Shown here piece by piece: positions 1-64,000 of a stretch of 64,000 nt of DNA; within the stretch, counting starts at the first letter, position 1, and each line of letters starts with the position of its first letter. The stretch covers positions 1 to 64,000 of the forward strand of contig JACRKC010000010.1 in the NCBI GenBank assembly GCA_016235555.1. The letters run 5' to 3'. A program made the position numbers and the translations under genes. A model generated the notes under the pieces. That model saw only the letters and a list, made by a program, of their open reading frames with translations. It was not told where the DNA came from and ran no database searches. The DNA is from Verrucomicrobiota bacterium (GTDB taxonomy: Bacteria; Verrucomicrobiota; Verrucomicrobiia; Opitutales; Opitutaceae).

Positions 1-155
1 AAAAGTTCAGCGGTTCGGGGAGCGCACCCGTCTCGGGTGCTCGTGTCGGCGTCTCGCCGACACCTCCGAAGTCCTCGGCGGGACGCCGAGGACGGCCCGC
101 GGGACGCGGGCGCTCCCCGAACCACCGCGTGTCACTCAATTATGCGAGCCTCGGT
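1..155. repeat. 181-bp palindromic element, copy 1 (cut by window edge)
   Basis: This stretch is, apart from a few differences, the reverse complement of 42569-42725. It contains nested stems of the type CCCGTCTCGGG and CTCGGCG-CGCCGAG. Its right end (131-155) matches the terminal arm of the second copy. The left arm lies outside the window. It looks like a non-autonomous palindromic element of REP or MITE type and reads as non-coding. It forms part of the leader upstream of rpmI. Confidence 0.75.
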
Positions 156-308
156 AATCCATCGCTATTCACGCGCTGGATTTTTACGCTCCAGGACTCA
201 GGTCCTGAATCCGCGAAGTGACGCGGTTTTCGGCGCTCCACTGGCGCCGAGCCGAGGCTGCGACCGCAGGCGCCTCCGACAGCACCGAGTGCCTGCGAAC
301 CTTACCTT

Positions 309-503
309 ATGCAAAAAACCAAAAAGTCCGTCGCGAAACGGTTCAAGTTGACCGCCACCGGCAAACTCATGCGCCGCACGCCCGGCTTCCGCCACTTGCT
401 CCGCTCCAAGAGCACCAAGTCCAAACGCCGCGCGGCGCGCGACAAGGTCGTCGTGCCCGGCCATGCCGCTCCGTTGCTCCGCTGTCTGCCGTCCGGTCTC
501 TAG
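309..503 (+). CDS. rpmI: Large ribosomal subunit protein bL35
   Basis: The 64-residue product is very basic and has the bL35 pattern: an N-terminal K-T-K-K-S-x-A-K-R-F motif, then K-L-M-R-R, a central R-H-L-L-R-S-K-S block, and a C-terminal P-S-G-L in place of the usual P-Y-G/K-L. The length matches the family (about 64-66). It binds 23S rRNA in the 50S subunit. In most bacteria rpmI sits in infC-rpmI-rplT. Here no rplT follows, since the next gene is a transglutaminase, and the upstream side is a palindromic repeat, so infC is not adjacent within the visible 300 bases. The ATG at 309 is the only start giving the full N-terminus. Confidence 0.85.
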   Translation: MQKTKKSVAKRFKLTATGKLMRRTPGFRHLLRSKSTKSKRRAARDKVVVPGHAAPLLRCLPSGL

Positions 504-569
504 CGCGCGGCACGCGAGGGATGCCCCACGGCCCCGGCCGCCGCAGCCCTCCCGGCGCTCGATCGCCCG

Positions 570-1529
570 GTGCGCGTGGGCTGCAGCCTCGGCTACGAAG
601 TCACGGGCACCGCCCCCCTGCTCCTTCACGTCACCCCGAAGCCGGGTCACCTTCACGCGGTGATCGTCGAGGCGCTGACGCTCGGCGACCGTCTGCCGGC
701 GGAACAGTTCACCGGCAGTCATGGCAATCTCATCTGGTGCGTGGCACTCGCTCCCGGCGCAAATTCCTTCCGGCACGACGCGATCCTCGCGGTCACTTCG
801 CAGCCCGATAATCACGGCTTGGGCGCTGCGGAGCCGCAGACAGCGGGCGAGCTTCCGCCCGCCGTGCTCCGCTACACGCAGCCGAGCCGGTATTGCGACT
901 CGGACAAACTCACCCAGTTCGCGTGGGAGAAGTTCGGGCAAATCACACCCGGCCTGCCGTGCGTGACCGCCATCAGCGAGTGGCTGCACCGCGACTTCGA
1001 GTATCGCTACCTCTCGGGTCGCGCGGACCTGTCCGCGTGGGATGCGTTGCAGCGCGGCTATGGCGTGTGCCGCGATTTCGCGCATCTCGCCATCGCACTC
1101 AACCGCGCGTTCAACGTCCCCGCGCGCTACGTGACCGGCCACCTGCCCGACATCGGCTTCCCCGATCCGGAGAACCACATGGATTTTCACACCTACGCCG
1201 AGGTCTACCTCGGCGGCCAGTGGTTCACGGCCGACGCCCGCTTCCACGTGCCACGGATCGGCCGGATCAAGATCTCGCACGGACAGGACACCGTCGACGG
1301 CGCCTTTTCCACGATCTACGGCGGCGCGACGCTCACCTATTTCCAAGTCTGGGCCTACCAGATCGCCCGCGGCACGGTCGGAGTCGGCGATCCGCTCGAT
1401 CTCTCGCAACGTCTCGACAACCGCTGGGCCGTGCACACCGGGCCGCCCTATCCGCGCGCCGCGACGTGGCGCGTGCCCTCGGACGACCCGCTCAGCGCGA
1501 GCGGGCTCGCACGGACATGCGGTTGGTGA
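570..1529 (+). CDS. Transglutaminase-like cysteine peptidase family protein
   Basis: The product is 319 residues from a GTG start. The transglutaminase-like core carries the triad Cys167 (in G-Y-G-V-C-R-D-F), His207 (in M-D-F-H-T-Y) and Asp222 (in T-A-D-A-R-F). The N-terminal ~105 residues resemble the beta-rich domain that precedes this core in bacterial transglutaminase-like proteins. No signal peptide is seen, so it is probably cytoplasmic. Such proteins are mostly peptidases or amidases of unknown substrate. The 3' end overlaps the convergent BON gene by 38 bases. The start is uncertain; an upstream start would run back into rpmI. Confidence 0.8.
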   Translation: MRVGCSLGYEVTGTAPLLLHVTPKPGHLHAVIVEALTLGDRLPAEQFTGSHGNLIWCVALAPGANSFRHDAILAVTSQPDNHGLGAAEPQTAGELPPAVLRYTQPSRYCDSDKLTQFAWEKFGQITPGLPCVTAISEWLHRDFEYRYLSGRADLSAWDALQRGYGVCRDFAHLAIALNRAFNVPARYVTGHLPDIGFPDPENHMDFHTYAEVYLGGQWFTADARFHVPRIGRIKISHGQDTVDGAFSTIYGGATLTYFQVWAYQIARGTVGVGDPLDLSQRLDNRWAVHTGPPYPRAATWRVPSDDPLSASGLARTCGW

Positions 1530-2241
1530 CGGTGGTCACACCGCGCACGGTTTCGAGCAGCGCGGTGATGAACGCCCGCTCTTCATCCGACGCCGCCTCG
1601 CCACTGACGCCAACGGCCCCGTTCCTGATCACAACCGCGGCTTGGCTCGCACCACGCGGCCGTTCGGTCACGAGGGCGGATCGAATCAGCGCCGTGATCG
1701 AGGCATCATCGATCATCTCGTCCACGGCCACGTCGGCGGCGGGAGGAATCGCCACCGTGAGTTCGTTGTTCACGGATTTCACCTGGGCGACGCCCTTCAC
1801 GCAGGCTTCGGTCAGGCTCTTTTGCGCGGCGCTTTGCGTCGTGCCCGTCAACGTGACCACCCCCTGCTCGACCACGATCGTCGTGGTGGCGGCGTTTACT
1901 TTCGCCTTCACGAGCAGCCGGAGCTGAATCTGCCGGGCGATCCACGGATCGGTCTTCACCGCGAACGGCGACTGGGCGGTGAGTTGATTCTCGATCATGC
2001 GGATGCCGGGCATGTCCTCGATGGTGGCGACCGCGAGCGCCACGGCGGCTTCGTCCTCCACGTTGCCGGTGAGCGTGACGACGCCATCGCGCACGGCGAC
2101 CTTCACCTGGCGCTCCAGCACCGTGCGATAGTTGTAGGAGGCCTGCGCCGTTTCCTCGATTTTGCGGTCGACGGCGGACGCGAACGTCGCGAGCGGTGCC
2201 ACCGCGGCGGCGGTAAATGCGATCCGGAGGAGCGGCTTCAT
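1492..2241 (-). CDS. Periplasmic protein with three BON domains
   Basis: The product is 249 residues with an N-terminal signal peptide (M-K-P-L-L-R-I-A-F-T-A-A-A then ...F-A-S-A). Three BON repeats follow at about residues 30-90, 95-165 and 170-245, each with the typical V-x-L-x-G-x-V/T strand and the conserved glycine. BON domains, as in OsmY, bind phospholipid or associate with membranes and are often stress-induced. The gene lies 28 bases downstream of rpoZ on the same strand and may be co-transcribed with it. Its end overlaps the transglutaminase gene tail to tail. Confidence 0.85.
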   Translation of the reverse strand: MKPLLRIAFTAAAVAPLATFASAVDRKIEETAQASYNYRTVLERQVKVAVRDGVVTLTGNVEDEAAVALAVATIEDMPGIRMIENQLTAQSPFAVKTDPWIARQIQLRLLVKAKVNAATTTIVVEQGVVTLTGTTQSAAQKSLTEACVKGVAQVKSVNNELTVAIPPAADVAVDEMIDDASITALIRSALVTERPRGASQAAVVIRNGAVGVSGEAASDEERAFITALLETVRGVTTVTNRMSVRARSR

Positions 2242-2269
2242 TAAATCAAATCCAAGCGCGCCGACCGCG

Positions 2270-2578
2270 TCAGGGAAGCGCCGCCGCCTTGGAGGCCTGC
2301 GCCGATGCCGACAAGGCGCCGCGAACGTTGCTGACCATGGCCGACCGCCAGCCGGCCGGCCGCGGGGCCGCTAGTTCGGCAGCGGTTGCCAGCTCATAGG
2401 TGATCTTACCCTCGGCGATTTCGCGCAACGCGGTGTCCTCGGGCAGGAGTTTTTCGAGCGAAGTCACGAGCGAGCGATTGCCCCGCTTGAGCTGCTTCAC
2501 GCGAAGCGAGACGACGTTCACGAGGATGTTGGGATCGTCGATGACTTTTAGTGCGGCCTGAAGGTAGTTTTCTCTCAT
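2270..2578 (-). CDS. rpoZ: DNA-directed RNA polymerase subunit omega
   Basis: The 102-residue product begins M-R-E-N-Y-L-Q-A-A-L and carries the omega core with V-x-x-R-V-K-Q-L, followed by a helical E-I-A-E-G-K-I-T-Y segment corresponding to the family's A-L-x-E-I-x-x-G-x-I. Omega assists folding of the beta-prime subunit and assembly of RNA polymerase. The length is normal for the verrucomicrobial form. It is transcribed away from the TPR/exosortase cluster. No Shine-Dalgarno sequence is visible before the ATG. Confidence 0.8.
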   Translation of the reverse strand: MRENYLQAALKVIDDPNILVNVVSLRVKQLKRGNRSLVTSLEKLLPEDTALREIAEGKITYELATAAELAAPRPAGWRSAMVSNVRGALSASAQASKAAALP

Positions 2579-2691
2579 AGAGGTGGGATGGTCCGTGTTG
2601 CCGGCGGCGTTGTGCTTGGCGAACGGACTACTCTAAGAATCACTTCGCGCGGAAGCGACGCCTATCGCGGCCGGCGGCGCGCAGTCAGGCA

Positions 2692-4317
2692 ATGAACTGC
2701 GGGACCACGCGGTTGGAGCAGTCTTATCCCGCACGAACGATCGCGCCGGCGAATCTGTGGGCGGTTTCGATTTGCCGGAGGGTGCCACCCCGCTACCTTG
2801 CGCGGGTGGTCGGCTGGCTCGCTGATTTTTTCCGCCTCGCGTGGGGGCTGCTCTACTGGAATGCGCGCAAAACGCTTTTCCAGCTCGGTCGCGGGCGGAC
2901 GCGCTGCCCGTGCCAGAGTCCGAGCGATTCGGGCCGCGCTCTCGCCACCACGTGCGACGCCTGCCTGCACTGGGCGAAGCCGGCGCGTTTCAAACGGGTC
3001 TGCCCGCTCCTGGTCGAGACGCCCGACGGCCTGCGCTGTTCGGTCGATACGGCCGACGTGCGCCCCTTCTGGGGTCTGACCGGCCGCTATTACGGCGGCA
3101 CGCTCGCCGCCCTCTACGTCGCCGGCGTGCTCGCCGTTTTCGGTTTCCTGCGGATCGTCGGCTATCCGATCAGCATCGTGCATGTGGCGTGGCCGGGCTT
3201 GTGGCACCGCGTGCCGCAGGCCCGTGGTTGGTTCTTCGTGGAACGCGCCAACCGCGCTTTCGCCGCGGGCCGGACCGCCGAAGGCCTGCTGTTTTTGATC
3301 AACGCGTTCGAGTTCGACCCCGGCAATTACGCGGTCGGCCTCACGATCGCGCGCCACTATCAACTGCTGCAACCGAACACCTCCGATCGCTTCTACGAAC
3401 GCCTGCTCAACACGTTCCCGGCCCAGCGGGACGCCACCGCGCAGGACTGGTATCGCGCGCTGCTGGCCCGCGGCGACTTCGTCCAGGCGGCACGGCTGAG
3501 CCGCACCCAGGTCATCGCCGACGCGGCCCGGGCCGGCGTCTGGATGCGCGCGCTGCTGTTCACGACGCGCCAGATCGGCGACGATGCCCTGCTTGACGAA
3601 CTGCTCGCCGACAGTGCGCCCGAGGCCCGGCCCTGGCGCCAGCTGCTCGCGGTCGAAAAACTGCTCCGGACCGGGCGCACGGCCGAGGCCCGCACGGCGC
3701 TGGGGCGGCCGTGGCCGGGGCAGGCGCCGCCCTACACGTTTTACTATCAGGCCGGGGCGCTCGCCGGGTTGGGCGACACCTTTGCCGCGCTCGATGTGCT
3801 CGGCCGGGCCGAGGCGAGCCTCGGCCAGACCGCGCGCTACACCTTGCAGCTCGACATCCTCGCCGCGGCCGAGGCCCGCGGCGTGCTGTTGCGCGACGTC
3901 GAAAAACTGCTCGGCCAGCCGTTGCGCGGCACCGACTTTCTCCCGACGATCACGCTCCTGTGCGCCCATCTCGTGCGCCACCCCGACGCGGAGATTCTTG
4001 CGAAGCTCACGCTCCGCCTCCGCCACGAGCGCATGGATTTCAACAACGACACCGCCGGCGTGTGGTTCTCCCTGGTGTGCGCCGCTGGCGCGGTCGGCGA
4101 TCAGGATCGGATGCACACCGTCGTGCTCCAGTTGAAGGAGGCGTCGAAATCCTCCTTCGCCGCGCTCGACACGGTCGAAGCCTTCTTCCGCGGCGACGGC
4201 GGTGCGCGCCGGGCCACCAGTTTCCTGCCCGTTCTGCCCCTGCCCCTCGAAGTCGCCTATGCGATGATCGAGCGTTATCCCGGCGCGCCACTGGCGACGC
4301 CGGCGTCGAAGCCATGA
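2692..4317 (+). CDS. TPR-like membrane protein of the exosortase operon
   Basis: The product is up to 541 residues. It has an N-terminal cytoplasmic part with a cysteine-rich stretch (C-P-C-Q, then C-D-A-C about 20 residues on, then C-P and C-S) that could bind metal. One or two hydrophobic segments follow near residues 120-165, and then a long helical region of TPR-like repeats. It ends with ATGA overlap on the exosortase gene, so the two are translationally coupled. The architecture resembles the protein at 18238-20151, which is linked to a PEP-CTERM gene. A scaffold role in sorting or export is inferred. The start is doubtful: GTG 2806, just before V-V-G-W-L-A-D-F-F, is a plausible alternative. 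Confidence 0.65.
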   Translation: MNCGTTRLEQSYPARTIAPANLWAVSICRRVPPRYLARVVGWLADFFRLAWGLLYWNARKTLFQLGRGRTRCPCQSPSDSGRALATTCDACLHWAKPARFKRVCPLLVETPDGLRCSVDTADVRPFWGLTGRYYGGTLAALYVAGVLAVFGFLRIVGYPISIVHVAWPGLWHRVPQARGWFFVERANRAFAAGRTAEGLLFLINAFEFDPGNYAVGLTIARHYQLLQPNTSDRFYERLLNTFPAQRDATAQDWYRALLARGDFVQAARLSRTQVIADAARAGVWMRALLFTTRQIGDDALLDELLADSAPEARPWRQLLAVEKLLRTGRTAEARTALGRPWPGQAPPYTFYYQAGALAGLGDTFAALDVLGRAEASLGQTARYTLQLDILAAAEARGVLLRDVEKLLGQPLRGTDFLPTITLLCAHLVRHPDAEILAKLTLRLRHERMDFNNDTAGVWFSLVCAAGAVGDQDRMHTVVLQLKEASKSSFAALDTVEAFFRGDGGARRATSFLPVLPLPLEVAYAMIERYPGAPLATPASKP

Positions 4318-5942
4318 CGACGGCGGCTTCCCTCCCTCCGCACGGCTCGCTGGCCGTGGCCTGGCACCGCTTGCCCTGGATCGGCCGCATCGCCTTCGCC
4401 GGCCTCGGGCTCGCCATGATCGCGTTGAGCTTCCGCCTGTGGCCCGAGTGGCGGCACAATCCCGATCTCTCCCACGGGTTCTTCATACCCGTGGTCTTCC
4501 TCATTTTGCTGCATGAGGCGCGGGGCGGGACTGCGCGCTGGCTCGGTCGCGGACCGCTGTTCCACGGGCTGCTCGCCGCCCTGCTGACCGGCGCGTTGCT
4601 CGCGCTCGTCGCCGCCGGCCTCTACGCCGCGTCGGTCGATTGGTCCCACGCGCTCGTCAACCTTTCGCTGACGTTGTCCTTCGTCTTGTTCCTGGGCGCG
4701 GGGCTGGTGCTGTCCGCCGGCGAAGCCACCCGATTGCTGCCGCTCAACTGGACCGCGCTCGTCGCGCCCACGCTCTGGCTGGCCTGCACTCCGATTCCAC
4801 CGGGCACTTATTCGCGGCTGACGCTCAGCCTCCAGCTCTTCGTCAGCGAAAACACCGTGGGCGTCCTCCACGTGCTCGGCGTCGCCGCGGTGCGCCACGG
4901 CAATATCATCGAACTGGCCCGCGCGACCGTGGGCGTCGAGGAAGCCTGCAGCGGGGTGCGGAGTCTGCTCTCCTGCCTGTTCGCCGGACTGTTTTTCTCG
5001 GCGACGTTGGTGCGCCGCCCGTGGGCCCGCGCCCTCATCGTCGGGTTGTCCGCGCCCCTCGCGCTCGCAATGAATTTTCTCCGCTCGCTGTCGCTCACGT
5101 TGCTGGCCAACGCCGGCGTCGACATCGCGGGCCCGTGGCACGATGCGACCGGTTTCGCCGTGCTCGGCGTCACCGCCGCCCTGCTTGGTGGGCTGGCCCT
5201 CCTGCTCGAACACCGCGAGCGTCCCGCGGCGGCACCGCAGCCTTCGTCCGCTCCCGCCGCGCCGGGCGATCGACCGCGCACCATGCCGTTTGCCGCCCTC
5301 GTCGGCGCGCTCGCAGTGGCGGCGGCGTTGACCGCGTTCTTCTTCGCCAACACGCGGCCCGCCACTCGCGGCGATCGGCCCATCCCCGACCTCCTCGCGG
5401 TCCTGCCGGCCCGCGCCCCCGGCTGGACCGTCGACACCGACACCGACCTGTATCAGTTTCGATCCACGCTCCGCACCGAATTTTTGGCGCAGCGCACTTA
5501 TACGCGCCAACGACCCACCGGACTCGAGCAGGTCACCCTTTATCTCGCCTACTGGCGGCCGGGACAGGCGCCGGTCAGCCTGGTCGCCTCCCACACGCCG
5601 GACGCCTGCTGGCCCGGCTCCGGTTGGACGATGGTGGCAGCGCCCCCCCCGCCATCGCCACTCGTGATCGGCGGCCGCACCCTCGCCCCGCCGGAGCACC
5701 GCCTCTTCCGCTCCAGCTTTTCGCAGCATGTCTGGTTCTGGCACCTGTATGGCGGCCGCCCCATCACCTATCGCGACCCGTATTCCGCCGTCGAGTTGCT
5801 GCGCATCGCCTGGCGCTACGGCTTCCGCAAAGACGGCGAACAACTCTTCGTGCGCGTTTCCAGCAACCGCCCCCTCGAGTCGCTCGCGCCAGAGCCGCTG
5901 TTCATCGAACTTTTCGCGCAACTGGGAAAACTGGGACTCTAA
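4314..5942 (+). CDS. Exosortase with fused C-terminal EpsI domain
   Basis: The product is 542 residues. The N-terminal ~300 residues form a multi-pass membrane domain with the exosortase triad: Cys212 in E-E-A-C-S-G-V-R, Arg257 in N-F-L-R-S, and His276 in W-H-D-A-T-G-F. After a linker and a further membrane segment (about residues 324-344), the C-terminal ~190 residues are an EpsI-type domain with the motif S-H-T-P-D-A-C-W-P-G-S-G-W. Exosortases cleave and process proteins with a C-terminal PEP-CTERM tail at the inner membrane. Two candidate substrates lie at 20170-21934. The gene overlaps the TPR gene by ATGA and is followed by a 30-codon membrane peptide and a sigma/anti-sigma pair. Confidence 0.9.
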   Translation: MTTAASLPPHGSLAVAWHRLPWIGRIAFAGLGLAMIALSFRLWPEWRHNPDLSHGFFIPVVFLILLHEARGGTARWLGRGPLFHGLLAALLTGALLALVAAGLYAASVDWSHALVNLSLTLSFVLFLGAGLVLSAGEATRLLPLNWTALVAPTLWLACTPIPPGTYSRLTLSLQLFVSENTVGVLHVLGVAAVRHGNIIELARATVGVEEACSGVRSLLSCLFAGLFFSATLVRRPWARALIVGLSAPLALAMNFLRSLSLTLLANAGVDIAGPWHDATGFAVLGVTAALLGGLALLLEHRERPAAAPQPSSAPAAPGDRPRTMPFAALVGALAVAAALTAFFFANTRPATRGDRPIPDLLAVLPARAPGWTVDTDTDLYQFRSTLRTEFLAQRTYTRQRPTGLEQVTLYLAYWRPGQAPVSLVASHTPDACWPGSGWTMVAAPPPPSPLVIGGRTLAPPEHRLFRSSFSQHVWFWHLYGGRPITYRDPYSAVELLRIAWRYGFRKDGEQLFVRVSSNRPLESLAPEPLFIELFAQLGKLGL

Positions 5943-5954
5943 CCGCCGACCTTC

Positions 5955-6047
5955 ATGCCACTGCCGGTCACCGCCCTGGAGAAGCGCATCCTCACGATTC
6001 TGGCCCTGCTCATCGTGCTCGGCCTCATCGGCCTGGCCGTGTTGTGA
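5955..6047 (+). CDS. 30-residue single-pass membrane peptide
   Basis: An ATG 13 bases after the exosortase stop opens a 30-codon frame encoding a short charged N-terminus (M-P-L-P-V-T-A-L-E-K-R), then a strongly hydrophobic helix of about 19 residues made almost only of I, L, A, G and V, ending at TGA. The composition is that of a real transmembrane peptide rather than a random frame. Its place directly behind the exosortase suggests an accessory subunit. No family is recognised and expression is not shown. Confidence 0.5.
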   Translation: MPLPVTALEKRILTILALLIVLGLIGLAVL

Positions 6048-6118
6048 CGCCGGCAAAAAATCTCGCCAACCCCGCCGCGCCGGCATCCTGTTGCGGCCGA
6101 CGAGCGTATGATCGGTAA

Positions 6119-6790
6119 ATGGCACCCACGTTGTCCGGCCCGTCCGCACTCCCCGCCGGTGTGGCGACCGACGATTCGCCGCGGCCGGCCCGCTCCCGCC
6201 CGCGCATGAGTCCACCGGTCACGCCATCCGACGAACGGTCCCAAGCCGACGCACAACTCATCCGCCGGATGGCCGCCCGCGATCAAGCGGCGCTCGCCAC
6301 ATTCTACGATCGCTTCGCCACGCCCCTCTTCTCGACCGCCGTGCGCATCATCGGCGATCGCGCCGAAGCCGAGGATTTGATGCACGACGTCTTCGTCGCG
6401 TTGTGGGACAAGGCCGCGGACTTCGATGATCAGCGAGGGAGCGCCTATGCTTGGGCGATCACGCTGGTGCGCAGCCGTGCGATCGCCCGCGTGCGTTCCC
6501 GGCGTCGCCGCGGCGAACCGCCTGCGACCTCCGCGCCCACCGACCTGCGTCATGGGGAAAGTCCCGTCGCGGCCCGGGACTCCGCCGACGACGGCGATCA
6601 CGGCGAAGCCGTCCGCGCCGCCGTCGCCACCCTCCCGCCAGATCAAAAACGTGCGCTCGAATTGGCGTTCTTCGGCAGCCTGACTCCGCCGGAGATCGCC
6701 GCCCAGTTCGCCGAACCGCTGGGCACGGTCCAGGCCCGTATCCACCGCGGCCTGCTCAGCCTGCGGGACGCGCTTCCGTCTCGGCCATGA
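6119..6790 (+). CDS. ECF RNA polymerase sigma factor (SigK-like)
   Basis: The product is up to 223 residues, or 194 if the ATG at 6206 (M-S-P-P-V-T-P) is used. Region 2 runs from about residue 45 with D-A-Q-L-I-R-R-M-A-A-R-D and the A-E-D-L-M-H-D-V-F core-binding helix. Region 4 near the C-terminus has L-P-P-D-Q-K-R-A-L-E-L-A-F-F-G and a helix-turn-helix with P-E-I-A-A-Q-F and G-T-V-Q-A-R-I-H-R-G. Its stop overlaps the start of the anti-sigma gene by ATGA, the classic coupled layout. The neighbouring exosortase operon is a likely target, but no promoter motif was identified. Confidence 0.85.
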   Translation: MAPTLSGPSALPAGVATDDSPRPARSRPRMSPPVTPSDERSQADAQLIRRMAARDQAALATFYDRFATPLFSTAVRIIGDRAEAEDLMHDVFVALWDKAADFDDQRGSAYAWAITLVRSRAIARVRSRRRRGEPPATSAPTDLRHGESPVAARDSADDGDHGEAVRAAVATLPPDQKRALELAFFGSLTPPEIAAQFAEPLGTVQARIHRGLLSLRDALPSRP

Positions 6791-7650
6791 TCGACGAACG
6801 CCACGAAGAACTGGCCGCGCTCCATGCGCTCGACCTGCTCGAAGGCGCGGAGCGCGACGCATTCGTGCGCACGCTCGCCGTCAACGACGAGTTGCGCGAT
6901 TTCGCCGGCCGTTTGCGCGAGGCCTCCGCGTCGCTGGCCCAAGTGGCGCCCGTCATCGCGCCTCCCCCGGCGCTGAAGTCCCGCGTGCTCGCCGGCATCG
7001 CGACGTCGGCCCCCCCCCGGACAGCGTCCGGACTTTTCACGTTTCCCTCGCTGCTGCCGTGGGCCGCCGCGGCCGGCTTTGCCCTGCTCGCCGGTTGGTT
7101 TGCGCGGCTCTACATCGGCGCACGCGCCGAAACTCAACTCGGGTCCGCGCAACACGCGCTCGCCGACCTCGCGCTCCAGCAGGTGCAACAACAGCTGGAG
7201 GCCGAGCGCATCCTGACCCGCCGCGAGATCGCGGGCCTGACCGGCCAACTCACCGACGCGCGCACTCAAGTCGCCGCCCTCGATGAGCGCCGGCAGCACG
7301 AGGCGGACCTTGCCCGGCTCAAGATCACCGCGCTCACCTCACTTTTGAAGAACTCCCCCGGGGCGATCGGAGTCGCGGTGTGGAACCCGGAAAAACAGGA
7401 AGGCGTGCTCCACGTCGACAAGCTCCCCGCCCCCGCCGCCGGCCAGGACTACCAGCTCTGGGTCGTCGATCCGCAGTATCCGAATCCGGTCGACGGCGGC
7501 GTCTTCACCGTCGATCCGCAAACGGGTGCGCAACGCGTCGTGTTCAAGGCCCGGCAGCCCGTGCGCGCCATCGACGCGTTTGCCGTCACGCTCGAGCGCA
7601 AGGGCGGCGTGCCCAAAGCCGAGGGGCCCTTTGTGTTGTTGGGCAAGTGA
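6787..7650 (+). CDS. RskA-family anti-sigma factor
   Basis: The product is 287 residues. The N-terminal ~75 residues form an anti-sigma (ZAS-like) domain starting M-I-D-E-R-H-E-E-L-A-A-L-H-A-L-D-L-L-E-G. One transmembrane helix lies near residues 88-108. A coiled coil follows at about 115-185, and then the periplasmic RskA C-terminal domain with Y-Q-L-W-V-V-D and G-G-V-F-T-V-D. It should hold the upstream sigma factor inactive at the membrane until a periplasmic signal or proteolysis releases it. The classical zinc HxxxCxxC motif is absent, as is common in this family. Confidence 0.85.
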   Translation: MIDERHEELAALHALDLLEGAERDAFVRTLAVNDELRDFAGRLREASASLAQVAPVIAPPPALKSRVLAGIATSAPPRTASGLFTFPSLLPWAAAAGFALLAGWFARLYIGARAETQLGSAQHALADLALQQVQQQLEAERILTRREIAGLTGQLTDARTQVAALDERRQHEADLARLKITALTSLLKNSPGAIGVAVWNPEKQEGVLHVDKLPAPAAGQDYQLWVVDPQYPNPVDGGVFTVDPQTGAQRVVFKARQPVRAIDAFAVTLERKGGVPKAEGPFVLLGK

Positions 7651-7697
7651 CCCGGCCCCGGTGCCCGCAACCAGCGGGACGCTTCCGCGCTCGCGGG

Positions 7698-7834
7698 GTG
7701 TGAATCAAACTGAGGTCAGTTCTCGAAGGCCTCGGTTGTAGCGGCGGTCTATGACCGCCGTCGTTGCGCCAAGGGTATTCGTCCGGCGGTCATAGACCGC
7801 CGCTACAAATCACTGACCTCGGTTTGAGTCACAC
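7698..7834. repeat. 137-bp palindromic element, copy 1
   Basis: The element has 22-base terminal inverted arms (7698-7719 and 7813-7834, two mismatches) beginning GTGTGA. Inside them is a second inverted pair, TAGCGGCGGTCTATGACCGC against its complement. Two more copies of exactly 137 bp occur at 38575-38711 and 57633-57769. No coding potential is seen. It lies between the anti-sigma gene and fabV. Confidence 0.85.
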
Positions 7835-7900
7835 CCGCGTTCGCGGGTCCCGTTACTTGAAACTTGTCACCGATCCCTTCGCCGCGACACTTCGCGGCGC

Positions 7901-9088
7901 ATGATCATCAAACCCAAGGTTCGCGGATTTGTGTGCGTGACAGCCCATCCGGAAGGCTGCGCCGCCCACGTGCAGGAATGGATCGACCACGTGAAGGCCA
8001 GGGGCCCGATCTCCGGCGGCCCGAAGAAGGTCCTGGTGATCGGCGCCTCCACCGGCTACGGCCTCGCCTCCCGCGTCACCGCCGCCTTCGGTTCCGGCGC
8101 CGCGACCCTCGGCGTGTTCTTCGATCGCCCCTCCGAGGAGGGCCGCCCCGCGACGCCCGGCTGGTATAACACCATCGCGTTCATGCAGGCCGCCCGCGCC
8201 GCCGGCCTCTACGCCAAGAGCCTCAACGGCGACGCCTTTTCCGCGGACATCAAGCAGCAGACCCTCGATCTCATCCGCGCCGACCTCGGACAAGTTGACC
8301 TCGTCGTTTACTCGCTCGCCTCCCCTCGTCGCACGCACCCGAAGACCGGCGCCGTGCACAAATCCTGTCTCAAACCGATCGGCCAGTCCTACACCAACAA
8401 GACCGTCGACACCGACAAAGGCCTCGTCAGCACCGTCACGATCGACCCGGCCAACGACCAGGAAATCGCCGACACCGTTGCCGTGATGGGCGGCGAGGAT
8501 TGGGAGCTGTGGATGCAGGCCCTCTCCGATGCGAAGCTGCTCGCGCCCGGCGCGCAGTCGGTCGCCTACTCTTACATCGGACCCGACGTCACGTGGGCCA
8601 TCTACAAGAACGGCACGATCGGCATGGCCAAGAACGATCTCGAGCGCGCCGCCCGCCACATCGACTCGCTGCTCAAACTGAACGGCGGCGGCCGCGCGTT
8701 CATCTCCGTCAACAAAGCACTCGTCACCCAGGCCAGCAGCGCGATCCCGGTCGTCCCGCTCTATATCTCGATTCTCTACAAGATCATGAAGGCGGCCGGC
8801 ACCCACGAGGGCTGCATCGAGCAGATGCAGCGCCTCTTCGCCACGCAGATGTATGGCGGGCACACGCCGAAGTTCGACGAGGCCGGCCGCGTGCGCGTCG
8901 ATGACTGGGAAATGCGTCCGGAAATCCAGGCCGCCGTCCGCGAAATCTGGCCGCGTATCACGACGGAGAACCTCGCCGCCGAGACCGACATCGCCGGCTA
9001 CCGGAGCGAGTTCCTGAAACTGTTCGGCTTCGGCCTCCCCGGCATCAACTACGACGTCGAAACCGAGCCGCATGTGCCGATGCCTTGA
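7901..9088 (+). CDS. fabV: Trans-2-enoyl-CoA/ACP reductase (NADH)
   Basis: The product is 395 residues, the usual FabV length. It has the cofactor-binding motif V-I-G-A-S-T-G-Y-G-L at about 46-55 and the FabV active-site Tyr235-x8-Lys244 in A-I-Y-K-N-G-T-I-G-M-A-K, at the numbering known for characterised FabV enzymes. FabV reduces the trans-2 double bond of enoyl-ACP or enoyl-CoA with NADH in the last step of fatty acid elongation and is typically insensitive to triclosan. It stands alone between two repeat-bearing intergenic regions. Confidence 0.95.
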   Translation: MIIKPKVRGFVCVTAHPEGCAAHVQEWIDHVKARGPISGGPKKVLVIGASTGYGLASRVTAAFGSGAATLGVFFDRPSEEGRPATPGWYNTIAFMQAARAAGLYAKSLNGDAFSADIKQQTLDLIRADLGQVDLVVYSLASPRRTHPKTGAVHKSCLKPIGQSYTNKTVDTDKGLVSTVTIDPANDQEIADTVAVMGGEDWELWMQALSDAKLLAPGAQSVAYSYIGPDVTWAIYKNGTIGMAKNDLERAARHIDSLLKLNGGGRAFISVNKALVTQASSAIPVVPLYISILYKIMKAAGTHEGCIEQMQRLFATQMYGGHTPKFDEAGRVRVDDWEMRPEIQAAVREIWPRITTENLAAETDIAGYRSEFLKLFGFGLPGINYDVETEPHVPMP

Positions 9089-9099
9089 ACGGGCATCGG

Positions 9100-9228
9100 A
9101 AATTCCAAACGCCAAACGTCCAAATCCCAAAAAAATCTCAAATTCCAATCTTCAAGGATTCCGCGGCCTTTGGTGTTTCCGCCCCCTTGAGATTTTTTTG
9201 GCGTTTGTGATTTGGCGTTTGTGATTTT
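9100..9228. repeat. AT-rich imperfect palindrome in the dtd leader
   Basis: Two roughly 42-base arms (9100-9141 and 9187-9228) are imperfect inverted repeats built around AAAAAAATCTCAA and CCAAACGCCAAA. The right arm holds a tandem GGCGTTTGTGATT. The composition differs strongly from the GC-rich surroundings. The element fills the space between fabV and dtd and ends 9 bases before the dtd start. Confidence 0.7.
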
Positions 9229-9237
9229 CCAAAACGA

Positions 9238-9720
9238 ATGCGGGCAGTGGTTCAAAGGGTCAGTAGCGCCAGGGTCACCATCGACGGCCGCGTCGCCGGC
9301 GCGATTGAGCGCGGCTTGCTCGTCTTGCTCGGAATCGCGCCGACCGACACCGCGGCCGACGGCGAATGGCTCGCGCAAAAAATCGCCGCGCTCCGCATTT
9401 TCGAGGACGCCGAGGGCAGGATGAACCGTTCCGTCGTCGATGTCGCTGCGGCGGGCGGGGCTTTGCGCCCCGACACTCCCACCGTCCTCGTCGTCAGCCA
9501 GTTCACCCTCTTCGCCTCCACCCGCAAAGGCACACGTCCGTCGTTCAACGACGCCGCGAAGCCTGACCTCGCCATCCCGCTCTACGAAAAATTTCTCGCG
9601 CAGATGGAGGCCGCCCTCGGCCGCACCGTGGCGCGCGGCGAGTTCGGCGCCATGATGCAGGTCGCCCTCGTCAACGACGGGCCCGTCACGTTGATCATCG
9701 ACACCCGCGAGCGCGCGTAG
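9238..9720 (+). CDS. dtd: D-aminoacyl-tRNA deacylase
   Basis: The product is 160 residues and begins M-R-A-V-V-Q-R-V as is typical. It has both family signatures: S-Q-F-T-L at 87-91 and N-D-G-P-V-T at 146-151, the latter carrying the Gly-cisPro pair that reads chirality. The enzyme hydrolyses D-amino acids, and mischarged glycine, from tRNA. The S-Q-F-T-L signature continues F-A-S-T where most homologues have Y-G-D. The ATG at 9238 is fixed by the conserved N-terminus. Confidence 0.93.
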
Positions 9721-10462
9721 CGCCGCCACCGCCAGCGCGATCGGGAGATTTTCCCGGCCTGGTTTCCGACATTCCCGGGAAATTTTCCACGCCGGCATGC
9801 TACCCTCCGGCATGCGAGGAATTTGGTCAGTCGGTTATCGGACCTGAAGCAAAGCCCGCCGCCGTTCCAGCTTCACGGCGGCGGGCACCGGGTATGTTTC
9901 CACTCCAAAAACCATCGAGTTGGGGATTTTTTCGCAGTCTCGCGTTTTTGTCTCCATCGCTCACAACGTCGTTAGGTTCTGACAATAATACACTAACGAC
10001 TCTTTCAAATGCTTGGCATGATCCCTGCCTTGGCATCACGCATGTTCTCGCCGTTCACCGCTGACACCGCTCCCTCGTTCCCGACCGCCGCACTCGTTGT
10101 GACGCATCAGGAGAGCGCGATGTCGCGGGTGGCGTTCACCTTTCGCCCGCCCGAGCTTCCGCAGGTCCAGGTTGTGGCGGACCCGTTTGTGCGGGTCGGC
10201 CCACGGCTGCGCAGCCTTGAGTGTTTCAGCCGCGAGTTGAATCCGTAGGCCGAAGCGGGTAGACCGCCGCCCATGAAGCAGAGCGCGGTCCCTGGCTCGC
10301 CCGGCACCTTTCCGGGCCGGCAAAAAAAAGTGTGGAAGCCGGTGGCGGGTTTGCCCGGGTCGCTTGTCGTGGAGAGGTGTGAAACCCAGCTCTACGGTGC
10401 CGCTCTTGCGCTTCGCGGGTCCGGATCTATCCCCTCCACCCGCGCCGCCGCTCGCTCCGGCC
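9721..10462. other. 742-bp intergenic region with hairpins, no gene seen
   Basis: No convincing reading frame is found. It holds a GC-rich hairpin at about 9856-9892 (GCCCGCCGCCG against CGGCGGCGGGC) that could stop dtd transcription but lacks a T run. It also holds an AT-richer patch at 9967-9999 whose ends form the perfect 8-bp stem GTCGTTAG/CTAACGAC. That patch may mark a promoter or operator for something downstream. The rest, up to the sigma gene at 10463, shows nothing clear. Confidence 0.5.
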
Positions 10463-11029
10463 ATGCCTGACGAGCCGCCAGCGCCGCGTGATTTCGACTC
10501 GCTCTACCGGGCGACGATCGCGCCGCTGCGGCGTTACCTCGGCCGCCTGCTCGGCAACACCAGCGAGGCGCAGGATGTCGCCCACGACGCCTACGTGCGC
10601 ACCTACTCCAGCCTCACGCGCCCCGAGACCCAGAGCCCCGAAGGCCTGCTCTATACGACGGCCCGACGCCTCGCCATCAACCGCCTCAAGCGTCGCAGCG
10701 TCGCCCCGTTCTCCCACGACGCCGCCAAACTCGAAAACGCCGCCACGTCGGCCCCCGGCGTCGCCCAGCAGGTGATGGCCGAGCAGGAACTCGAATTGCT
10801 TCAGCGCGCCATCGCCGACCTCCCCGAAGGCTGCCGCACCGTGCTCCTGCTGCGCAAAGTCGAACTCCTTTCCCACCGCGAAATCGCCGACCGCCTCGGC
10901 ATCGCCATCAGCACCGTCGAAAAACAACACGCCCGCGCGCTCCGCCTGCTTCGCGCCGCGCTCCCGGCCGAAACGCTGCACTCGATCGCCGCCCCCACTG
11001 CCACGCCAGAAACGGAGGCCACCTCATGA
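10463..11029 (+). CDS. FecI-type ECF sigma factor
   Basis: The product is 188 residues from the ATG at 10463. Region 2 has F-D-S-L-Y-R-A-T-I-A-P-L-R-R-Y-L and A-Q-D-V-A-H-D-A-Y-V-R. Region 4 has L-P-E-G-C-R-T-V-L-L-L-R-K-V-E and a helix-turn-helix with S-H-R-E-I-A-D-R-L-G and S-T-V-E-K-Q. These are FecI features. The gene overlaps the following fecR by ATGA, which in turn overlaps the receptor gene by ATGA, so the three are one operon. It should direct transcription of a nutrient uptake regulon when the receptor is occupied. Confidence 0.88.
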   Translation: MPDEPPAPRDFDSLYRATIAPLRRYLGRLLGNTSEAQDVAHDAYVRTYSSLTRPETQSPEGLLYTTARRLAINRLKRRSVAPFSHDAAKLENAATSAPGVAQQVMAEQELELLQRAIADLPEGCRTVLLLRKVELLSHREIADRLGIAISTVEKQHARALRLLRAALPAETLHSIAAPTATPETEATS

Positions 11030-12021
11030 AGACCCTTTCCCTCCCCGCCGACTCCGAGGAACAAGCCTCGCTCTGGGCCGCCCGCCTCGAAGGCGCCCCG
11101 CTCACCCCGCAGTCCCGCGCCGCACTCGACGCCTGGCTCGCCGCGCATCCCGATCACCGCGCGCTCCTCTCGCAGTATTGCCAGTTCTCCGCCGATCTCG
11201 AGAAGACCCTGCCCGCCATGGCCTCGGCCGGGCTCGTGGACCTGCCGGCCCCGCCCGCCCGCCGCCGCGCCGGCTGGTCCACGATCACATGGTTCGCCGG
11301 CGGCGCGATCGCGGCGGCCGCTGCGACCGTGGTTGCGTGGTCCGTCTGGCCCAGCGCCACCATCGAACGTCACGCCACGCCCGCCGCCCAGCGCCAGACC
11401 CTCGACCTCGCCGACGGCTCCCGCGTCGAACTCAACGCCCGCACCAGCGTCCAGATCGAGATCACCCGCGCCGAGCGCCGCGTGCGCCTCGCCGATGGCC
11501 AGGCGTTCTTCGCCGTCACCAAGGACCCGGCGCGACCCTTCATCGTCGAAACTCCCGCCGGCTCCGTGCGCGTGACCGGCACAAAGTTCGACGTCCGCAG
11601 CGAATCCGCCGCCCAGCTTGAAGTCATCGTCGCCGAAGGCTCCGTGCAGGTGCGCGCCGGACAGGAAGGCGCCGCGCCCATCGCCCTCACCGCCCGCGAC
11701 CGGCTCACGTTCACCAGCGCCGGCGGGATCACCACCGACAGTCTCACCACGTCCGCCATCGACGACGCCCTCGCGTGGCGCGAAGGCCGCATCGTCTTCG
11801 CCGGCGTGACCGTGCGGGCCGCCTGCGAACGCTTCGCCCGCGATCACGGCCGCGGCATCGCCGTGACGACCGCCGTTGACGCCAGCGGCCACACGCTCGG
11901 CGCCCGCTACCCGATCGACGATCTCAAGGGCTTCCTCGACGCCATCGAGACGACCTGGCCCGACCTCCGCGTGACGCACGAGACCAACGGCACCGTGCGC
12001 GTCTCCCTCCGCAATCAATGA
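11026..12021 (+). CDS. FecR-type anti-sigma/signal transducer
   Basis: The product is 331 residues. A cytoplasmic N-terminal DUF4880-like domain (W-A-A-R-L-E-G-A-P-L-T and W-L-A-A-H-P-D-H-R) binds the sigma factor. One membrane helix lies near residues 88-108. The periplasmic FecR domain carries L-A-D-G-S-R-V-E-L-N-A-R-T and V-T-G-T-K-F-D-V, and is followed by an STN-like tail. It passes the signal from the TonB receptor encoded next to it to the sigma factor encoded before it. Confidence 0.9.
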   Translation: MKTLSLPADSEEQASLWAARLEGAPLTPQSRAALDAWLAAHPDHRALLSQYCQFSADLEKTLPAMASAGLVDLPAPPARRRAGWSTITWFAGGAIAAAAATVVAWSVWPSATIERHATPAAQRQTLDLADGSRVELNARTSVQIEITRAERRVRLADGQAFFAVTKDPARPFIVETPAGSVRVTGTKFDVRSESAAQLEVIVAEGSVQVRAGQEGAAPIALTARDRLTFTSAGGITTDSLTTSAIDDALAWREGRIVFAGVTVRAACERFARDHGRGIAVTTAVDASGHTLGARYPIDDLKGFLDAIETTWPDLRVTHETNGTVRVSLRNQ

Positions 12022-15000
12022 CCATGCGGCGATTGATCTTCCTGGTCGCCGGGCTGCTCGCCTTGGCGGCGCGGGCCGAACCGGTGGATTTCCACCTACC
12101 GGCGAAATCCGCCGCCGAGGCCCTGCTCGACTTCTCCAAGCAAGCCCGCGTCGATGTGCTCTTCTCGTTCGACGCCCTGCGCAAGGAGCAGTCGACCGAG
12201 GTCGTCGGCCGCTTCGAACCCGAGGAGGCGCTCGCACTCCTGCTGAAGAGCACGCGGTTCAAAGCCCGCCAAAATGGCGCCGGCAAATTCATCGTCATCC
12301 CCGCCTCTCCACCCACCGGCACCCTGCGCGGCCGCGTCGTGGAATCGCGCGGCAGCCCCGTGCGGGGCGCGCGGCTCGACCTGCCCGAGGCCCGGCAGAC
12401 CGTGGTTTCCAACCGCGACGGCGAGTTCGAGTTCCCCGCGATCGCCCCCGGCACCTACGCGCTGGTTGCACGCGGTGCCGGGTTTCAGCCGCAGTCGTGG
12501 TCATCGGTCATCGTCGAGGCCGACCGCGTGCGCGACCTCGGCGCGCTCACGATCCAGATATTCGGCGAACCCGCGCGGCTGGCGCCGTTCCTCGTCGAGA
12601 GCAAGCGCGACCGCTCCGCCAGCTTCGACCCGAGTTCCGTGCCGCTCCCTCCCCGCACCGCCATCGGCAATCTGGACCTCCCGCGCACCCAGAGCGACGC
12701 CCTGCCCTTCCACATCCTCGATCGCACGCGCATCTCGCGCAGCGGCGTCGTCAACCTCAACGACTTTCTCCGCCGCGAACTGCTCGACAGCGATCCCTCC
12801 AAACTCCCGCTCGACCAGGACGGCGGCAAGGCCGGCTACATCGCGAGCAGCGCCAACCTCGCGCTCCGCGGTTTCGGCGATGCCGACGAGACCATCATCA
12901 TGGTCAACGGCCGGCGCCTGCCCGAGATTCTCACCAGTGGCGGCGACAAGGCGCGCATGCCCGACGTGAATTTCATCCCGCTCAGCCTCGTCCAGCAGGT
13001 CGAGGTTTTGCCCGTCTCCGCCGCCTCGCTCTACAACGGCAATCCGGTCGGCGGCGTCATCAACATCGTGCTCCGCCCGGCCGCGGACATGAACATCACC
13101 GAGACCACCGCCACCTACACCAACGCCCTCCATCGCTACGACGCTCCGCAATCCTCCCTCGCGCTCACGCACATGCGCACGCTGCTCGGCGGCGCGCTCC
13201 GCCTGAGCCTCAACGCCAACTTCACGCGCTCGCTCCCGCCCACCGAATCGGAGCTCCGCTATTTCCAAGCCCGCAACAACACCCAGCTGCCGAGCGAGTG
13301 GCCCCTCTTCCGCGCCACTCCGAATATCCGCAGCTTCACCACGACGCCCGACGGCCGCATCGCCATGTTGTCGCTCTTCGGTCCCGGCACGCCCGCCGTT
13401 GCCTCGGTCGCGCCCGGCGCCGAGGGCAACGGCGGCCTGGCCGCCCTCACCACGCGTCAGGGCGTGCGCAATTTCGATTTCTTCGACTCGCGCGACGGCT
13501 TCGCGACCTCGAGTGACAGCGTCGACTACGTCTACGGCCGCCGCCAGCGCCGGGAAGCGGTGTTCGGCTCGATCGTCGCCGACCTCACTCCCTGGCTCGA
13601 AGTCGGCCTCGACGGCACGATCGCCCGCACCATCGTTCACCGCGGCGCCGACGTGATCTGGGGCGATTTCGATCTTCGGGCCGCGTCGCCCTACAATCCT
13701 TTCAAGCAAGACGCCAAGGTCTCGCTCTTCGAAACCGCCCCGCTTCTCGGTGAAAACTACAACGAAGCGCGCCTCCAGTTCGCGTCCGCGGTGCTCGGCC
13801 TCCTGTTCAAACTCCCGCGTGACTGGCGCGCCTCGCTCGACACCCAATTCGCGCACAACCTCACCAAATACCGCGCGCTCTCCGCCGTCGACCGGGAGCG
13901 CTGGCAGGCGCTCGTCGACAGCGGGAAATACAATCCCTTCCGCGACACGCAGGTTTTCGGCCCGCCGCCGGAGTTCTACGACCAGGTCCTCGTCTACAAT
14001 GGCGGCCCCAACCGATTCGTGACCCTCGGCGACTACGGCGCGCTCGATGTCTCGTTCCGTGCGATGAACGAGTCGCTCTCTTTTCCGACCGGTCGTGGCG
14101 CCGTCAATGTCGGGGCCGACTACCGCCGCACCTACCTCGCCAAGTATCGCGAAGTCCCGCGCTACGGCGACGGCTCCGCCGCCGGCGCTCCGATCGAATG
14201 GGCCGGCCGCACCCTCCAACGCTACAGTGCGTTCGGCGAAGCCCGCGCCCCGCTCGCCCCCGAGTCGCGCCTTCCGTCCTGGCTCCGCCGGATCGAGGCC
14301 GATCTCGCCGTCCGCTACATCGCCGCCAACTCGGGGCGCGAGTCTTACGTGGCGCCCACGTTGAGTTTCAAGGCCGACTTCCGCGGCGGCCTCGCGCTCC
14401 GGAGCAGCTTCACCTCGTCGAACCGCTATCCCACGCCGCAGATGAGCCGCCCGTTTTTCACCGACACCGGTGGCCCCCCGCCCGACCTCTACCGCGAGGA
14501 GATCAAAGATCCGCGCCGCGGCGGCGAAAAATACCACGTCATTTCCTACGAGGAGTTCGCCCCCGTCTTGTCGCCCGAATCGGCCGCCACGCAGGCGGCC
14601 GGCCTCATTTTTCAACGCGGAAAGACTCACCGCGTGCGCGCCACGCTCGACTTTGTCGACACGCGCAAGACCAACGAAATCGTCGGCCTCGACGCCCAGC
14701 CGATCGTCGACCTCGAACGCCTCTTCCCCGATCGCATCGTGCGCGCCCCCGCCACCGCCGCCGATCCCCAGGGCGTCGGCCGCATCGTCTCCGTGCTCCG
14801 CGGCGTCGTGAACCAAGCCTGGCGCCACTCGCAGAACTGGAACGCCACCGGCGACTACTCCTGGACCGAGTGCTTCGGCGGCACGTTCGACCTCTACGGC
14901 CGCCTGCTCGTGTTTCAGAGCTACAAACTGGAGCACATCACCGGGTCCGGCGTCGTCGACGCGCTTTATCATCCCGACACCAGCGACCTCGGCCTCCTGC

Positions 15001-15338
15001 GCTACCGCGCCAACTTCGGCGCGAGTTGGTCCACGCGCGATCAGGCCTACGGCCTCGACGGCCACTACTATCACTCGCGCAAACTCCCCGTGCAGGACTG
15101 GCCGTCGCAGGGCCATCGGCAGATCCGCCCGTTCTGGCAGTTCGATGCTTACGTGCAGCAGGACATCGGCCGCTGGCTCCCATGGTTTCGCGACGGGCGC
15201 GGGCTCAATCTCCAGGTGCGGGTGAACAACATTTTCCGCAGCGGCTTCCCGATCAACCGCCTCGACCCGTCCGGCGTCCAGCCCTACGGCGACTGGCGCG
15301 ACCGCACCTACTCGCTTTCGCTCACCGCCACGTTCTGA
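12018..15338 (+). CDS. TonB-dependent receptor with STN signalling domain
   Basis: The product is 1106 residues. A signal peptide (L-L-A-L-A-A-R-A) is followed by an STN domain at about 24-95 with F-H-L-P-A-K-S-A-A-E-A-L-L. A carboxypeptidase-regulatory-like beta domain lies at about 100-185 with G-T-L-R-G-R-V-V-E. The plug (about 235-355) has N-L-A-L-R-G-F-G and the barrel ends in an aromatic C-terminal residue (T-A-T-F). STN plus the adjacent fecI and fecR define a transducer receptor that both imports a ligand and signals its own expression. The substrate is unknown, and the size suggests a large ligand such as a glycan or siderophore. Confidence 0.9.
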   Translation: MTMRRLIFLVAGLLALAARAEPVDFHLPAKSAAEALLDFSKQARVDVLFSFDALRKEQSTEVVGRFEPEEALALLLKSTRFKARQNGAGKFIVIPASPPTGTLRGRVVESRGSPVRGARLDLPEARQTVVSNRDGEFEFPAIAPGTYALVARGAGFQPQSWSSVIVEADRVRDLGALTIQIFGEPARLAPFLVESKRDRSASFDPSSVPLPPRTAIGNLDLPRTQSDALPFHILDRTRISRSGVVNLNDFLRRELLDSDPSKLPLDQDGGKAGYIASSANLALRGFGDADETIIMVNGRRLPEILTSGGDKARMPDVNFIPLSLVQQVEVLPVSAASLYNGNPVGGVINIVLRPAADMNITETTATYTNALHRYDAPQSSLALTHMRTLLGGALRLSLNANFTRSLPPTESELRYFQARNNTQLPSEWPLFRATPNIRSFTTTPDGRIAMLSLFGPGTPAVASVAPGAEGNGGLAALTTRQGVRNFDFFDSRDGFATSSDSVDYVYGRRQRREAVFGSIVADLTPWLEVGLDGTIARTIVHRGADVIWGDFDLRAASPYNPFKQDAKVSLFETAPLLGENYNEARLQFASAVLGLLFKLPRDWRASLDTQFAHNLTKYRALSAVDRERWQALVDSGKYNPFRDTQVFGPPPEFYDQVLVYNGGPNRFVTLGDYGALDVSFRAMNESLSFPTGRGAVNVGADYRRTYLAKYREVPRYGDGSAAGAPIEWAGRTLQRYSAFGEARAPLAPESRLPSWLRRIEADLAVRYIAANSGRESYVAPTLSFKADFRGGLALRSSFTSSNRYPTPQMSRPFFTDTGGPPPDLYREEIKDPRRGGEKYHVISYEEFAPVLSPESAATQAAGLIFQRGKTHRVRATLDFVDTRKTNEIVGLDAQPIVDLERLFPDRIVRAPATAADPQGVGRIVSVLRGVVNQAWRHSQNWNATGDYSWTECFGGTFDLYGRLLVFQSYKLEHITGSGVVDALYHPDTSDLGLLRYRANFGASWSTRDQAYGLDGHYYHSRKLPVQDWPSQGHRQIRPFWQFDAYVQQDIGRWLPWFRDGRGLNLQVRVNNIFRSGFPINRLDPSGVQPYGDWRDRTYSLSLTATF

Positions 15339-15362
15339 CCTCCGCCCGGCCCGCGGGCGCCC

Positions 15363-15788
15363 TCACGGTCGGAAGTGCTTCGGAAACAGCTCCACGTTTT
15401 CGAAGTGCCGCACCACGGCGTCACCCACCGCACCCGCGACCGGCAGTTCGACCTCCACCACATCGCAGCGCACCGTCTGCGGTTTCACGCGCAGTCCCGC
15501 CAGATAGGCCTCGGCCGCCCGGCGCAGCACCCGCTTCTTGCGCGCGTCCACCGCGTGAAATCCCGGCACGAGCGCATCGGCGCCGCGGGTCTTCACCTCG
15601 ACGAACACCAGCACGTCGCCGTCGCGTGCCACCAGGTCGAGCTCGTCGCGCCGGTCGCGCGGACTCCGCCAGTTGCGGGCCACGATCCGGAAACCGCGCT
15701 CGCGCACCAACCAGTCGGCCGCCAGCCGCTCGCCGCGCGCCCCGGCCTCCGCCGCGAGGCCCAGCCAACGCTTCAATCGATCGATCAT
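15363..15788 (-). CDS. YraN/UPF0102 family nuclease-like protein
   Basis: The product is 141 residues starting M-I-D-R-L-K-R-W. It has the UPF0102 pattern of G-E-R-L-A-A-D-W-L, G-F-R-I-V-A-R-N-W-R, then R-D-E-L-D-L-V-A-R-D-G-D and F-V-E-V-K-T-R, which is a PD-(D/E)xK-like active site. The family's exact role is not settled. The frame is open further upstream, but the conserved N-terminus fixes the start at 15788. It is divergent from the PilB/GspE gene with 106 bases between them, which should hold both promoters. Confidence 0.85.
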   Translation of the reverse strand: MIDRLKRWLGLAAEAGARGERLAADWLVRERGFRIVARNWRSPRDRRDELDLVARDGDVLVFVEVKTRGADALVPGFHAVDARKKRVLRRAAEAYLAGLRVKPQTVRCDVVEVELPVAGAVGDAVVRHFENVELFPKHFRP

Positions 15789-15894
15789 GACAGTTTGCGT
15801 CCGCGGTGCATGACATAAGTGTTCTCCGCGTGAAATCTCATTGCGAGCGCCGGTAGCCGCTGACAACCAAATAGCTCTTCGTTCCGCGACGATC

Positions 15895-18087
15895 ATGGCC
15901 ACCCCCAACATCTCCAACACGCTCCGCCGATCGCTGCTCATCAAGGTCATCTCGAAGGCCGTTCCGAGCAAGGAGGACATCAATTCGGTCATCGAGCTGA
16001 CCGCCTCGAAGGTCGTCGAGGCCCTGCAGGCGCAGTCGATGACGTTCTATCTGGTCGAGGGGAACGAGATCGCGTTCAAGCAGGTTTACTATTCGCCCAC
16101 GCTCTGGGGCGCCGACAAGGCGAAGGAAAAAAAATTCCAGGAGACCGCCGCCAAGCTTCTCGCCCTCCGCCTCCCCCTCGGCACCGGCAACGTCGGCAAG
16201 GTGATCCAATCCGGCGAACCCATTTTTTTCCGGCACAGCGACAATCCCGAGCAGATGGCCTCCATGGCCAAGACCACCGGGTTCGACGTCAAGTCGATGC
16301 TCACCGTGCCGCTCAAATCCACCATCACGCTCGGCGCGATCCAGGTGCTCAACAAGGAGGAGGCCGCCGGCACGGGCGGCGAGTTCACCGATGCCGATCT
16401 GACCCTCCTGAAGGAAGTCTCGGAGTATTCCTCGGCGCTCATCCACCGCATGGTGGATCCGAAGTTCCAGCCCAACGCCGACGACACCGCGAAATTCGTC
16501 TCCAAGCTCACCGAACATCCGCTGGTCACCGCGCCCGAGCAGATTGAGATCGACGACAAGTTGATCGAAGTCGTCGGCGATGCCGTGATCCGCCGCGAGG
16601 GTATCTTCCCGCACAAGCGGCTCAGCCCGAGCTCGGTCGCCGTGTTGATGACCAACCCGCTCGACTACGCGAAGCGCGAGTCGTTCACCCAGACCACCGA
16701 GATGTCGATCGAGGAGGTCAGCGTTGTCTCGGCCACGTTGTTCGAGACGCTGCTCAAGAAGTTTTTCAAGGACACCAAGGCCGCCGGTTCCGCCGGCCCA
16801 GGCGAGATCGACATGAACGCCGTGACCGAGGTCATCCAAAACGCCTACAGCGCGGATGGTGACGCCAAGGAACTCAGTGCCAAGGATCTCGAGAGCGAGG
16901 ACTCCGCTCCCATCGTCCAGCTCGCCAACCGCATCATCGAGGACGCCTATATTTCCGGCGCCTCCGATATCCACATCGAGCCGCAGGAAAAGGATCTGTG
17001 CGTCCGCTACCGCATCGACGGTCTGTGCCAGGAAAAGCTCCGCCTGCCCAAGCAGGTCACCGGCAGCCTCATCGCGCGCCTGAAGATCATGTGCAACCTG
17101 GACATTTCCGAGCGCCGGTTGCCGCAGGACGGACGCATCGTGTTCAAGAATTACACGAAGAAGAACATGGATCTCGATCTGCGCGTCGCCACCGGCCCGA
17201 TGAAGGACGGCGAGAAGGTGGTCATGCGTATTCTCGACAAGCAGAAGTCCACGCTCCCGCTCCCCGCGCTCGGCTTTTCCGACGAGAATCTCGCCAGATA
17301 CCGCGACTGCATCCGCCAGCCCTACGGCATGATTCTGCACTGCGGCCCGACCGGCTCCGGCAAATCCATGACGCTCTACGCCGCGCTCGCCGAGGTGAAC
17401 ACCCCCGACGTCAACATCCAGACCGCCGAGGATCCGATCGAATACACGCTGCCCGGCCTGAATCAGATGCAGATGAACCGCACGATCGGACTGACGTTCG
17501 CCCGCGCGTTGCGCTGCTACCTCCGCATGGACCCGGACATCATCCTCGTCGGCGAAATCCGTGACGAGGAAACCGCCGGCATCGCCGTCGAAGCCGCGCT
17601 CACGGGCCACTTGCTCGTCTCAACCCTCCACACCAACGACGCGCCGTCGACCGTCGCGCGTATCGGCGAGATGGGCGTGGAGTGCTTCAACATTTCCGCG
17701 TCGCTCGTCTGCGTCTGCGCCCAGCGCCTGCTCCGCCGGGTGTGCAAGAGCTGCAAGATGCCCTACGAGCCGAAGGACCGCGAACTCGACATCATGGAGA
17801 AGGCGCTTGGCTCGAAGATCGGCCAGATTTTCAAGGCCAACCCCCAGGGCTGCCCGACATGCAACGGCACCGGTTACAAGGGCCGCGTGGGCATTCACGA
17901 ACTGATGGTGAACAGCGAAGAGTTGACCGAAGGCATCAACAAGGAGGCCGAGGTCGCCGTCCTGAAGCGCATCGCGATGAAGAACGGCATGAAGACGCTG
18001 CACCAGGACTCGATGCTCAAGGTCAAGATGGGCCTGACCACCGTCGAGGAGGCCCTGAGCAACGTCCCGCCGGATTTGATCCTGTAA
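15895..18087 (+). CDS. GAF-domain PilB/GspE-type secretion ATPase
   Basis: The product is 730 residues. A GAF-like domain occupies about residues 20-180 ([25 protein letters not shown]). The GspE/PilB ATPase follows, with Walker A G-P-T-G-S-G-K-S near 484, the Asp box E-D-P-I-E-Y, Walker [11 protein letters not shown], and the tetracysteine zinc site (C-K-S-C and C-P-T-C, about 617-655). Such ATPases power type IV pilus assembly or type II secretion from the inner-membrane face. The GAF domain replaces the usual MshEN-type N-terminus and suggests control by a small ligand. No other pilus or secretion gene is adjacent. Confidence 0.9.
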
Positions 18088-18237
18088 GAGGACGGCTTGT
18101 TTGGCGCACGGTAGCGCGCGGTGCGCGGACGTCCCGGCCCGCCGGGGTTTGGGCGGAGGTCTGAACCGGCGGGCAGAGACGCCCGCCGTGACCCGAAGCA
18201 ACCGCCCTCACTCGATCCGCTCAAGGGGGCCCGCGCG

Positions 18238-20151
18238 CTATCTGGCCGCAGCGAGCAGCGGTTGCCAGTCGGTCATCAACTTGCGCGCCGAACGATCCTC
18301 TGGACTGCGCTGCAGCACGATGGCAACGAGTGCGGTGGCCTCCTCCGTGTCGCCCTGCGCCTGCACCTCTCGCGCGAAATCCAACATTTGGCGCACGCGC
18401 GCGGCGTCGCCATTCGCGAACACCCTGGCTGCCGCAAACAACCTCGTGCGCTCGCCGCGCCCTCGCGCCACGCGCATCTCGGCCAGGCGCAATTCGCCGT
18501 CGCGGGCCGGAAGCCACCCGGGCTCCGGCTGCGCCATGCGCACCTCGCGCAGCATCTCGTTGGCGGTTCCCCACTGCTGGCGGACGAGCGCTTCGTCGAG
18601 CAGGTGGAAAAAGATTCTCGCCGCGGGCACGCCGCTCCGGGCCGCGACGGGGGCTGCCCGCACGGGCGCCCGCGCGGCGATCACGCGCGCCACCTCGGCC
18701 GCCTGCGCTTCGGCCCACGCGCTGGCCGGGAACGTCGCCCGCGCCAGTCCGAGCACATCGCGCGCCGCCTCGACTTGATCCGCACGCCGCAGCGTCGCCA
18801 CGGTGGATTGAAACACTTTCACCGGCCACGGGCGGCTGCGCAAAAAATCCACCAAGGCCAGCGGCGACGCGCTGCCCCGGCCCTCTGCCGCATCGAGCAG
18901 CCGCTCCATCCACCCGCACCACGCCTGCCGCGGCGCCGCGGCGCCACCCGAGGCGGGCGTCAGGTCGGCGAGGAGGCGTCTCGCCGCCGGCCATTCGCCG
19001 CGGTGCACATGGGCCTCCACGCGCAGCGTCGCAAAGGGTGCCGGCAGGTAGCCGCGTTCGGCCGCAGCGGCGGCACATCGCTCGAGCAACCCCGTGTGGC
19101 CGATCTCCGCCAGCGGCGCGGCGAGGAGCGTCAGGTTGTCCGGCGAGCCGCCGAAGCGGAAAAGGTAGTCGTCCAACGCCGCCCGGGCCGCCTCCTCGCG
19201 CCCCGCCAGCGCCTGTTGCACGACGGCGTAAACCAACGGCGACGGCTCCGCCGGAGCGAGCGCGTGCATGGCCCGGACCGCCCGCTCCATTTCCTCGAAC
19301 CGGCCGGCCTCACGCAGCGCCCGCACCGACAACCGGGCCACCACGGCCCGCTCGGCCTCCGATGAACGAGGGGCGTCGGCCAGCACACGCAGTGCCTCGG
19401 CGGAGTGCTTCGCTTCGAGCAGGACGAGCACCCGTTGCTCCACGCTCACGTCGCCCGGCGGCGCGGATTCGACTCGGGCCTGCGCATCGGCGATTCGCCC
19501 CGCGGCCAAGAGCGCGGCGACCTCGCGCGCCTGCAGCCAGCGCCGGTCCGGTCCGGCCTTGTCGTGCGCCAGCAGCGGCAGGTAGCGCCGCGCGGTCTGC
19601 ACCACCGTGTTGAAGTCCCCGCCCTGCTCCGCCATCGCGAAGATCGCGGCCAGGCAAGACCGGCCGGGATACTCGCCGGTCAATCCCTCCTGCATCAACC
19701 GCATCGCGAGCGTCCGCTGGTTGGTGGCGACATAAATCTGGGCCAGCATCAGGCGCGCGCGCCAATTGTTGGGATGCAGCGCCAGTCCCTGGCGCAGCAA
19801 CGTCAGCGCGTCGGCCCACTTCTTTTCGCGCAGCGCGTCGGTGCCACGCGCCAGCAGCGCCAGTCCGTTTTTGTCCCGAATGACGCCCCGGCGCAGGGGG
19901 TAAAACGCCGCGTCGGAAAACGTCCGCAGACTGTAGGGATCGCGCTGCCAGAACCAGAACAGCGCCGTCGCGCACCCGAGATAGCCCGCGGCGGCCGCCG
20001 CGCCGAGCCAGAGCGCGAGCCCGCGGAGGCTGATGGCAAGTCCGTCTTCACGACAGCCATCGCGCCGGTCATAGAACCCGAACAGGCCGAGAAACCAGCG
20101 GCCGCGGATGACTTGCGACGAACCCCAGACAAATTTGATGCGCCGGGTCAT
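18238..20151 (-). CDS. TPR membrane protein co-transcribed with a PEP-CTERM gene
   Basis: The product is 637 residues from the ATG at 20151. A short basic N-terminus (M-T-R-R-I-K-F-V-W-G) is followed by one transmembrane helix at about 45-70 and then tandem TPR-like helical pairs, e.g. W-A-D-A-L-T-L-L-R-Q-G-L-A-L-H-P-N-N. It starts 18 bases after the stop of the NHL PEP-CTERM gene on the same strand, so one operon is likely. Its layout echoes the TPR membrane protein in front of the exosortase (2692-4317). A role in handling PEP-CTERM substrates is inferred from this double linkage only. Confidence 0.75.
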   Translation of the reverse strand: MTRRIKFVWGSSQVIRGRWFLGLFGFYDRRDGCREDGLAISLRGLALWLGAAAAAGYLGCATALFWFWQRDPYSLRTFSDAAFYPLRRGVIRDKNGLALLARGTDALREKKWADALTLLRQGLALHPNNWRARLMLAQIYVATNQRTLAMRLMQEGLTGEYPGRSCLAAIFAMAEQGGDFNTVVQTARRYLPLLAHDKAGPDRRWLQAREVAALLAAGRIADAQARVESAPPGDVSVEQRVLVLLEAKHSAEALRVLADAPRSSEAERAVVARLSVRALREAGRFEEMERAVRAMHALAPAEPSPLVYAVVQQALAGREEAARAALDDYLFRFGGSPDNLTLLAAPLAEIGHTGLLERCAAAAAERGYLPAPFATLRVEAHVHRGEWPAARRLLADLTPASGGAAAPRQAWCGWMERLLDAAEGRGSASPLALVDFLRSRPWPVKVFQSTVATLRRADQVEAARDVLGLARATFPASAWAEAQAAEVARVIAARAPVRAAPVAARSGVPAARIFFHLLDEALVRQQWGTANEMLREVRMAQPEPGWLPARDGELRLAEMRVARGRGERTRLFAAARVFANGDAARVRQMLDFAREVQAQGDTEEATALVAIVLQRSPEDRSARKLMTDWQPLLAAAR

Positions 20152-20169
20152 GGGAGTTCCGTCGCGCAA

Positions 20170-21126
20170 TCAAGCGTGGACATTTCCGGCCGGCGTGGCG
20201 GCGGGTGTCGGCCGGCGGCGGCGCCAAATCACATAGCCGAGCGAACCGAGGCCCATGATGGCCGCATACGTGGAAGGCTCGGGAATGGCGCTCGGCGTGA
20301 AGGCCAGGTATTGCGGGCCGCTGATCCCACTGGCGAAGGTGGTGAAGCTCCCGCCGGCGAGCGCGACCTCGGCGATCGCGTTGGCGCCTTGTTGGGCGAC
20401 GAAGAGGGCGCCCGTGACGGGATTGAACGCGAGGCCCACCGGGGAGCTCAAACCGCTCACAAAGGTCGTGACCGTGCCACCCGTCGTCACCTTCGACACC
20501 GTGCCGGCGGAAAAATTCGAGACGTAGAGATTGCCGGCGCTGTCGAACTTCAGGTCGTTGGGCTGGCTGAAACCGGAGGCGAAGACCGTGGAGGTGCCGT
20601 CGGACATGTTCACCTGGGAAACCGTGCCGTTGTCGCGATTGGCGACGAAGAGCACGCCGCTGCTGTTGACCGCCACGCCGAAGGGACTGTTCAAACCCGT
20701 GGCAAACGTCGTGGCCGTCGTGCCACCGGCGGCTACCTTGAGGATTCCCACCGGGCTGCTGTAGCTGGCGATGAAGAGGTCACCGCCGGTGTTGAAAGCG
20801 AGGCCGAGCGGAAGCTGCAGGCCCGTGATCGAGTTGCTGACCACACCGCCCGGGACGGTCACCTGGGAAACCAAGCTCGTATTCGTGCCGGAAAGATCCT
20901 GCGCAACATAGAGGTTGCCGTTGGTGCCGAACGCGAGCCCTTTGGGCGCGGTCAGGCCGCTGGCCAAGGTGCTGACGGTGCCACCGGAGGTGATTTGTTG
21001 AATCGTGCCGCCGCTGTTGGTCGTGACGTAGAGCGTCTGCGCGCGGACCACGTCGCAACAGGCCACGACGGCTGGCATCAGGGCCGCGACCCGCCGGATT
21101 GATGAGATGAACGAGGAATGCTGCAT
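20170..21126 (-). CDS. PEP-CTERM protein with NHL/beta-propeller repeats
   Basis: The product is 318 residues: a signal peptide, then six or so NHL-type repeats of about 40 residues (G-L-A-F-x-x-x-G-N-L-Y-V-A is the recurring strand), then the sorting tail I-P-E-P-S-T-Y-A-A-I-M-G-L-G, a hydrophobic helix and W-R-R-R-R. The tail is the exosortase recognition signal, and an exosortase is encoded at 4314-5942. The mature protein should be a six-bladed propeller on the outer surface. The gene leads an operon with the TPR membrane protein. Confidence 0.9.
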   Translation of the reverse strand: MQHSSFISSIRRVAALMPAVVACCDVVRAQTLYVTTNSGGTIQQITSGGTVSTLASGLTAPKGLAFGTNGNLYVAQDLSGTNTSLVSQVTVPGGVVSNSITGLQLPLGLAFNTGGDLFIASYSSPVGILKVAAGGTTATTFATGLNSPFGVAVNSSGVLFVANRDNGTVSQVNMSDGTSTVFASGFSQPNDLKFDSAGNLYVSNFSAGTVSKVTTGGTVTTFVSGLSSPVGLAFNPVTGALFVAQQGANAIAEVALAGGSFTTFASGISGPQYLAFTPSAIPEPSTYAAIMGLGSLGYVIWRRRRPTPAATPAGNVHA

Positions 21127-21211
21127 GAGAGTGTTTTCGACGGCGGCCTGCCGCGGCGCGCGATGGCACGGGACGGCCGGGGTTCGGCCTCTCGTTCGCG
21201 CAAGTCCGGGT

Positions 21212-21934
21212 TCAGCCCACGGCGCGCGTGACCGGTGAGGGACTGCGCTGGCGCCGCCAGACGACGAAGCCGAGCGCGCCCAGTCCCATGATGGCCGCGT
21301 AGGTGGAGGGCTCGGGGATGGCGGAAGCTTGAATGGACATCATGGCCCCGCCGCCGGCCGAGTTCCACGTGTTACCGCCCAGACCATAATATCCTGCGTC
21401 GCCAATCGTCCAGCCGGCGAGGCCGCCGCTATCTTCGTTGAGCGTGCCGGACGTGCGGTAAGTGTAGTAGTTGCCGGACGTGCTCGCGGACGGAGCTGAG
21501 AGAAGCAGGTAATACGACGTCGAGGCGGCCAGCGTGGCGGAACCGGAGAACACCGCGCTGTTGACGGAGGTGAGGTTGCCCGAGGTGAGGCTCAGATTCG
21601 CGACCAAGCCCGTCGGGCTGCTGGTATTCGACGAGTCGAATGCCGAGTAGAGGCCGACGGCCAGACTGCCGGGCGAACCGGTGGTCCCGGTAAACGCGAG
21701 GGTAAAACTGGTGAATTCGTAGCCGCCGACACTCGCGCCGGTGGTGAACGAAAAGACGCGGCGCTCCGTCGCTCCGTTGAAAGCGAAACCGATATTCGCC
21801 GTGCCGCCGCTCCCCTGGCCGAAGTTGGAGACGGCCGTCTGGGCGTCGAGCTGGCCGGTGCTGGCAACGGCCAGCGCCGCGAAAAGCAAGGCCGTGGCCC
21901 TGCGGGTGAAACGGGCGGCAACAAGGGTATTCAT
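21212..21934 (-). CDS. PEP-CTERM protein with choice-of-anchor-like domain
   Basis: The product is 240 residues from the ATG at 21934. After a signal peptide ending L-D-A-Q comes a Ser/Thr/Gly-rich beta domain like the choice-of-anchor R group (S-N-F-G-Q-G-S-G-G near the start and F-S-F-T-T-G). The tail has I-P-E-P-S-T-Y-A-A-I-M-G-L-G-A-L, a hydrophobic helix and W-R-R-Q-R, nearly identical to the neighbouring PEP-CTERM protein. A pair of direct repeats 100-134 bases upstream (22034-22068) is shared with the FecR-domain gene and may be the operator for a LytTR regulator. Confidence 0.88.
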   Translation of the reverse strand: MNTLVAARFTRRATALLFAALAVASTGQLDAQTAVSNFGQGSGGTANIGFAFNGATERRVFSFTTGASVGGYEFTSFTLAFTGTTGSPGSLAVGLYSAFDSSNTSSPTGLVANLSLTSGNLTSVNSAVFSGSATLAASTSYYLLLSAPSASTSGNYYTYRTSGTLNEDSGGLAGWTIGDAGYYGLGGNTWNSAGGGAMMSIQASAIPEPSTYAAIMGLGALGFVVWRRQRSPSPVTRAVG

Positions 21935-22033
21935 GGCGATCAATTTATTTTTCAGGTGGATGAGGCTTTGGACGGGAAGTCCTCCCGCCCGCGACCACCA
22001 TCCCCGGCTGCGCGGGCGCGTCGAACCAGCAGG

Positions 22034-22068
22034 GGCGAAGCGCGGAGCGCATGTGGCGAATCGCGGAG
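22034..22068 (-). promoter_or_regulatory. Candidate LytTR operator upstream of a PEP-CTERM gene
   Basis: Read on the minus strand there are two 14-base direct repeats, CTCCGCGATTCGCC (22055-22068) and CTCCGCGCTTCGCC (22034-22047), with a start-to-start distance of 21 bp. The same arrangement stands before the FecR-domain gene at 24051-24085. LytTR regulators such as AgrA typically bind two direct repeats about two helical turns apart, and two LytTR regulator genes lie in this block. Binding itself is an inference. Confidence 0.55.
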
Positions 22069-22113
22069 TGGCCGGTTCCGCGCGCCCGACCCCGGGCGAC
22101 ACTCGCGCCTCGG

Positions 22114-22797
22114 CTACGGGCCGAAGCGCGCGCGCAGGGTGCGCCACCAGCGGCGAACGCGAGACGACGCCGGCGCGCCAGCGAGAAACATTCGCGTGGG
22201 CTCCTGGTCGCGCGCGTAGCGAATCGTTCGCGCGAGCCGGACCGCGTGAGCGCGCAGGACGTGCGCCGGGGCCAGCGAATTCTCCCACGCCTCGAGACAA
22301 TGCCGGAGAAAAACACGCTCGTCATCCGTGAGCGCGACTTCGTCGAGGCTCTCCGGCGTGGCGCGAGCTGGCACCGCCGCCACGGGAGTTCGAACCGCCT
22401 CGGTCGAATCGCCCCCGACCCGATCATGGCGGGTCGCGCCGGCGGCGTGGGCCCGGGCGGCGCGCCGCAGCGCTTCGGCCAGGCGCGCGGAGTCGATCGG
22501 CTTGATCAGGTAGTCGATCGCATTGCTCTCGAAAGCGCGCGCCGCGTAGCGGTCGTAGGCCGTGGCGAACACCACGCTCGCGCCCGCCCGCACGCCGGGC
22601 AGCAGGAGGAAGGATTCGCCGCCGATGAGCTGCACATCGAGAAACACGACGTCGTAGTCCGCGCTGGCGAGGAGCGCGCGGGCGGCGCGAAGCGTGGCGG
22701 CCTCGCCGACGACGGTCACGCCGGTGTGGGCCGCGAGCTTGGCGCGCAGGTCGGTGCGCGCAGCGGCTTCGTCGTCGATGAGGAGGGCGCGCAACAC
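22114..22797 (-). CDS. Response regulator with a degenerate, shortened LytTR domain
   Basis: The product is 227 residues. The receiver domain (1-115) is intact, with I-D-D-E at the start and the phospho-acceptor in V-V-F-L-D-V-Q-L. The output domain aligns with the LytTR domain of the regulator at 24219-24968 only from V-A-L-T-D-D-E-R-V-F-L-R onward. About 30 residues of the first LytTR strands are missing, and the DNA-contact region H-R-T-Q-I-V-N of the paralogue reads H-A-V-R-L-A-R here. It may bind DNA weakly, act by dimerising with the paralogue, or be decaying. No kinase gene is directly beside it. Confidence 0.8.
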   Translation of the reverse strand: MLRALLIDDEAAARTDLRAKLAAHTGVTVVGEAATLRAARALLASADYDVVFLDVQLIGGESFLLLPGVRAGASVVFATAYDRYAARAFESNAIDYLIKPIDSARLAEALRRAARAHAAGATRHDRVGGDSTEAVRTPVAAVPARATPESLDEVALTDDERVFLRHCLEAWENSLAPAHVLRAHAVRLARTIRYARDQEPTRMFLAGAPASSRVRRWWRTLRARFGP

Positions 22798-22855
22798 AAG
22801 GCGGCGGGAGTGAAGCCACGCGCGCGAGTGCGCCGCAGCCGGTGTTTGGCGGCGC

Positions 22856-23971
22856 TCAGCTTGAGCGGCTCACGACCACGGTGATGGCAGGATCGACCGG
22901 CGTCACGGGGGTGCCCTTTTCGTTCTGGCTGGCATGCACGCCGCCCGTCACCTGCCCGGGTTTGATCGTGACGCCTTGGACGTTGTTGGCGGCGGCGACC
23001 AGTGTCTGCACCACGGCGTTCACCAGCGTGCCCGGAATGGAGTCGGCGACGGCGTTGACCGCTGACGACACGATGAGCGCGGCCGCCCCGCCATTGCCGG
23101 CGGCGGTCGCGGAGGTGACGGCCGCAGTGGTGATCGTGGAAGCGAGCGAGGTGGTGCCACCGGAACCGGCGGCGGCCACCAACGTGGCGTTGGTCACGGC
23201 GGCGCCGGTGGCGGCGGCCGTGACGCTGGCGACGGTAGTCGAAGCCGTGGCACTCGTGCCCGCGGCCGTGGCGATCGTGTTGATCAGGGCGGTGACTTGC
23301 GCGGTGTTCGTGGCGACGGTGGCGACGGCGGCGGCGGCGGCGGTCAACGCCTCGGTGAGTCCGGCGCTGCCTCCCGCGGTCATCGCGGCCCCGAGCGTGC
23401 CGCTGGTGGTCACGCCGTTGTTGTTGGTCGTGACGGCGTTCGCGGTGTTGCCCGTGATGTTCACCGACTGGCCGCCCCAGTTCACCGTCACGGTGCCGCT
23501 CAAGACGGCCACCAGATAGACGTTCCCATTCACCGTGACCGTGAGGTCGGTGCCCCGCGCCAGCGCGAGGCCCTTGGCGGTGCGCACTCCGTAATTGTTT
23601 TCGCTTTTCCGGGACGGATCGAGGGACGACGCGAGGCTGCCCGACTTCAAACTCAAGATGGCGTTGCGCGTGCCGTTGGCGCCGACGCTGAGTTTCTCGA
23701 GTCCGACTTCCGTGTTGCCCGCGAGGACGGCGACGATGCCGTCGTGAACCAGCAGCGATACCTGGGCGCCTTTACCCGTGGTGATCGCAGCGCCTTGGGC
23801 GACCTTCAGGCCGACGGTGGCCGGCGCGGAGGAGCCATCGGCGAACCGGATCGTCGCCGAGCCGCTCGTCGCGGCGACCGTGGCCTGCGTCAGGGATTCC
23901 TGGGCGTGAGCGGCATCGAAGAGGGAGACCATCAGAACGGCCTGGGCAGCGAGGAGAAATCGTTTTTTCAT
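22856..23971 (-). CDS. Secreted FecR-domain protein with Ala/Thr-rich tail
   Basis: The product is 371 residues. After a signal peptide ending A-H-A-Q comes a FecR domain at about residues 30-175 (V-G-L-K-V-A-Q-G-A-A-I-T-T-G, G-T-D-L-T-V-T-V, V-L-S-G-T-V). The region from about 195 to 345 is low in complexity and made mainly of Ala, Thr, Val and Ser, as in surface stalks. The protein has no sigma factor partner, so it is a secreted FecR-like protein and not an anti-sigma transducer. Its upstream region shares the 21-bp-spaced direct repeats with the neighbouring PEP-CTERM gene. Confidence 0.8.
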   Translation of the reverse strand: MKKRFLLAAQAVLMVSLFDAAHAQESLTQATVAATSGSATIRFADGSSAPATVGLKVAQGAAITTGKGAQVSLLVHDGIVAVLAGNTEVGLEKLSVGANGTRNAILSLKSGSLASSLDPSRKSENNYGVRTAKGLALARGTDLTVTVNGNVYLVAVLSGTVTVNWGGQSVNITGNTANAVTTNNNGVTTSGTLGAAMTAGGSAGLTEALTAAAAAVATVATNTAQVTALINTIATAAGTSATASTTVASVTAAATGAAVTNATLVAAAGSGGTTSLASTITTAAVTSATAAGNGGAAALIVSSAVNAVADSIPGTLVNAVVQTLVAAANNVQGVTIKPGQVTGGVHASQNEKGTPVTPVDPAITVVVSRSS

Positions 23972-24050
23972 GGTGATCGAAACGCGGATTCGGTTACTAC
24001 AACTCGCGGACGAATGAGCGCCGCACGCTCGCGCCCGTCGATTTCATAGG

Positions 24051-24085
24051 GGCAGGCCGCGGAGCGGCTGTGGCCAATCGCGGAA
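24051..24085 (-). promoter_or_regulatory. Candidate LytTR operator upstream of the FecR-domain gene
   Basis: On the minus strand the repeats are TTCCGCGATTGGCC (24072-24085) and CTCCGCGGCCTGCC (24051-24064), again 21 bp from start to start. They lie 80-114 bases before the FecR-domain start codon. The block around them (AGGGGC to CGCGCG, about 55 bp) aligns with the block before the PEP-CTERM gene, whereas the sequences nearer the start codons do not. That argues for a conserved binding site over a recent duplication of the whole region. Confidence 0.55.
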
Positions 24086-24218
24086 CGCGCTGGCCTCCGC
24101 GCGTCTCTTGCAGGGCTGCCGCTGGTCGGCAGGCCCTGGCCCGGCGGCGAGCGCCGGCCCTCCATCACACCAACGCGTCGGGGCAACGCGCCTCCACCTC
24201 GGACCAACTCACCGCCGC

Positions 24219-24968
24219 CTACGGCGTGCGTCGCAGCACCGCCAGCCGGTCGCGCAAGTCGCTCCACTTGTCCCGGCTCGCGGGCACGGGCTCCACCGCG
24301 CCGGCGACATAGAGCAGCGTGTGCTCGTCGGCGTCGCGCTGGTAGCGCGTCACATGCGTCAGATTCACGATTTGCGTGCGATGCACGCGCATGAAATGGG
24401 TGGCGGGCAAGGTGTCCGCCCACGCCTTGAGGCTCTTGCGGAGGAAAATCTTTGCGCCGTCGGCGAGCCGCACTTCCGAATAATTGTCGCGGGCCGCGAT
24501 GTGGCTGATCGCCGCCACCGGCGCGAAGCGCGCCCCCAAGCCGGAGCGCAGGAAGACGGTGTCGTCCAGCCGCAGCGCGGCGCCGGGCGCGTCCTCGGCC
24601 GTCGCTCCCTCGTCGGCAGGCGTGGTCGCGAGGCGCCGGAGCGCCTCGGCGAGCCGCGCCGGCGCCACGGGTTTGAGGAGATAGTCGAGCGCATTGACCT
24701 CGAACGCACGCAGCGCAAACGCGTCGTGGGCTGTGACGAAGATGACGCGCGCGCCGGCCCGCACGTCGGGCACCAAGTCGAAGGCGCTGCCCCCGATGAG
24801 CTGGATATCCAGGAACACGAGATCGTAATCCGCGCGCGCCAGCAGGGCGCGCGCGCGGTGCATGGTCGCCGCCTCGCCGACAATCGCGACCTGCGGATGC
24901 ACCGCGAGTTTGGCGCGCAAATCGGCGCGCGCGGGGATTTCATCTTCGATGAGCAGGGCCTGCGGCAT
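24219..24968 (-). CDS. LytTR-family response regulator
   Basis: The product is 249 residues. The receiver domain starts M-P-Q-A-L-L-I-E-D-E with the phospho-acceptor in L-V-F-L-D-I-Q-L and the conserved lysine in Y-L-L-K-P. A full LytTR domain follows at about 145-249, with I-S-H-I-A-A-R-D-N-Y-S-E-V, F-L-R-K-S-L-K-A-W and F-M-R-V-H-R-T-Q-I-V-N-L. It starts 70 bases after the stop of the histidine kinase gene and is its likely partner. The two 21-bp-spaced repeats nearby are candidate targets. Confidence 0.92.
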   Translation of the reverse strand: MPQALLIEDEIPARADLRAKLAVHPQVAIVGEAATMHRARALLARADYDLVFLDIQLIGGSAFDLVPDVRAGARVIFVTAHDAFALRAFEVNALDYLLKPVAPARLAEALRRLATTPADEGATAEDAPGAALRLDDTVFLRSGLGARFAPVAAISHIAARDNYSEVRLADGAKIFLRKSLKAWADTLPATHFMRVHRTQIVNLTHVTRYQRDADEHTLLYVAGAVEPVPASRDKWSDLRDRLAVLRRTP

Positions 24969-25038
24969 GACGGCAATCGGGAGTCAGTGGACAGGAGGCG
25001 GGCAACAGATTCAAACCACATCTGCTGAAATCCAGCCG

Positions 25039-27816
25039 TCACCTGTCGCCCATCCCCCGTCTCCCGTCCCTCGTCTCCTCCCGGTGCGCTGTGAGGCGCA
25101 ATGTCACGGTCACCCAGCCGCTGGCGTGCGCAATCTCCATCCGATGCGCCCGCGGGTAGTGGCGCGCGAGCCGCTCGCGCAGGTTGTCGAGGCCGATGCC
25201 GAAGGAGGAGACGGTTTTCGGTGCCGCCGGCTCGACCCACTCGCCGGTGTTGGCCACCTCGAGCACGACCGCGCCGTCGCCGTCCCGACGCGCCGCCAGC
25301 CGGAGCCCGACGCGATCGGGACTCGTCGCACGGCCGTATTTGAGCGCGTTCTCCACGAGCGGCAGCAGCAGGAAATGCGGGACCCGCTCCCCGTCGAGCG
25401 TGGGGTGGCAGGCGAGATCGACGTCGAGGAGGTCGCCCCAACGGGATTGCTCGATCTCGAGATAGGCGCGCAACAGCCGCAGTTCCTCGCCAAGCGTCGT
25501 CCAATCTTCCTCGCCGGCGCGGTGGAGCGTGAGGCGGCAGAACTCGGCCAGCCGCTCGACCATCGAACGCGCGGCGGAGCCGCCGGCGGGCAGCGATGCG
25601 CTGATCGAGGCGAGGGTGTTGAACAGAAAATGCGGGTTGAGTTGGTAGCGCAGCACTTCGAGCCGCGCCTTCTCCTCGCCGAGCCGGGCGGAGATTTTCT
25701 CGTCGAGCTCGAGCTGGTGCAGGCGGACCAGCTCCACGTTGCGTTGCGCAAGCTCGGCGGTGCGCAGGGCCACGGTTTGTTCGAGTTGGGCCGCCTTGTC
25801 GCGCAGCGCCCGCGTGCGCCAGCGCACCACCCCCGCGATGGCGCCCGCGCCGGCGGCGGCGTATCCGAGCAGCATCCACCACGTAAGCCACCACGGCGGG
25901 AGAACCGAGAACGCCAGAACGGCCGGTGCGCCGAGCTGGCCGTCGAGGTCGCGCGCACGGGCCTCGAAACGATAGCGGGCGGAGGGAAGATTGGCAAACG
26001 TGCGTTCGTTCTTGGCGGACCATTCCGACCAATCGGGATCGAAGCCCACGAGGCGCGACTGGTAGGTGACGGCCCGGCGGAGCTGGTGGCGGTGACCGAC
26101 GTAGCTGAACTTGAGCTCGCCGTGTTTCGGGGCGAGCCGGTCGCCCGACTTCACGCCGGTCGCGGCGAGTTGCGTGGCGAACGGGATCGGCACCGGGAAC
26201 GCGCGGTCAATCTCGAGGCGGAGGAGGCCGTCGCTGGCGCCAATCCAGAGCACGGGGCCATCGCCGTCGCGGCCCGGCTCCTCCCACAGCTTCGCGACGG
26301 CCGCGCCGGCGAGTTCGTTGGTCAATCGCGGGAGTTTTCGCGGCGGGCTCCCGTCACGCGGCACCTGCCAGATGCCGGCCGCGTCGGCCCGCCACGCGAC
26401 GGCCTCGACGGGGGCCACATCGGACGCCGGCGCGCTGCCCGCAGGCTCTTCGCGCCATCCCTCGGCCGTGCGCCGGATCGACCGGGACTCACCGGCGCCG
26501 ACGATCCACACGCGCGCCGGATCGGATTTTGAGCGCAGCAAGCGTCCCCCACCGGCCGACCCGGCGGCGATCGGCACGAAGCCGGCGGCCGTGTGGAGAT
26601 ACACGCGGTCGTAGCCGGCGGCCAGCAATCCGTCGGAATGCGACAGCACACCGTAAGCCGGCCGGCTGAAGATGCGCCGGAACGACGCTCCTCGTCCCGT
26701 CTCGTCGTTGGGCGGGACCATCCGATACACGCCCTCGGCGGTCGCGACCCACATCACGCCTTCGTGGCGGGTGAAATCCGCCACCGCGCCCGAGCCGAGG
26801 CCGTTGATCACGTTGAAAATCGAGATCGCGGACGGCCATTCCACGCGGCAGGCGCCAGACTCGGTGCCGAGCCATAGTCCGCCTTCGTGGTCCTGGGAAA
26901 AATCGCGCACCGTGGCGACCGAGAGGCCGATCGACTGGTCGATCGGTCCGACGTAGCGGCCGGCGGAGTCGAAGCGCATCCCACCGTCGCCGCTCGGAGC
27001 GTCAAACGCCACCGCCAGTTCGCCGCCGGTCAGGCGCAGGGCGCGCCAGACGGTTTTCCCCGCGAGCCGGCGGTTCGCCTCGGCCGCGAGGGGCGCCACG
27101 GGCCCGGCGGTGAGCTGAAAAAAACCGCGGCGCGCGGTGAGCCACACGAGTTCACCGGACCGCCCGCGCTCGAGCAGCACGATTTGGTTTTCGCGAAAAA
27201 TCGGATCGTCCGCCACCGGCTCGATCCGCTCCCGCACCACCCGGCCGAGGCCGTGGCCTGGCGCCGTGACGAAGGCGGTGTCGCCGACGCCATGCAACCG
27301 CGCGCCGCGCGAACGCGCCGGCGTGCGATACGGAATCGCCACGAAACGACCACCGCGCCAGATCAGGATCTTCTCCTCATCGGCGAAGTAAACGGCGTCG
27401 CCCACCGCGAGCACGTCATGGAGTTCGGCTGCCCCGAGTTCGCTCGGCGGCAACCGATCGGCGAGGGAAACAAAGACTGCCTCCGGCCCCCACCCGCGCA
27501 AAAATCCGATCACGCCGGCGCCCGCGACGTAAATCGTCCCATCGGGGGCGCGGGCGAATCTCCGGACGCCGGCCGACTCCGTCGGGAGCTTGATCAACTG
27601 CCAGGCCCCCACTCCGTCATAATAGCGCACGCCCCCCGGTCCGCCGAGATAGACGCAGCCGGCCGGATCCCGCGTCACCGCAATCGAGAAAAAATCGATC
27701 CTCGCCTGGCCCGGCGGATTGAATTGCACCAACGGGTGCCCGCGCTCGCCAGGCGAGGCGCCACTCGGTGCGACGAGCGTCGCGAGGAGGAATGCAACGA
27801 GGACCGGGCGTGGCAT
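25039..27816 (-). CDS. Propeller-sensor histidine kinase of the LytS/YehU type
   Basis: The product is 925 residues. A signal peptide is followed by a large periplasmic sensor of two-component-regulator propeller blades (about 30-560; e.g. L-W-L-G-T-E-S-G and M-W-V-A-T-A-E-G-V-Y). A Y_Y_Y domain (about 570-635) with F-A-N-L-P-S-A-R-Y-R-F-E, one membrane helix (about 640-663) and a coiled coil follow. The kinase has the phospho-acceptor in L-N-P-H-F-L-F-N-T near 718, the N-box L-V-E-N-A-L-K-Y-G and the G-box G-I-G-L-D-N-L-R-E-R-L. In related bacteria such sensors often respond to glycan breakdown products. It is the first gene of the kinase-regulator pair. Confidence 0.92.
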   Translation of the reverse strand: MPRPVLVAFLLATLVAPSGASPGERGHPLVQFNPPGQARIDFFSIAVTRDPAGCVYLGGPGGVRYYDGVGAWQLIKLPTESAGVRRFARAPDGTIYVAGAGVIGFLRGWGPEAVFVSLADRLPPSELGAAELHDVLAVGDAVYFADEEKILIWRGGRFVAIPYRTPARSRGARLHGVGDTAFVTAPGHGLGRVVRERIEPVADDPIFRENQIVLLERGRSGELVWLTARRGFFQLTAGPVAPLAAEANRRLAGKTVWRALRLTGGELAVAFDAPSGDGGMRFDSAGRYVGPIDQSIGLSVATVRDFSQDHEGGLWLGTESGACRVEWPSAISIFNVINGLGSGAVADFTRHEGVMWVATAEGVYRMVPPNDETGRGASFRRIFSRPAYGVLSHSDGLLAAGYDRVYLHTAAGFVPIAAGSAGGGRLLRSKSDPARVWIVGAGESRSIRRTAEGWREEPAGSAPASDVAPVEAVAWRADAAGIWQVPRDGSPPRKLPRLTNELAGAAVAKLWEEPGRDGDGPVLWIGASDGLLRLEIDRAFPVPIPFATQLAATGVKSGDRLAPKHGELKFSYVGHRHQLRRAVTYQSRLVGFDPDWSEWSAKNERTFANLPSARYRFEARARDLDGQLGAPAVLAFSVLPPWWLTWWMLLGYAAAGAGAIAGVVRWRTRALRDKAAQLEQTVALRTAELAQRNVELVRLHQLELDEKISARLGEEKARLEVLRYQLNPHFLFNTLASISASLPAGGSAARSMVERLAEFCRLTLHRAGEEDWTTLGEELRLLRAYLEIEQSRWGDLLDVDLACHPTLDGERVPHFLLLPLVENALKYGRATSPDRVGLRLAARRDGDGAVVLEVANTGEWVEPAAPKTVSSFGIGLDNLRERLARHYPRAHRMEIAHASGWVTVTLRLTAHREETRDGRRGMGDR

Positions 27817-28020
27817 CAGAGGCCCGGAGGCTCTGGCGCGGGCGCGGGCATGGCGAACGTTTTCCGCGCCGATGAGCAGCGCGCTCGGCTGACCCGCCGA
27901 GCGCCTGTCTGGAGTGGGATGCTGGCGAGGACGTCTGCGCTACTCCCAAACCACGGATGGGAGCGGGCGGTCGCCACGTTCCGGTTGCACCCTGGCTGAT
28001 TTTGCCGCCAAGTCTCTCGC

Positions 28021-28839
28021 GTGTCGCACCTCACTTTCATCGCTGCCGGCTTGCTGGTGTCCCTCGCGGCCTCCACGGCCACGGCCGAATCCTCCGCGGC
28101 ACCACGGTTCGGCGAGAACTTCGCCCTTGCCCAGCCCACGCTGCCGCTGGTCTGGATTGCGCCGGGCACATTCTGGATGAGCGGCACGCATGGTGCCGGC
28201 GACGACACGGAGGTGACGCTCACACGCGGGTATTGGCTGGGCCAGACCGAAGTGACGCAGGCGCAGTGGCAAGGCGTCATCGAAGATAATCCCCTGCCGT
28301 TCTTCACGCGTGGGTCGGACCGGCCCGTGGAGACGGTCGCTTGGGACATGGCGATGATTTTTTGCACGAAGCTCACCGAGCGGGAGCGGTCGGCGGGACG
28401 CCTGCCGCCCGGCTACGCCTACACGCTGCCGACCGAAGCGCAGTGGGAATACGCGTGCCGCGCCGGCACCACCGGCCCGTTTGCCGGCGAGATTGACGCC
28501 CTGGCCTGGCATGAAGGTAACAGCGGCGGGCAGACCCATCCCGTCGGGCAGAAGCGGCCCAATGCCTGGGGGCTCTACGACATGCACGGCAACGTCCAGG
28601 AGTGGTGCGCCGACTGGTTTGGCGCCTACCCCGGCGGACAGGTCAACGATCCGACCGGTCCGGCGCTGGGCCAGTATCGCGTGTTGCGCGGCGGCGGTTG
28701 GGCCGGATCGACGGGTTCGTGTCGCTCCGCGTTCCGGCTGTTCGTGCAACCGGCCAGCGGCAACCGCGTTCTGGGCTTCCGCCTCGCGCTCGCGCCTCTG
28801 CGGCAGCTCCCTGCCGCGCCGAAATCCGGCGGCAAGTGA
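28021..28839 (+). CDS. Secreted FGE-sulfatase (SUMF1) domain protein
   Basis: The product is 272 residues from a GTG start with a clear signal peptide ending T-A-T-A-E. The formylglycine-generating-enzyme fold covers the rest: W-I-A-P-G-T-F-W-M-S-G, Q-T-E-V-T-Q-A-Q-W, P-T-E-A-Q-W-E-Y-A-C-R-A-G, N-A-W-G-L-Y-D-M-H-G-N-V-Q-E-W and V-L-R-G-G-G-W. The cysteine pair of true sulfatase-activating enzymes is not evident; only one cysteine stands in the matching C-terminal region. It is therefore more likely one of the many SUMF1-fold proteins of other function. Confidence 0.85.
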   Translation: MSHLTFIAAGLLVSLAASTATAESSAAPRFGENFALAQPTLPLVWIAPGTFWMSGTHGAGDDTEVTLTRGYWLGQTEVTQAQWQGVIEDNPLPFFTRGSDRPVETVAWDMAMIFCTKLTERERSAGRLPPGYAYTLPTEAQWEYACRAGTTGPFAGEIDALAWHEGNSGGQTHPVGQKRPNAWGLYDMHGNVQEWCADWFGAYPGGQVNDPTGPALGQYRVLRGGGWAGSTGSCRSAFRLFVQPASGNRVLGFRLALAPLRQLPAAPKSGGK

Positions 28840-28877
28840 GCGGCCCGGCTGCGGCGCCGGCCAGCGCGAAATTCACT

Positions 28878-31800
28878 TCAGGCTGGCGCCGGCATCACCA
28901 GAGGCGTCGTCGCCGCGGGCACTTGCGCGCCGCGCACGCTCTCCGCGATGTTGACCGGATGCGCTTCCGCTTCGCCCCTCGCCTGGTCGAAGCGCATCGA
29001 CACCGTCTTCGACACGCCGCGCTCCTCCATCGTCACGCCGTAGATCGCGTTGGCCGCGGCCACCGTGCGCTTGTTGTGCGTGATGATGATGAACTGCGAC
29101 TCGTTCACGAATTTCTTCAACAGGTCCGTGAACCTCCCGATGTTGGATTCGTCGAGCGGCGCATCGAGTTCGTCGAGCAGGCAGAACGGCGACGGCTTCA
29201 CCATGTAGAGCGCGAAGAGCAGCGCGACCGCCGTGAGCGTCTTCTGTCCACCGGACAGCAGTGAGATGCTCTTCAGCTTCGTGCCCGGCGGCTGCGCCAC
29301 GATTTCGATGCCGCTCTCCAGGATGTCCTCCGCCGCGATCAACTCGAGCGCGGCGCGCCCGCCGCCGAACAGCGTGTGGAACGTGTATTCGAAGTTCTTT
29401 TTGATCTGCTCGAATGTCACCTCGAACTGCTTTTGCGAGGTCTGGTTGATCTCGTCGATCGCCTTGATCAGCTCGGCCTTCGCGGTCGTGAGATCGTTGA
29501 CTTGATTCGAGAGGAAGTCGTGGCGCTGCTTGAGTTCGGCGTATTCCTCGATGGCCACGAGGTTGACCGCGCCCATGCCGTTGAGGCGCTGGCGCAGCGC
29601 GTCGGCCTCCACCTTCACCGCCGTCCAATCGGTCGAGTCGAGCGCCGCAAGATCCTCGTCGGTGGGCTCGCCCTTCGGGGCCTTGGGCTTGCGGCGGCGC
29701 TTGGGGGCCGAGGATTCGCTACCGGCGGGTAGGAGCCTGCTTGCAGGCGATTGACCCGCCTCATCGCGAGCAAGCTCGCTCCTACCTTCCGAGTCATCCT
29801 CGTCGTCATCCAAATCGAGTGGCTTGAGCCCCTCGGGCTCGCTGTCCGCGTTCCACATCAGGCGGCGCCAGTCGAGCGACGCCACGTCAGCCTGAAACTC
29901 GCGCGTGACTTCCTCGACGAGAAACAGCCCGCGCTGCCGCGTCTCGGCCAGCTTCACCTCGTGCGCGCTCAATTCGTCGTGAGCCGATTCGGATTCGTCG
30001 CGCACCTTGGTCTGCGCCGACTCCAGGCCGCTGATCTCGCGCTCCACGTCCGTGAGTTCGAGGCGCACCTTTTCGACCTGCTCCTGCGCCACGCCAAACG
30101 TGGTCGCGATCTCCGCCGCGCGCGCCCGCTCCTGCTCGGCCTCGCGGGCCAGCTCGCCGATCTGCTCGGTCCACGCCTCGATCTCGGTCTGACGTTGCAC
30201 GAGCAATTCGCTGAGCTGCTGGCGCCGCCGCTCCATCTCGCCGAGGCCGCGGTCGAGCACCTCGACCTTCTGGCGGCGCTCCGCGAGCTCCAGGCGCGCC
30301 TGCGCGAGCGAGTCGCGTTTCACGTCGCGATCGGTGCGCACCTCGGCGATGCGCGTCTCGATCTTCAGAATCTTTTCGCGTTGCGCGGCGGCCTCGGCCT
30401 CGCCCTTCGCCAGCCCCTCCTGCGCTTTCTCCCAGCGCGCATGGGCCTCGTTCCGGGCCTGTTCGAGCGACGCCAGCTCGCCCTCCATGCGTTTCGCGCG
30501 GTTGCCGACGTCCTCGGCGTTGCGTTGCAGGTTGCGTTGCTCGGCCTGCACCGCCGCCAGCGTCTGCGTGGCCGTGAGGACATCGGCGCGACGCTGCTCG
30601 AGCGTCTGTTCCGCCTCGGTGAGGCGCAGGTTGAGCGCGTCGATGGCCGCCTTCTGCTCATCATGGGCCTTTTGCTCCTCGGCGAGGAGGCGCGCGGTCT
30701 CACGCAGGTCGATTTCGCGCTGCACGATGCTGTGCGCCGATTTCTTCGAGCTGTGATAGCCGCCGTAAACGAAACCGCGCCGATCGACGAGGTCGCCCTT
30801 GCGCGTGGCCACGGCCAGAAACGAAAACGCCGGGTTGGCCTTCCAGTATTCGAGAAACGCCGCGAGGTCGTCGGCCACGTAGCACTCGCCCAGCACCCCG
30901 AGCGCCGGATGCGCCGGGTCGATGTCGCCGAGCGCCTGCACCGCCGGGACGAGTCCCGCCGGCAGCTCCGCCGATCCGGTATTCGCCATCCGGCATTCGG
31001 CAATTCTCAGCACCGCCGAGCCGATCTGCTCGATTTCAAGCTGCGTGAGGATCCGTTTCGCGGTTTCAAGATCGCTCACGCTGATCGCCTCCGCGGCATT
31101 GCCGAGCAGCGCCTCGACCGCCTTGCCGAAATCCGGCTTCACCGCGAGTCCCTGCGTAATCGGCGACACCTTGGTGCCGGCGAGCGCGGTATCGAGCCGC
31201 CCTTGCAGCACCGCCTTCGCGCCCTCGCCGAAACCCTCCCACTTTTCCTGCAACTGCTGCAACAACCGCAGCCGCGCCGTGCGTTGCGCCAGCGCCCGGT
31301 CGATTTCCGAGAGCTTGCGCTGTGCGTCGCGGAACTCCCGCGTCAAATCCGTGATCGCCTGCTGGGCCGCGGCCGCCTCCTGATTCACCCGCGACTTGTC
31401 CGCCAGCGCGGCCTCCACCCGCGCGTCCGCCTCGGCCACCATCTGTTGCGCGGAGCCAAACTGCACGCGCACCGATTCGAGTTCCTGCGCCACGGCGTCG
31501 TGCCTGTGCACGCTCGTCTTCTGATCGACTTCGTAGCCGGAGCAGTCCGTGCGCAGCCGCGCGACGACGCTCTCCAGCTGCAGGAGGTGAAACTTCGCCT
31601 GCTGCAACTCCTGCTCCAGCTTGCTCAACTCGCCCTCGGCGATGGCGAGCTCGCGGTTGCGCTGCTGGAAGACCGCGTCGCTGCTGCCGAGCAGGCCGAG
31701 CTGGAGTTGCTTGTCCTGCGCGCCGGTGTCGACCTGCGCACTGACCTCGCGGAGCTGCATCTCGATTTCGCCAAGATTGTCGCGCGACGACCCAAGGCGG

Positions 31801-32747
31801 TCCTCGAGTCCGCTCCGCTTGATGGTGGCGAGATTGGCGGCATTCTCCGCCCCCTCCTTCTGCGAGCGGAGATCAAACACCGCCTGCTGCGCGTCCTGCA
31901 CGCGCTGGTGGAGCCGGGAGCGGTGCGTCTTCTTCCCATCGAGCGAGGCCTGCTGCTCTTCGAGACTGGCGCGACGGGCGTTGGCCTCGGCGCGCAATCC
32001 GGTGACTTTGCCTTCGAGTTCCGCGAGCGTCGCGGTGATCTGGGTGTGCTGGTGGCTGCTCCACGCGAGTGCGAGGTGCCGCAGGCGGTGGCTGAGCCGC
32101 TTGAAGCGCATCGCCTTGGATGCCTGCCGGCGCAGGCTCCCGATCTGCCGCGACACTTCGCCGATCACGTCCGCCACGCGCGCGAGATTCTGGTCGGTGA
32201 GCGCGAGCTTGCTCATCGCTTCGCGGCGCTGCGACTTGTAGCGCGTGATGCCCGCCGCCTCCTCGAACACCGCACGCCGCTCCTCTGGCTTCGACGAGAG
32301 GATCTGGTCGATCTGGCCCTGCGCCATGATCGAATAGCTCGTCCGGCCGATGCCGGTGTCCATGAAAAGTTTTTGGATATCCTTCAGGCGGCAGAGCTGG
32401 CCATTGAAGAAATACTCGCTCTGTCCGTCGCGGTGCACCCGCCGCATGATTTCGATCTCGTGAAACTCGCTGCCGAGCGCCTTCTCGCAGTCGGTCAGGT
32501 TGAGCGCGACTTCGCAGATTTGGGACGGCTTGCGCGTGTCGGCGCCCTCGAAAATCACGTCCTGCATCTTGCCGCCGCGCAGGGCTTTCGCGCTCTGCTC
32601 ACCCAGCACCCAGCGGATCGCATCGGCGATGTTCGACTTGCCGCAACCGTTCGGCCCGACGATGGCCGTGACGCCCGGTTCGTAGCGGAGAGTGGTGTTG
32701 TCTGCGAAGGACTTGAAGCCGTGTAGCCTGAGCGACTTGAGATACAT
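28878..32747 (-). CDS. smc: Chromosome segregation protein SMC
   Basis: The product is 1289 residues from the ATG at 32747 ([14 protein letters not shown]). The N-terminal ATPase half has Walker A G-P-N-G-C-G-K-S at 31-38. Long coiled coils flank a hinge at about 520-660 (conserved V-L-G-E-C-Y-V and F-V-Y-G-G-Y). The C-terminal half has the ABC signature L-L-S-G-G-Q-K and Walker [12 protein letters not shown] with ScpAB condenses and organises the chromosome. The protein is longer than the usual ~1180-1200 residues. Part of the excess, about residues 988-1006, is encoded by a palindromic repeat inserted in frame (29730-29784). The open frame upstream of 32747 is not conserved and is not included. 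Confidence 0.95.
29730..29784. repeat. Palindromic element inserted in frame within smc
   Basis: The 55-bp element starts TAGGAGCCTGCTTGCAGGCGA and ends with the imperfect inverted arm closing in GCTCCTA. The left arm is identical to the arm of the 66-bp element at 44300-44365. Read on the smc strand it gives [18 protein letters not shown], without a stop, in a charged and poorly conserved linker before the C-terminal head. Confidence 0.8.
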
Positions 32748-32995
32748 GCAGTGGGTTAAAGAGTCCGCATTGAAGGCTCCACCCTTCACCCCGCAACGGA
32801 AAAACCTGAAAGTTTGCTCACCGTTAATTCGGATTGACCCGCCTCGGGACAACGGGCGTCGCCCGCCGCCGCGGGCCGCGGGTGCGCCGCGACGCCGACC
32901 GGTTTCCGCGCCGTCGCCTTCATCACCGTTACGAGCGGCACGGGCGCCTCCAATCCAGGCAAGATACGCTCCCCGTTTCAGGGGAAACGGCGGGT

Positions 32996-34213
32996 TCAGC
33001 CCTCGCGCCAGCAGAACCTCGCTGCCAAGCGCGGATACAATCTGGGCAAATCCTCTTCCTTCCAGTCGCTGCCGGTGGCGCGCACTGGGCGCGGAGTCAG
33101 CCCGCAGGGCATCGGCTTTTTGCTTCGGCAAACAACAGCGCGCATACCAACGCCCAAGATCGCCTCGCATTCCGCCTCAGGTCCGTCCGCATGATCAGCG
33201 GCGCGTTCGGGATCCGCCAGCGCCGCCTCGAAATAGCTTCGTCCCTGGGCGATGAGCCATCCGCGAAAATACTCGAACCCGTCGTCCGAGCAACCGCCTT
33301 TCACCAAGTAGGCCACCGCCCAAAGATCCAATCGATAGCTGGCGGCGAGGCATTCCTCCAGACGAAGTTGAAAGCCGAGAATCTCCGCCACGGCACATCG
33401 CTCGAGCGCGGCTTGAAGAATGTCCGGGTCGGCCATCCCGTCGCCGCTCTTTTGGCGCGCCGCCTCCACCATCTGCCAAAATCGATCCACATTCATCGCC
33501 GCCGCCGCACGCTGGATTTGAACCGGGGTGGCCTGCATCGGCTGATTGGCCGCGGCGCGCGCCGCGGCCCGCACGGAGGTGTCCTTCAGCACGATTCCCG
33601 CTGTTTCGTTCAACACCAACACAAGGATTTTTTCGAGGTAGCATCGCAGGGCCGCGATTACTTCTGACTCATCGGCCTCGCCCATTTGCGGCTGCAACTC
33701 CGATGGAATACGCCGTTCTGCCAGTGCCGAAGACAATCGAACCGGCTTTCCCGAATAGTCGGAATAAAGTTGCGCGTATTCCCGAACGGTCGCCGCCGAA
33801 ACATCGATGCAGCTGTGCTCGACGCCCTGAACATCGCGAAACCGGCGTATCTCCGGCCGGCGGTTTCCCGACGGCGTCAGCCTCACCTCGTCCGGCGTCG
33901 GCCGGGGCACCGCGGCCAGTTCAATCTCGTCGTCCGTGAGCTGCGAAAGGCCAAATTCTTCCACGAGCTTTTTTCGGAGCGGTTCGCAGTCCCAGTCAAA
34001 CACGTGGGATTTCACGGCCTTCTCCAGCGCTCGGTCGAGCTTCTGTAGCCCGGGCAATTTTACCATGGGCTCGATCGCCGCAAACCTTCGATCCCAGGAT
34101 TTCCGCAAATGTGTCCGCTCATCGGGATCGCAGGTGCTTCGGACGATCAAATCGTGTTTACGCCGGAGAAAAACGAGCGCGTCGGCCGGAGTCATGTTGC
34201 GGGAGATCATCAA
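32996..34213 (-). CDS. DUF4240 protein with unknown N-terminal half
   Basis: The product is about 405 residues. The C-terminal part from about residue 240 (M-N-V-D-R-F-W-Q-M-V) matches DUF4240 by the pattern F-x-L-R-L-E-E-C-L-A-A-S-Y, D-L-W-A-V-A-Y, G-G-C-S-D-D-G-F-E-Y-F-R-G-W-L-I-A-Q-G and A-L-A-D-P-E. DUF4240 is widespread, of unknown function, and often found as a stand-alone small protein. The N-terminal ~235 residues, mixed helical with charged segments, are not recognised. The start is TTG 34213 or ATG 34210; a GGAGG lies 11 bases before the TTG. Base composition is less GC-rich than the neighbours, and a toxin-antitoxin pair lies next to it. Confidence 0.7.
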   Translation of the reverse strand: MMISRNMTPADALVFLRRKHDLIVRSTCDPDERTHLRKSWDRRFAAIEPMVKLPGLQKLDRALEKAVKSHVFDWDCEPLRKKLVEEFGLSQLTDDEIELAAVPRPTPDEVRLTPSGNRRPEIRRFRDVQGVEHSCIDVSAATVREYAQLYSDYSGKPVRLSSALAERRIPSELQPQMGEADESEVIAALRCYLEKILVLVLNETAGIVLKDTSVRAAARAAANQPMQATPVQIQRAAAAMNVDRFWQMVEAARQKSGDGMADPDILQAALERCAVAEILGFQLRLEECLAASYRLDLWAVAYLVKGGCSDDGFEYFRGWLIAQGRSYFEAALADPERAADHADGPEAECEAILGVGMRAVVCRSKKPMPCGLTPRPVRATGSDWKEEDLPRLYPRLAARFCWREG

Positions 34214-34346
34214 CGATCAAATGACCTCCGGTTCGACACCAGCTGGTTTCAAAGACAGGTCGAATCGGAGCCAGTCGCATCCGCCAAATACCAACCATGC
34301 ACTTCGGACTTCGTGGTGCAGACGATCACCTTGCCTCCCCGTGGTT

Positions 34347-34784
34347 CTACGGGCCGACGTTCAGCCGCAGCGTGGTGGCGAGCCGCCGTTGGTTTGCGTC
34401 GAACGAAAGAAAGGTCGTCGCCTTCAGCAGCCGGGCGGTGGCAACGTGCAGAATATCGAATGAGCGGTGTCCGCCGCTCACGGTATGAAGCTCGGACAAC
34501 CGCGCAGCCTCGAATACAATGGCCTTCAGATCGCCGGAAGCCTGCTGCAAATGGCCGCTCTTAAGATCGGCTTCGAAAGCGGCCAGGGAGGCGAGCGCGT
34601 CCACCTGGGATATGGCTTTGCGAAATGCGGCGAAACGAAACGCATTGCCCAGCTCGTAACGACCAAGCGCCGTCACGGAGATCGGCAGCTGGGCCTGCAG
34701 CACCCAGTTTTTGGCCGCGGGCGTGTGAGCGTCGTTGCCAAACAGCGAAAAGAGAAAGCTCGTGTCGGCGACTGTGGTGGCCAT
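34347..34784 (-). CDS. PIN-domain (VapC-like) toxin
   Basis: The product is 145 residues with the PIN acidic residues Asp7 (V-A-D-T-S-F-L), Glu44 (G-R-Y-E-L-G-N), Asp110 (S-F-D-I-L-H-V-A-T-A) and Asp129 (L-S-F-D-A-N-Q). PIN toxins are Mg-dependent RNases that cleave tRNA or rRNA. It starts one base after the stop of the Phd-like antitoxin gene, the normal order for such pairs. Confidence 0.88.
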   Translation of the reverse strand: MATTVADTSFLFSLFGNDAHTPAAKNWVLQAQLPISVTALGRYELGNAFRFAAFRKAISQVDALASLAAFEADLKSGHLQQASGDLKAIVFEAARLSELHTVSGGHRSFDILHVATARLLKATTFLSFDANQRRLATTLRLNVGP

Positions 34785-34785
34785 T

Positions 34786-35031
34786 TCAGCGCCCTTGGCT
34801 GGCGGTCAGGATCGCGGCGCTTTCGTCCGCCGTCAGGGCGGAGGACCCGGTTCGGCGGCCGAGCGCGGCACTCTGCGACCAATCAACCTGCAACGCCTTC
34901 GGCGGGGCCGGCGGCACGACCTTTGCCACGATTCTTCCCCGGCGCGTCACGTCGACTTCTTCTCCTTTGGCCACCCACTTGAGCACCTTGGAATAGTTGT
35001 TCCGCAGCTCGCGCACCGTTGTCGTCCTCAT
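34786..35031 (-). CDS. Phd/YefM-type antitoxin
   Basis: The product is 81 residues. The N-terminus M-R-T-T-T-V-R-E-L-R-N-N-Y-S-K-V-L-K is the Phd/YefM DNA-binding pattern, followed by V-T-R-R-G-R-I-V-A-K-V-V-P. The C-terminal third is less ordered and should wrap the toxin. It is the first gene of the pair, with about 230 bases of free upstream sequence for an autoregulated promoter. The in-frame codons before 35031 lack family similarity. Confidence 0.85.
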   Translation of the reverse strand: MRTTTVRELRNNYSKVLKWVAKGEEVDVTRRGRIVAKVVPPAPPKALQVDWSQSAALGRRTGSSALTADESAAILTASQGR

Positions 35032-35265
35032 GTGCGACAAAATGTAGCACATCGCGGCCATGTCAAATGGGGAAGCAACGGACCGCCGGGCGCCGGCTGA
35101 AACGTGGAATCCGGGACCGCGGCGGGCCCATGGCCGCATCTCGGACAGCCGCGGCGCCTCCACTCTGTCTGCGCGCCCCCATCGTGGCGCATGGCGCGGC
35201 CGGTTTCGCGCCGGGCGTTGTCCCGGGGCAGCCCTTCGCGCGGTTCCGCGATGGAAAACGGAAGC

Positions 35266-36768
35266 CTACTTCGCCAGCTCGAAAAGATACTCCACGAACG
35301 ACATCGCCGCACCGTCGAGGCCGGCCAGACGCGGATTGGTCGACTCGATCAGATAAAACTCGTTCGGGGCGTGCGCGCCGCCGCCATGGCCGAGCCCGAA
35401 GTGCCCCGACGGCAACGCCAGCGGCGCCTGCGTGAAGATGTAGCCGGGATACGAACCGGCATTGCGCGGCCACAAGATCGGGTCGACCCCCGCGCGCTTC
35501 AGCACCGTCATCTGCGCCTGGATGAGGGGCGCGCTCGCCGGCGTCTGCGTCGGATCATAGCCACCGGTCATGTTCACGTCGATGTCGCCAAAGCTGCGTT
35601 TCGCGAGGTGGGCCTTGAGCGCAGCCAGCGCCTCCTTCGCCGTCATGTCGGGCACCAGCCGGAGATCGAGTTTCGCGACGGCCTTGTGCGGAAGAACCGT
35701 CTTGCCGCCCGGACCGGTGTAGCCGCCGACGAGTCCCTCGATGTTGACGGTCGGCTGCGATTCCAGTCGCTCCAATGCCTGCTGGAACGGCAGATCGTCG
35801 ATCCAGACTTTGACGCCGAGCGGCCGCTTCATCTGGACCTCGTTGCGCCGCTTCGCCGCTGCGGCGATCATCGCCTTCTCGTCGGCGCTGAGCGGCCGGG
35901 CTTTAGCCGCGAAGCCATCGATCATCGGCGTGTTGCCATCGGGCGACACCAGCGTGTTGAGCGCCGCGACGAGCCGCCACGCGGGACTGTCGACCATCGC
36001 CTTGAGTGACGAGTGCACATCCGTCGTCGGCCCGCGGCCCCACGCGAGCCCGCTCGCGGTCAACTCGCACTCGATCACGCCCTTGGCACCGAGGCTCACG
36101 GTCACGTTGCCTTCCAGGTCCTGCGAGGCTGACGGCATGAACACACCCACTGTCTTCGCCAACGCCGCCTTCACGTCGGGCCGCAACGCGAGGTCCGAGA
36201 TGTTCGGCGAACCGATTTCCTCCTCGCCTTCGGCGACGACCACGAGATTGACGGGCAGCTTTTTCCCGGCGGCGCGAAACGCATCGATCGCGGCGAGGAG
36301 GGCCGACTGCGGCCCCTTTTGATTCACCGCCCCGCGTCCGACAATCACCTTGCCGAGGCCCGGGCGATCCACGAGGGCCGCATCGAGCGGCGGGGACGAC
36401 CACTCCTTCGGGTCAAACTGCTTCACGTCATACATGAAGTAGACGCCCACCCACTTCGCCGCGCCCGCATCGAGTGTCGCAAACACCCCGGGCTTGCCCT
36501 TGGTCGGCACCACCTCGGCGCGCTGAAACCCGACCTCCCGGAGCAGCTTCGCCATGTAGTCCGCGCCCTCGGGAAAACCGCGATTCTCCGCGGCGATCGC
36601 CGGCTGGCGGATCCAGTCCTGGAGCCGTTTCACCGCCACGTCGTGCTGCTTCGCGATCTGCGACTTGAGCACGGCGAGATCGCTCTCGGCCGCCCGCACG
36701 CCGGCCACGCAACCAAGGATCACCATCGCCCACCGCGCGGCGGCCGCCCAACGAATGTGTCGATTCAT
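35266..36768 (-). CDS. Secreted M20-family hydrolase with altered metal site
   Basis: The product is 500 residues with a signal peptide (about 1-27). It has the M20 fold with a catalytic and a dimerisation domain. The motif usually reading G-H-Y-D-V is F-M-Y-D-V (Met112 for the metal-binding His), and the usual G-R-G-x-x-D-x-K-G is G-R-G-A-V-N-Q-K-G (Asn149 for the bridging Asp). The acidic E-G-E-E-E-I-G and the C-terminal H-A-P-N-E are kept. The enzyme would normally be a zinc dipeptidase, but two ligands are replaced, so metal use or activity may differ. It is 56 bases downstream of the POT transporter gene on the same strand, which fits peptide use. Confidence 0.82.
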   Translation of the reverse strand: MNRHIRWAAAARWAMVILGCVAGVRAAESDLAVLKSQIAKQHDVAVKRLQDWIRQPAIAAENRGFPEGADYMAKLLREVGFQRAEVVPTKGKPGVFATLDAGAAKWVGVYFMYDVKQFDPKEWSSPPLDAALVDRPGLGKVIVGRGAVNQKGPQSALLAAIDAFRAAGKKLPVNLVVVAEGEEEIGSPNISDLALRPDVKAALAKTVGVFMPSASQDLEGNVTVSLGAKGVIECELTASGLAWGRGPTTDVHSSLKAMVDSPAWRLVAALNTLVSPDGNTPMIDGFAAKARPLSADEKAMIAAAAKRRNEVQMKRPLGVKVWIDDLPFQQALERLESQPTVNIEGLVGGYTGPGGKTVLPHKAVAKLDLRLVPDMTAKEALAALKAHLAKRSFGDIDVNMTGGYDPTQTPASAPLIQAQMTVLKRAGVDPILWPRNAGSYPGYIFTQAPLALPSGHFGLGHGGGAHAPNEFYLIESTNPRLAGLDGAAMSFVEYLFELAK

Positions 36769-36824
36769 GGCGCCCTGCGATGCCGCGCCTGCGCCCGCCG
36801 CGCAAGGTCAAAGCCCGCGGCCCG

Positions 36825-38384
36825 TCACGCCTTCCGGTAGTGATCCACCATCCGATAGCGGCGCGCATACCCGCCGAAGATCACCGCCGCCACCAACGCG
36901 AACGCCGCAAAGAAATACATCTGGAAGGCCGTCACGCCGAAGCCCGTGGCCTTGATCGCGTCGGTCACGGCGTTGTTTTTCACCGCGGCATTCACGACGA
37001 GCACCCACAGATTTCCCACGGTGACCGAGAGCAGCCAGAAGCTCATGAGCGCCCCCTTCATCGACTGCGGCGCCTGACTGTAGGCAAACTCGAGCCCGGT
37101 CGCCGAAACCAACACCTCACCCATCGTCAGCAGCGCATACGGCAGCACCTGCCACACGATCGAGTAAACGTGTCCGCCATCCAGCACCACCTGCATCGTG
37201 CCCACCACCACCCACGAGGCCGCGGCAAAGACGAGCCCCGCCGTGATCCGCCGCAGCGCCGTCGGCTCCCAGCCGAATCGCCGCAGCGCCGGGTAGATCA
37301 GCAGATTGTTGCACGGGATGAGCAGCATCACGAGCAGCGGGTTGAGCGCCTGCATCTGCGACGACTGGAACCAGCCCGGCTTCGTCATCGCGTCCGCCTG
37401 CAGCACCCACGTCGACGCCTTTTGATCGAAGAGCGACCAGAACGGCGTCACCAGCGCGAACAACACCAGCACGCGCAACACGCCCCGCACGCCCTCCACC
37501 GCCTCGTCGGGATGCGCGCCGCGCGCGCCCTCGAGCTGCAGCGCCACCCCGATGCCGCCAAACGCGATGACCGCCACCAGCGCGACGCACGCCGCGATCA
37601 CGAACCCGTAGGGCGGCCAGATCTTCAGCGCAAAAAACCCGAACGACGCCACGGCCAGCGCCCCGCCCAGACCGGCGAGCACCTGCCCCGCAAGCCCGGA
37701 CTTCAGGGCTGTCCACGACACGCGCAGAAACGAATGCGGATCGGGCGGCGTCGGCGGCACCATCACGTATTTCCTCCGCCCGGCCCACAGAATCACCGTC
37801 GAGATGAACATCAGCGCGCCGGGAACGCCGAACGCGATCGCCGGCCCGAGCTGCTTCAGGAAAATCGGCATGAGCAGCGATGCGAAAAACGACCCGAAGT
37901 TGATGATCCAGTAAAACGCATCGAAGACCACCTTCGCCCGATCCTTGTTGGTCTGGTCGAACTGATCGCCCACGAACGCCGACACACACGGTTTGATGCC
38001 GCCCGACCCGAGCGCGATCAGAAACAGGCCGGTGTAGAACCCGGCCTTGCTGTCCACGAACAGCGCGAGGCAGCCCTGCCCCACGCAGTAGACGAGGCTC
38101 AGCCAGAAGATCGTGTTGTATTTGCCCCAGAAGCGATCCGCCAGCCAGCCGCCGAGCAGCGGAAAGAAATACACGCCGATCACAAAGGTGTGAAACACGT
38201 CCTTCGCCGCCGCCCCGCGCTCCGCCTGCGGCAGATACGCCAGCAGCGACGTCACGAGGAACACCGTCAGGATGTTTCGCATCCCGTAGAAACTGAAGCG
38301 CTCGCAACCTTCGTTGCCGATGATGTAAGGGATCTGGCGCGGAATGGGCGCCGGAGGGGTGGCGTTCGCAGCGGTCGTGCTCAT
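36825..38384 (-). CDS. POT/PTR2 family proton-coupled peptide transporter
   Basis: The product is 519 residues from the ATG at 38384, with 12-14 membrane segments. It has the PTR2 signatures: E-R-F-S-F-Y-G-M-R at the first helix, G-G-W-L-A-D-R-F-W-G-K-Y, and F-Y-W-I-I-N-F-G-S-F. These proteins import di- and tripeptides with protons. The downstream M20 hydrolase gene on the same strand suggests a peptide-uptake pair. Confidence 0.92.
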   Translation of the reverse strand: MSTTAANATPPAPIPRQIPYIIGNEGCERFSFYGMRNILTVFLVTSLLAYLPQAERGAAAKDVFHTFVIGVYFFPLLGGWLADRFWGKYNTIFWLSLVYCVGQGCLALFVDSKAGFYTGLFLIALGSGGIKPCVSAFVGDQFDQTNKDRAKVVFDAFYWIINFGSFFASLLMPIFLKQLGPAIAFGVPGALMFISTVILWAGRRKYVMVPPTPPDPHSFLRVSWTALKSGLAGQVLAGLGGALAVASFGFFALKIWPPYGFVIAACVALVAVIAFGGIGVALQLEGARGAHPDEAVEGVRGVLRVLVLFALVTPFWSLFDQKASTWVLQADAMTKPGWFQSSQMQALNPLLVMLLIPCNNLLIYPALRRFGWEPTALRRITAGLVFAAASWVVVGTMQVVLDGGHVYSIVWQVLPYALLTMGEVLVSATGLEFAYSQAPQSMKGALMSFWLLSVTVGNLWVLVVNAAVKNNAVTDAIKATGFGVTAFQMYFFAAFALVAAVIFGGYARRYRMVDHYRKA

Positions 38385-38518
38385 GCAGGGGCGAAAACGC
38401 CACGCTGCCGCCCCCATCCCGAAGATCAAGAAGCGAACCGGCCCGCGCACATCGCGGGGCGCATCTCGGTTTTCTGACTGAGGCGGGACGCCTCAGCCAC
38501 GCTTGCTCGCCTCTGGCG

Positions 38519-38543
38519 AGTGGACGAGGCGTCCCGCCCCGTC
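38519..38543. repeat. GACGAGGCGTCCCGCC repeat, copy 1
   Basis: The sequence GTGGACGAGGCGTCCCGCC with its flank recurs at 60794-60818. Here it also pairs with an inverted GAGGCGGGACGCCTC just upstream (38480-38494). It is part of the 408-bp intergenic stretch between the POT transporter and the hydrolase at 38793, which otherwise holds a 137-bp element and no gene. Confidence 0.6.
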
Positions 38544-38574
38544 GGTTGCAGCAAAGTGAGATGCACCCCACAGG

Positions 38575-38711
38575 GTGTGACTCAAACTGAGGTCAGCGAT
38601 TTGTAGCGGCGGTCTATGACCGCCGAACGAATACCCTTGGCGCAACGCCGGCGGTCATAGACCGCCGCTACAGCCGAGGCCTCCGAAAACTGATCTCACT
38701 TTGAGTTGCAC
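38575..38711. repeat. 137-bp palindromic element, copy 2
   Basis: This is the reverse complement of the copy at 7698-7834 with few differences, including the inner pair TAGCGGCGGTCTATGACCGC and its complement. The length is again exactly 137 bp. It sits 80 bases before the start codon of the serine hydrolase at 38793, so it may lie inside that gene's leader. Confidence 0.85.
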
Positions 38712-38792
38712 CCCACCCCAGACCCGCCGCACATCGCCCTTTACCGACCGGCCCTCTCCGGCTACGTGGTGTGCCGCCCTTTACTCCCCACC

Positions 38793-39977
38793 ATGCAAAC
38801 GAAATCCATTGGTTGCCTTCTCGCCAGCGTCGCCTTCCTCGCCACGAATCTCACCGCCGAGGAAATCCCCCGGCTCCCCGGCGTCGGCGCCGCGATGCAG
38901 GACATGATCGCGAAAAAGGAAATCACCGGCGCCGTCACCATCGTCGTCGCGAAGGACAAGCTCCTGCACCTCGAAAGCACCGGCCTCGCCGATGTCGCGA
39001 CCAACCGCGCGATGACGCCCGATACGCTCTTCAACATCATGTCGATGACGAAGCCCGTCACCGCCGTCGCGCTCCTCATGTTGCAAGACGACGGCAAGCT
39101 CAGCGTCAACGACCCGGTCACCAGGTTCATCCCCGAATTCGCCAACCTGAAAACGCCCTCCGGCAAACCCGCCAACCTCACCATCGCCCAGATCATGACG
39201 CACACCTCCGGTCTCGGCGAAGCCGGCGGGCCGAACGCACAGCGCGCCAGGACACTCGCCGACCTCGTTCCGCTCTGGCTCGCCGCGCCGATGCAATATG
39301 AGCCCGGCGCGAAATGGAAATACACCCAGTCCGGCATCAACTGCGGCGCCCGCCTCGTCGAGGTGGCGAGCGGCATGACGTTTCCCGAATTTCTCGCGAA
39401 GCGACTCTTTACTCCGCTCGGACTGAAGGACATCACGCACACGCCCAACGCCGATCAGTCGGCCCGCATCGCCACACCTTATGCGAAAAACAAGGAGACC
39501 GGCGCGCTGGAGCCCGGCCGTGTGTCGCCGCCCGCGCCCGGCGAGCGTCCGCCCACCGGCAATGCCGGCCTCTACGCGAGCGCGAAGGACTACGCGCGCT
39601 TCTGCCAGATGCTGCTCAACGGCGGCACGCTCAACGGCCGCCGCTACCTCAGCCCCGCCGCGATGAAGTTCCTCACCACCCCGCAAACCGGCGACCTGCC
39701 GACGGGGTTCTTCCAAAACGACACCTACGGCCAGCGCGGTGCCAACTACGGCTGGGGCATCGGCACGTGCATTCTCAAGACCCCGCACGAGGGCCTCGCC
39801 GCCATGCTCTCACCCGGCACCTACGGCCACGGCGGCGCGTGGGGCACGCAGGCGTGGATCGATCCGGTGAAGGGCGTCGCGTATGTGCTGATGGTGCAGC
39901 GCTCGAATTTCCCGAACAGCGACGCCAGCCCGGTGCGCCTCGCCTTCCAGCAAGCCGCCGCGGCCGCGCTCCGCTGA
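38793..39977 (+). CDS. Secreted beta-lactamase-fold serine hydrolase (class C type)
   Basis: The product is 394 residues from the ATG at 38793 with a signal peptide. It has the S-x-x-K motif at Ser84-Met-Thr-Lys87, a tyrosine motif at Tyr177-Thr-Gln, and a C-terminal H-G-G in Y-G-H-G-G-A-W-G-T. This is the class C beta-lactamase / EstB-type esterase family (Beta-lactamase PF00144). In environmental bacteria these are mostly esterases or D-amino-acid peptidases, so resistance should not be assumed. It stands alone. Confidence 0.88.
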   Translation: MQTKSIGCLLASVAFLATNLTAEEIPRLPGVGAAMQDMIAKKEITGAVTIVVAKDKLLHLESTGLADVATNRAMTPDTLFNIMSMTKPVTAVALLMLQDDGKLSVNDPVTRFIPEFANLKTPSGKPANLTIAQIMTHTSGLGEAGGPNAQRARTLADLVPLWLAAPMQYEPGAKWKYTQSGINCGARLVEVASGMTFPEFLAKRLFTPLGLKDITHTPNADQSARIATPYAKNKETGALEPGRVSPPAPGERPPTGNAGLYASAKDYARFCQMLLNGGTLNGRRYLSPAAMKFLTTPQTGDLPTGFFQNDTYGQRGANYGWGIGTCILKTPHEGLAAMLSPGTYGHGGAWGTQAWIDPVKGVAYVLMVQRSNFPNSDASPVRLAFQQAAAAALR

Positions 39978-40065
39978 ACGCCGAAAAAAGCGGCTATCGT
40001 CCCGCCGGCTCGTGCGTCTAGCCAGCACGCCCCTCCGCCTCTCCCCGAGGCCAACGCCACGACCC

Positions 40066-41202
40066 ATGCCCACGATTACTCCGGTTGCTGCGCCGCTTCG
40101 TTGCCCGCGACTCCGCGGCGCGATCGCCTTGGTGCTGGCGGGCGCCGGTTGGGCGGGCGCGGCCCCACCTGTCGTCGACGCAGCCGCACACGATCCCGAT
40201 ACCGCCCAATTCGATACGACGCCCGATCCGCTACCGCCCGGGATCACCGCCGTCCGCTTTGAAGCCGACCGCGTGTCCGAAGTCGGCGATCTCGTGCGAC
40301 TCGGCGGCAAGAGCCACGGCATCGATCGCGTGACGGTCACCCTCAGCACCAGTGCGCTGCGCTCCGACTACGCGGGCAGCGCGGCGGGCGGTTTCCTTCA
40401 CCCGCTCACGTTGAAGATCTTCTCCGTGGATCGCACCAGCGGCACGCCGCAGCCCGGCCAGCTCCTCACGATGTCCACGCAACCCTTCCTGATCCCGTGG
40501 CAACCCGAACCCGAGGCCGGTTCCCGCCTCTGGCGCGCCGCCGACGGCCAGCTCCACGCCGGCCTCGCGTTCAGCATCACCTTCGACCTCACCGGCGCCA
40601 CCACCGTCCTCCCCGACGAAATCGTCTACCGCGTCAGCTTCAGCACGCAGCACTTCGGCTCCGCGCCGCTCGGCACGCCCGGCCCCTACGACCATCTCGG
40701 CGTCGCCGCGGTGAATCGGGTGCCCGCGGTGCGCTTCACCAGCTCGGCTTACGGCACCCTCGCGGCCACAGCGGTGCTGCTGCGCCAGCTCCACTCCGCC
40801 GACCCGAAAGCCGAGGTGGCGATCCGCGATGCTGGCGCCCTCGTCAGCGATGCGCTCAACCGCAAACTCTGGAACGGCCGCCACCGCCTCGCCTCGCCGG
40901 CGGGCCTCGTCCTTTTCGAACTGCTCTCCGAGTCGGCTGACCAGCTCACCGAGCTCGCGCAAAACCATCCCGCGCTCGCCCCCTCCGTTGACCGCGCCAT
41001 TGGCGGACTCCTCAACACCGCGGAAACCGTCACCGCCTCCGCCGCCACCGACGCCCTCCGCGCCCGCGCCGAAGCTCGCCTGATCAACCGCGCCAAGTCC
41101 GCCACCAGCGCCGCGGGTGAGAGCGAACGCCAGCGCCGCTTCGGTGAAGCCATCGAGCAACTCGGCGACGCCTGGCGCGAACTGCAACTCGCCGCGCCAT
41201 AG
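40066..41202 (+). CDS. Secreted protein of unknown function
   Basis: The product is 378 residues from the ATG at 40066, with a signal peptide around residues 15-35 ending A-G-A-A. The middle part (about 45-230) is beta-rich and looks like a lectin-like or choice-of-anchor module (F-E-A-D-R-V-S-E-V-G-D-L-V-R-L-G-G near the start). The C-terminal ~140 residues are alpha-helical and rich in Ala, Leu, Arg and Glu. No PEP-CTERM tail is present. No known family is recognised. Confidence 0.65.
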   Translation: MPTITPVAAPLRCPRLRGAIALVLAGAGWAGAAPPVVDAAAHDPDTAQFDTTPDPLPPGITAVRFEADRVSEVGDLVRLGGKSHGIDRVTVTLSTSALRSDYAGSAAGGFLHPLTLKIFSVDRTSGTPQPGQLLTMSTQPFLIPWQPEPEAGSRLWRAADGQLHAGLAFSITFDLTGATTVLPDEIVYRVSFSTQHFGSAPLGTPGPYDHLGVAAVNRVPAVRFTSSAYGTLAATAVLLRQLHSADPKAEVAIRDAGALVSDALNRKLWNGRHRLASPAGLVLFELLSESADQLTELAQNHPALAPSVDRAIGGLLNTAETVTASAATDALRARAEARLINRAKSATSAAGESERQRRFGEAIEQLGDAWRELQLAAP

Positions 41203-41641
41203 ACCCGATGGCCGAGTCGAGGTGGAGCGCGTTGCCCTCAACGCGCTTTTATGGGAGGGGCTTTACGCCCCGACGAGTCGCGGAGTAACCCCGCCTCCGC
41301 ATCCAAACCAGCGCGTTGGGGGCAACGTGCTCCACCAGTGCATTGCGCCGCTACGGATGGCCGTGAGTTCCACGGCACATTTTCGCTCAGGCCGCGCTCC
41401 CGCGCGGCGGCGGCAGGCGGAGAACGACACCGGAAAAGTCGTCGCACGCGTGGGACGAAGGTTGGCGTGAAGGGGCCGGTTCCGGTCGCAGGTTGTTTCA
41501 TGGCGACGCAGTGTCGCACGAAAAGCTGCTCCTGCTAACGGACACCTCCGCCTCCCGGACAGGCGGGCCGATTGTCTGTCCGTTGCCGTGAGCGCCAGCG
41601 AGTGGATGGTCCGCTCGCTCCCCACTCGGCGGCGCTCGGAG
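41203..41641. other. 439-bp intergenic region between convergent genes
   Basis: No gene is seen. The first third is a nested palindrome (41221-41336). The rest is GC-rich with short inverted pieces and includes GGACACCTCCGCCTCCCGG, but no clear promoter or terminator. Confidence 0.5.
41221..41336. repeat. 116-bp nested palindrome
   Basis: Imperfect arms of about 27 bases (41221-41247 and 41310-41336, GGTGGAGCGCGTTGCCC against its complement) enclose GGGAGGGGCTTTACGCCCCGAC. That inner motif recurs at about 42514-42535 in the composite element. Confidence 0.65.
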
Positions 41642-42361
41642 CTACCGACCGATCCGCCGCCGCTTCTGTTTCGCCCGGAAACTGAGTCCGATGCGATTGG
41701 CGAGTTTCCGGAACCGTTCCTCCCAGTGGCGGCCCGCGAGATTGCGGTTCGCCCCGAACAGCCGCTCCAACAAATGCGCCGCCTCGCCGACGCTGCGGAG
41801 CGCGTTGATCTCGGGCCAGTAGAGCCACAGGAGCAGATAGATGCCCGTCGCATCGGTCGTGTTGCGCGCCGCCTGCCGGTCGAAGAGCTCGCGCACGCGG
41901 TTGCCCGCGGCCAGCCCCTCGGTGAACGCCCGTCGCTCCCCGGCATTGGTCGCAAACAGCCGGCCCATCACGTGGGCGCGAAACTCCTCCGAGGCCGCGA
42001 TCGCGCCCGTGCCCACCTGCGCATAGACGTCGCGGGGCGCCGCCGCACTATCGGTCAGCCGCTGCGCGACCTTCGTCGCGAACTTCCCTTCTCTCGTCTC
42101 CGGCTGCTGGATGATGTCGCGCGCGTGCGCGACCCACGCCACGCACACGCCTTCGCAAAAAATCGCGCGGTCGGCGGAGAGCATCGCAACGTATTCCGGC
42201 GGCACGAGCTGATCGCGCAGGATCAGCATCACCTTCTGCGTCCACCGCGGAAACTCGTCGAACTTCTCCGGCCGCGTGCTGATCTCCACCGCCTCCGCCA
42301 ACCGGTCGGCAAAACGTTCCGGCGAGAAATCCGGCAACGGCGGTGGTGCGGGGCGTGGCAT
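41642..42361 (-). CDS. Conserved-looking protein of unknown function
   Basis: The product is 239 residues from the ATG at 42361 (M-P-R-P-A-P-P-P-L-P). It is mostly alpha-helical and soluble, with a proline-rich N-terminus and a basic C-terminus ending K-Q-K-R-R-R-I-G-R. There is no signal peptide or membrane segment. Tryptophan-bearing motifs such as L-L-L-W-L-Y-W-P-E-I and H-W-E-E-R-F-R-K-L suggest a folded domain. The codon pattern supports coding. No family is recognised. Confidence 0.6.
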   Translation of the reverse strand: MPRPAPPPLPDFSPERFADRLAEAVEISTRPEKFDEFPRWTQKVMLILRDQLVPPEYVAMLSADRAIFCEGVCVAWVAHARDIIQQPETREGKFATKVAQRLTDSAAAPRDVYAQVGTGAIAASEEFRAHVMGRLFATNAGERRAFTEGLAAGNRVRELFDRQAARNTTDATGIYLLLWLYWPEINALRSVGEAAHLLERLFGANRNLAGRHWEERFRKLANRIGLSFRAKQKRRRIGR

Positions 42362-42494
42362 CGTTTCGGTTGTCGCAGCGCGACGCGGGCGTGTCGAGTC
42401 GCGGCGCACGGACAACGACCGGCCGCCCTTGTCCGGCTCGCACGATGCCAGGCCCAGACATCGGCCCGCCGATGGAGCGGTCAAGGCAACGCGG

Positions 42495-42800
42495 GAGTGT
42501 TTTCAAACCTTGTGGGAGGGGCTTTATGCCCCGACGGGCTGCGGTTATGCACCGGACGTCGGGGCATTACTGAGGCTCGCATAATTGAGTGACACGCGGT
42601 GGTTCGGGGAGCGCCCGCGTCCCGCGGGCTGTCCTCGGCGTCTCGCCGAGGACTTCGGAGATGTCGGCGAGACGCCGACACGAGCACCCGAGACGGGTGC
42701 GCTCCCCGAAACCGCTGAACTTTTGTCACTCTATTTCGCGAGACTCAGTAAGCCCCTCCCACAGTTTTTTTCGCGCGACTTCATGATTTTGAAAACACTC
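42495..42800. mobile_element. 306-bp composite palindromic element
   Basis: The ends are a perfect 13-base inverted pair, GAGTGTTTTCAAA (42495-42507) and TTTGAAAACACTC (42788-42800). Inside is a perfect 14-base pair, TGTGGGAGGGGCTT (42511-42524) and its complement (42750-42763), and inside that the 181-bp element. No reading frame of note exists, so it would be non-autonomous. It fills most of the 500 bases between the unknown protein at 42361 and the FAD oxidase end at 42862. Confidence 0.6.
42569..42749. repeat. 181-bp palindromic element, copy 2
   Basis: Terminal arms of 25 bases (42569-42593 and 42725-42749) are imperfect inverted repeats of the form ACTGAG-CTCGC-GAGTGAC. The core has stacked short hairpins (CTCGGCG-CGCCGAG, GTGTCGGC-type). 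The core is the reverse complement of window positions 1-155. Confidence 0.75.
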
Positions 42801-42861
42801 TCTTGGCTGTCAGCAGCGCTCCGATGCGCCGCTTCCTCACCTCAGCCGCGGCCCACCGACC

Positions 42862-44298
42862 TCACTTGTGATCCCACGGCAGGTGCACGTCGAGGCGCGG
42901 GTGTTTCCAGACGTGAAACACTTCAAACATCTTTCCGGGATTCAGCACGCCGCGCGGATCGAGCGCGTCCTTCACCGCACGCATGGCGCGCACTTGCGCC
43001 GGCGAATGCTGGATGCGCAGAAACGGCGTCTTCGCCAGCCCGATGCCGTGCTCGCCGGAAATCGCGCCGCCGAGCGACACGACCGTGCGCATGAGCAAGT
43101 CGACCGCTTTCTCCGCCGCCCGCGTCTCCTTCGGATCGGCGCGGTGATACATGATGTTCACGTGGAGATTGCCGTCCGCGAGGTGGCCGAACGTCGGCAC
43201 ATGCAACCCCGACTCGCGTTTCAGCCGCCCGAGGAACTGCGCGAACTTCACATAGCTGCGCATCGGCAGCACCACGTCTTCGTTTAGCTTCGCGTCGCCG
43301 AGTTCGAACATCGCGCCCGAGCACTTGCGCCGCACCGCCCAGAGCTGCTCCGCCTCGTCGCGCGAGCGCGCGATGCGGTGGCCCGCCGCATTCTCCTTCG
43401 CCCACGCGAGCAGTTGCGCCCGCTGCTCGCGCACCTCGAGTTTGGAGCCCGCCAGCTCGAGCAAAATCACCGGTCGTCCCGCCTGCCCGGGAAAGATCGT
43501 CGTCTGCATCGCCCGCTCCGCGCACAGCACGCTCTCGCGATCGAGGAACTCGCAGATCGCCGGCTGCACGCGCGCCCGGAACAGCGTCAGCGCCGCCCGC
43601 AGCGCCGCGCTCTCGTCGCGAAACGACGTCAGCAGCGTGAACCGCTCCGCCGGCTGCGGGATCAGCTTCAACACGGCGCCGGTCACGACGCCGAGCATCC
43701 CCTCGCTGCCGATCCAGAGGTCGCGCAGGTTGAAACCCGCCGAAAACTTCTTCGTCGCCGTGCCCCACTCCACCGCTTCGCCCGTCGGCAGGAATCCGCG
43801 CAGCGCCACCACGAAGTCGCGCGTCACGCCGTATTTGCCGCCGTGCATGCCATCCGCGTTGCACGCGATGTTCCCACCGATGGTGCAGTGTTCCTTCGAC
43901 GACGGGTCCGGCGGATAAAACCAGCCCTGCGCCTCCGCCGCCCGCTGGATTTCCGCCACCCGCGCGCCCGCCTGCACGTGCGCCATGCCCGCCTCGCCAT
44001 CGATTTCGATTTTGTTCAGCCCGAGCATGTCGAGCACCCAGCCACCGCGCACGGGCGCCGCCGCGCCGGTGAGCGTGGTGCCGCGACCGCGCGTCGTCAC
44101 CGGCACGCTGTGCCGGTTCGCCAGCGCGAGCACGACGCCGATGTCCGCTTCCCGGCGGGGTCGGATCACCGCGGCGGCGTCGAACAGAATCTTGCTGCTA
44201 TCGAACGACGCCTCGCGCCGCGCCGCCCCATCGGTGCGGACGATGCGGGCGCCGAGCTTGCGTTTCAGTTGGGCGGTAGCGGCGGCAAACTTCATCAT
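42862..44298 (-). CDS. FAD-linked oxidase, GlcD/D-lactate dehydrogenase type
   Basis: The product is 478 residues. The FAD-binding PCMH domain covers about 30-210 with T-R-G-R-G-T-T-L-T-G-A and T-I-G-G-N-I-A-C-N-A-D-G. The C-terminal FAD-oxidase domain has F-G-H-L-A-D-G-N-L-H-V-N near 397 and G-E-H-G-I-G near 447. Such flavoenzymes oxidise 2-hydroxyacids such as glycolate or D-lactate. The start is ATG 44298 or ATG 44295, directly beside a 66-bp palindrome that separates it from the glycosidase gene upstream. The two genes are probably co-transcribed through the hairpin. Confidence 0.9.
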   Translation of the reverse strand: MMKFAAATAQLKRKLGARIVRTDGAARREASFDSSKILFDAAAVIRPRREADIGVVLALANRHSVPVTTRGRGTTLTGAAAPVRGGWVLDMLGLNKIEIDGEAGMAHVQAGARVAEIQRAAEAQGWFYPPDPSSKEHCTIGGNIACNADGMHGGKYGVTRDFVVALRGFLPTGEAVEWGTATKKFSAGFNLRDLWIGSEGMLGVVTGAVLKLIPQPAERFTLLTSFRDESAALRAALTLFRARVQPAICEFLDRESVLCAERAMQTTIFPGQAGRPVILLELAGSKLEVREQRAQLLAWAKENAAGHRIARSRDEAEQLWAVRRKCSGAMFELGDAKLNEDVVLPMRSYVKFAQFLGRLKRESGLHVPTFGHLADGNLHVNIMYHRADPKETRAAEKAVDLLMRTVVSLGGAISGEHGIGLAKTPFLRIQHSPAQVRAMRAVKDALDPRGVLNPGKMFEVFHVWKHPRLDVHLPWDHK

Positions 44299-44299
44299 G

Positions 44300-44365
44300 T
44301 AGGAGCCTGCTTGCAGGCGATTCGGATGTGAAGGGGTTCTCCAATCGCCTGCAAGCAGGCTCCTA
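44300..44365. repeat. 66-bp perfect inverted repeat filling an intergenic gap
   Basis: Two perfect 23-base arms (44300-44322 and 44343-44365, TAGGAGCCTGCTTGCAGGCGATT and complement) surround a 20-base loop. The last three bases at 44363-44365 are the TAG stop codon of the glycosidase gene, and the other end is one base from the start codon of the FAD oxidase. The arm is identical to that of the element inside smc. Confidence 0.88.
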
Positions 44366-45280
44366 CTTTCCGGCGGGCGCGCCCGGCAGCGATTTCGCAA
44401 AAACGCCCAGATTGTTGCCGACGGAACGCAGCCCGCGCACCGCCACGGAACTTTCGCCACCCTCGCCTGCCGTCCGCCCCACTCCGCTCGGCCGGTTCAA
44501 GATCTGCGGCTTGCCGCCGACCGCCCGCACCAGGGTCGTCGATGCGCCACCATCAAGATTCAATCCGTCGTGGCCACCGAAACGCAGCAACCAGTCCGCC
44601 AGCTCTTCCACGGTGGCACCCATGCTGTAGCCTGGCTGACGGCCATCGATCACCACGAAAAACAAAAACCTCCCGTCGGCGGAGAGACCCGCGGCCGTGC
44701 GGGGGTGCGCCGCGGTGTTCTTGGGGTCCGTCACCGCCGCCGGTTTGACTCCGGCCGCCAGGATGATTCCCGAACCCGCCACGGCGGTCCAGTAGTCCCG
44801 CTCGCGAAAGCGTTCATCGCTCTTGGTGATGACCGCGCGGTTGTCCCTCGTTATCGCCAGCACGCAATCCCCGGGACCGGCACGAACCGGCGGAGAAACG
44901 ATCTCGCCCCGCGACATGGCCAGCCCGACCAGATCCTTGTCCCCCGGCGTGCAGCAGGGCTCAAAAAAACTCGCATTGACTGCCACCTGCACCCCGTGCC
45001 GCTGCACAAACTCGACCGTGGTCTCGCTGGTGGTCTCCAACGGCGCGTCGCCATTTCCCGGAGTCGCCAACATCACCACCTCGGGATCGCGTAGATCGAT
45101 GCGCACCGCCCAGACTTGCTGCAACCGCGCCTCGGCCGCATCCGCCTCGCCCCGGGCCAGATCGATCCCATGATAGACCGGCGTCCACGCCCCGACCTTG
45201 ATCGCCGCCGTCACCGGAAGCGCCACCCCCGCCAGCAGCACTGCCGCCCAGATCGAATCGCGTCGCGCCCTCGCTTGCAT
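44363..45280 (-). CDS. Phosphodiester glycosidase (NAGPA domain) protein, secreted
   Basis: The product is 305 residues from the ATG at 45280 with a signal peptide (V-L-L-A-G-V-A-L-P-V-T-A). The NAGPA-type domain shows V-A-V-N-A-S-F-F, L-A-I-T-R-D-N-R-A and the C-terminal G-H-D-G-L-N-L-D-G-G-A-S-T-T-L motif. Members remove GlcNAc from phosphodiester-linked glycans or modify exopolysaccharide. The in-frame sequence upstream of 45280 is the antisense of other genes and is not part of it. The stop codon is supplied by the 66-bp palindrome. Confidence 0.85.
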   Translation of the reverse strand: MQARARRDSIWAAVLLAGVALPVTAAIKVGAWTPVYHGIDLARGEADAAEARLQQVWAVRIDLRDPEVVMLATPGNGDAPLETTSETTVEFVQRHGVQVAVNASFFEPCCTPGDKDLVGLAMSRGEIVSPPVRAGPGDCVLAITRDNRAVITKSDERFRERDYWTAVAGSGIILAAGVKPAAVTDPKNTAAHPRTAAGLSADGRFLFFVVIDGRQPGYSMGATVEELADWLLRFGGHDGLNLDGGASTTLVRAVGGKPQILNRPSGVGRTAGEGGESSVAVRGLRSVGNNLGVFAKSLPGAPAGK

Positions 45281-45379
45281 GGTCCGAGCGAATCCATCCA
45301 CCCGTCCCCTGTCATCCGCAATCTTTCGCTTTCCTTCCGGGGACACGTGTGCGAGAAAAACCGCTCCCTTTTTCGCGCC

Positions 45380-46360
45380 ATGACGAAAATCCTCCTCACC
45401 ACCACCTCGTTCCAGGACACCCCGGGCGAGCACCACAAAGTCCTCGCCGAAACCGGCTGGGACCTCATCACCGCCCGCGGCCCGCTCAACGAGGCCGACA
45501 CCCTCGCCCTCGTCGGCGACATCGACGGTTACATCTGCGGCGACGACATGATCACGCGCCAGGTGCTGGAGAAGGCGCGCCCGAAGCTCAAGGTGCTCTC
45601 CAAATACGGCATCGGCGTCGACAAGATCGACGTGAAGTCCTGCACCGAATTCGGCCTCCCGCTGCTCTTCACGCCGGGCGTCAATCACACCACCGTCGCC
45701 GAGCACTGCTTCCTCCTCCTGCTCGCCCTCGAAAAGAACTTCCTCTTCCACACCGACTCCACCCGCGCCAACGGCTGGAAACGCAAGACCGGTCACGAGC
45801 TCCTCGAAAAAACGATCGGCATCATCGGCCTCGGCCGCATCGGCAAGGAAGTCGCCATCCGCGCCCGCGCCTTCGGTATGCATGTGATCGCGCACGACAT
45901 CTATTGGGATGAGAAGTTTGCCGCCACCCACAACGTCAAGCGCGCCGCCAACCTCGACGAGATCTACGCCGCCTCCGACTACATCTCGCTCCACACGAAC
46001 CTCACACCGGAGACGCGCGACATGATCGGCGCGAAGAGCTTCCCGAAGATGAAAAAAGGCGTGCTCATCATCAACTGCGCTCGCGGCGAGATCGTGCACA
46101 CGGCCGACATGGTGGCCGCCCTCAAGTCCGGTCAGGTCGGCGGCTACGGCACCGACGTGCTCGACCAGGAACCGCCCGCGCCGGATCACCCGCTCCTCAA
46201 GCTTCCGAACGTCGTGTGCACGCCGCACATCGGCTCGCGCACCCACGAGAGCGTCCAGCGCCAGGCCATGGCCGCCGTCAAGAACCTCATCCTCGCCATG
46301 CGCGGCGAAAAACCGCTCGCCCAGATCAATCCGGAAGTGCCGGTCAAGAAAGTCGTTTAG
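45380..46360 (+). CDS. D-isomer 2-hydroxyacid dehydrogenase (SerA-like)
   Basis: The product is 326 residues from the ATG at 45380. It has the Rossmann motif G-L-G-R-I-G-K near 155, the catalytic Arg in N-C-A-R-G-E, the acidic residue in L-D-Q-E-P-P and the catalytic His in T-P-H-I-G-S-R-T. No ACT domain is present, so it is the short form, probably acting on a sugar-derived 2-hydroxy or 2-keto acid rather than in serine synthesis. It leads a locus with an Ldh-type oxidoreductase, a TonB receptor and a PfkB kinase. Confidence 0.9.
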   Translation: MTKILLTTTSFQDTPGEHHKVLAETGWDLITARGPLNEADTLALVGDIDGYICGDDMITRQVLEKARPKLKVLSKYGIGVDKIDVKSCTEFGLPLLFTPGVNHTTVAEHCFLLLLALEKNFLFHTDSTRANGWKRKTGHELLEKTIGIIGLGRIGKEVAIRARAFGMHVIAHDIYWDEKFAATHNVKRAANLDEIYAASDYISLHTNLTPETRDMIGAKSFPKMKKGVLIINCARGEIVHTADMVAALKSGQVGGYGTDVLDQEPPAPDHPLLKLPNVVCTPHIGSRTHESVQRQAMAAVKNLILAMRGEKPLAQINPEVPVKKVV

Positions 46361-46371
46361 TCCCCGATCCA

Positions 46372-46467
46372 ATCGTTCTCGTTCTCTTAATCGTTCTCGT
46401 TCTCTCGTATTTTTTCCCGAGCGCTCAAAATTGAGAGAACGAGAAAGAGAACGATTACGAGAACGAT
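46372..46467. repeat. Pyrimidine-rich inverted repeat (ATCGTTCTC family)
   Basis: Two 35-base arms (46372-46406 and 46433-46467) built from ATCGTTCTCGTTCTC units are imperfect inverted repeats. A partial copy (CGTAATCGTTCTCC) occurs downstream of the kinase gene near 53039-53052. The repeat lies between the dehydrogenase and the Ldh-type gene, 20 bases before the latter's start. Confidence 0.7.
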
Positions 46468-46486
46468 AATATCCATTCCTCTTACC

Positions 46487-47584
46487 ATGTCCGAAACCTT
46501 CTACGTCGTCCCCGAGGCGCAGCACAACGCCCTCGTCACCGCCGCCTATAAGAAGCGCGGCTATTCCACCCAGGAGTCCGAGGCCGGCGCGCGTTTCTGC
46601 GCCGAGGCCACCCGCCACGGCATCCGCACGCACAACGCTCTCAAGGCCCTCCACCTCGACCACCTCTTCGGTTCCGCCGCCGGCGGCTGCGTGCCGAAGG
46701 CCAGGATCGAGAAGATCAAGACACCCTACCGTGGCTCCGCGATCTGGAACGCCAACCGCAAGCTCGGCCAGGCCACCGGCTACGCCGCCGTCGAGCAGGC
46801 CATCAAGCTCGCCGACAAATACGGCGTCGGCATGGTCTCCGTCGACAACGCCTTCCACTACCTCTGGGGCGGCGGTTACGTGATGGACGCCGCGAAACGC
46901 GGCTACATCGCCTACACCAACTGCACCGCCGCACTCGCCGAGGTCGTCCCCTTCGGCGGCAAATTCCCCACGCTCGGCACCAACCCGCACTCGTGGGGTT
47001 TCCCCACGACCAGCGCCATCGGTTACCCGATCGTGATCGACTGGGCCACGTCCGTCGTCGCGATGGGCCGCGTGCAACAGCTCCTCCGCGAGGGCAAGCA
47101 ACTGCCCCCCGGCGCTGCCGTCGACGAGACTGGCGCGCCCACGACCGACCCCGCCAAGGCGAAATACCTCGTGCCGTTCGGCCAGCACAAGGGCTACGGC
47201 CTCGCGCTGATGAACGAGATCATCGGTGGCTTCATCGGCGGCTCGCTCCCGACCATCCGCAACCGGTGGAGTCAGGTCCCCGAGGGCGAAAAGGGCACGT
47301 GCTGCTTCTTCTTCCAAGTCTGGAAACCCGAAGCCATGAGCGCCGGCGCGTTCGCGAAGGGCCGCAACCAGTCCGAAAACGTCAAAGCCGTCATCGCCGA
47401 CATCCTCGGCCACGGCAACGAGGGCTGCATGCTCCCCGGCCAGATCGAGGCGCAAGCCGCCGCACGCTGCGCCAAGAACGGCGGCCTGCTCTTCAGCGAA
47501 GCCGAAATCAACGCCTTCAACGAACTCGCCACCGAAGCCCGCAAGCCCAAGTGGAACCTCGCCGACTTCAAGGTCGCCGAGTAA
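46487..47584 (+). CDS. Ldh-family NAD(P)-dependent oxidoreductase
   Basis: The product is 365 residues of the malate/L-lactate/ureidoglycolate dehydrogenase family (Ldh_2). It has the active-site H-G-I-R-T-H segment, V-D-N-A-F-H-Y, the glycine-rich G-T-N-P-H-S-W-G and the cofactor motif H-K-G-Y-G-L-A-L. Members reduce 2-keto acids, including 2,3-diketogulonate. The neighbours suggest a sugar-acid pathway. A rho-independent terminator follows the stop codon. Confidence 0.9.
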   Translation: MSETFYVVPEAQHNALVTAAYKKRGYSTQESEAGARFCAEATRHGIRTHNALKALHLDHLFGSAAGGCVPKARIEKIKTPYRGSAIWNANRKLGQATGYAAVEQAIKLADKYGVGMVSVDNAFHYLWGGGYVMDAAKRGYIAYTNCTAALAEVVPFGGKFPTLGTNPHSWGFPTTSAIGYPIVIDWATSVVAMGRVQQLLREGKQLPPGAAVDETGAPTTDPAKAKYLVPFGQHKGYGLALMNEIIGGFIGGSLPTIRNRWSQVPEGEKGTCCFFFQVWKPEAMSAGAFAKGRNQSENVKAVIADILGHGNEGCMLPGQIEAQAAARCAKNGGLLFSEAEINAFNELATEARKPKWNLADFKVAE

Positions 47585-47607
47585 TCGCCCCTCAAATCCT
47601 TCAACGC

Positions 47608-47639
47608 AAAGTCCGCGGCTTCCGCCGCGGACTTTTTTT
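47608..47639 (+). terminator. Rho-independent terminator after the Ldh-type gene
   Basis: The stem AAGTCCGCGG / CCGCGGACTT with a short TTC loop is followed by a run of seven T. It ends the transcript of the dehydrogenase and Ldh-type genes, so the TonB receptor downstream should have its own promoter in 47640-47801. Confidence 0.85.
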
Positions 47640-47801
47640 CGCCCATCGCGAAACACCCCGGTCCGTCGTGCTCAACGATGAGCCCGCCGCCGGACTGGAC
47701 GAATTGCCGGCAGTCGCCCGTGGTCGTGGCAGCCTGCTAAGGTTTCATTTTTCGGAGACTGCGCACCCCGCCGTGCCCTCCGCCTCACGACGACCAACAC
47801 C

Positions 47802-50800
47802 ATGAAAGTCCAAACCCCGACCGCCCTGATCGCCGCCCGCCGCGCGCTCACCCTCGGCTCCGCCCTCTGGTTCGCGACGCTCGGCTTCGCCCAGCAGTCC
47901 CCTGCGCCGTCCCGCGCCGCTCCCGGTTCGGCCACGCCCGCGACTCCCGCGGGAGCCGTCGCCTCCACCTCGGGCGCCAGCAGTTCGTCCGAAGGCGACG
48001 ATATCGTGCAGCTCTCGCCCTTCCAGGTGAACAGCGCCGCCGACCGCGGCTATCTCGCCACCTCCACGATGTCCGGCACGCGCCTCAACTCCAAACTCGA
48101 GGATCTCGCCGCCTCCATCTCCGTCGTCACCAAACAGCAACTCCTCGACACCGCCGCGACCGACATCAACGACATCTTCCTCTACGAGTCGAACACCGAG
48201 GGCATCTACCAGTTCACCTCGTTCACCGTCGATCGCGGCAACATCAGCGACGACATCTCCGCCAATCCCCAGGGCGCCACCCGCGTGCGCGGCCTCAGCG
48301 CCGCCAACGTCGCCACCAACGGCTTCGCCACCACCCTCCCCTTCGACACCTACAACATCGACAGCGCCGAAATCTCCCGCGGCCCCAACTCCAGCGTGTT
48401 CGGCCTCGGCAACTCCGGCGGCGGCATCAACGTCATCGGCTCCAAGGGCAACCTCACCCGCGAGATCAATACGTTCACCGCCCGCGTCGACAGCTACGGC
48501 GGCTACCGCGGCAGCTTCGATGTCAACCGCCCGCTCTCGAAGGACGTCGCCGCCGTGCGCGTCCTCGGCCTCTACGAGGACAAGGGCTTCGAGCGCCAGC
48601 CGTCGGCCGACGTCACCCGCCGCCTGCAAACCTCGCTCGCGTTGCGCCCATTCAAGCACACCACGCTCAACGCCCGCTTCGAATCCTACCGCAATTTCAA
48701 CAGCCGGCCGAACTCCTCCACGCCGCGCGACATGACCACCGACTGGGTCGCCGCCGGCCGCCCCACGTGGGATCCGACTACGCAGACGGTCAATTTCCGC
48801 GACGGCCGCGCCCCGATCGCCAACGTCACCACCGCCAACGAAGCCACCCTCCTGCCCTTCGCCATCGCCGCGACCGATACCGGCTTCACCGGCCGCCCCA
48901 GCTGGTATATCGATGGCGGCCAGATCCAGCTCTACACGATCAACCGCCTGCCGGACACCACGGCCAACGCCACCGGCCCGCAGAACATCAACGGCACCGG
49001 CCGCCTGCTCCAGAACACGAATTTCTACACGCGCTTCAGCGCCACCTACCCGCTCTACCTCCCCACCGGCATCAACAACCGCGCCCTCTACGATTGGACC
49101 GAGGTCAACATGGCCGCCCCGAACTACTCGCGCGTCAAGGGCGAGACCTCCTCTCTCGATCTCGAGCAGATCTTCGTCCGCACCGAGCGCCACTTCCTCG
49201 CCCTCCAGGCCAGCTGGCTCTACGAGCGCACGCAGACCAGCAGCCGCGCCTTCCTCGGCTACTCCGACGGTGGTCGCATGCAGGTCTTCATCGACATCAA
49301 CGAGAAGCTCCTCGACGGCACCGCCAACCCCTACTTCCTGCGCCCCTACGTCGGCGGCTCCGAACCCGCGTTCAGAAAATCGCGCAACAACAACGAAAAC
49401 TACCGCGGCACCCTCAGCTACGAACTCAACCTCTCCCGCGAGAAAAATTTCCTGCATTGGTTCGGCCTCCACCGCTTCGCCGGCTACGGCGAGTATCGCA
49501 ACATCTACGGCGGCTCCCTCGGCTACAAGGACACCATGGCCTCCACCGAGGCTTGGATGGGCACCGTTACCAGCCGCAATGGCGCCAGCTACCGCGCCTA
49601 CCCACGCTACTACGTCGGCGACTCCACCGGCGCCAATGTCGACTACGCCCCGTCGCGCCTCTCGCCTCCCACCAATGTTACGCTCCGCTACTTCAACGGC
49701 GCCGCCGGCCGCTGGATCGACGAGCCCACCGAGTTCAGCGAATACTACTACGCCAACCGCCTCAACCGCCGCCTCCTCTCCACGCACGGCGGCACCTGGC
49801 AGGGATTCTTCCTCGACAACCGCCTCGTCGGCACCATCGGCCTGCGCCGCGATTTCAACCGCACCCGCGACGGCAACAGCGCCCTCAATCCCACCGCCGC
49901 CACCAACGGCTACTACGACACGACGCCGATGTATAGCTTCGGCCAATATGATTGGGTCGGCGGCCACGGCAAAACCAAGAACTACGGCGTCGTCGTGAAG
50001 CCCTTCAACTGGCTCCACCTCGCCTACAGCCAGTCCGACTCCTTCAGCCCCGGCTCGCTCGCCTACGACATCTACGGCCAGCCGCTGCCCGACCCGCAGG
50101 GCGAGACCAAGGACTACGGCTTCGCCCTCCTCCTCTTCCCCGACCAGACCGGCCGCCCGCGCCTCAACATCACCGCCAAGCAATACGAGACCAACGACCG
50201 CGGTCGCGGCGACAGCTCCATCAACACCATCGTCCAGCGCGCCATCCGCCTCGACGCCGATGGCAACGGCTCCGGCGGCGACCCCGACCTCGAGTCGTTT
50301 TTCACCACCGAACTCACGAAGAAAAACCCCACCTGGACCGCCGCCCAGATCGCCACCGAGACCCAGAAGCTCATGGGCGTCGATCCCGACTACATCGACA
50401 GCCACCGCAACAAAACCCACGGCGACGGCTCCGACGCCCTCTCCCGCGGCAAGGAAATCGAAATCGTCTACAACCCGACGAATTACTGGACCCTCAAGAG
50501 CACCATCACCCAGTCCCGCGCGTTCAACGCCACCGTCTCGCCCAAGCTTCAGGAATACATCGCCAACCGCATTTCCACGTGGACCAGCGCCAAGAGTCCC
50601 TTCGACAACTCGGCCTATTGGAACGGCACCTACCGCGTCGGCAATCTCACTCCCGAGCAGTGGTATAACCAGAACCTGATCGCCCCGACCAAGCTCGCCG
50701 TCGCCCTCCAGGGCAAGGCCCGCAGCCAGGTGCGCGAATGGCGGGTGAACGCCACGACCAACTTCCGCCTCGCCGGCATCACCCAGCAGCGCTGGCTGAA

Positions 50801-51128
50801 GAACGCCGACCTCGGCGGCGCCTTCCGCTGGGAGGACAAGGCCTCGATCGGTTTCTTCGGCGCCAAACCCGACGCCGATGGCATCGTGCGCGAACTCGAC
50901 CCCAACCGCCGCATCTGGGACAAATCCCGCTACTACATCGATCTCACCGCCGGCTACCGCTTCCGCTTCCTCAACGACAAGATTCGCACGCGTCTCCAAC
51001 TCAACGTGCGCAACGCCTTCGAAGCCGGCCGACTCCAAGCCGTGGCCGTCAATCCCGACGGCAGCCCCTACCTCTACCGCATCATCGACCCGCGCCAGTT
51101 CATCCTGACGGCGACATTTGATCTCTGA
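47802..51128 (+). CDS. Large TonB-dependent receptor
   Basis: The product is 1108 residues. A signal peptide (ending G-F-A-Q) is followed by a Pro/Ala/Ser linker and the conserved L-S-P-F-Q-V box near residues 68-73, which is typical of verrucomicrobial receptors and probably the TonB box. The plug (about 80-215) has T-R-V-R-G-L-S-A-A-N-V-A-T-N-G and I-S-R-G-P-N-S-S-V-F-G, and a large beta-barrel closes with T-A-T-F-D-L. There is no STN domain, so it is a transporter only. The neighbouring sugar-acid enzymes suggest an oligosaccharide or uronate ligand. Confidence 0.92.
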   Translation: MKVQTPTALIAARRALTLGSALWFATLGFAQQSPAPSRAAPGSATPATPAGAVASTSGASSSSEGDDIVQLSPFQVNSAADRGYLATSTMSGTRLNSKLEDLAASISVVTKQQLLDTAATDINDIFLYESNTEGIYQFTSFTVDRGNISDDISANPQGATRVRGLSAANVATNGFATTLPFDTYNIDSAEISRGPNSSVFGLGNSGGGINVIGSKGNLTREINTFTARVDSYGGYRGSFDVNRPLSKDVAAVRVLGLYEDKGFERQPSADVTRRLQTSLALRPFKHTTLNARFESYRNFNSRPNSSTPRDMTTDWVAAGRPTWDPTTQTVNFRDGRAPIANVTTANEATLLPFAIAATDTGFTGRPSWYIDGGQIQLYTINRLPDTTANATGPQNINGTGRLLQNTNFYTRFSATYPLYLPTGINNRALYDWTEVNMAAPNYSRVKGETSSLDLEQIFVRTERHFLALQASWLYERTQTSSRAFLGYSDGGRMQVFIDINEKLLDGTANPYFLRPYVGGSEPAFRKSRNNNENYRGTLSYELNLSREKNFLHWFGLHRFAGYGEYRNIYGGSLGYKDTMASTEAWMGTVTSRNGASYRAYPRYYVGDSTGANVDYAPSRLSPPTNVTLRYFNGAAGRWIDEPTEFSEYYYANRLNRRLLSTHGGTWQGFFLDNRLVGTIGLRRDFNRTRDGNSALNPTAATNGYYDTTPMYSFGQYDWVGGHGKTKNYGVVVKPFNWLHLAYSQSDSFSPGSLAYDIYGQPLPDPQGETKDYGFALLLFPDQTGRPRLNITAKQYETNDRGRGDSSINTIVQRAIRLDADGNGSGGDPDLESFFTTELTKKNPTWTAAQIATETQKLMGVDPDYIDSHRNKTHGDGSDALSRGKEIEIVYNPTNYWTLKSTITQSRAFNATVSPKLQEYIANRISTWTSAKSPFDNSAYWNGTYRVGNLTPEQWYNQNLIAPTKLAVALQGKARSQVREWRVNATTNFRLAGITQQRWLKNADLGGAFRWEDKASIGFFGAKPDADGIVRELDPNRRIWDKSRYYIDLTAGYRFRFLNDKIRTRLQLNVRNAFEAGRLQAVAVNPDGSPYLYRIIDPRQFILTATFDL

Positions 51129-51158
51129 GGTTTTCGCCTCCGGCGAAAACCTAAGTTT
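51127..51158. repeat. Left inverted repeat of the ERCC4 nuclease cassette
   Basis: The sequence GAGGTTTTCG-CGAAAACCTAAGTTT, with a 7-base loop, matches the complement of 51863-51892. It begins inside the stop codon of the TonB receptor gene and also forms a hairpin on its own. Confidence 0.75.
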
Positions 51159-51822
51159 CGTAGCGGCCAGGTGGCTCCTCCATGATCCACCGAAGTTTCG
51201 CCGCCGTGCGGTCACCGATGCCGTCGATCACGGCCAACTCGTCGGCGGAGGCTTTGGCCACGCCCTCCACCGATCCGAAGTGTTGGAGGAGTCGCTCCGC
51301 CCGGGCGGGGCCGATGCCAGGCAGTCCTTGCAGCACATACAACTGGCGGGCGCGTTTGCCTTTCGGACGGTAGCCCGGTCGCAGGAGCGCCCCTCGTGCG
51401 GATTGCTGCGCCTGCTGGCCCGATACACGAGCAGTCGCGCAGTCTCCTTGGCATCGTGAGTTCGCAGGATCAGCCAGGCCATAGAAGACACTCGCGGTGA
51501 TCTGGGCTCCCTGTAGCGCCTCACGCGACACACCGAGGCTGCCCGCCGTGGTCGCCTCACCCTCTAAAATCACCAGACCCCGTCTCGCTCCCGCCGCCAT
51601 CGCCGCCACCTGCCGAAACCAACGTCCGTCGATCACCGACGCAGCAAAATCTTCCAGCGTCTTCCGCTCCGCGACGAAATTTTCCTCCACCCGAAAGTCC
51701 CCCACCTCCAGCCGTTGCACCGTCAGCGCCACATCCTCCCTGCTGCGAAGCACCTCGATCACTCCTCCCGCTCGCTCCCGGTCGTCCGCGACGATTCTAA
51801 TCAGGATTGGTGCGCAACTCAT
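51151..51822 (-). CDS. ERCC4-type nuclease with HhH domain, locally frameshifted
   Basis: The product is 223 residues: an XPF/ERCC4 nuclease domain (D-D-R-E-R-A-G-G near 13-20 and A-E-R-K-T-L-E-D-F near 51-59, giving the E-R-K core) and a C-terminal helix-hairpin-helix pair (L-P-G-I-G-P-A-R-A and I-D-G-I-G-D-R-T-A). Between about residues 117 and 133 the frame reads D-P-A-N-S-R-C-Q-G-D-C, unlike the family. The next frame over the same bases gives L-I-L-R-T-H-D-A-K-E-T-A-R-L-L-V-Y, the expected ERCC4 helix. Losses of two and one bases would explain it and restore the frame. The gene sits between matching inverted repeats, against the direction of its neighbours. Confidence 0.8.
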   Translation of the reverse strand: MSCAPILIRIVADDRERAGGVIEVLRSREDVALTVQRLEVGDFRVEENFVAERKTLEDFAASVIDGRWFRQVAAMAAGARRGLVILEGEATTAGSLGVSREALQGAQITASVFYGLADPANSRCQGDCATARVSGQQAQQSARGALLRPGYRPKGKRARQLYVLQGLPGIGPARAERLLQHFGSVEGVAKASADELAVIDGIGDRTAAKLRWIMEEPPGRYET

Positions 51823-51862
51823 ACCCGGATTCTGAGCTTTTCATTCCGCACGAAAATCCCAA

Positions 51863-51892
51863 AAACTTAGGTTTTCGCACCACGAAAACCTC
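51863..51892. repeat. Right inverted repeat of the ERCC4 nuclease cassette
   Basis: The sequence AAACTTAGGTTTTCG-CGAAAACCTC is the near-perfect complement of 51127-51158, with a 5-base loop. It ends 5 bases before the kinase ATG. With its partner it brackets the nuclease gene exactly. Confidence 0.75.
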
Positions 51893-51897
51893 CACCT

Positions 51898-52992
51898 ATG
51901 AGCCTCCAAATCAAACCCGCCAAATCGGTCGCCTTTGATCAAATCTCCCTCGGCGAAGTCATGCTTCGCCTCGATCCCGGTGAGGGCCGGATTCGCACCG
52001 CGCGCGAATTCAAAGTCTGGGAGGGCGGCGGCGAATACAACACGTCCCGCGGCCTCAAGAAGTGCTTCGGTTACAAGACCGCCGTCGTCACCGCGTTCGT
52101 CGACAACGAGGTCGGCCACCTCGTCGAGGACTTCATCATGCAGGGCGGCGTCGCCACCGACTTCATCAAGTGGCGCGAAGACGACGGCATCGGCCGCTCC
52201 GTCCGCAACGGCCTCAACTTCACCGAGCGCGGCTTCGGCATCCGCGGCGCCGTCGGCAATCCCGACCGCGGCAACACCGCCGCCTCGCAGCTCAAGCCCG
52301 GCGATATCGACTGGGACCACATCTTCGGCCAGCTCGGCGCCCGCTGGTTCCACACCGGCGGCATCTTTGCCGCCCTCTCCGAGACCACCGCCGCCCTTAC
52401 TGTCGAGGCCGTCAAAGCCGCCAACAAGCACGGCGTCATCGTCTCCTACGACCTCAACTACCGCCCCTCGCTTTGGAAAACCATCGGCGGCCTGAAGAAG
52501 GCCCAGGAGGTCAACCGCGAGATTGCCAAATACGTCGACGTCATGATCGGCAACGAGGAGGACTTCACCGCCTCGCTCGGCTTCGCGGTCAAGGGTCAGG
52601 AGACGCTCGGCCACATCGAGACCGACGCCTTCAAGGCGATGATCGAGACCGCCGTGAAGGAGTTCCCCAACTTCAAGGTCGCCGCGACCACGCTGCGCCA
52701 CGTCATCACCGCGACCAAGAACGACTGGAGCGCGATCCTCTGGCACGACGGCAAGTTCCACGAGAGCCGCCAGTATCCGGGCCTCGAAATCCTCGACCGC
52801 GTCGGCGGCGGCGACTCGTTTGCGAGCGGCGTGCAGTTCGGCTTCATGGAATTCAACGACCCGCAGAAAGCCGTCGAATACGGCGCCGCCCACGGCGCGC
52901 TCGCGTCGACGACCCCCGGCGACACCTCCATGGCCACCCGCAAGGAAGTCGAGAAGCAGATCAAAGGCGGCGGCGCCCGCGTCGTAAGGTGA
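51898..52992 (+). CDS. PfkB-family sugar kinase, 2-keto-3-deoxygluconate kinase-like
   Basis: The product is 364 residues. It begins with the PfkB first strand I-S-L-G-E-V-M-L-R-L and carries the sugar-binding G-G-G-E-Y-N-T-S, the N-Y-R-P-S-L-W motif typical of KDG kinases, and the C-terminal ATP/catalytic motif D-R-V-G-G-G-D-S-F-A-S-G with the base Asp. It would make 2-keto-3-deoxy-6-phosphogluconate from KDG in uronate breakdown. With the upstream oxidoreductases and receptor it fits a sugar-acid locus. The ERCC4 cassette interrupts what looks like a former receptor-kinase operon. Confidence 0.87.
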   Translation: MSLQIKPAKSVAFDQISLGEVMLRLDPGEGRIRTAREFKVWEGGGEYNTSRGLKKCFGYKTAVVTAFVDNEVGHLVEDFIMQGGVATDFIKWREDDGIGRSVRNGLNFTERGFGIRGAVGNPDRGNTAASQLKPGDIDWDHIFGQLGARWFHTGGIFAALSETTAALTVEAVKAANKHGVIVSYDLNYRPSLWKTIGGLKKAQEVNREIAKYVDVMIGNEEDFTASLGFAVKGQETLGHIETDAFKAMIETAVKEFPNFKVAATTLRHVITATKNDWSAILWHDGKFHESRQYPGLEILDRVGGGDSFASGVQFGFMEFNDPQKAVEYGAAHGALASTTPGDTSMATRKEVEKQIKGGGARVVR

Positions 52993-53054
52993 GCCGCGCC
53001 CGCGTCGTCCGCTAAGAATCTTTCTCTTTCCTCTTTCTCGTAATCGTTCTCCCC

Positions 53055-53085
53055 AGCCCGGGCCCCCCGCCCGGGCTTTTTCTTT
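53055..53085 (+). terminator. Rho-independent terminator after the kinase gene
   Basis: A stem AGCCCGGG / CCCGGGCT with a short C-rich loop is followed by TTTTTCTTT. It lies 63 bases past the kinase stop. Confidence 0.8.
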
Positions 53086-53441
53086 CGCGTCTGCCACCCC
53101 ACCCATCACCGGTCACCCCTTCGGCCTCCTTCCGGAGGGCGGCGCTCCGTCTCCGCCGACAACTAATACCGGTCGCCCATTGCTTTTGGACTGTAGGAGC
53201 GTCGCTTGACGACGCCCGCGTTGCGCGGCGCGGGCGCCGACCAGCGGCGCCCCTACAAAAATCAAAAACCGCGGGGCCGTTGGTATAAAAGCTAACGGGT
53301 TTTGGTATAACTCGGCGCCAACGGACAGTTGCTCCGATCCGAGTTCCCCGATCGCCTTTGTGCCTCGGGAAATCTTCCCGATTCGCCTGATTGAATCCGC
53401 ATTGCCACCCTCTTCGATTGGCAATCTGCTCGGTCCGACGC
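53086..53441. other. 356-bp intergenic region with a TAGGAGC-type palindrome
   Basis: No gene is seen. Bases 53194-53255 form a palindrome of the TAGGAGC...CCTA family, divergent from the copies at 29730 and 44300. Further on, a direct repeat of TTGGTATAA (about 53280-53310) may be promoter sequence for the restriction-modification gene. The last 100 bases are less GC-rich. Confidence 0.5.
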
Positions 53442-56400
53442 ATGTCCGCCCCCGCGACTTTCGAGACTTTCCAGCAGGAACTCGCCCGCCTCGTCGACAA
53501 GTTCGACCGCGACTATCCTCAATTCGTCGCCGCCAACTACAACGAGGCCACGCTCCGCAGCGAGTTTCTCGACGATTTCTTCCGCGCCCTCGGCTGGGAC
53601 GTCGGCAACAAAGCCGGCCTCATCCACACCGAGCGCGAGGTGGATATCGAGGTGCAGACCGCTACTTCCGGCCGGCAAACGCGCGCCGACTACGTTTTCC
53701 GCATCGCCCGCGTCGAGCGCTTCACCTGCGAGGCGAAGAAGCCCGCCGAGAAACTCAACGACAAGCACATCTACCAAGCCAAGCGCGACGCCTTCGCCCG
53801 CGGCGTGCCCTTTGCCGTCCTCACCGATTTCGAGGATTTGAAAATCTTCGTCGTCGGCGCGCGCCCGCATCGTGACGACCCGCACGTCGGCGAACTCAAG
53901 GCCCTCAACTTCCGCCAATATCCGCTCGCCGCCCGCGAACTCTGGGACCTGCTCGCCTACGAGAGCGTCAGGGGCGGTAGTCTCGACCGCGAACTCGAGA
54001 AACTCCCCAAGCGCCCGCTCAAGCTCAAGGGCAAGCAAACCTATCTCCTCCGCCCTGATCGCACCAAGGCGATCGATGCCGACTTCCTCAACTTCCTCGA
54101 CGACGTCCGCCAGCAGCTCGGCTCCGATCTCCTCAAGCACAACGACCGCGACGATCTCCTGACCGGCCACCGGCTCAACGAGGCCGCCCAGCGCATCATC
54201 GACCGCCTCATCTTTCTCCGCATCTGCGAAGACCGCGGTATCGATACCGGCGAACTGCTCTCCTCGCTCTTCGGCCACTGGTATCGCCAGCAAACCGAGC
54301 CGCCGAAGATCCGCCGGCCCGGCCGCCAGTCCTATCTTCGCTTCGGCGGCGGCACCGATGGCTCCGACGCCGTGGGCGAAGAACCCGCTGCATATTCGGC
54401 GCGTGGCCGCGTCGAGGGCACGCTTTACCGCGAGATCGTCGAGCACGTCCGTGCACTCGACCAGCGCCCCGCCAGCCACAAGCCCTTCTTCAACGGCCAG
54501 CTCTTCTCCGCCCACTTCTCCGAGGACCTCGTCGTCGGCGACGAGTGGCTCGCCAACTTCATCTCTGACCTCACCGACGAGGACAACGGCTACAATTTTG
54601 CCACCATCAAGGTCGAGATTCTCGGTGATGCCTACGAGCGTTTTCTCGGCAAAATCCTCCGCCCGCAGGGCCGCGGCGCCACCATTGAGGAAAAGCCCGA
54701 GGTCCGCAAAGCCGGCGGCGTCTACTACACCCCGCGCTACATCACCGACTACATCGTCGAGCAGACGATCGGCCGCCTGCTCGAGGGTAAGTCGCCCAAG
54801 GAGGTCGAGAAGCTCCGCTTCGTTGATCCCGCGTGCGGCTCCGGCTCCTTCCTCATCCGCGCCTACGAGCGTGTGATGGAGCACCACCTCCGCTGGTTCA
54901 TCGCCAACCCTGCGCAGCAGAAAAAGGCCGACTGCTTCACCGACCTCGCCGGCAACGTCCGCCTCACCACCGCCCTCAAGCGCCGCATCCTCGTCAACAA
55001 CATCTACGGCGTGGACATCGACGCGCAGGCCGTCGAGGTCACCCAGCTCTCGCTCTACCTGAAGATGCTGGAAGACGAAAACCGCGACACCCTCCGCCAG
55101 CAGACCGAACTCTTCCGCGGGGAGCCACTCCTCCCGGCGCTGGACAAAAACATCCGCTGCTTCAACTCGCTCATCGCCTCCGACTTTTCCCTCGACCCCG
55201 ACGAACTCGCACGCGTCAACGCCGGCGATTGGGATGTGCAGTTCCCCGCCATCATGAAAGCGGGTGGCTTCGACGCGGTCGTCGGCAATCCACCATACAT
55301 TCCGATCGAAACGATGACAGCGGACGAGAGGAGTTACTATCAAACCAAGTTTGCTGAGCTTGAGCGCAAGTTCGACACCTCCGTTGCATTTATTCTCGCC
55401 GCCCTTCGCTTGGTGAAGCCAACCGGCCTGGTGGGCTACATCTCATCGCTCACTTGGGAAACAGGAGAGAACTACGCCAAGCTGCGCCAAACCATGTTTC
55501 AAAAGCACGGTGTTGTCGAAGTGATCAATCTGCCATTTGATATTTTTGACGCCGCCTACGTTGAGACCTGCGCTTACGTTCTCAGTGGAAAGCCAACCGA
55601 GAGCTATCGCATCCGTGTGCTCCCCAAGAAGGACAAAGTCGGAACGCTGCGTGGAACGTCAATGGTCACAGTGCCGACCGCGTTGGTGACGAAGCCTGAT
55701 TTCAGGTTGATACTCGATCCCGCAGCTGAACGGCTTTTTCGACGGGTAAGCGACACGAAGACGTTCATTCAGCTCGGCGAGGTCACGAAATCGACGCAAG
55801 GTCTCGCGGCCAACCGCTTCACTCGTTCGCCGACAAAAAGGAAAGCTGGCGATTGGTTCCCCTTCGGTGAGAGGTGCCAAGGTTACCGCTATGATTTCAT
55901 ACTTGAGGAAGCCACGTTCGCCGACATGGCCGAGACGCCCTCGCTGACGACATTCTATGAAGCGGAGCCGAAGATATTGATTCGCCGAGTCATCAATCGC
56001 CAAGACCGTCTCGACGCAGCGTTCGTCGATCAAAAGATGGTTTTCAAAAAGGACCTCAACCCGTTTGTGCCACTCGGAAAAGATTTTGATGCGAAGTCAC
56101 TGCTCGGCATTTTGAACAGCCGGCTGATTTCCTATCTCTATATCAATAGTTCAGCGATCGCGACAAAGGACGATTTCCGTCAGACAACCCTCGCTGAGCT
56201 TCGCAGACTACCCGTCCCGCGAGTGCTCCAGCAAGACGCCACGAAAAAGCGCCTCGTCGCCCTCGTGGACAAGATGCTGACGCTCACGCCCGCGTTGCGC
56301 GAAGCGGACACTGACGCCAAACGCCACGCGCTCGAAAACGCCCTCGCGAAAACCGACCGCGACATCGACCAGCTCGTCTACCAACTCTATGCGCTCACCC

Positions 56401-56462
56401 CCGAAGAAATCGCCCTCGTCGAAGGCGCGGGAACTCCCGCTGCCCCGAGCGAGGCGAACTGA
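53442..56462 (+). CDS. Type IIG restriction-modification enzyme (Eco57I-like)
   Basis: The product is 1006 residues from the ATG at 53442. An N-terminal nuclease domain has D-Y-V-F-R-I then C-E-A-K-K-P (PD-ExK, about 85-105). The helical linker is followed by a gamma-class N6-adenine methyltransferase with Y-Y-T-P-R, the SAM motif D-P-A-C-G-S-G-S-F near 462, and the catalytic N-P-P-Y near 614. The C-terminal target recognition domain (about 615-930) is noticeably poorer in GC than the rest. One polypeptide therefore cuts and methylates. No separate R, M or S gene is adjacent. Confidence 0.92.
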   Translation: MSAPATFETFQQELARLVDKFDRDYPQFVAANYNEATLRSEFLDDFFRALGWDVGNKAGLIHTEREVDIEVQTATSGRQTRADYVFRIARVERFTCEAKKPAEKLNDKHIYQAKRDAFARGVPFAVLTDFEDLKIFVVGARPHRDDPHVGELKALNFRQYPLAARELWDLLAYESVRGGSLDRELEKLPKRPLKLKGKQTYLLRPDRTKAIDADFLNFLDDVRQQLGSDLLKHNDRDDLLTGHRLNEAAQRIIDRLIFLRICEDRGIDTGELLSSLFGHWYRQQTEPPKIRRPGRQSYLRFGGGTDGSDAVGEEPAAYSARGRVEGTLYREIVEHVRALDQRPASHKPFFNGQLFSAHFSEDLVVGDEWLANFISDLTDEDNGYNFATIKVEILGDAYERFLGKILRPQGRGATIEEKPEVRKAGGVYYTPRYITDYIVEQTIGRLLEGKSPKEVEKLRFVDPACGSGSFLIRAYERVMEHHLRWFIANPAQQKKADCFTDLAGNVRLTTALKRRILVNNIYGVDIDAQAVEVTQLSLYLKMLEDENRDTLRQQTELFRGEPLLPALDKNIRCFNSLIASDFSLDPDELARVNAGDWDVQFPAIMKAGGFDAVVGNPPYIPIETMTADERSYYQTKFAELERKFDTSVAFILAALRLVKPTGLVGYISSLTWETGENYAKLRQTMFQKHGVVEVINLPFDIFDAAYVETCAYVLSGKPTESYRIRVLPKKDKVGTLRGTSMVTVPTALVTKPDFRLILDPAAERLFRRVSDTKTFIQLGEVTKSTQGLAANRFTRSPTKRKAGDWFPFGERCQGYRYDFILEEATFADMAETPSLTTFYEAEPKILIRRVINRQDRLDAAFVDQKMVFKKDLNPFVPLGKDFDAKSLLGILNSRLISYLYINSSAIATKDDFRQTTLAELRRLPVPRVLQQDATKKRLVALVDKMLTLTPALREADTDAKRHALENALAKTDRDIDQLVYQLYALTPEEIALVEGAGTPAAPSEAN

Positions 56463-56913
56463 CCCACCGCTCCCCCGCATCCCCACGGACCCGCGCACGT
56501 GGCCGGCGGAGCGGCACGCGTTTGGCATCGCCGCCCGGAAGTATTTCGCCCGCCCGCAATCGCCGTGGTCGCACGATCACGGTCTCGCCCCGGAAATCGT
56601 CGCCGCGTGCGTCGTCCGCGAAGTGATGATTGCGCTCAACCTTTCCCGGTTCCCCGCCAAACGCTGGGCCGACTGGCTCACCCGCCGCGCCCACGCGCTC
56701 TACCGCGTGGAGAAAGTTTTCCGCGCGCGGATGAACGGCCCGTGCGAACGCGAGTATTGCTACACCTACATGCGCCACTGGCTCTACATCGGGCTCAAGA
56801 AGAGCCATTGGAAATATGCCGACGTGCTCCCCGAAGAAATGTGGGCCGGCCACCCGCCCACCCGCGAAAACCTCGTCCCCTGGAAACGCTGGCGCCTGCC
56901 GAACGCGGCATGA
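56389..56913 (+). CDS. Small protein of unknown function
   Basis: The product is up to 174 residues from ATG 56389, which overlaps the restriction-modification gene by 74 bases. No good later start precedes the conserved-looking part. The folded region (about residues 35-174) has H-A-F-G-I-A-A-R-K-Y-F-A-R-P-Q-S-P-W-S-H-D-H, a cysteine pair in C-E-R-E-Y-C, and Y-M-R-H-W-L-Y-I-G-L-K-K. High content of Trp, His and Arg argues for a real protein, perhaps nucleic-acid binding. No family is recognised. Confidence 0.55.
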   Translation: MRSPPKKSPSSKARELPLPRARRTDPPLPRIPTDPRTWPAERHAFGIAARKYFARPQSPWSHDHGLAPEIVAACVVREVMIALNLSRFPAKRWADWLTRRAHALYRVEKVFRARMNGPCEREYCYTYMRHWLYIGLKKSHWKYADVLPEEMWAGHPPTRENLVPWKRWRLPNAA

Positions 56914-56958
56914 CGCGGTGCCCGCTGAAACGCGACGGGGCCCTTCTGCCGCCCCTGC

Positions 56959-57483
56959 TCATTCCACGTAAGCGATGCGCACAATCTCCAGCTCCTGCTC
57001 GCCCCGCGGAAACCGGAACACCACGCGCTGCCCGAGCCGCGCGTTGAGCAGCGCCCGGGCGATGGGTGACAGATAACTCACCTCGTCCCGCGCGCCATCC
57101 GCCTCGTCCACGCCGACGATGCGATACACGACCTCGCCTCCCGCCACGTCGCGCACCGTCACGGTCGCGCCGAACTGCACCGTATCGTGCGGCTTCGGCG
57201 GCGCACCCAACACCTCTGCTCCGACGAGCGTCTGCTGGAGTTCCTCCATCCGCGCCTTCCCGCGGCTCAACCGCTCCTGCGCCTCGCCTGCTCCGCCCGC
57301 CCCCTTGGCGATCGTCGCCTGCAACGCGGATCGCTCCTCGCGCAATCGGCGCAACTCCTCGCGGAACCGCGCCGCCCCGCGTGCCGTGAGCAGCACCCGC
57401 CCGCCTTGCGCCGGCAACGGCGCACGCCGCGGCCGGATCTCCTCCGGCCGGTCGTCGTCCTCGCGGGTGAAGGCCTTGCTCAT
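56959..57483 (-). CDS. GreA/GreB-family transcription factor
   Basis: The product is 174 residues from ATG 57483 (M-S-K-A-F-T-R-E-D-D-D). After an acidic N-terminus comes the Gre coiled coil (about 35-95, with R-F-R-E-E-L-R-R-L-R-E-E-R) and the C-terminal FKBP-like domain with F-G-A-T-V-T-V-R-D and the family S-P-I-A-R-A-L-L. The S-K-A-F-T-R-E-D-D start is typical of GreB-like proteins. It helps stalled RNA polymerase by promoting transcript cleavage. ATG 57492 is an alternative start. Confidence 0.85.
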   Translation of the reverse strand: MSKAFTREDDDRPEEIRPRRAPLPAQGGRVLLTARGAARFREELRRLREERSALQATIAKGAGGAGEAQERLSRGKARMEELQQTLVGAEVLGAPPKPHDTVQFGATVTVRDVAGGEVVYRIVGVDEADGARDEVSYLSPIARALLNARLGQRVVFRFPRGEQELEIVRIAYVE

Positions 57484-57532
57484 GCCGCGCATCGTAGCAC
57501 CGAGTCCGGTCCCTTCAACCCTCCGCTCCGGA

Positions 57533-57607
57533 TCAGCCTTCACGCCGATCCGAGTCGGTCGCGACGAGACAAGTGAGCAGAACGAGAATGATGAGGACGA
57601 CGAGCAT
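57533..57607 (-). CDS. Possible 24-residue membrane peptide
   Basis: An ATG at 57607 opens a frame giving M-L-V-V-L-I-I-L-V-L-L-T-C-L-V-A-T followed by a charged tail S-D-R-R-E-G and a stop. The hydrophobic run is of membrane length. It lies upstream of the GreB-like gene on the same strand. There is no clear ribosome site and no known family, so this is tentative. Confidence 0.25.
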   Translation of the reverse strand: MLVVLIILVLLTCLVATDSDRREG

Positions 57608-57632
57608 TGGCCTAGTTTAGGCGACGGCTCGA

Positions 57633-57769
57633 GTGTGACATGAAGTGAGGTCAGCAAACGGATGCCTCAGTTGTAGCGGCGGTCTGTGACCGCCGACGGA
57701 GGAATGCTGGAGGTTCGACGGCGGTCACAGACCGCCGCTACAGCTGGCTGACCGCACTTCCTGTTACAC
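57633..57769. repeat. 137-bp palindromic element, copy 3
   Basis: The third copy is again exactly 137 bp. It is more diverged, but keeps the GTGTGA terminus, the GAGGTCAG arm and the inner TAGCGGCGGTCT-GACCGCC pair. It fills most of the space before the helicase gene. The remaining 57770-57948 holds TTCGTGTCCTTCGTGTC and no gene. Confidence 0.8.
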
Positions 57770-57948
57770 CCCGACCGCCCTGACAACTTGGTGTCAGGAG
57801 CCGGCACGCGGGTCACGGGCATGAGCAGGCAGCTTGATCTGATTGACGAACGAGCCGCTCTGATCCGGACACCAAGGCACCACCCCGAACACTGGTCTTC
57901 CCAATTTCGTGTCCTTCGTGTCTTTCGTGGTGCGCCCGATCGCTCTTC

Positions 57949-60612
57949 ATGCCGCCTGCCGCCATCCCTCCTCTCGCCCCGCCGCCCGGCCCGTTCAACG
58001 CTGATGCGGTGCTGGATCGCTTCGTGGACGCCTGCGCCGCGCGCGGCCTCACGCTCTATCCCGAGCAGGAGGAGGCGATCCTCGAACTCTTCGCCGGCCA
58101 CAACGTCATCCTCGCCACCCCCACCGGCTCCGGCAAATCCCTCGTCGCCGCCGCGCTGCACTACCGCGCGCTCTGCGCCGGCGAACGCTCCGTCTACACC
58201 TGCCCCATCAAGGCCCTCGTCAACGAGAAGTTCCTCGCCCTCTGCCGCGACTTCGGTCCCGAAAACGTCGGCATGATGACCGGCGACGCCTCGGTCAATC
58301 CCGCCGCCCCCGTCCTCTGCTGCACCGCGGAAATTCTCGCCAACATCGCGCTCCACCGCGGCGACACGTCGGACATCCGCGCCGTGATCATGGACGAATT
58401 TCACTACTACTCCGACGCCGAGCGCGGCGCGGCGTGGCAGGTGCCGCTCCTCACGCTGCCGCAGGCGCGCTTCCTCCTGATGTCGGCCACGCTCGGCGCC
58501 ACGGAATTTTTCGAGAAGGAACTCACGCGCCTCACCGGTGCAGCAGCCGTGACCGTGCGCAGCGACCGCCGGCCCGTGCCGCTGGAGTTCGAGTATTCCG
58601 AGACGCCGCTCACCGAACGCGTCGGCCAGCTCCTGCTCGAACGCCGCGTGCCCGTCTACCTCGTCTACTTCACGCAACGCGCCGCGAGTGAAGCCGCGCA
58701 GGACTTGATGAGTCTCAACATCTGCTCGCGCGAGGAAAAGGCCGCCCTGCAAACCGAGCTCGAGCGCGTGCGTTTCAACAGCCCCTACGGCAAGGAGGTC
58801 CGCCGCTGGCTGCGCCACGGCATCGGCGTGCACCACGCCGGCCTGTTGCCCAAATACCGCATCCTCGTCGAACAACTCGCGCAGCGCGGCCTGCTCAAGA
58901 TCATCTGCGGCACCGACACCCTCGGCGTCGGCATCAACGTCCCGATCCGCACCGTCCTCTTCACGCAGCTCTGGAAATACGACGGCAAGAAAGCCGCCGT
59001 CCTCAGCGTGCGCGACTTCCGGCAGATCGCCGGCCGCGCCGGTCGCAAGGGTTACGACGACAAGGGCTATGTCATCGCCCAGGCGCCCGAGCACGTGATC
59101 GAAAACAAACGCGCCGAAGAGAAGGCCGCTGCCAATCCCGGGAAAAAGAAAAACCTCGTGAAAGCCCGCGCGCCCGAAGGCTCGATCGGTTGGGACGCCA
59201 AGACCTACGAGCGCCTTCGCACCGCCCCACCGGAGGAGCTGACCGCACAGTTCGAAATCACGCACGGCATGTTATTGCTCATGCTCAGCCGCCAGGGCGA
59301 CGGCTGCCGCGCCCTGCAGCGCCTCATCCGCGACAGCCACGTCACGCCGCCGCGGAAGCGCGCCCTGCGCCGCCGCGCCTGGCAGCTCTTCCGCGCCCTC
59401 GTCGAACGCAAGATCGTCGAGATCCTTCCCCGTAGCCGCGAGGGTGAGCGAGTGGGCGAACCACCACTCGCTCACCCTCGCGGCCACGTCCAGAAACTCC
59501 GCGTCAACGTCGAACTCCAGGACGATTTCTCCCTCCATCAGGCGCTCTCGATCTACCTGATCGACACGCTCCCGCTCCTTCGTGGCACGGGTCTCCCGAC
59601 CCGTGATCCGACCGACATGGGTCCGGAGACCCATGCCACCGGCAACTACCCGTTCGACGTGCTCACGCTCTGCGAAGCCATCGTCGAAGACCCCGACCAG
59701 ATTCTCCGCCGCCAGGTCGACAAACTCAAAGGCGAGAAACTCGAGGAGATGCGCGCCGCCGGCATCCCTTACGAGGAGCGCATGGAAAAGCTCGAGCAGA
59801 TCGAGCACCCGAAGCCGTTGCGCGAGTTTCTCTACGACACCTTCAACGCCTTCGCCGCCGCCCACCCGTGGGTCGAACAGGAAAACGTCCGCCCCAAATC
59901 GATCGCCCGCGAAATGTTCGAGCGCTACCTTTCGTTCAACGACTACGTGCGCGCCTACGGCCTCGAGCGCAGCGAGGGTCTGTTGCTGCGTCATCTGTCG
60001 CAGGTGTGGAAGGTGCTCGCCCAGACCGTGCCCGAGACCGCGAAGACCGAAGAGGTCGTCGAAATGGAGGACTATTTCCGCGAAGTCATCCGCGGCATCG
60101 ACTCCAGCCTGCTCGAAGAATGGGAACGCCTGCGCAACCCGGACTTCGTCGCCGCCGATGCCGCCGACAAACCCGCGCGCCCCGCGAGCTTCGATCTCAC
60201 GCGCGATGCCGCCGCGTTTCGCCGCCTCGTGCGCACGGCGATTTTCGGATTTCTCCAGGATGTGGCCGCCCGCGATTTCGAAAACGCCACCGCCCGCCTC
60301 ACGACCGGCGAGGCGGCCGCCATCGCCGACAACGAACCCGCCACGCCCGAAGCGCGCCGCATCGCCGCCGCGTTTGCCCCGTATTTCGACGCCCGCACCC
60401 GCTTCCGCCTCGACCCCGAGGGTCGCGCGGCGAAACACACGCATTGGTCCGAAGACCGCGACACCGCCACGTTGCACGTCGCCCAGGTCCTGATCGACGC
60501 CGACGAGCTGAACGACTGGGAAGCTCGCTTCACCGTGTCGCTCGCCGAATCCCGCACCGCAAATCGCGCCGTCGTTCGCTTCGAGTCGCTGGGACCGATC
60601 GGGACCGCCTGA
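57949..60612 (+). CDS. Ski2-like DEAD/DEAH-box helicase with DUF3516
   Basis: The product is 887 residues. Helicase domain 1 has A-T-P-T-G-S-G-K-S (about 56-64), motif II M-D-E-F-H-Y and motif III M-S-A-T-L-G. Domain 2 has [19 protein letters not shown] and [11 protein letters not shown]. The C-terminal half is the DUF3516 region. It is likely an RNA helicase for RNA turnover. Two perfect or near-perfect palindromes are inserted in frame at residues 496-512 and 545-564, flanking [10 protein letters not shown]; without them the protein reads continuously. Confidence 0.92.
59435..59484. repeat. Perfect 21-bp-arm palindrome inside the helicase gene
   Basis: The arms GCCGCGAGGGTGAGCGAGTG(G) (59435-59455) and complement (59464-59484) are perfect over 21 bases, with an 8-base loop. 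Read in frame they give [18 protein letters not shown], with no stop. Confidence 0.85.
59582..59639. repeat. Second palindrome inside the helicase gene
   Basis: Outer arms of 15 bases (59582-59596 and 59625-59639, one mismatch) enclose two smaller hairpins, CACGGGT-ACCCGTG and ATGGGT-ACCCAT. In frame they encode [19 protein letters not shown], inside a poorly conserved loop. Confidence 0.8.
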
Positions 60613-60695
60613 AGCGGACGGTCTCTGCCTCGCCGCGCTCCCCCACGCTGAGGCGCTGCTATACGGAACGTCGCTGTTGAAGTTCGCGAAACGTG

Positions 60696-60765
60696 GTAGC
60701 AGCCGAGGTAACGAGGCTGGTTGACGCGACTCACCTGGCTCCAGCCTCCTCACGTCGGCTGCTAC
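60696..60765. repeat. 70-bp imperfect palindrome before the serpin gene
   Basis: Arms of 25 bases (60696-60720 and 60741-60765, GTAGCAGCCGAGG...AGGCTGG and complement, about four mismatches). The 274 bases between helicase and serpin genes consist mainly of this and the repeat at 60794. Confidence 0.7.
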
Positions 60766-60793
60766 GGCCGACTGCACACTTCCGCCTCAGGAA

Positions 60794-60818
60794 GGTGGAC
60801 GAGGCGTCCCGCCTCGTT
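60794..60818. repeat. GACGAGGCGTCCCGCC repeat, copy 2
   Basis: The sequence GTGGACGAGGCGTCCCGCC and its flank match 38519-38543. It lies 70-90 bases before the serpin start codon. Confidence 0.6.
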
Positions 60819-60886
60819 GCCTGAAGCACAGTGCCGCGCCGACTCCGCATTTGAATCCCACTCGCTGCAGGCTATCGTGCCCCGTC

Positions 60887-63082
60887 GTGAAACGCATTTC
60901 CCTGCACGCCCTCCTCGTCGCGTTCACCCTGCCCCTCCTTCGAGCCCAAGCCCCGACGAGCCCGGCCATCCTCACCGTCGCCAACGACGCCGCCTGGCGC
61001 GCTCCCGCCGCCACGCTTGATCTCACGCAGGCCCGGGTCCGTCCGGCGACCGCACGCTTGTCCAATGTCTCGATCCGTGCCCGCGCCGGCACCGGCGACA
61101 ACACGCTGATCGCCGGCGCAGTCCTGCAGGGCACCGGCACGCTGCCGATGGTCGTGCGCGCGATCGGTCCGGGCCTCACCCGTTTCGGCCTCGCCGAGGC
61201 GTTGCGCTCACCCCGTCTGGAAATCTTCAACGGCGACGTTTCTGCCGCCTCCACCAATGCCGCCGGAGCGCCCGCCACCGCCGCCTCGGCCTACGTGGGC
61301 GCGTTTGCGCCCGTCGAAAGCACCGGCGGTCTCGCCACCGGCGATGCCGTGCTCACCGGTCAGCCCGCCGCCGGCACCATCACGGCGCATTGCAGCTCGG
61401 CCGTCGGCGCCGCCGGCGTGGCGCTGCTCGAATTCTACGACGCCTCCGCCGCGCCCACGACCACCTCGGCCCGTTTCATCAACCTCTCCTCGCGCGCCCG
61501 TGTCGAAGCCGGCGATGGTCTCATTGTCATCGGCTTCGTCGTCGCCGGCGAAGGCAATGCCACCCTGCTCCTGCGCGCCGCCGGCCCGTCGCTCGCGCCG
61601 TTTGGCGTGACCGGTTTGCTCGCCGATCCGCGGATCGAGCTCTACTCGGGCGGCACGCTCGTCGCGTCCAACGACGACTGGTCGGCCGGCGACGCGACCA
61701 CCGTCGCACGCGTGCGGGACGCCGCCACCGCCGCCGGCGCCTTCGCCCTCACGAGTGCCAGCGACGCTGCGCTGCTCGTCACACTGCCCGCCGGCAACTA
61801 CACGCTCCACGTCCGCGGCGCGGGCGCCCAAAGCGGTGTCGCGCTCGCGGAGATTCACCAGATCGCCCTCGAAAACTTCGACGCCGCCGTGGCGATGAAC
61901 AACGTGGGGCTCGACGTGTATCGCGAGCTGGCCCGCACCCGCGCCAACCAGAACCTGATAATCTCCCCCTACTCGATCGAAAGCGCCCTGGCTTTGGTCT
62001 ACGCCGGCGCCGACGGCGACACCCGGACCGAAATGGCCCGCGTCCTCCGCCTGCCGGAGACCGACACCACACTACAGGCCGGCTTCGCCAGTCTTCGCAC
62101 CGGACTCCGCGCGACGGCCGATGCCTCCAAGGCCGTGGCCGATGCTCGCACGCGCTCCGGCAGCCGCACCGACCCGATTGACTGGAACGAGGCGAACCGG
62201 CTTTTCGGCCAGCAGAACCATCCGTTCCGCGATGCCTTTCTCAGCCTTATGCGCGATGGTTTCGCCGCCCCGCTCCAGCTGCTGGATTTTACCACGAACT
62301 TCGAGGCCGCGCGGTTGACGATCAACAGCTGGGTCGAGGAGCAGACCCGGCAAAAAATCAAGAACCTCATCCCGAGCGGTGGCGTGACCTCTGACACGCG
62401 CCTCGTGTTGGTGAACGCCCTTTATCTCAAGGCCCCGTGGGACACTCCCTTCGAGAAATTCGCGACCAGTCCACGGACCTTCCGCGTGGCCTCCGATAGC
62501 AGCCCGAGCGTGCCGACGATGCAGCGCACCGCCTTCATGGGCTACGCCAAGGAGGATAACCTCTCCGTGGTCACGCTCGATTATCTCAACGCGGGGCTCC
62601 AGTTCATCGTCATGCTGCCCGACTCCGGCGTGACCCCCGACGCCGTGGCGACCCAACTCACGCCGTCGCACTTCTCCCGCTGGGCCAGCCTGCGCACGAC
62701 GGGGCGGCGCCAGGTCAGCCTCTTCTTGCCGAAATTCACCGTGCCCGGTTTGACCGTGCCGCTCCGCACCACCCTGGAGGCGCTGGGCCTGCGACGGGCA
62801 TTCGATTCTCCTCCCGGTTCGGCCAACTTCGACCGCCTCGCCCCGCGCGAGGCCGGTGCGCTCGCGATTTCAAACGTGTATCATCAGACCTACGTCGCCC
62901 TCGATGAGGAGGGCACCGAGGCCGCTGCCGCCACCGCGGTCGTCGCCGGCACCACCACCAGCGCGCCAATCAACCCGACCCTGCCGATCGAGGTCCGGGT
63001 CGATCGCCCCTTCCTTTTCGCGATCCAGCACCGGGACACCGGTGCGCTCCTCTTCCTCGGCAAGATCGCCGACCCACGCTGA
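60887..63082 (+). CDS. Secreted serpin with two N-terminal beta modules
   Basis: The product is 731 residues from the GTG at 60887, which gives a clean signal peptide (M-K-R-I-S-L-H-A-L-L-V-A-F ... L-R-A-Q); TTG 60851 is an alternative. Two related beta modules of about 130 residues follow (A-R-A-G-T-G-D-N-T-L-I-A-G near 70 and A-R-V-E-A-G-D-G-L-I-V-I-G near 205), a type seen repeatedly in secreted Opitutaceae proteins. The serpin domain starts near 335. Its reactive-loop hinge E-E-G-T-E-A-A-A-A-T near 674 is the inhibitory consensus, and by the standard numbering P1 falls on Thr, which would suit elastase- or subtilisin-like targets. Confidence 0.88.
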   Translation: MKRISLHALLVAFTLPLLRAQAPTSPAILTVANDAAWRAPAATLDLTQARVRPATARLSNVSIRARAGTGDNTLIAGAVLQGTGTLPMVVRAIGPGLTRFGLAEALRSPRLEIFNGDVSAASTNAAGAPATAASAYVGAFAPVESTGGLATGDAVLTGQPAAGTITAHCSSAVGAAGVALLEFYDASAAPTTTSARFINLSSRARVEAGDGLIVIGFVVAGEGNATLLLRAAGPSLAPFGVTGLLADPRIELYSGGTLVASNDDWSAGDATTVARVRDAATAAGAFALTSASDAALLVTLPAGNYTLHVRGAGAQSGVALAEIHQIALENFDAAVAMNNVGLDVYRELARTRANQNLIISPYSIESALALVYAGADGDTRTEMARVLRLPETDTTLQAGFASLRTGLRATADASKAVADARTRSGSRTDPIDWNEANRLFGQQNHPFRDAFLSLMRDGFAAPLQLLDFTTNFEAARLTINSWVEEQTRQKIKNLIPSGGVTSDTRLVLVNALYLKAPWDTPFEKFATSPRTFRVASDSSPSVPTMQRTAFMGYAKEDNLSVVTLDYLNAGLQFIVMLPDSGVTPDAVATQLTPSHFSRWASLRTTGRRQVSLFLPKFTVPGLTVPLRTTLEALGLRRAFDSPPGSANFDRLAPREAGALAISNVYHQTYVALDEEGTEAAAATAVVAGTTTSAPINPTLPIEVRVDRPFLFAIQHRDTGALLFLGKIADPR

Positions 63083-63121
63083 ACCTTCTCTCTCCAACTC
63101 CGCTCCAACCTCGTCCTGCCC

Positions 63122-64000
63122 ATGTCCATCCCGCGCGCTCTGGCCCAAACCGTCCTCTTCGCCACCCTCGCGTCCATCGCGTTCCCCCAAACCAAAGGCG
63201 CGCCTCCGGTCCCGCCGGACGTGACGGCGCAACGCGATCTCGTCTACGTCGAAAACGGCCATGCCCGCCAGAAGCTCGATCTTTACCTGCCGAAAAATCC
63301 GGCGACAAAACCACTGCCTGTAATCATCTGGGTCCACGGCGGCGGCTGGCAGGCGGGAAGCAAGGACAACGTGTTGCCGCTCCGTTTCGGTTTCGTTGGA
63401 CGAGGTTACGCCATCGCGAGCGTGGGCTACCGGTTGACGGATGCCGCGCCGTTTCCGGCCCAGATTCAGGACGTGAAGGCCGCCGTGCGCTGGCTGCGCG
63501 CCCACGCGAAGCAATACGGCCTCGATCAGGAGCGCTTCGCAGCGTGGGGCAGCTCGGCCGGCGGCCACCTGGTCGCCATGCTGGGCACCGCCGGCGACGT
63601 GAAGAGATTCGATGTCGGCGCGTATCTCGAACAGTCGAGCCGCGTGCAAGCCGTGGTCGATTTCTACGGCCCCAGCGATTTCGCCGCCTTTGTCGCGACC
63701 CCCGGCTATACGAGCCACGCCGCACCGATGTCCCCGGAATCGAAACTCATCGGCGGCACCGTCGCCGACCATCCGGACCAAGCCAGGGCCGCCAGTCCCG
63801 TGACCTACGCCACCAAGGACGACCCGCCGTTCCTCATCCTGCACGGCTCGGCCGATCCAACCGTGGCGCCCAATCAAAGTGAGCGCATGCACCAGGCCCT
63901 GCGCGCCGTCGGCGTCGAAAGCACGCTGCACCTCCTCCCCGGCGCGAAACACGGCGGACCGGAATTCAACACCCCCGAGGCGCTCGGCTGGGTCACGGCT
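63122..64000 (+). CDS. Secreted alpha/beta hydrolase (carboxylesterase-like), partial
   Basis: The frame opens at ATG 63122 and is still open at the window end, with 293 codons visible. A signal peptide (about 1-26) precedes an alpha/beta hydrolase of the BD-FAE/Abhydrolase_3 kind: oxyanion motif H-G-G-G-W near 72-76, nucleophile Ser145 in G-S-S-A-G-G, Asp245 in G-S-A-D-P-T-V and His277 in K-H-G-G. The full triad is present, so little is missing. Such enzymes cleave acetyl or feruloyl esters from plant glycans or act as general esterases. Confidence 0.9.
   Translation, partial: MSIPRALAQTVLFATLASIAFPQTKGAPPVPPDVTAQRDLVYVENGHARQKLDLYLPKNPATKPLPVIIWVHGGGWQAGSKDNVLPLRFGFVGRGYAIASVGYRLTDAAPFPAQIQDVKAAVRWLRAHAKQYGLDQERFAAWGSSAGGHLVAMLGTAGDVKRFDVGAYLEQSSRVQAVVDFYGPSDFAAFVATPGYTSHAAPMSPESKLIGGTVADHPDQARAASPVTYATKDDPPFLILHGSADPTVAPNQSERMHQALRAVGVESTLHLLPGAKHGGPEFNTPEALGWVTA

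Follow-up and report, generated by a model that had tools for sequence, protein, structure and literature searches.

In the 64,000-nucleotide stretch of Opitutaceae DNA analysed here (the window), genes for a FecR-domain protein and a PEP-CTERM protein, whose products are predicted to be at the surface, are each preceded by a pair of direct repeats. They lie next to a LytTR response regulator (RR1) and its degenerate paralogue (RR2). This raises the question of whether the repeats are operators, which regulator would bind them, and with what effect on the two genes. From sequence comparison, both pairs are very probably promoter-proximal operators of RR1, which when phosphorylated would switch on the FecR and PEP-CTERM units.

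Two repeat pairs in the window

On the minus strand the locus runs in the order histidine kinase, RR1, operator 1, FecR gene, RR2, operator 2, PEP-CTERM gene and NHL-repeat PEP-CTERM gene (Table 1). The last two genes are possibly co-transcribed as one unit. RR1 passes the PF00072 and PF04397 cut-offs and carries the FhRhHRS-like motif as FMRVHRT; a sequence search against the PDB gave 27 matches, with the best stretches in the receiver part.

Table 1. Features of the proposed regulatory locus, in window coordinates.
Feature	Position	Strand	Basis
Histidine kinase (Reg_prop, Y_Y_Y and PF06580 kinase domains); putative partner of RR1	25039..27816	-	Pfam
RR1, response regulator with receiver and LytTR domain; thought likely to bind operators 1 and 2	24219..24968	-	Pfam PF00072 + PF04397
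Operator 1, 5' of FecR gene; 9-bp half-sites 24072-24080 and 24051-24059	24051..24084	-	Weight matrix 40.3
TCGACG hexamer resembling a -35, beginning 10 nt past operator 1	24036..24041	-	
Exported FecR-domain protein; putative target of operator 1	22856..23971	-	Pfam + sequence
RR2, receiver and degenerate LytTR part; proposed feedback component	22114..22797	-	
Operator 2, 5' of PEP-CTERM gene; 9-bp half-sites 22055-22063 and 22034-22042	22034..22067	-	Weight matrix 49.1
TCGACG hexamer resembling a -35, beginning 10 nt past operator 2	22019..22024	-	
PEP-CTERM protein; putative target of operator 2	21212..21934	-	
NHL-repeat PEP-CTERM protein; next gene, same strand as the preceding PEP-CTERM gene	20170..21126	-	Pfam

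Read on the minus strand, operator 1 is TCCGCGATTGGCCACAGCCGCTCCGCGGCCTGCC and operator 2 is TCCGCGATTCGCCACATGCGCTCCGCGCTTCGCC, with a repeat period of 21 bp in both. Operator 1 ends 79 nt before the ATG of the FecR gene and operator 2 ends 99 nt before that of the PEP-CTERM gene. A repeat search places them in a surrounding 58-nt block (22010-22067 and 24027-24084) with 72% identity (42/58). The initial annotation had reported 21-bp-spaced repeat pairs before these two genes, and its coordinates, spacing and start-codon distances are right. Its repeat consensus holds overall, but the TT of that consensus is missing from CTCCGCGGCCTGCC, the second of the two repeats before the FecR gene.

A rendering of this first motif has nine matches in the 8.03-Mb genome, and the two operators are the only ones with 0-1 mismatch; the remaining seven carry 2-3 mismatches, and the reversed control has 13 matches at ≤3. 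A separate search of the same genome for weaker sites (≤3 mismatches) gave seven matches against four in the reversed control, and no distant regulon member is claimed. The weight matrix described below finds no further site above 9.2 bits in the window, and so none before the kinase gene.

An exosortase-like stretch is found at 4446-5186 on the plus strand of the window, inside the open reading frame (ORF) 3711-5942; it scores 81 bits with TIGR02602, below the cut-off of 105.55. A second such stretch (G000:C41:41678-42376) is also under this cut-off, with 97.5 bits.

Distribution of the motif in Opitutaceae

As a family-wide probe, the rendering of the first motif at ≤2 mismatches was rejected (20 matches in 95 genomes, 21 for the reversed control). 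Two of its best matches in these 95 relatives adjoin RR1 orthologues. A site at ≤3 mismatches is found at 4/4 loci where RR1 is 66-75% identical, and at 0/13 loci with more distant regulators. A refined consensus, CCGCGATTCGCCACANNNGCNCCGCGATTCGCC, was derived from these four loci and adds a CCACA segment. At ≤3 mismatches it finds 14 sites, spread over 11 of the 252 Opitutaceae genomes scanned, and ten of these sites, in seven genomes, played no part in deriving it. The scatter over random positions that would speak against an operator is not seen, the reversed control of the refined motif having no match in the 252 genomes.

An RR1 orthologue at ≥61% identity is present in 16 of the 252 genomes, from 12 genera, and these include all 11 genomes with refined-consensus sites (hypergeometric probability 8e-16, phylogeny ignored). 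The predicted association of the motif with LytTR regulators is borne out by co-occurrence with RR1. The site is downstream of RR1 on the same strand in 13/16 RR1 genomes (after RR2 in G021). In G126 and G127 it is on the other strand, 1-1.5 kb from RR1, and G137 has an RR1 orthologue (82%) with no adjacent operator, its sites being found on other contigs only. Genome G023 has a second kinase homologue (L086, 13946-16000), 62% identical to the kinase of the window, near the RR1-linked one.

Layout of the sites and a -35-like element

The collected set consists of 23 sites from 17 genomes and 12 genera; two weak sites before RR2 orthologues (L084:6299 and L196:3251) were left out of it. A weight matrix was built from 17 sites, which score 40-53, while the top unrelated score in 0.66 Mb of loci is 12.3. 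Weaker sites at linked loci are those of G126 (37.5), G254 (34.6), G102 (a second site, 33.4) and G175 (24.3), and the weak ones of G116 (17.0) and G176 (11.9), the last being within background by score and accepted on position alone.

All 23 sites have a 9-12-9 layout of two direct repeats 12 bp apart, with the 9-bp half-site consensus CGATTCGCC. This agrees with operators of the LytTR family, in which imperfect direct repeats of 8-13 bp are separated by about 12 bp. Mean pairwise identity is 0.79 and 0.78 in the two repeats; taken together with the intervening ACA and GC, which are conserved as well, the range is 0.78-0.85. The 3-nt spacer has a value of only 0.39 and the outer flanks of 0.29-0.32, against 0.71 for the -35-like hexamer.

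Counting from the end of the operator, 23/23 sites carry T at +10 and G at +12 (≤6/23 at all other offsets between 1 and 50), as do both weak sites left out of the set, making 25/25. At this position 17/23 sites have TSGAC, which resembles a -35 element. Agreement with TTGACA averages 3.83 of 6 at +10 and does not exceed 1.78 elsewhere in the same range of offsets. This spacing of about 10 bp to the -35-like element is that of LytTR-family operators, and is seen in 23/23 sites as well as in 15/19 GTC-class boxes of paralogous regulators (see below). A -10 element is weakly visible (2.26 versus 1.79 in shuffles).

Genes behind the sites

The first gene after the site is of the PEP-CTERM type in 18/23 cases, FecR in 2/23 and TPS-type in 3/23, in line with the expectation that the motif precedes FecR-domain or PEP-CTERM genes. 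The 18 PEP-CTERM-type genes comprise 15 over the Pfam cut-off, two just below it (L229 and L232) and one recognised by its C-terminal motif only (L228). The TPS match of L201 is below cut-off and in a short ORF. Start codons are 75-106 nt from 17 sites (18 if the second ATG is used at L196:1300), and at 50-64 and 154 nt for the other five; the target ORF of L204 starts at +79.

Locus L196 (G103:C93, 1300-3284) packs three operators into 2 kb: two are strong and each precedes a PEP-CTERM gene, whereas the one in front of RR2 is weak. In L197 (7648-9177), a 509-aa ORF has a PEP-CTERM motif in the middle of the protein (residues 212-236) and a second PEP-CTERM-like tail at its end.

Paralogous regulators and their boxes

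Opitutaceae regulators that are 48-57% identical to RR1 often have tandem boxes of their own directly behind the gene, with a similar 9-12-9 layout, an AlgR-like core that is typically YTSGTCAC, and a period of 20 or 21. Regulators were scored for such boxes if their tblastn match had E≤1e-20 and extended to residue 225, if their C-terminus did not duplicate another, and if ≥100 bp of downstream sequence was present. This gave 85 regulators, comprising 63 paralogues, 18 of the RR1 group and 4 RR2. The scorer is blind to base 4 and tuned to the paralogues, with the 99th percentile of shuffles as the score limit. A box pair above this limit was found for 20/63 paralogues (0.6 expected), 10/18 of the RR1 group and 1/4 RR2, and no clear box was found by the same scorer for 43/63 paralogues. 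It missed 8/18 RR1-group regulators, including that of the window, which is just under the threshold and in the wrong register. TNG is present at the same +10 offset in 15/19 GTC-class boxes (≤3/19 at all other offsets between 1 and 25). Genes after the boxes in L240, L094, L111 and L099 have PEP-CTERM-like ends, identified by pattern and not by profile.

By our alignment of the FhRhHRS motif, RR1 residue 198 corresponds to AgrA S202, which is reported to touch DNA (PMC4227749). C at base 4 of both half-sites accompanies 10/12 regulators with Q198, versus 2/18 others (Fisher 1e-4); among paralogues alone the figures are 10/12 versus 1/8 (Fisher 0.005). At residue 161, regulators with D have CC at base 8 in 9/9 cases and those with E have TT in 18/19, one RR2 row aside; the D group is a single clade. 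Because the sequences are related, this covariation of residues 198 and 161 with the half-site is confounded and may be taken as a set of leads only.

A GTC-class box pattern run over the 252 genomes matched 33 of them, but its reversed control matched too; being contaminated by heptamer arrays, it was not used. Such tandem arrays of TCACTCG/TCACTGG mimic LytTR boxes (21 = 3 x 7) in L268 (G004), L256 (G147), L248 (G030) and others. With a first scorer, 24% of loci from many phyla were above the 95th percentile. Outside Opitutaceae only one locus, from Verrucomicrobiales (L155), is convincing by eye.

A model for the locus and its alternatives

The initial annotation had proposed that the repeats are the operator of RR1. 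This is supported by the co-occurrence of sites and regulator, by the kind of target genes, by the empty reversed control, and by the boxes of the paralogues, with their same spacing and TNG offset. In the proposed mechanism, the kinase, of a propeller/LytS type, would sense a signal and phosphorylate RR1. An RR1 dimer would then bind the two half-sites, 12 bp apart and 9 nt upstream of the TSGAC -35-like element. Bound RR1 would activate both the PEP-CTERM unit and the FecR unit, the latter including RR2. Domain content and operator position suggest the steps that lead from the signal to activation.

Operator position alone is an indirect guide to activation versus repression, and RR1 might instead bind and repress, or hold the genes off until it is phosphorylated. 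This appears rather unlikely, as all 23 operators stop 9 nt upstream of the -35-like element and do not overlap the promoter, a geometry that is described for activated LytTR promoters (PMC6193735, PMC4227749).

The RR1 and RR2 paralogues share a 300-nt, 72% repeat with a copy of the block after each, so the block could be a functionless relic of duplication of a regulator gene with its downstream flank. Such an origin is highly improbable for sites that are found in 17 genomes, several without RR2 at the loci examined, and before unrelated genes, and whose repeats, unlike their spacer and flanks, are conserved. In addition, the sites of G126, G127, G137 and contig C245 of G155 are not behind a regulator gene.

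There is equally little to be said for operators of another regulator, such as an NtrC-like PrsR acting with sigma-54, although PMC1569441 describes such a site for proteobacterial PEP-CTERM genes. The sites co-occur with RR1, and base 11 is C in 15/25 aligned sites, which breaks the GG of a -24 element. The window's own genome, the sole genome searched, has no PrsR (TIGR02915) over cut-off, the best score being 407.8 versus 502.6. Least probable of all is that the repeats belong to a terminator, or to a structure in the transcript, downstream of the regulator gene, as might be suggested by the 13/16 genomes with the site behind RR1, since the repeats are direct and not inverted, the sites of G126 and G127 face the other way, and those of G137 and contig C245 of G155 precede target genes with no RR1 in front.

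RR2, a degenerate paralogue

The suggestion that the degenerate paralogue also binds the operators is not upheld: RR2 has no Pfam LytTR match at E≤0.001, and the HR[ST]..N DNA-contact segment is absent in 5/5 RR2 sequences from five genomes. RR2 retains the receiver residues D8, E9, D53, T78 and K98, which are invariant in ten aligned sequences. In comparison with L084, dN/dS is 0.18/0.77 for RR2 and 0.16/0.78 for RR1; thus, RR2 is maintained by purifying selection. An AlphaFold2 model of RR2 has a mean pLDDT of 69.5, with about 54-68 in the C-terminal part. In both the window and G155, RR2 comes after operator-controlled genes and shares their strand. Elsewhere, it has a weak operator before it in G021 and G103, and is 1.3 kb behind a target gene in G137. 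A role in feedback is a guess from these arrangements.

A broader proposal for Opitutaceae is put forward tentatively. Local pairs of propeller kinase and LytTR regulator, with variant 9-12-9 operators, may run PEP-CTERM and autotransporter-like exports, instead of the PrsK/PrsR of Proteobacteria, with residue 198 partly setting the half-site. In the branch of the window a receiver-only RR2, made from an operator-controlled unit, might damp the circuit, serving either as a sink for phosphate or as a partner unable to bind.

Comparison with known systems

Proteobacterial PEP-CTERM genes have a conserved sigma-54 upstream site and predicted control by PrsK/PrsR, according to PMC1569441 and PMC9850573. 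As there (PMC1569441), a two-component system and a conserved upstream site are predicted here for PEP-CTERM genes. However, PrsK/PrsR is NtrC-like and acts with sigma-54, whereas the locus of the window has a LytTR regulator and a sigma-70-like -35 element. Table 1 of PMC1569441 gives 65 PEP-CTERM genes and no PrsK/PrsR for Verrucomicrobium spinosum. This 2006 paper, which defined PEP-CTERM proteins, states that further regulators and DNA motifs were still to be found. The present locus gives a candidate regulator, operator and promoter geometry for PEP-CTERM genes in Opitutaceae, and the paralogous regulators with their variant boxes are a natural test of half-site choice by LytTR domains. 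No paper tying LytTR to PEP-CTERM, or Opitutaceae to LytTR, was found in a literature search outside which most subscription papers lie. The LytTR direct-repeat operator is of a known kind; as far as searched, its link to PEP-CTERM genes is unreported.

In most described LytTR operons a 12-bp gap separates the repeats, which tend to lie 10 bp upstream of the -35 element (PMC6193735). With the operators bound by AgrA, or belonging to LytTR Regulatory Systems (HdrRM is an example; PMC4227749, PMC6193735), the sites here share 9-bp direct repeats with 12 bp between, a position about 10 bp upstream of -35 and a LytTR regulator gene nearby. The half-site here is GC-rich, unlike those of AgrA and LytTR Regulatory Systems. 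The latter are autoregulated and pair the regulator with a membrane inhibitor. At the window locus neither an autoregulated operon nor an inhibitor partner is found: no site precedes the kinase gene, and the regulator is a two-component response regulator beside a PF06580 kinase.

A similar half-site is the AlgR box of Pseudomonas aeruginosa, CCGTTCGTC (PMC4064291). It matches CGATTCGCC at 6/9 positions in our alignment and is identical to the paralogous box CCGTTCGTC of L240. AlgR boxes need not be direct repeats 12 bp apart, whereas the 23 sites here are.
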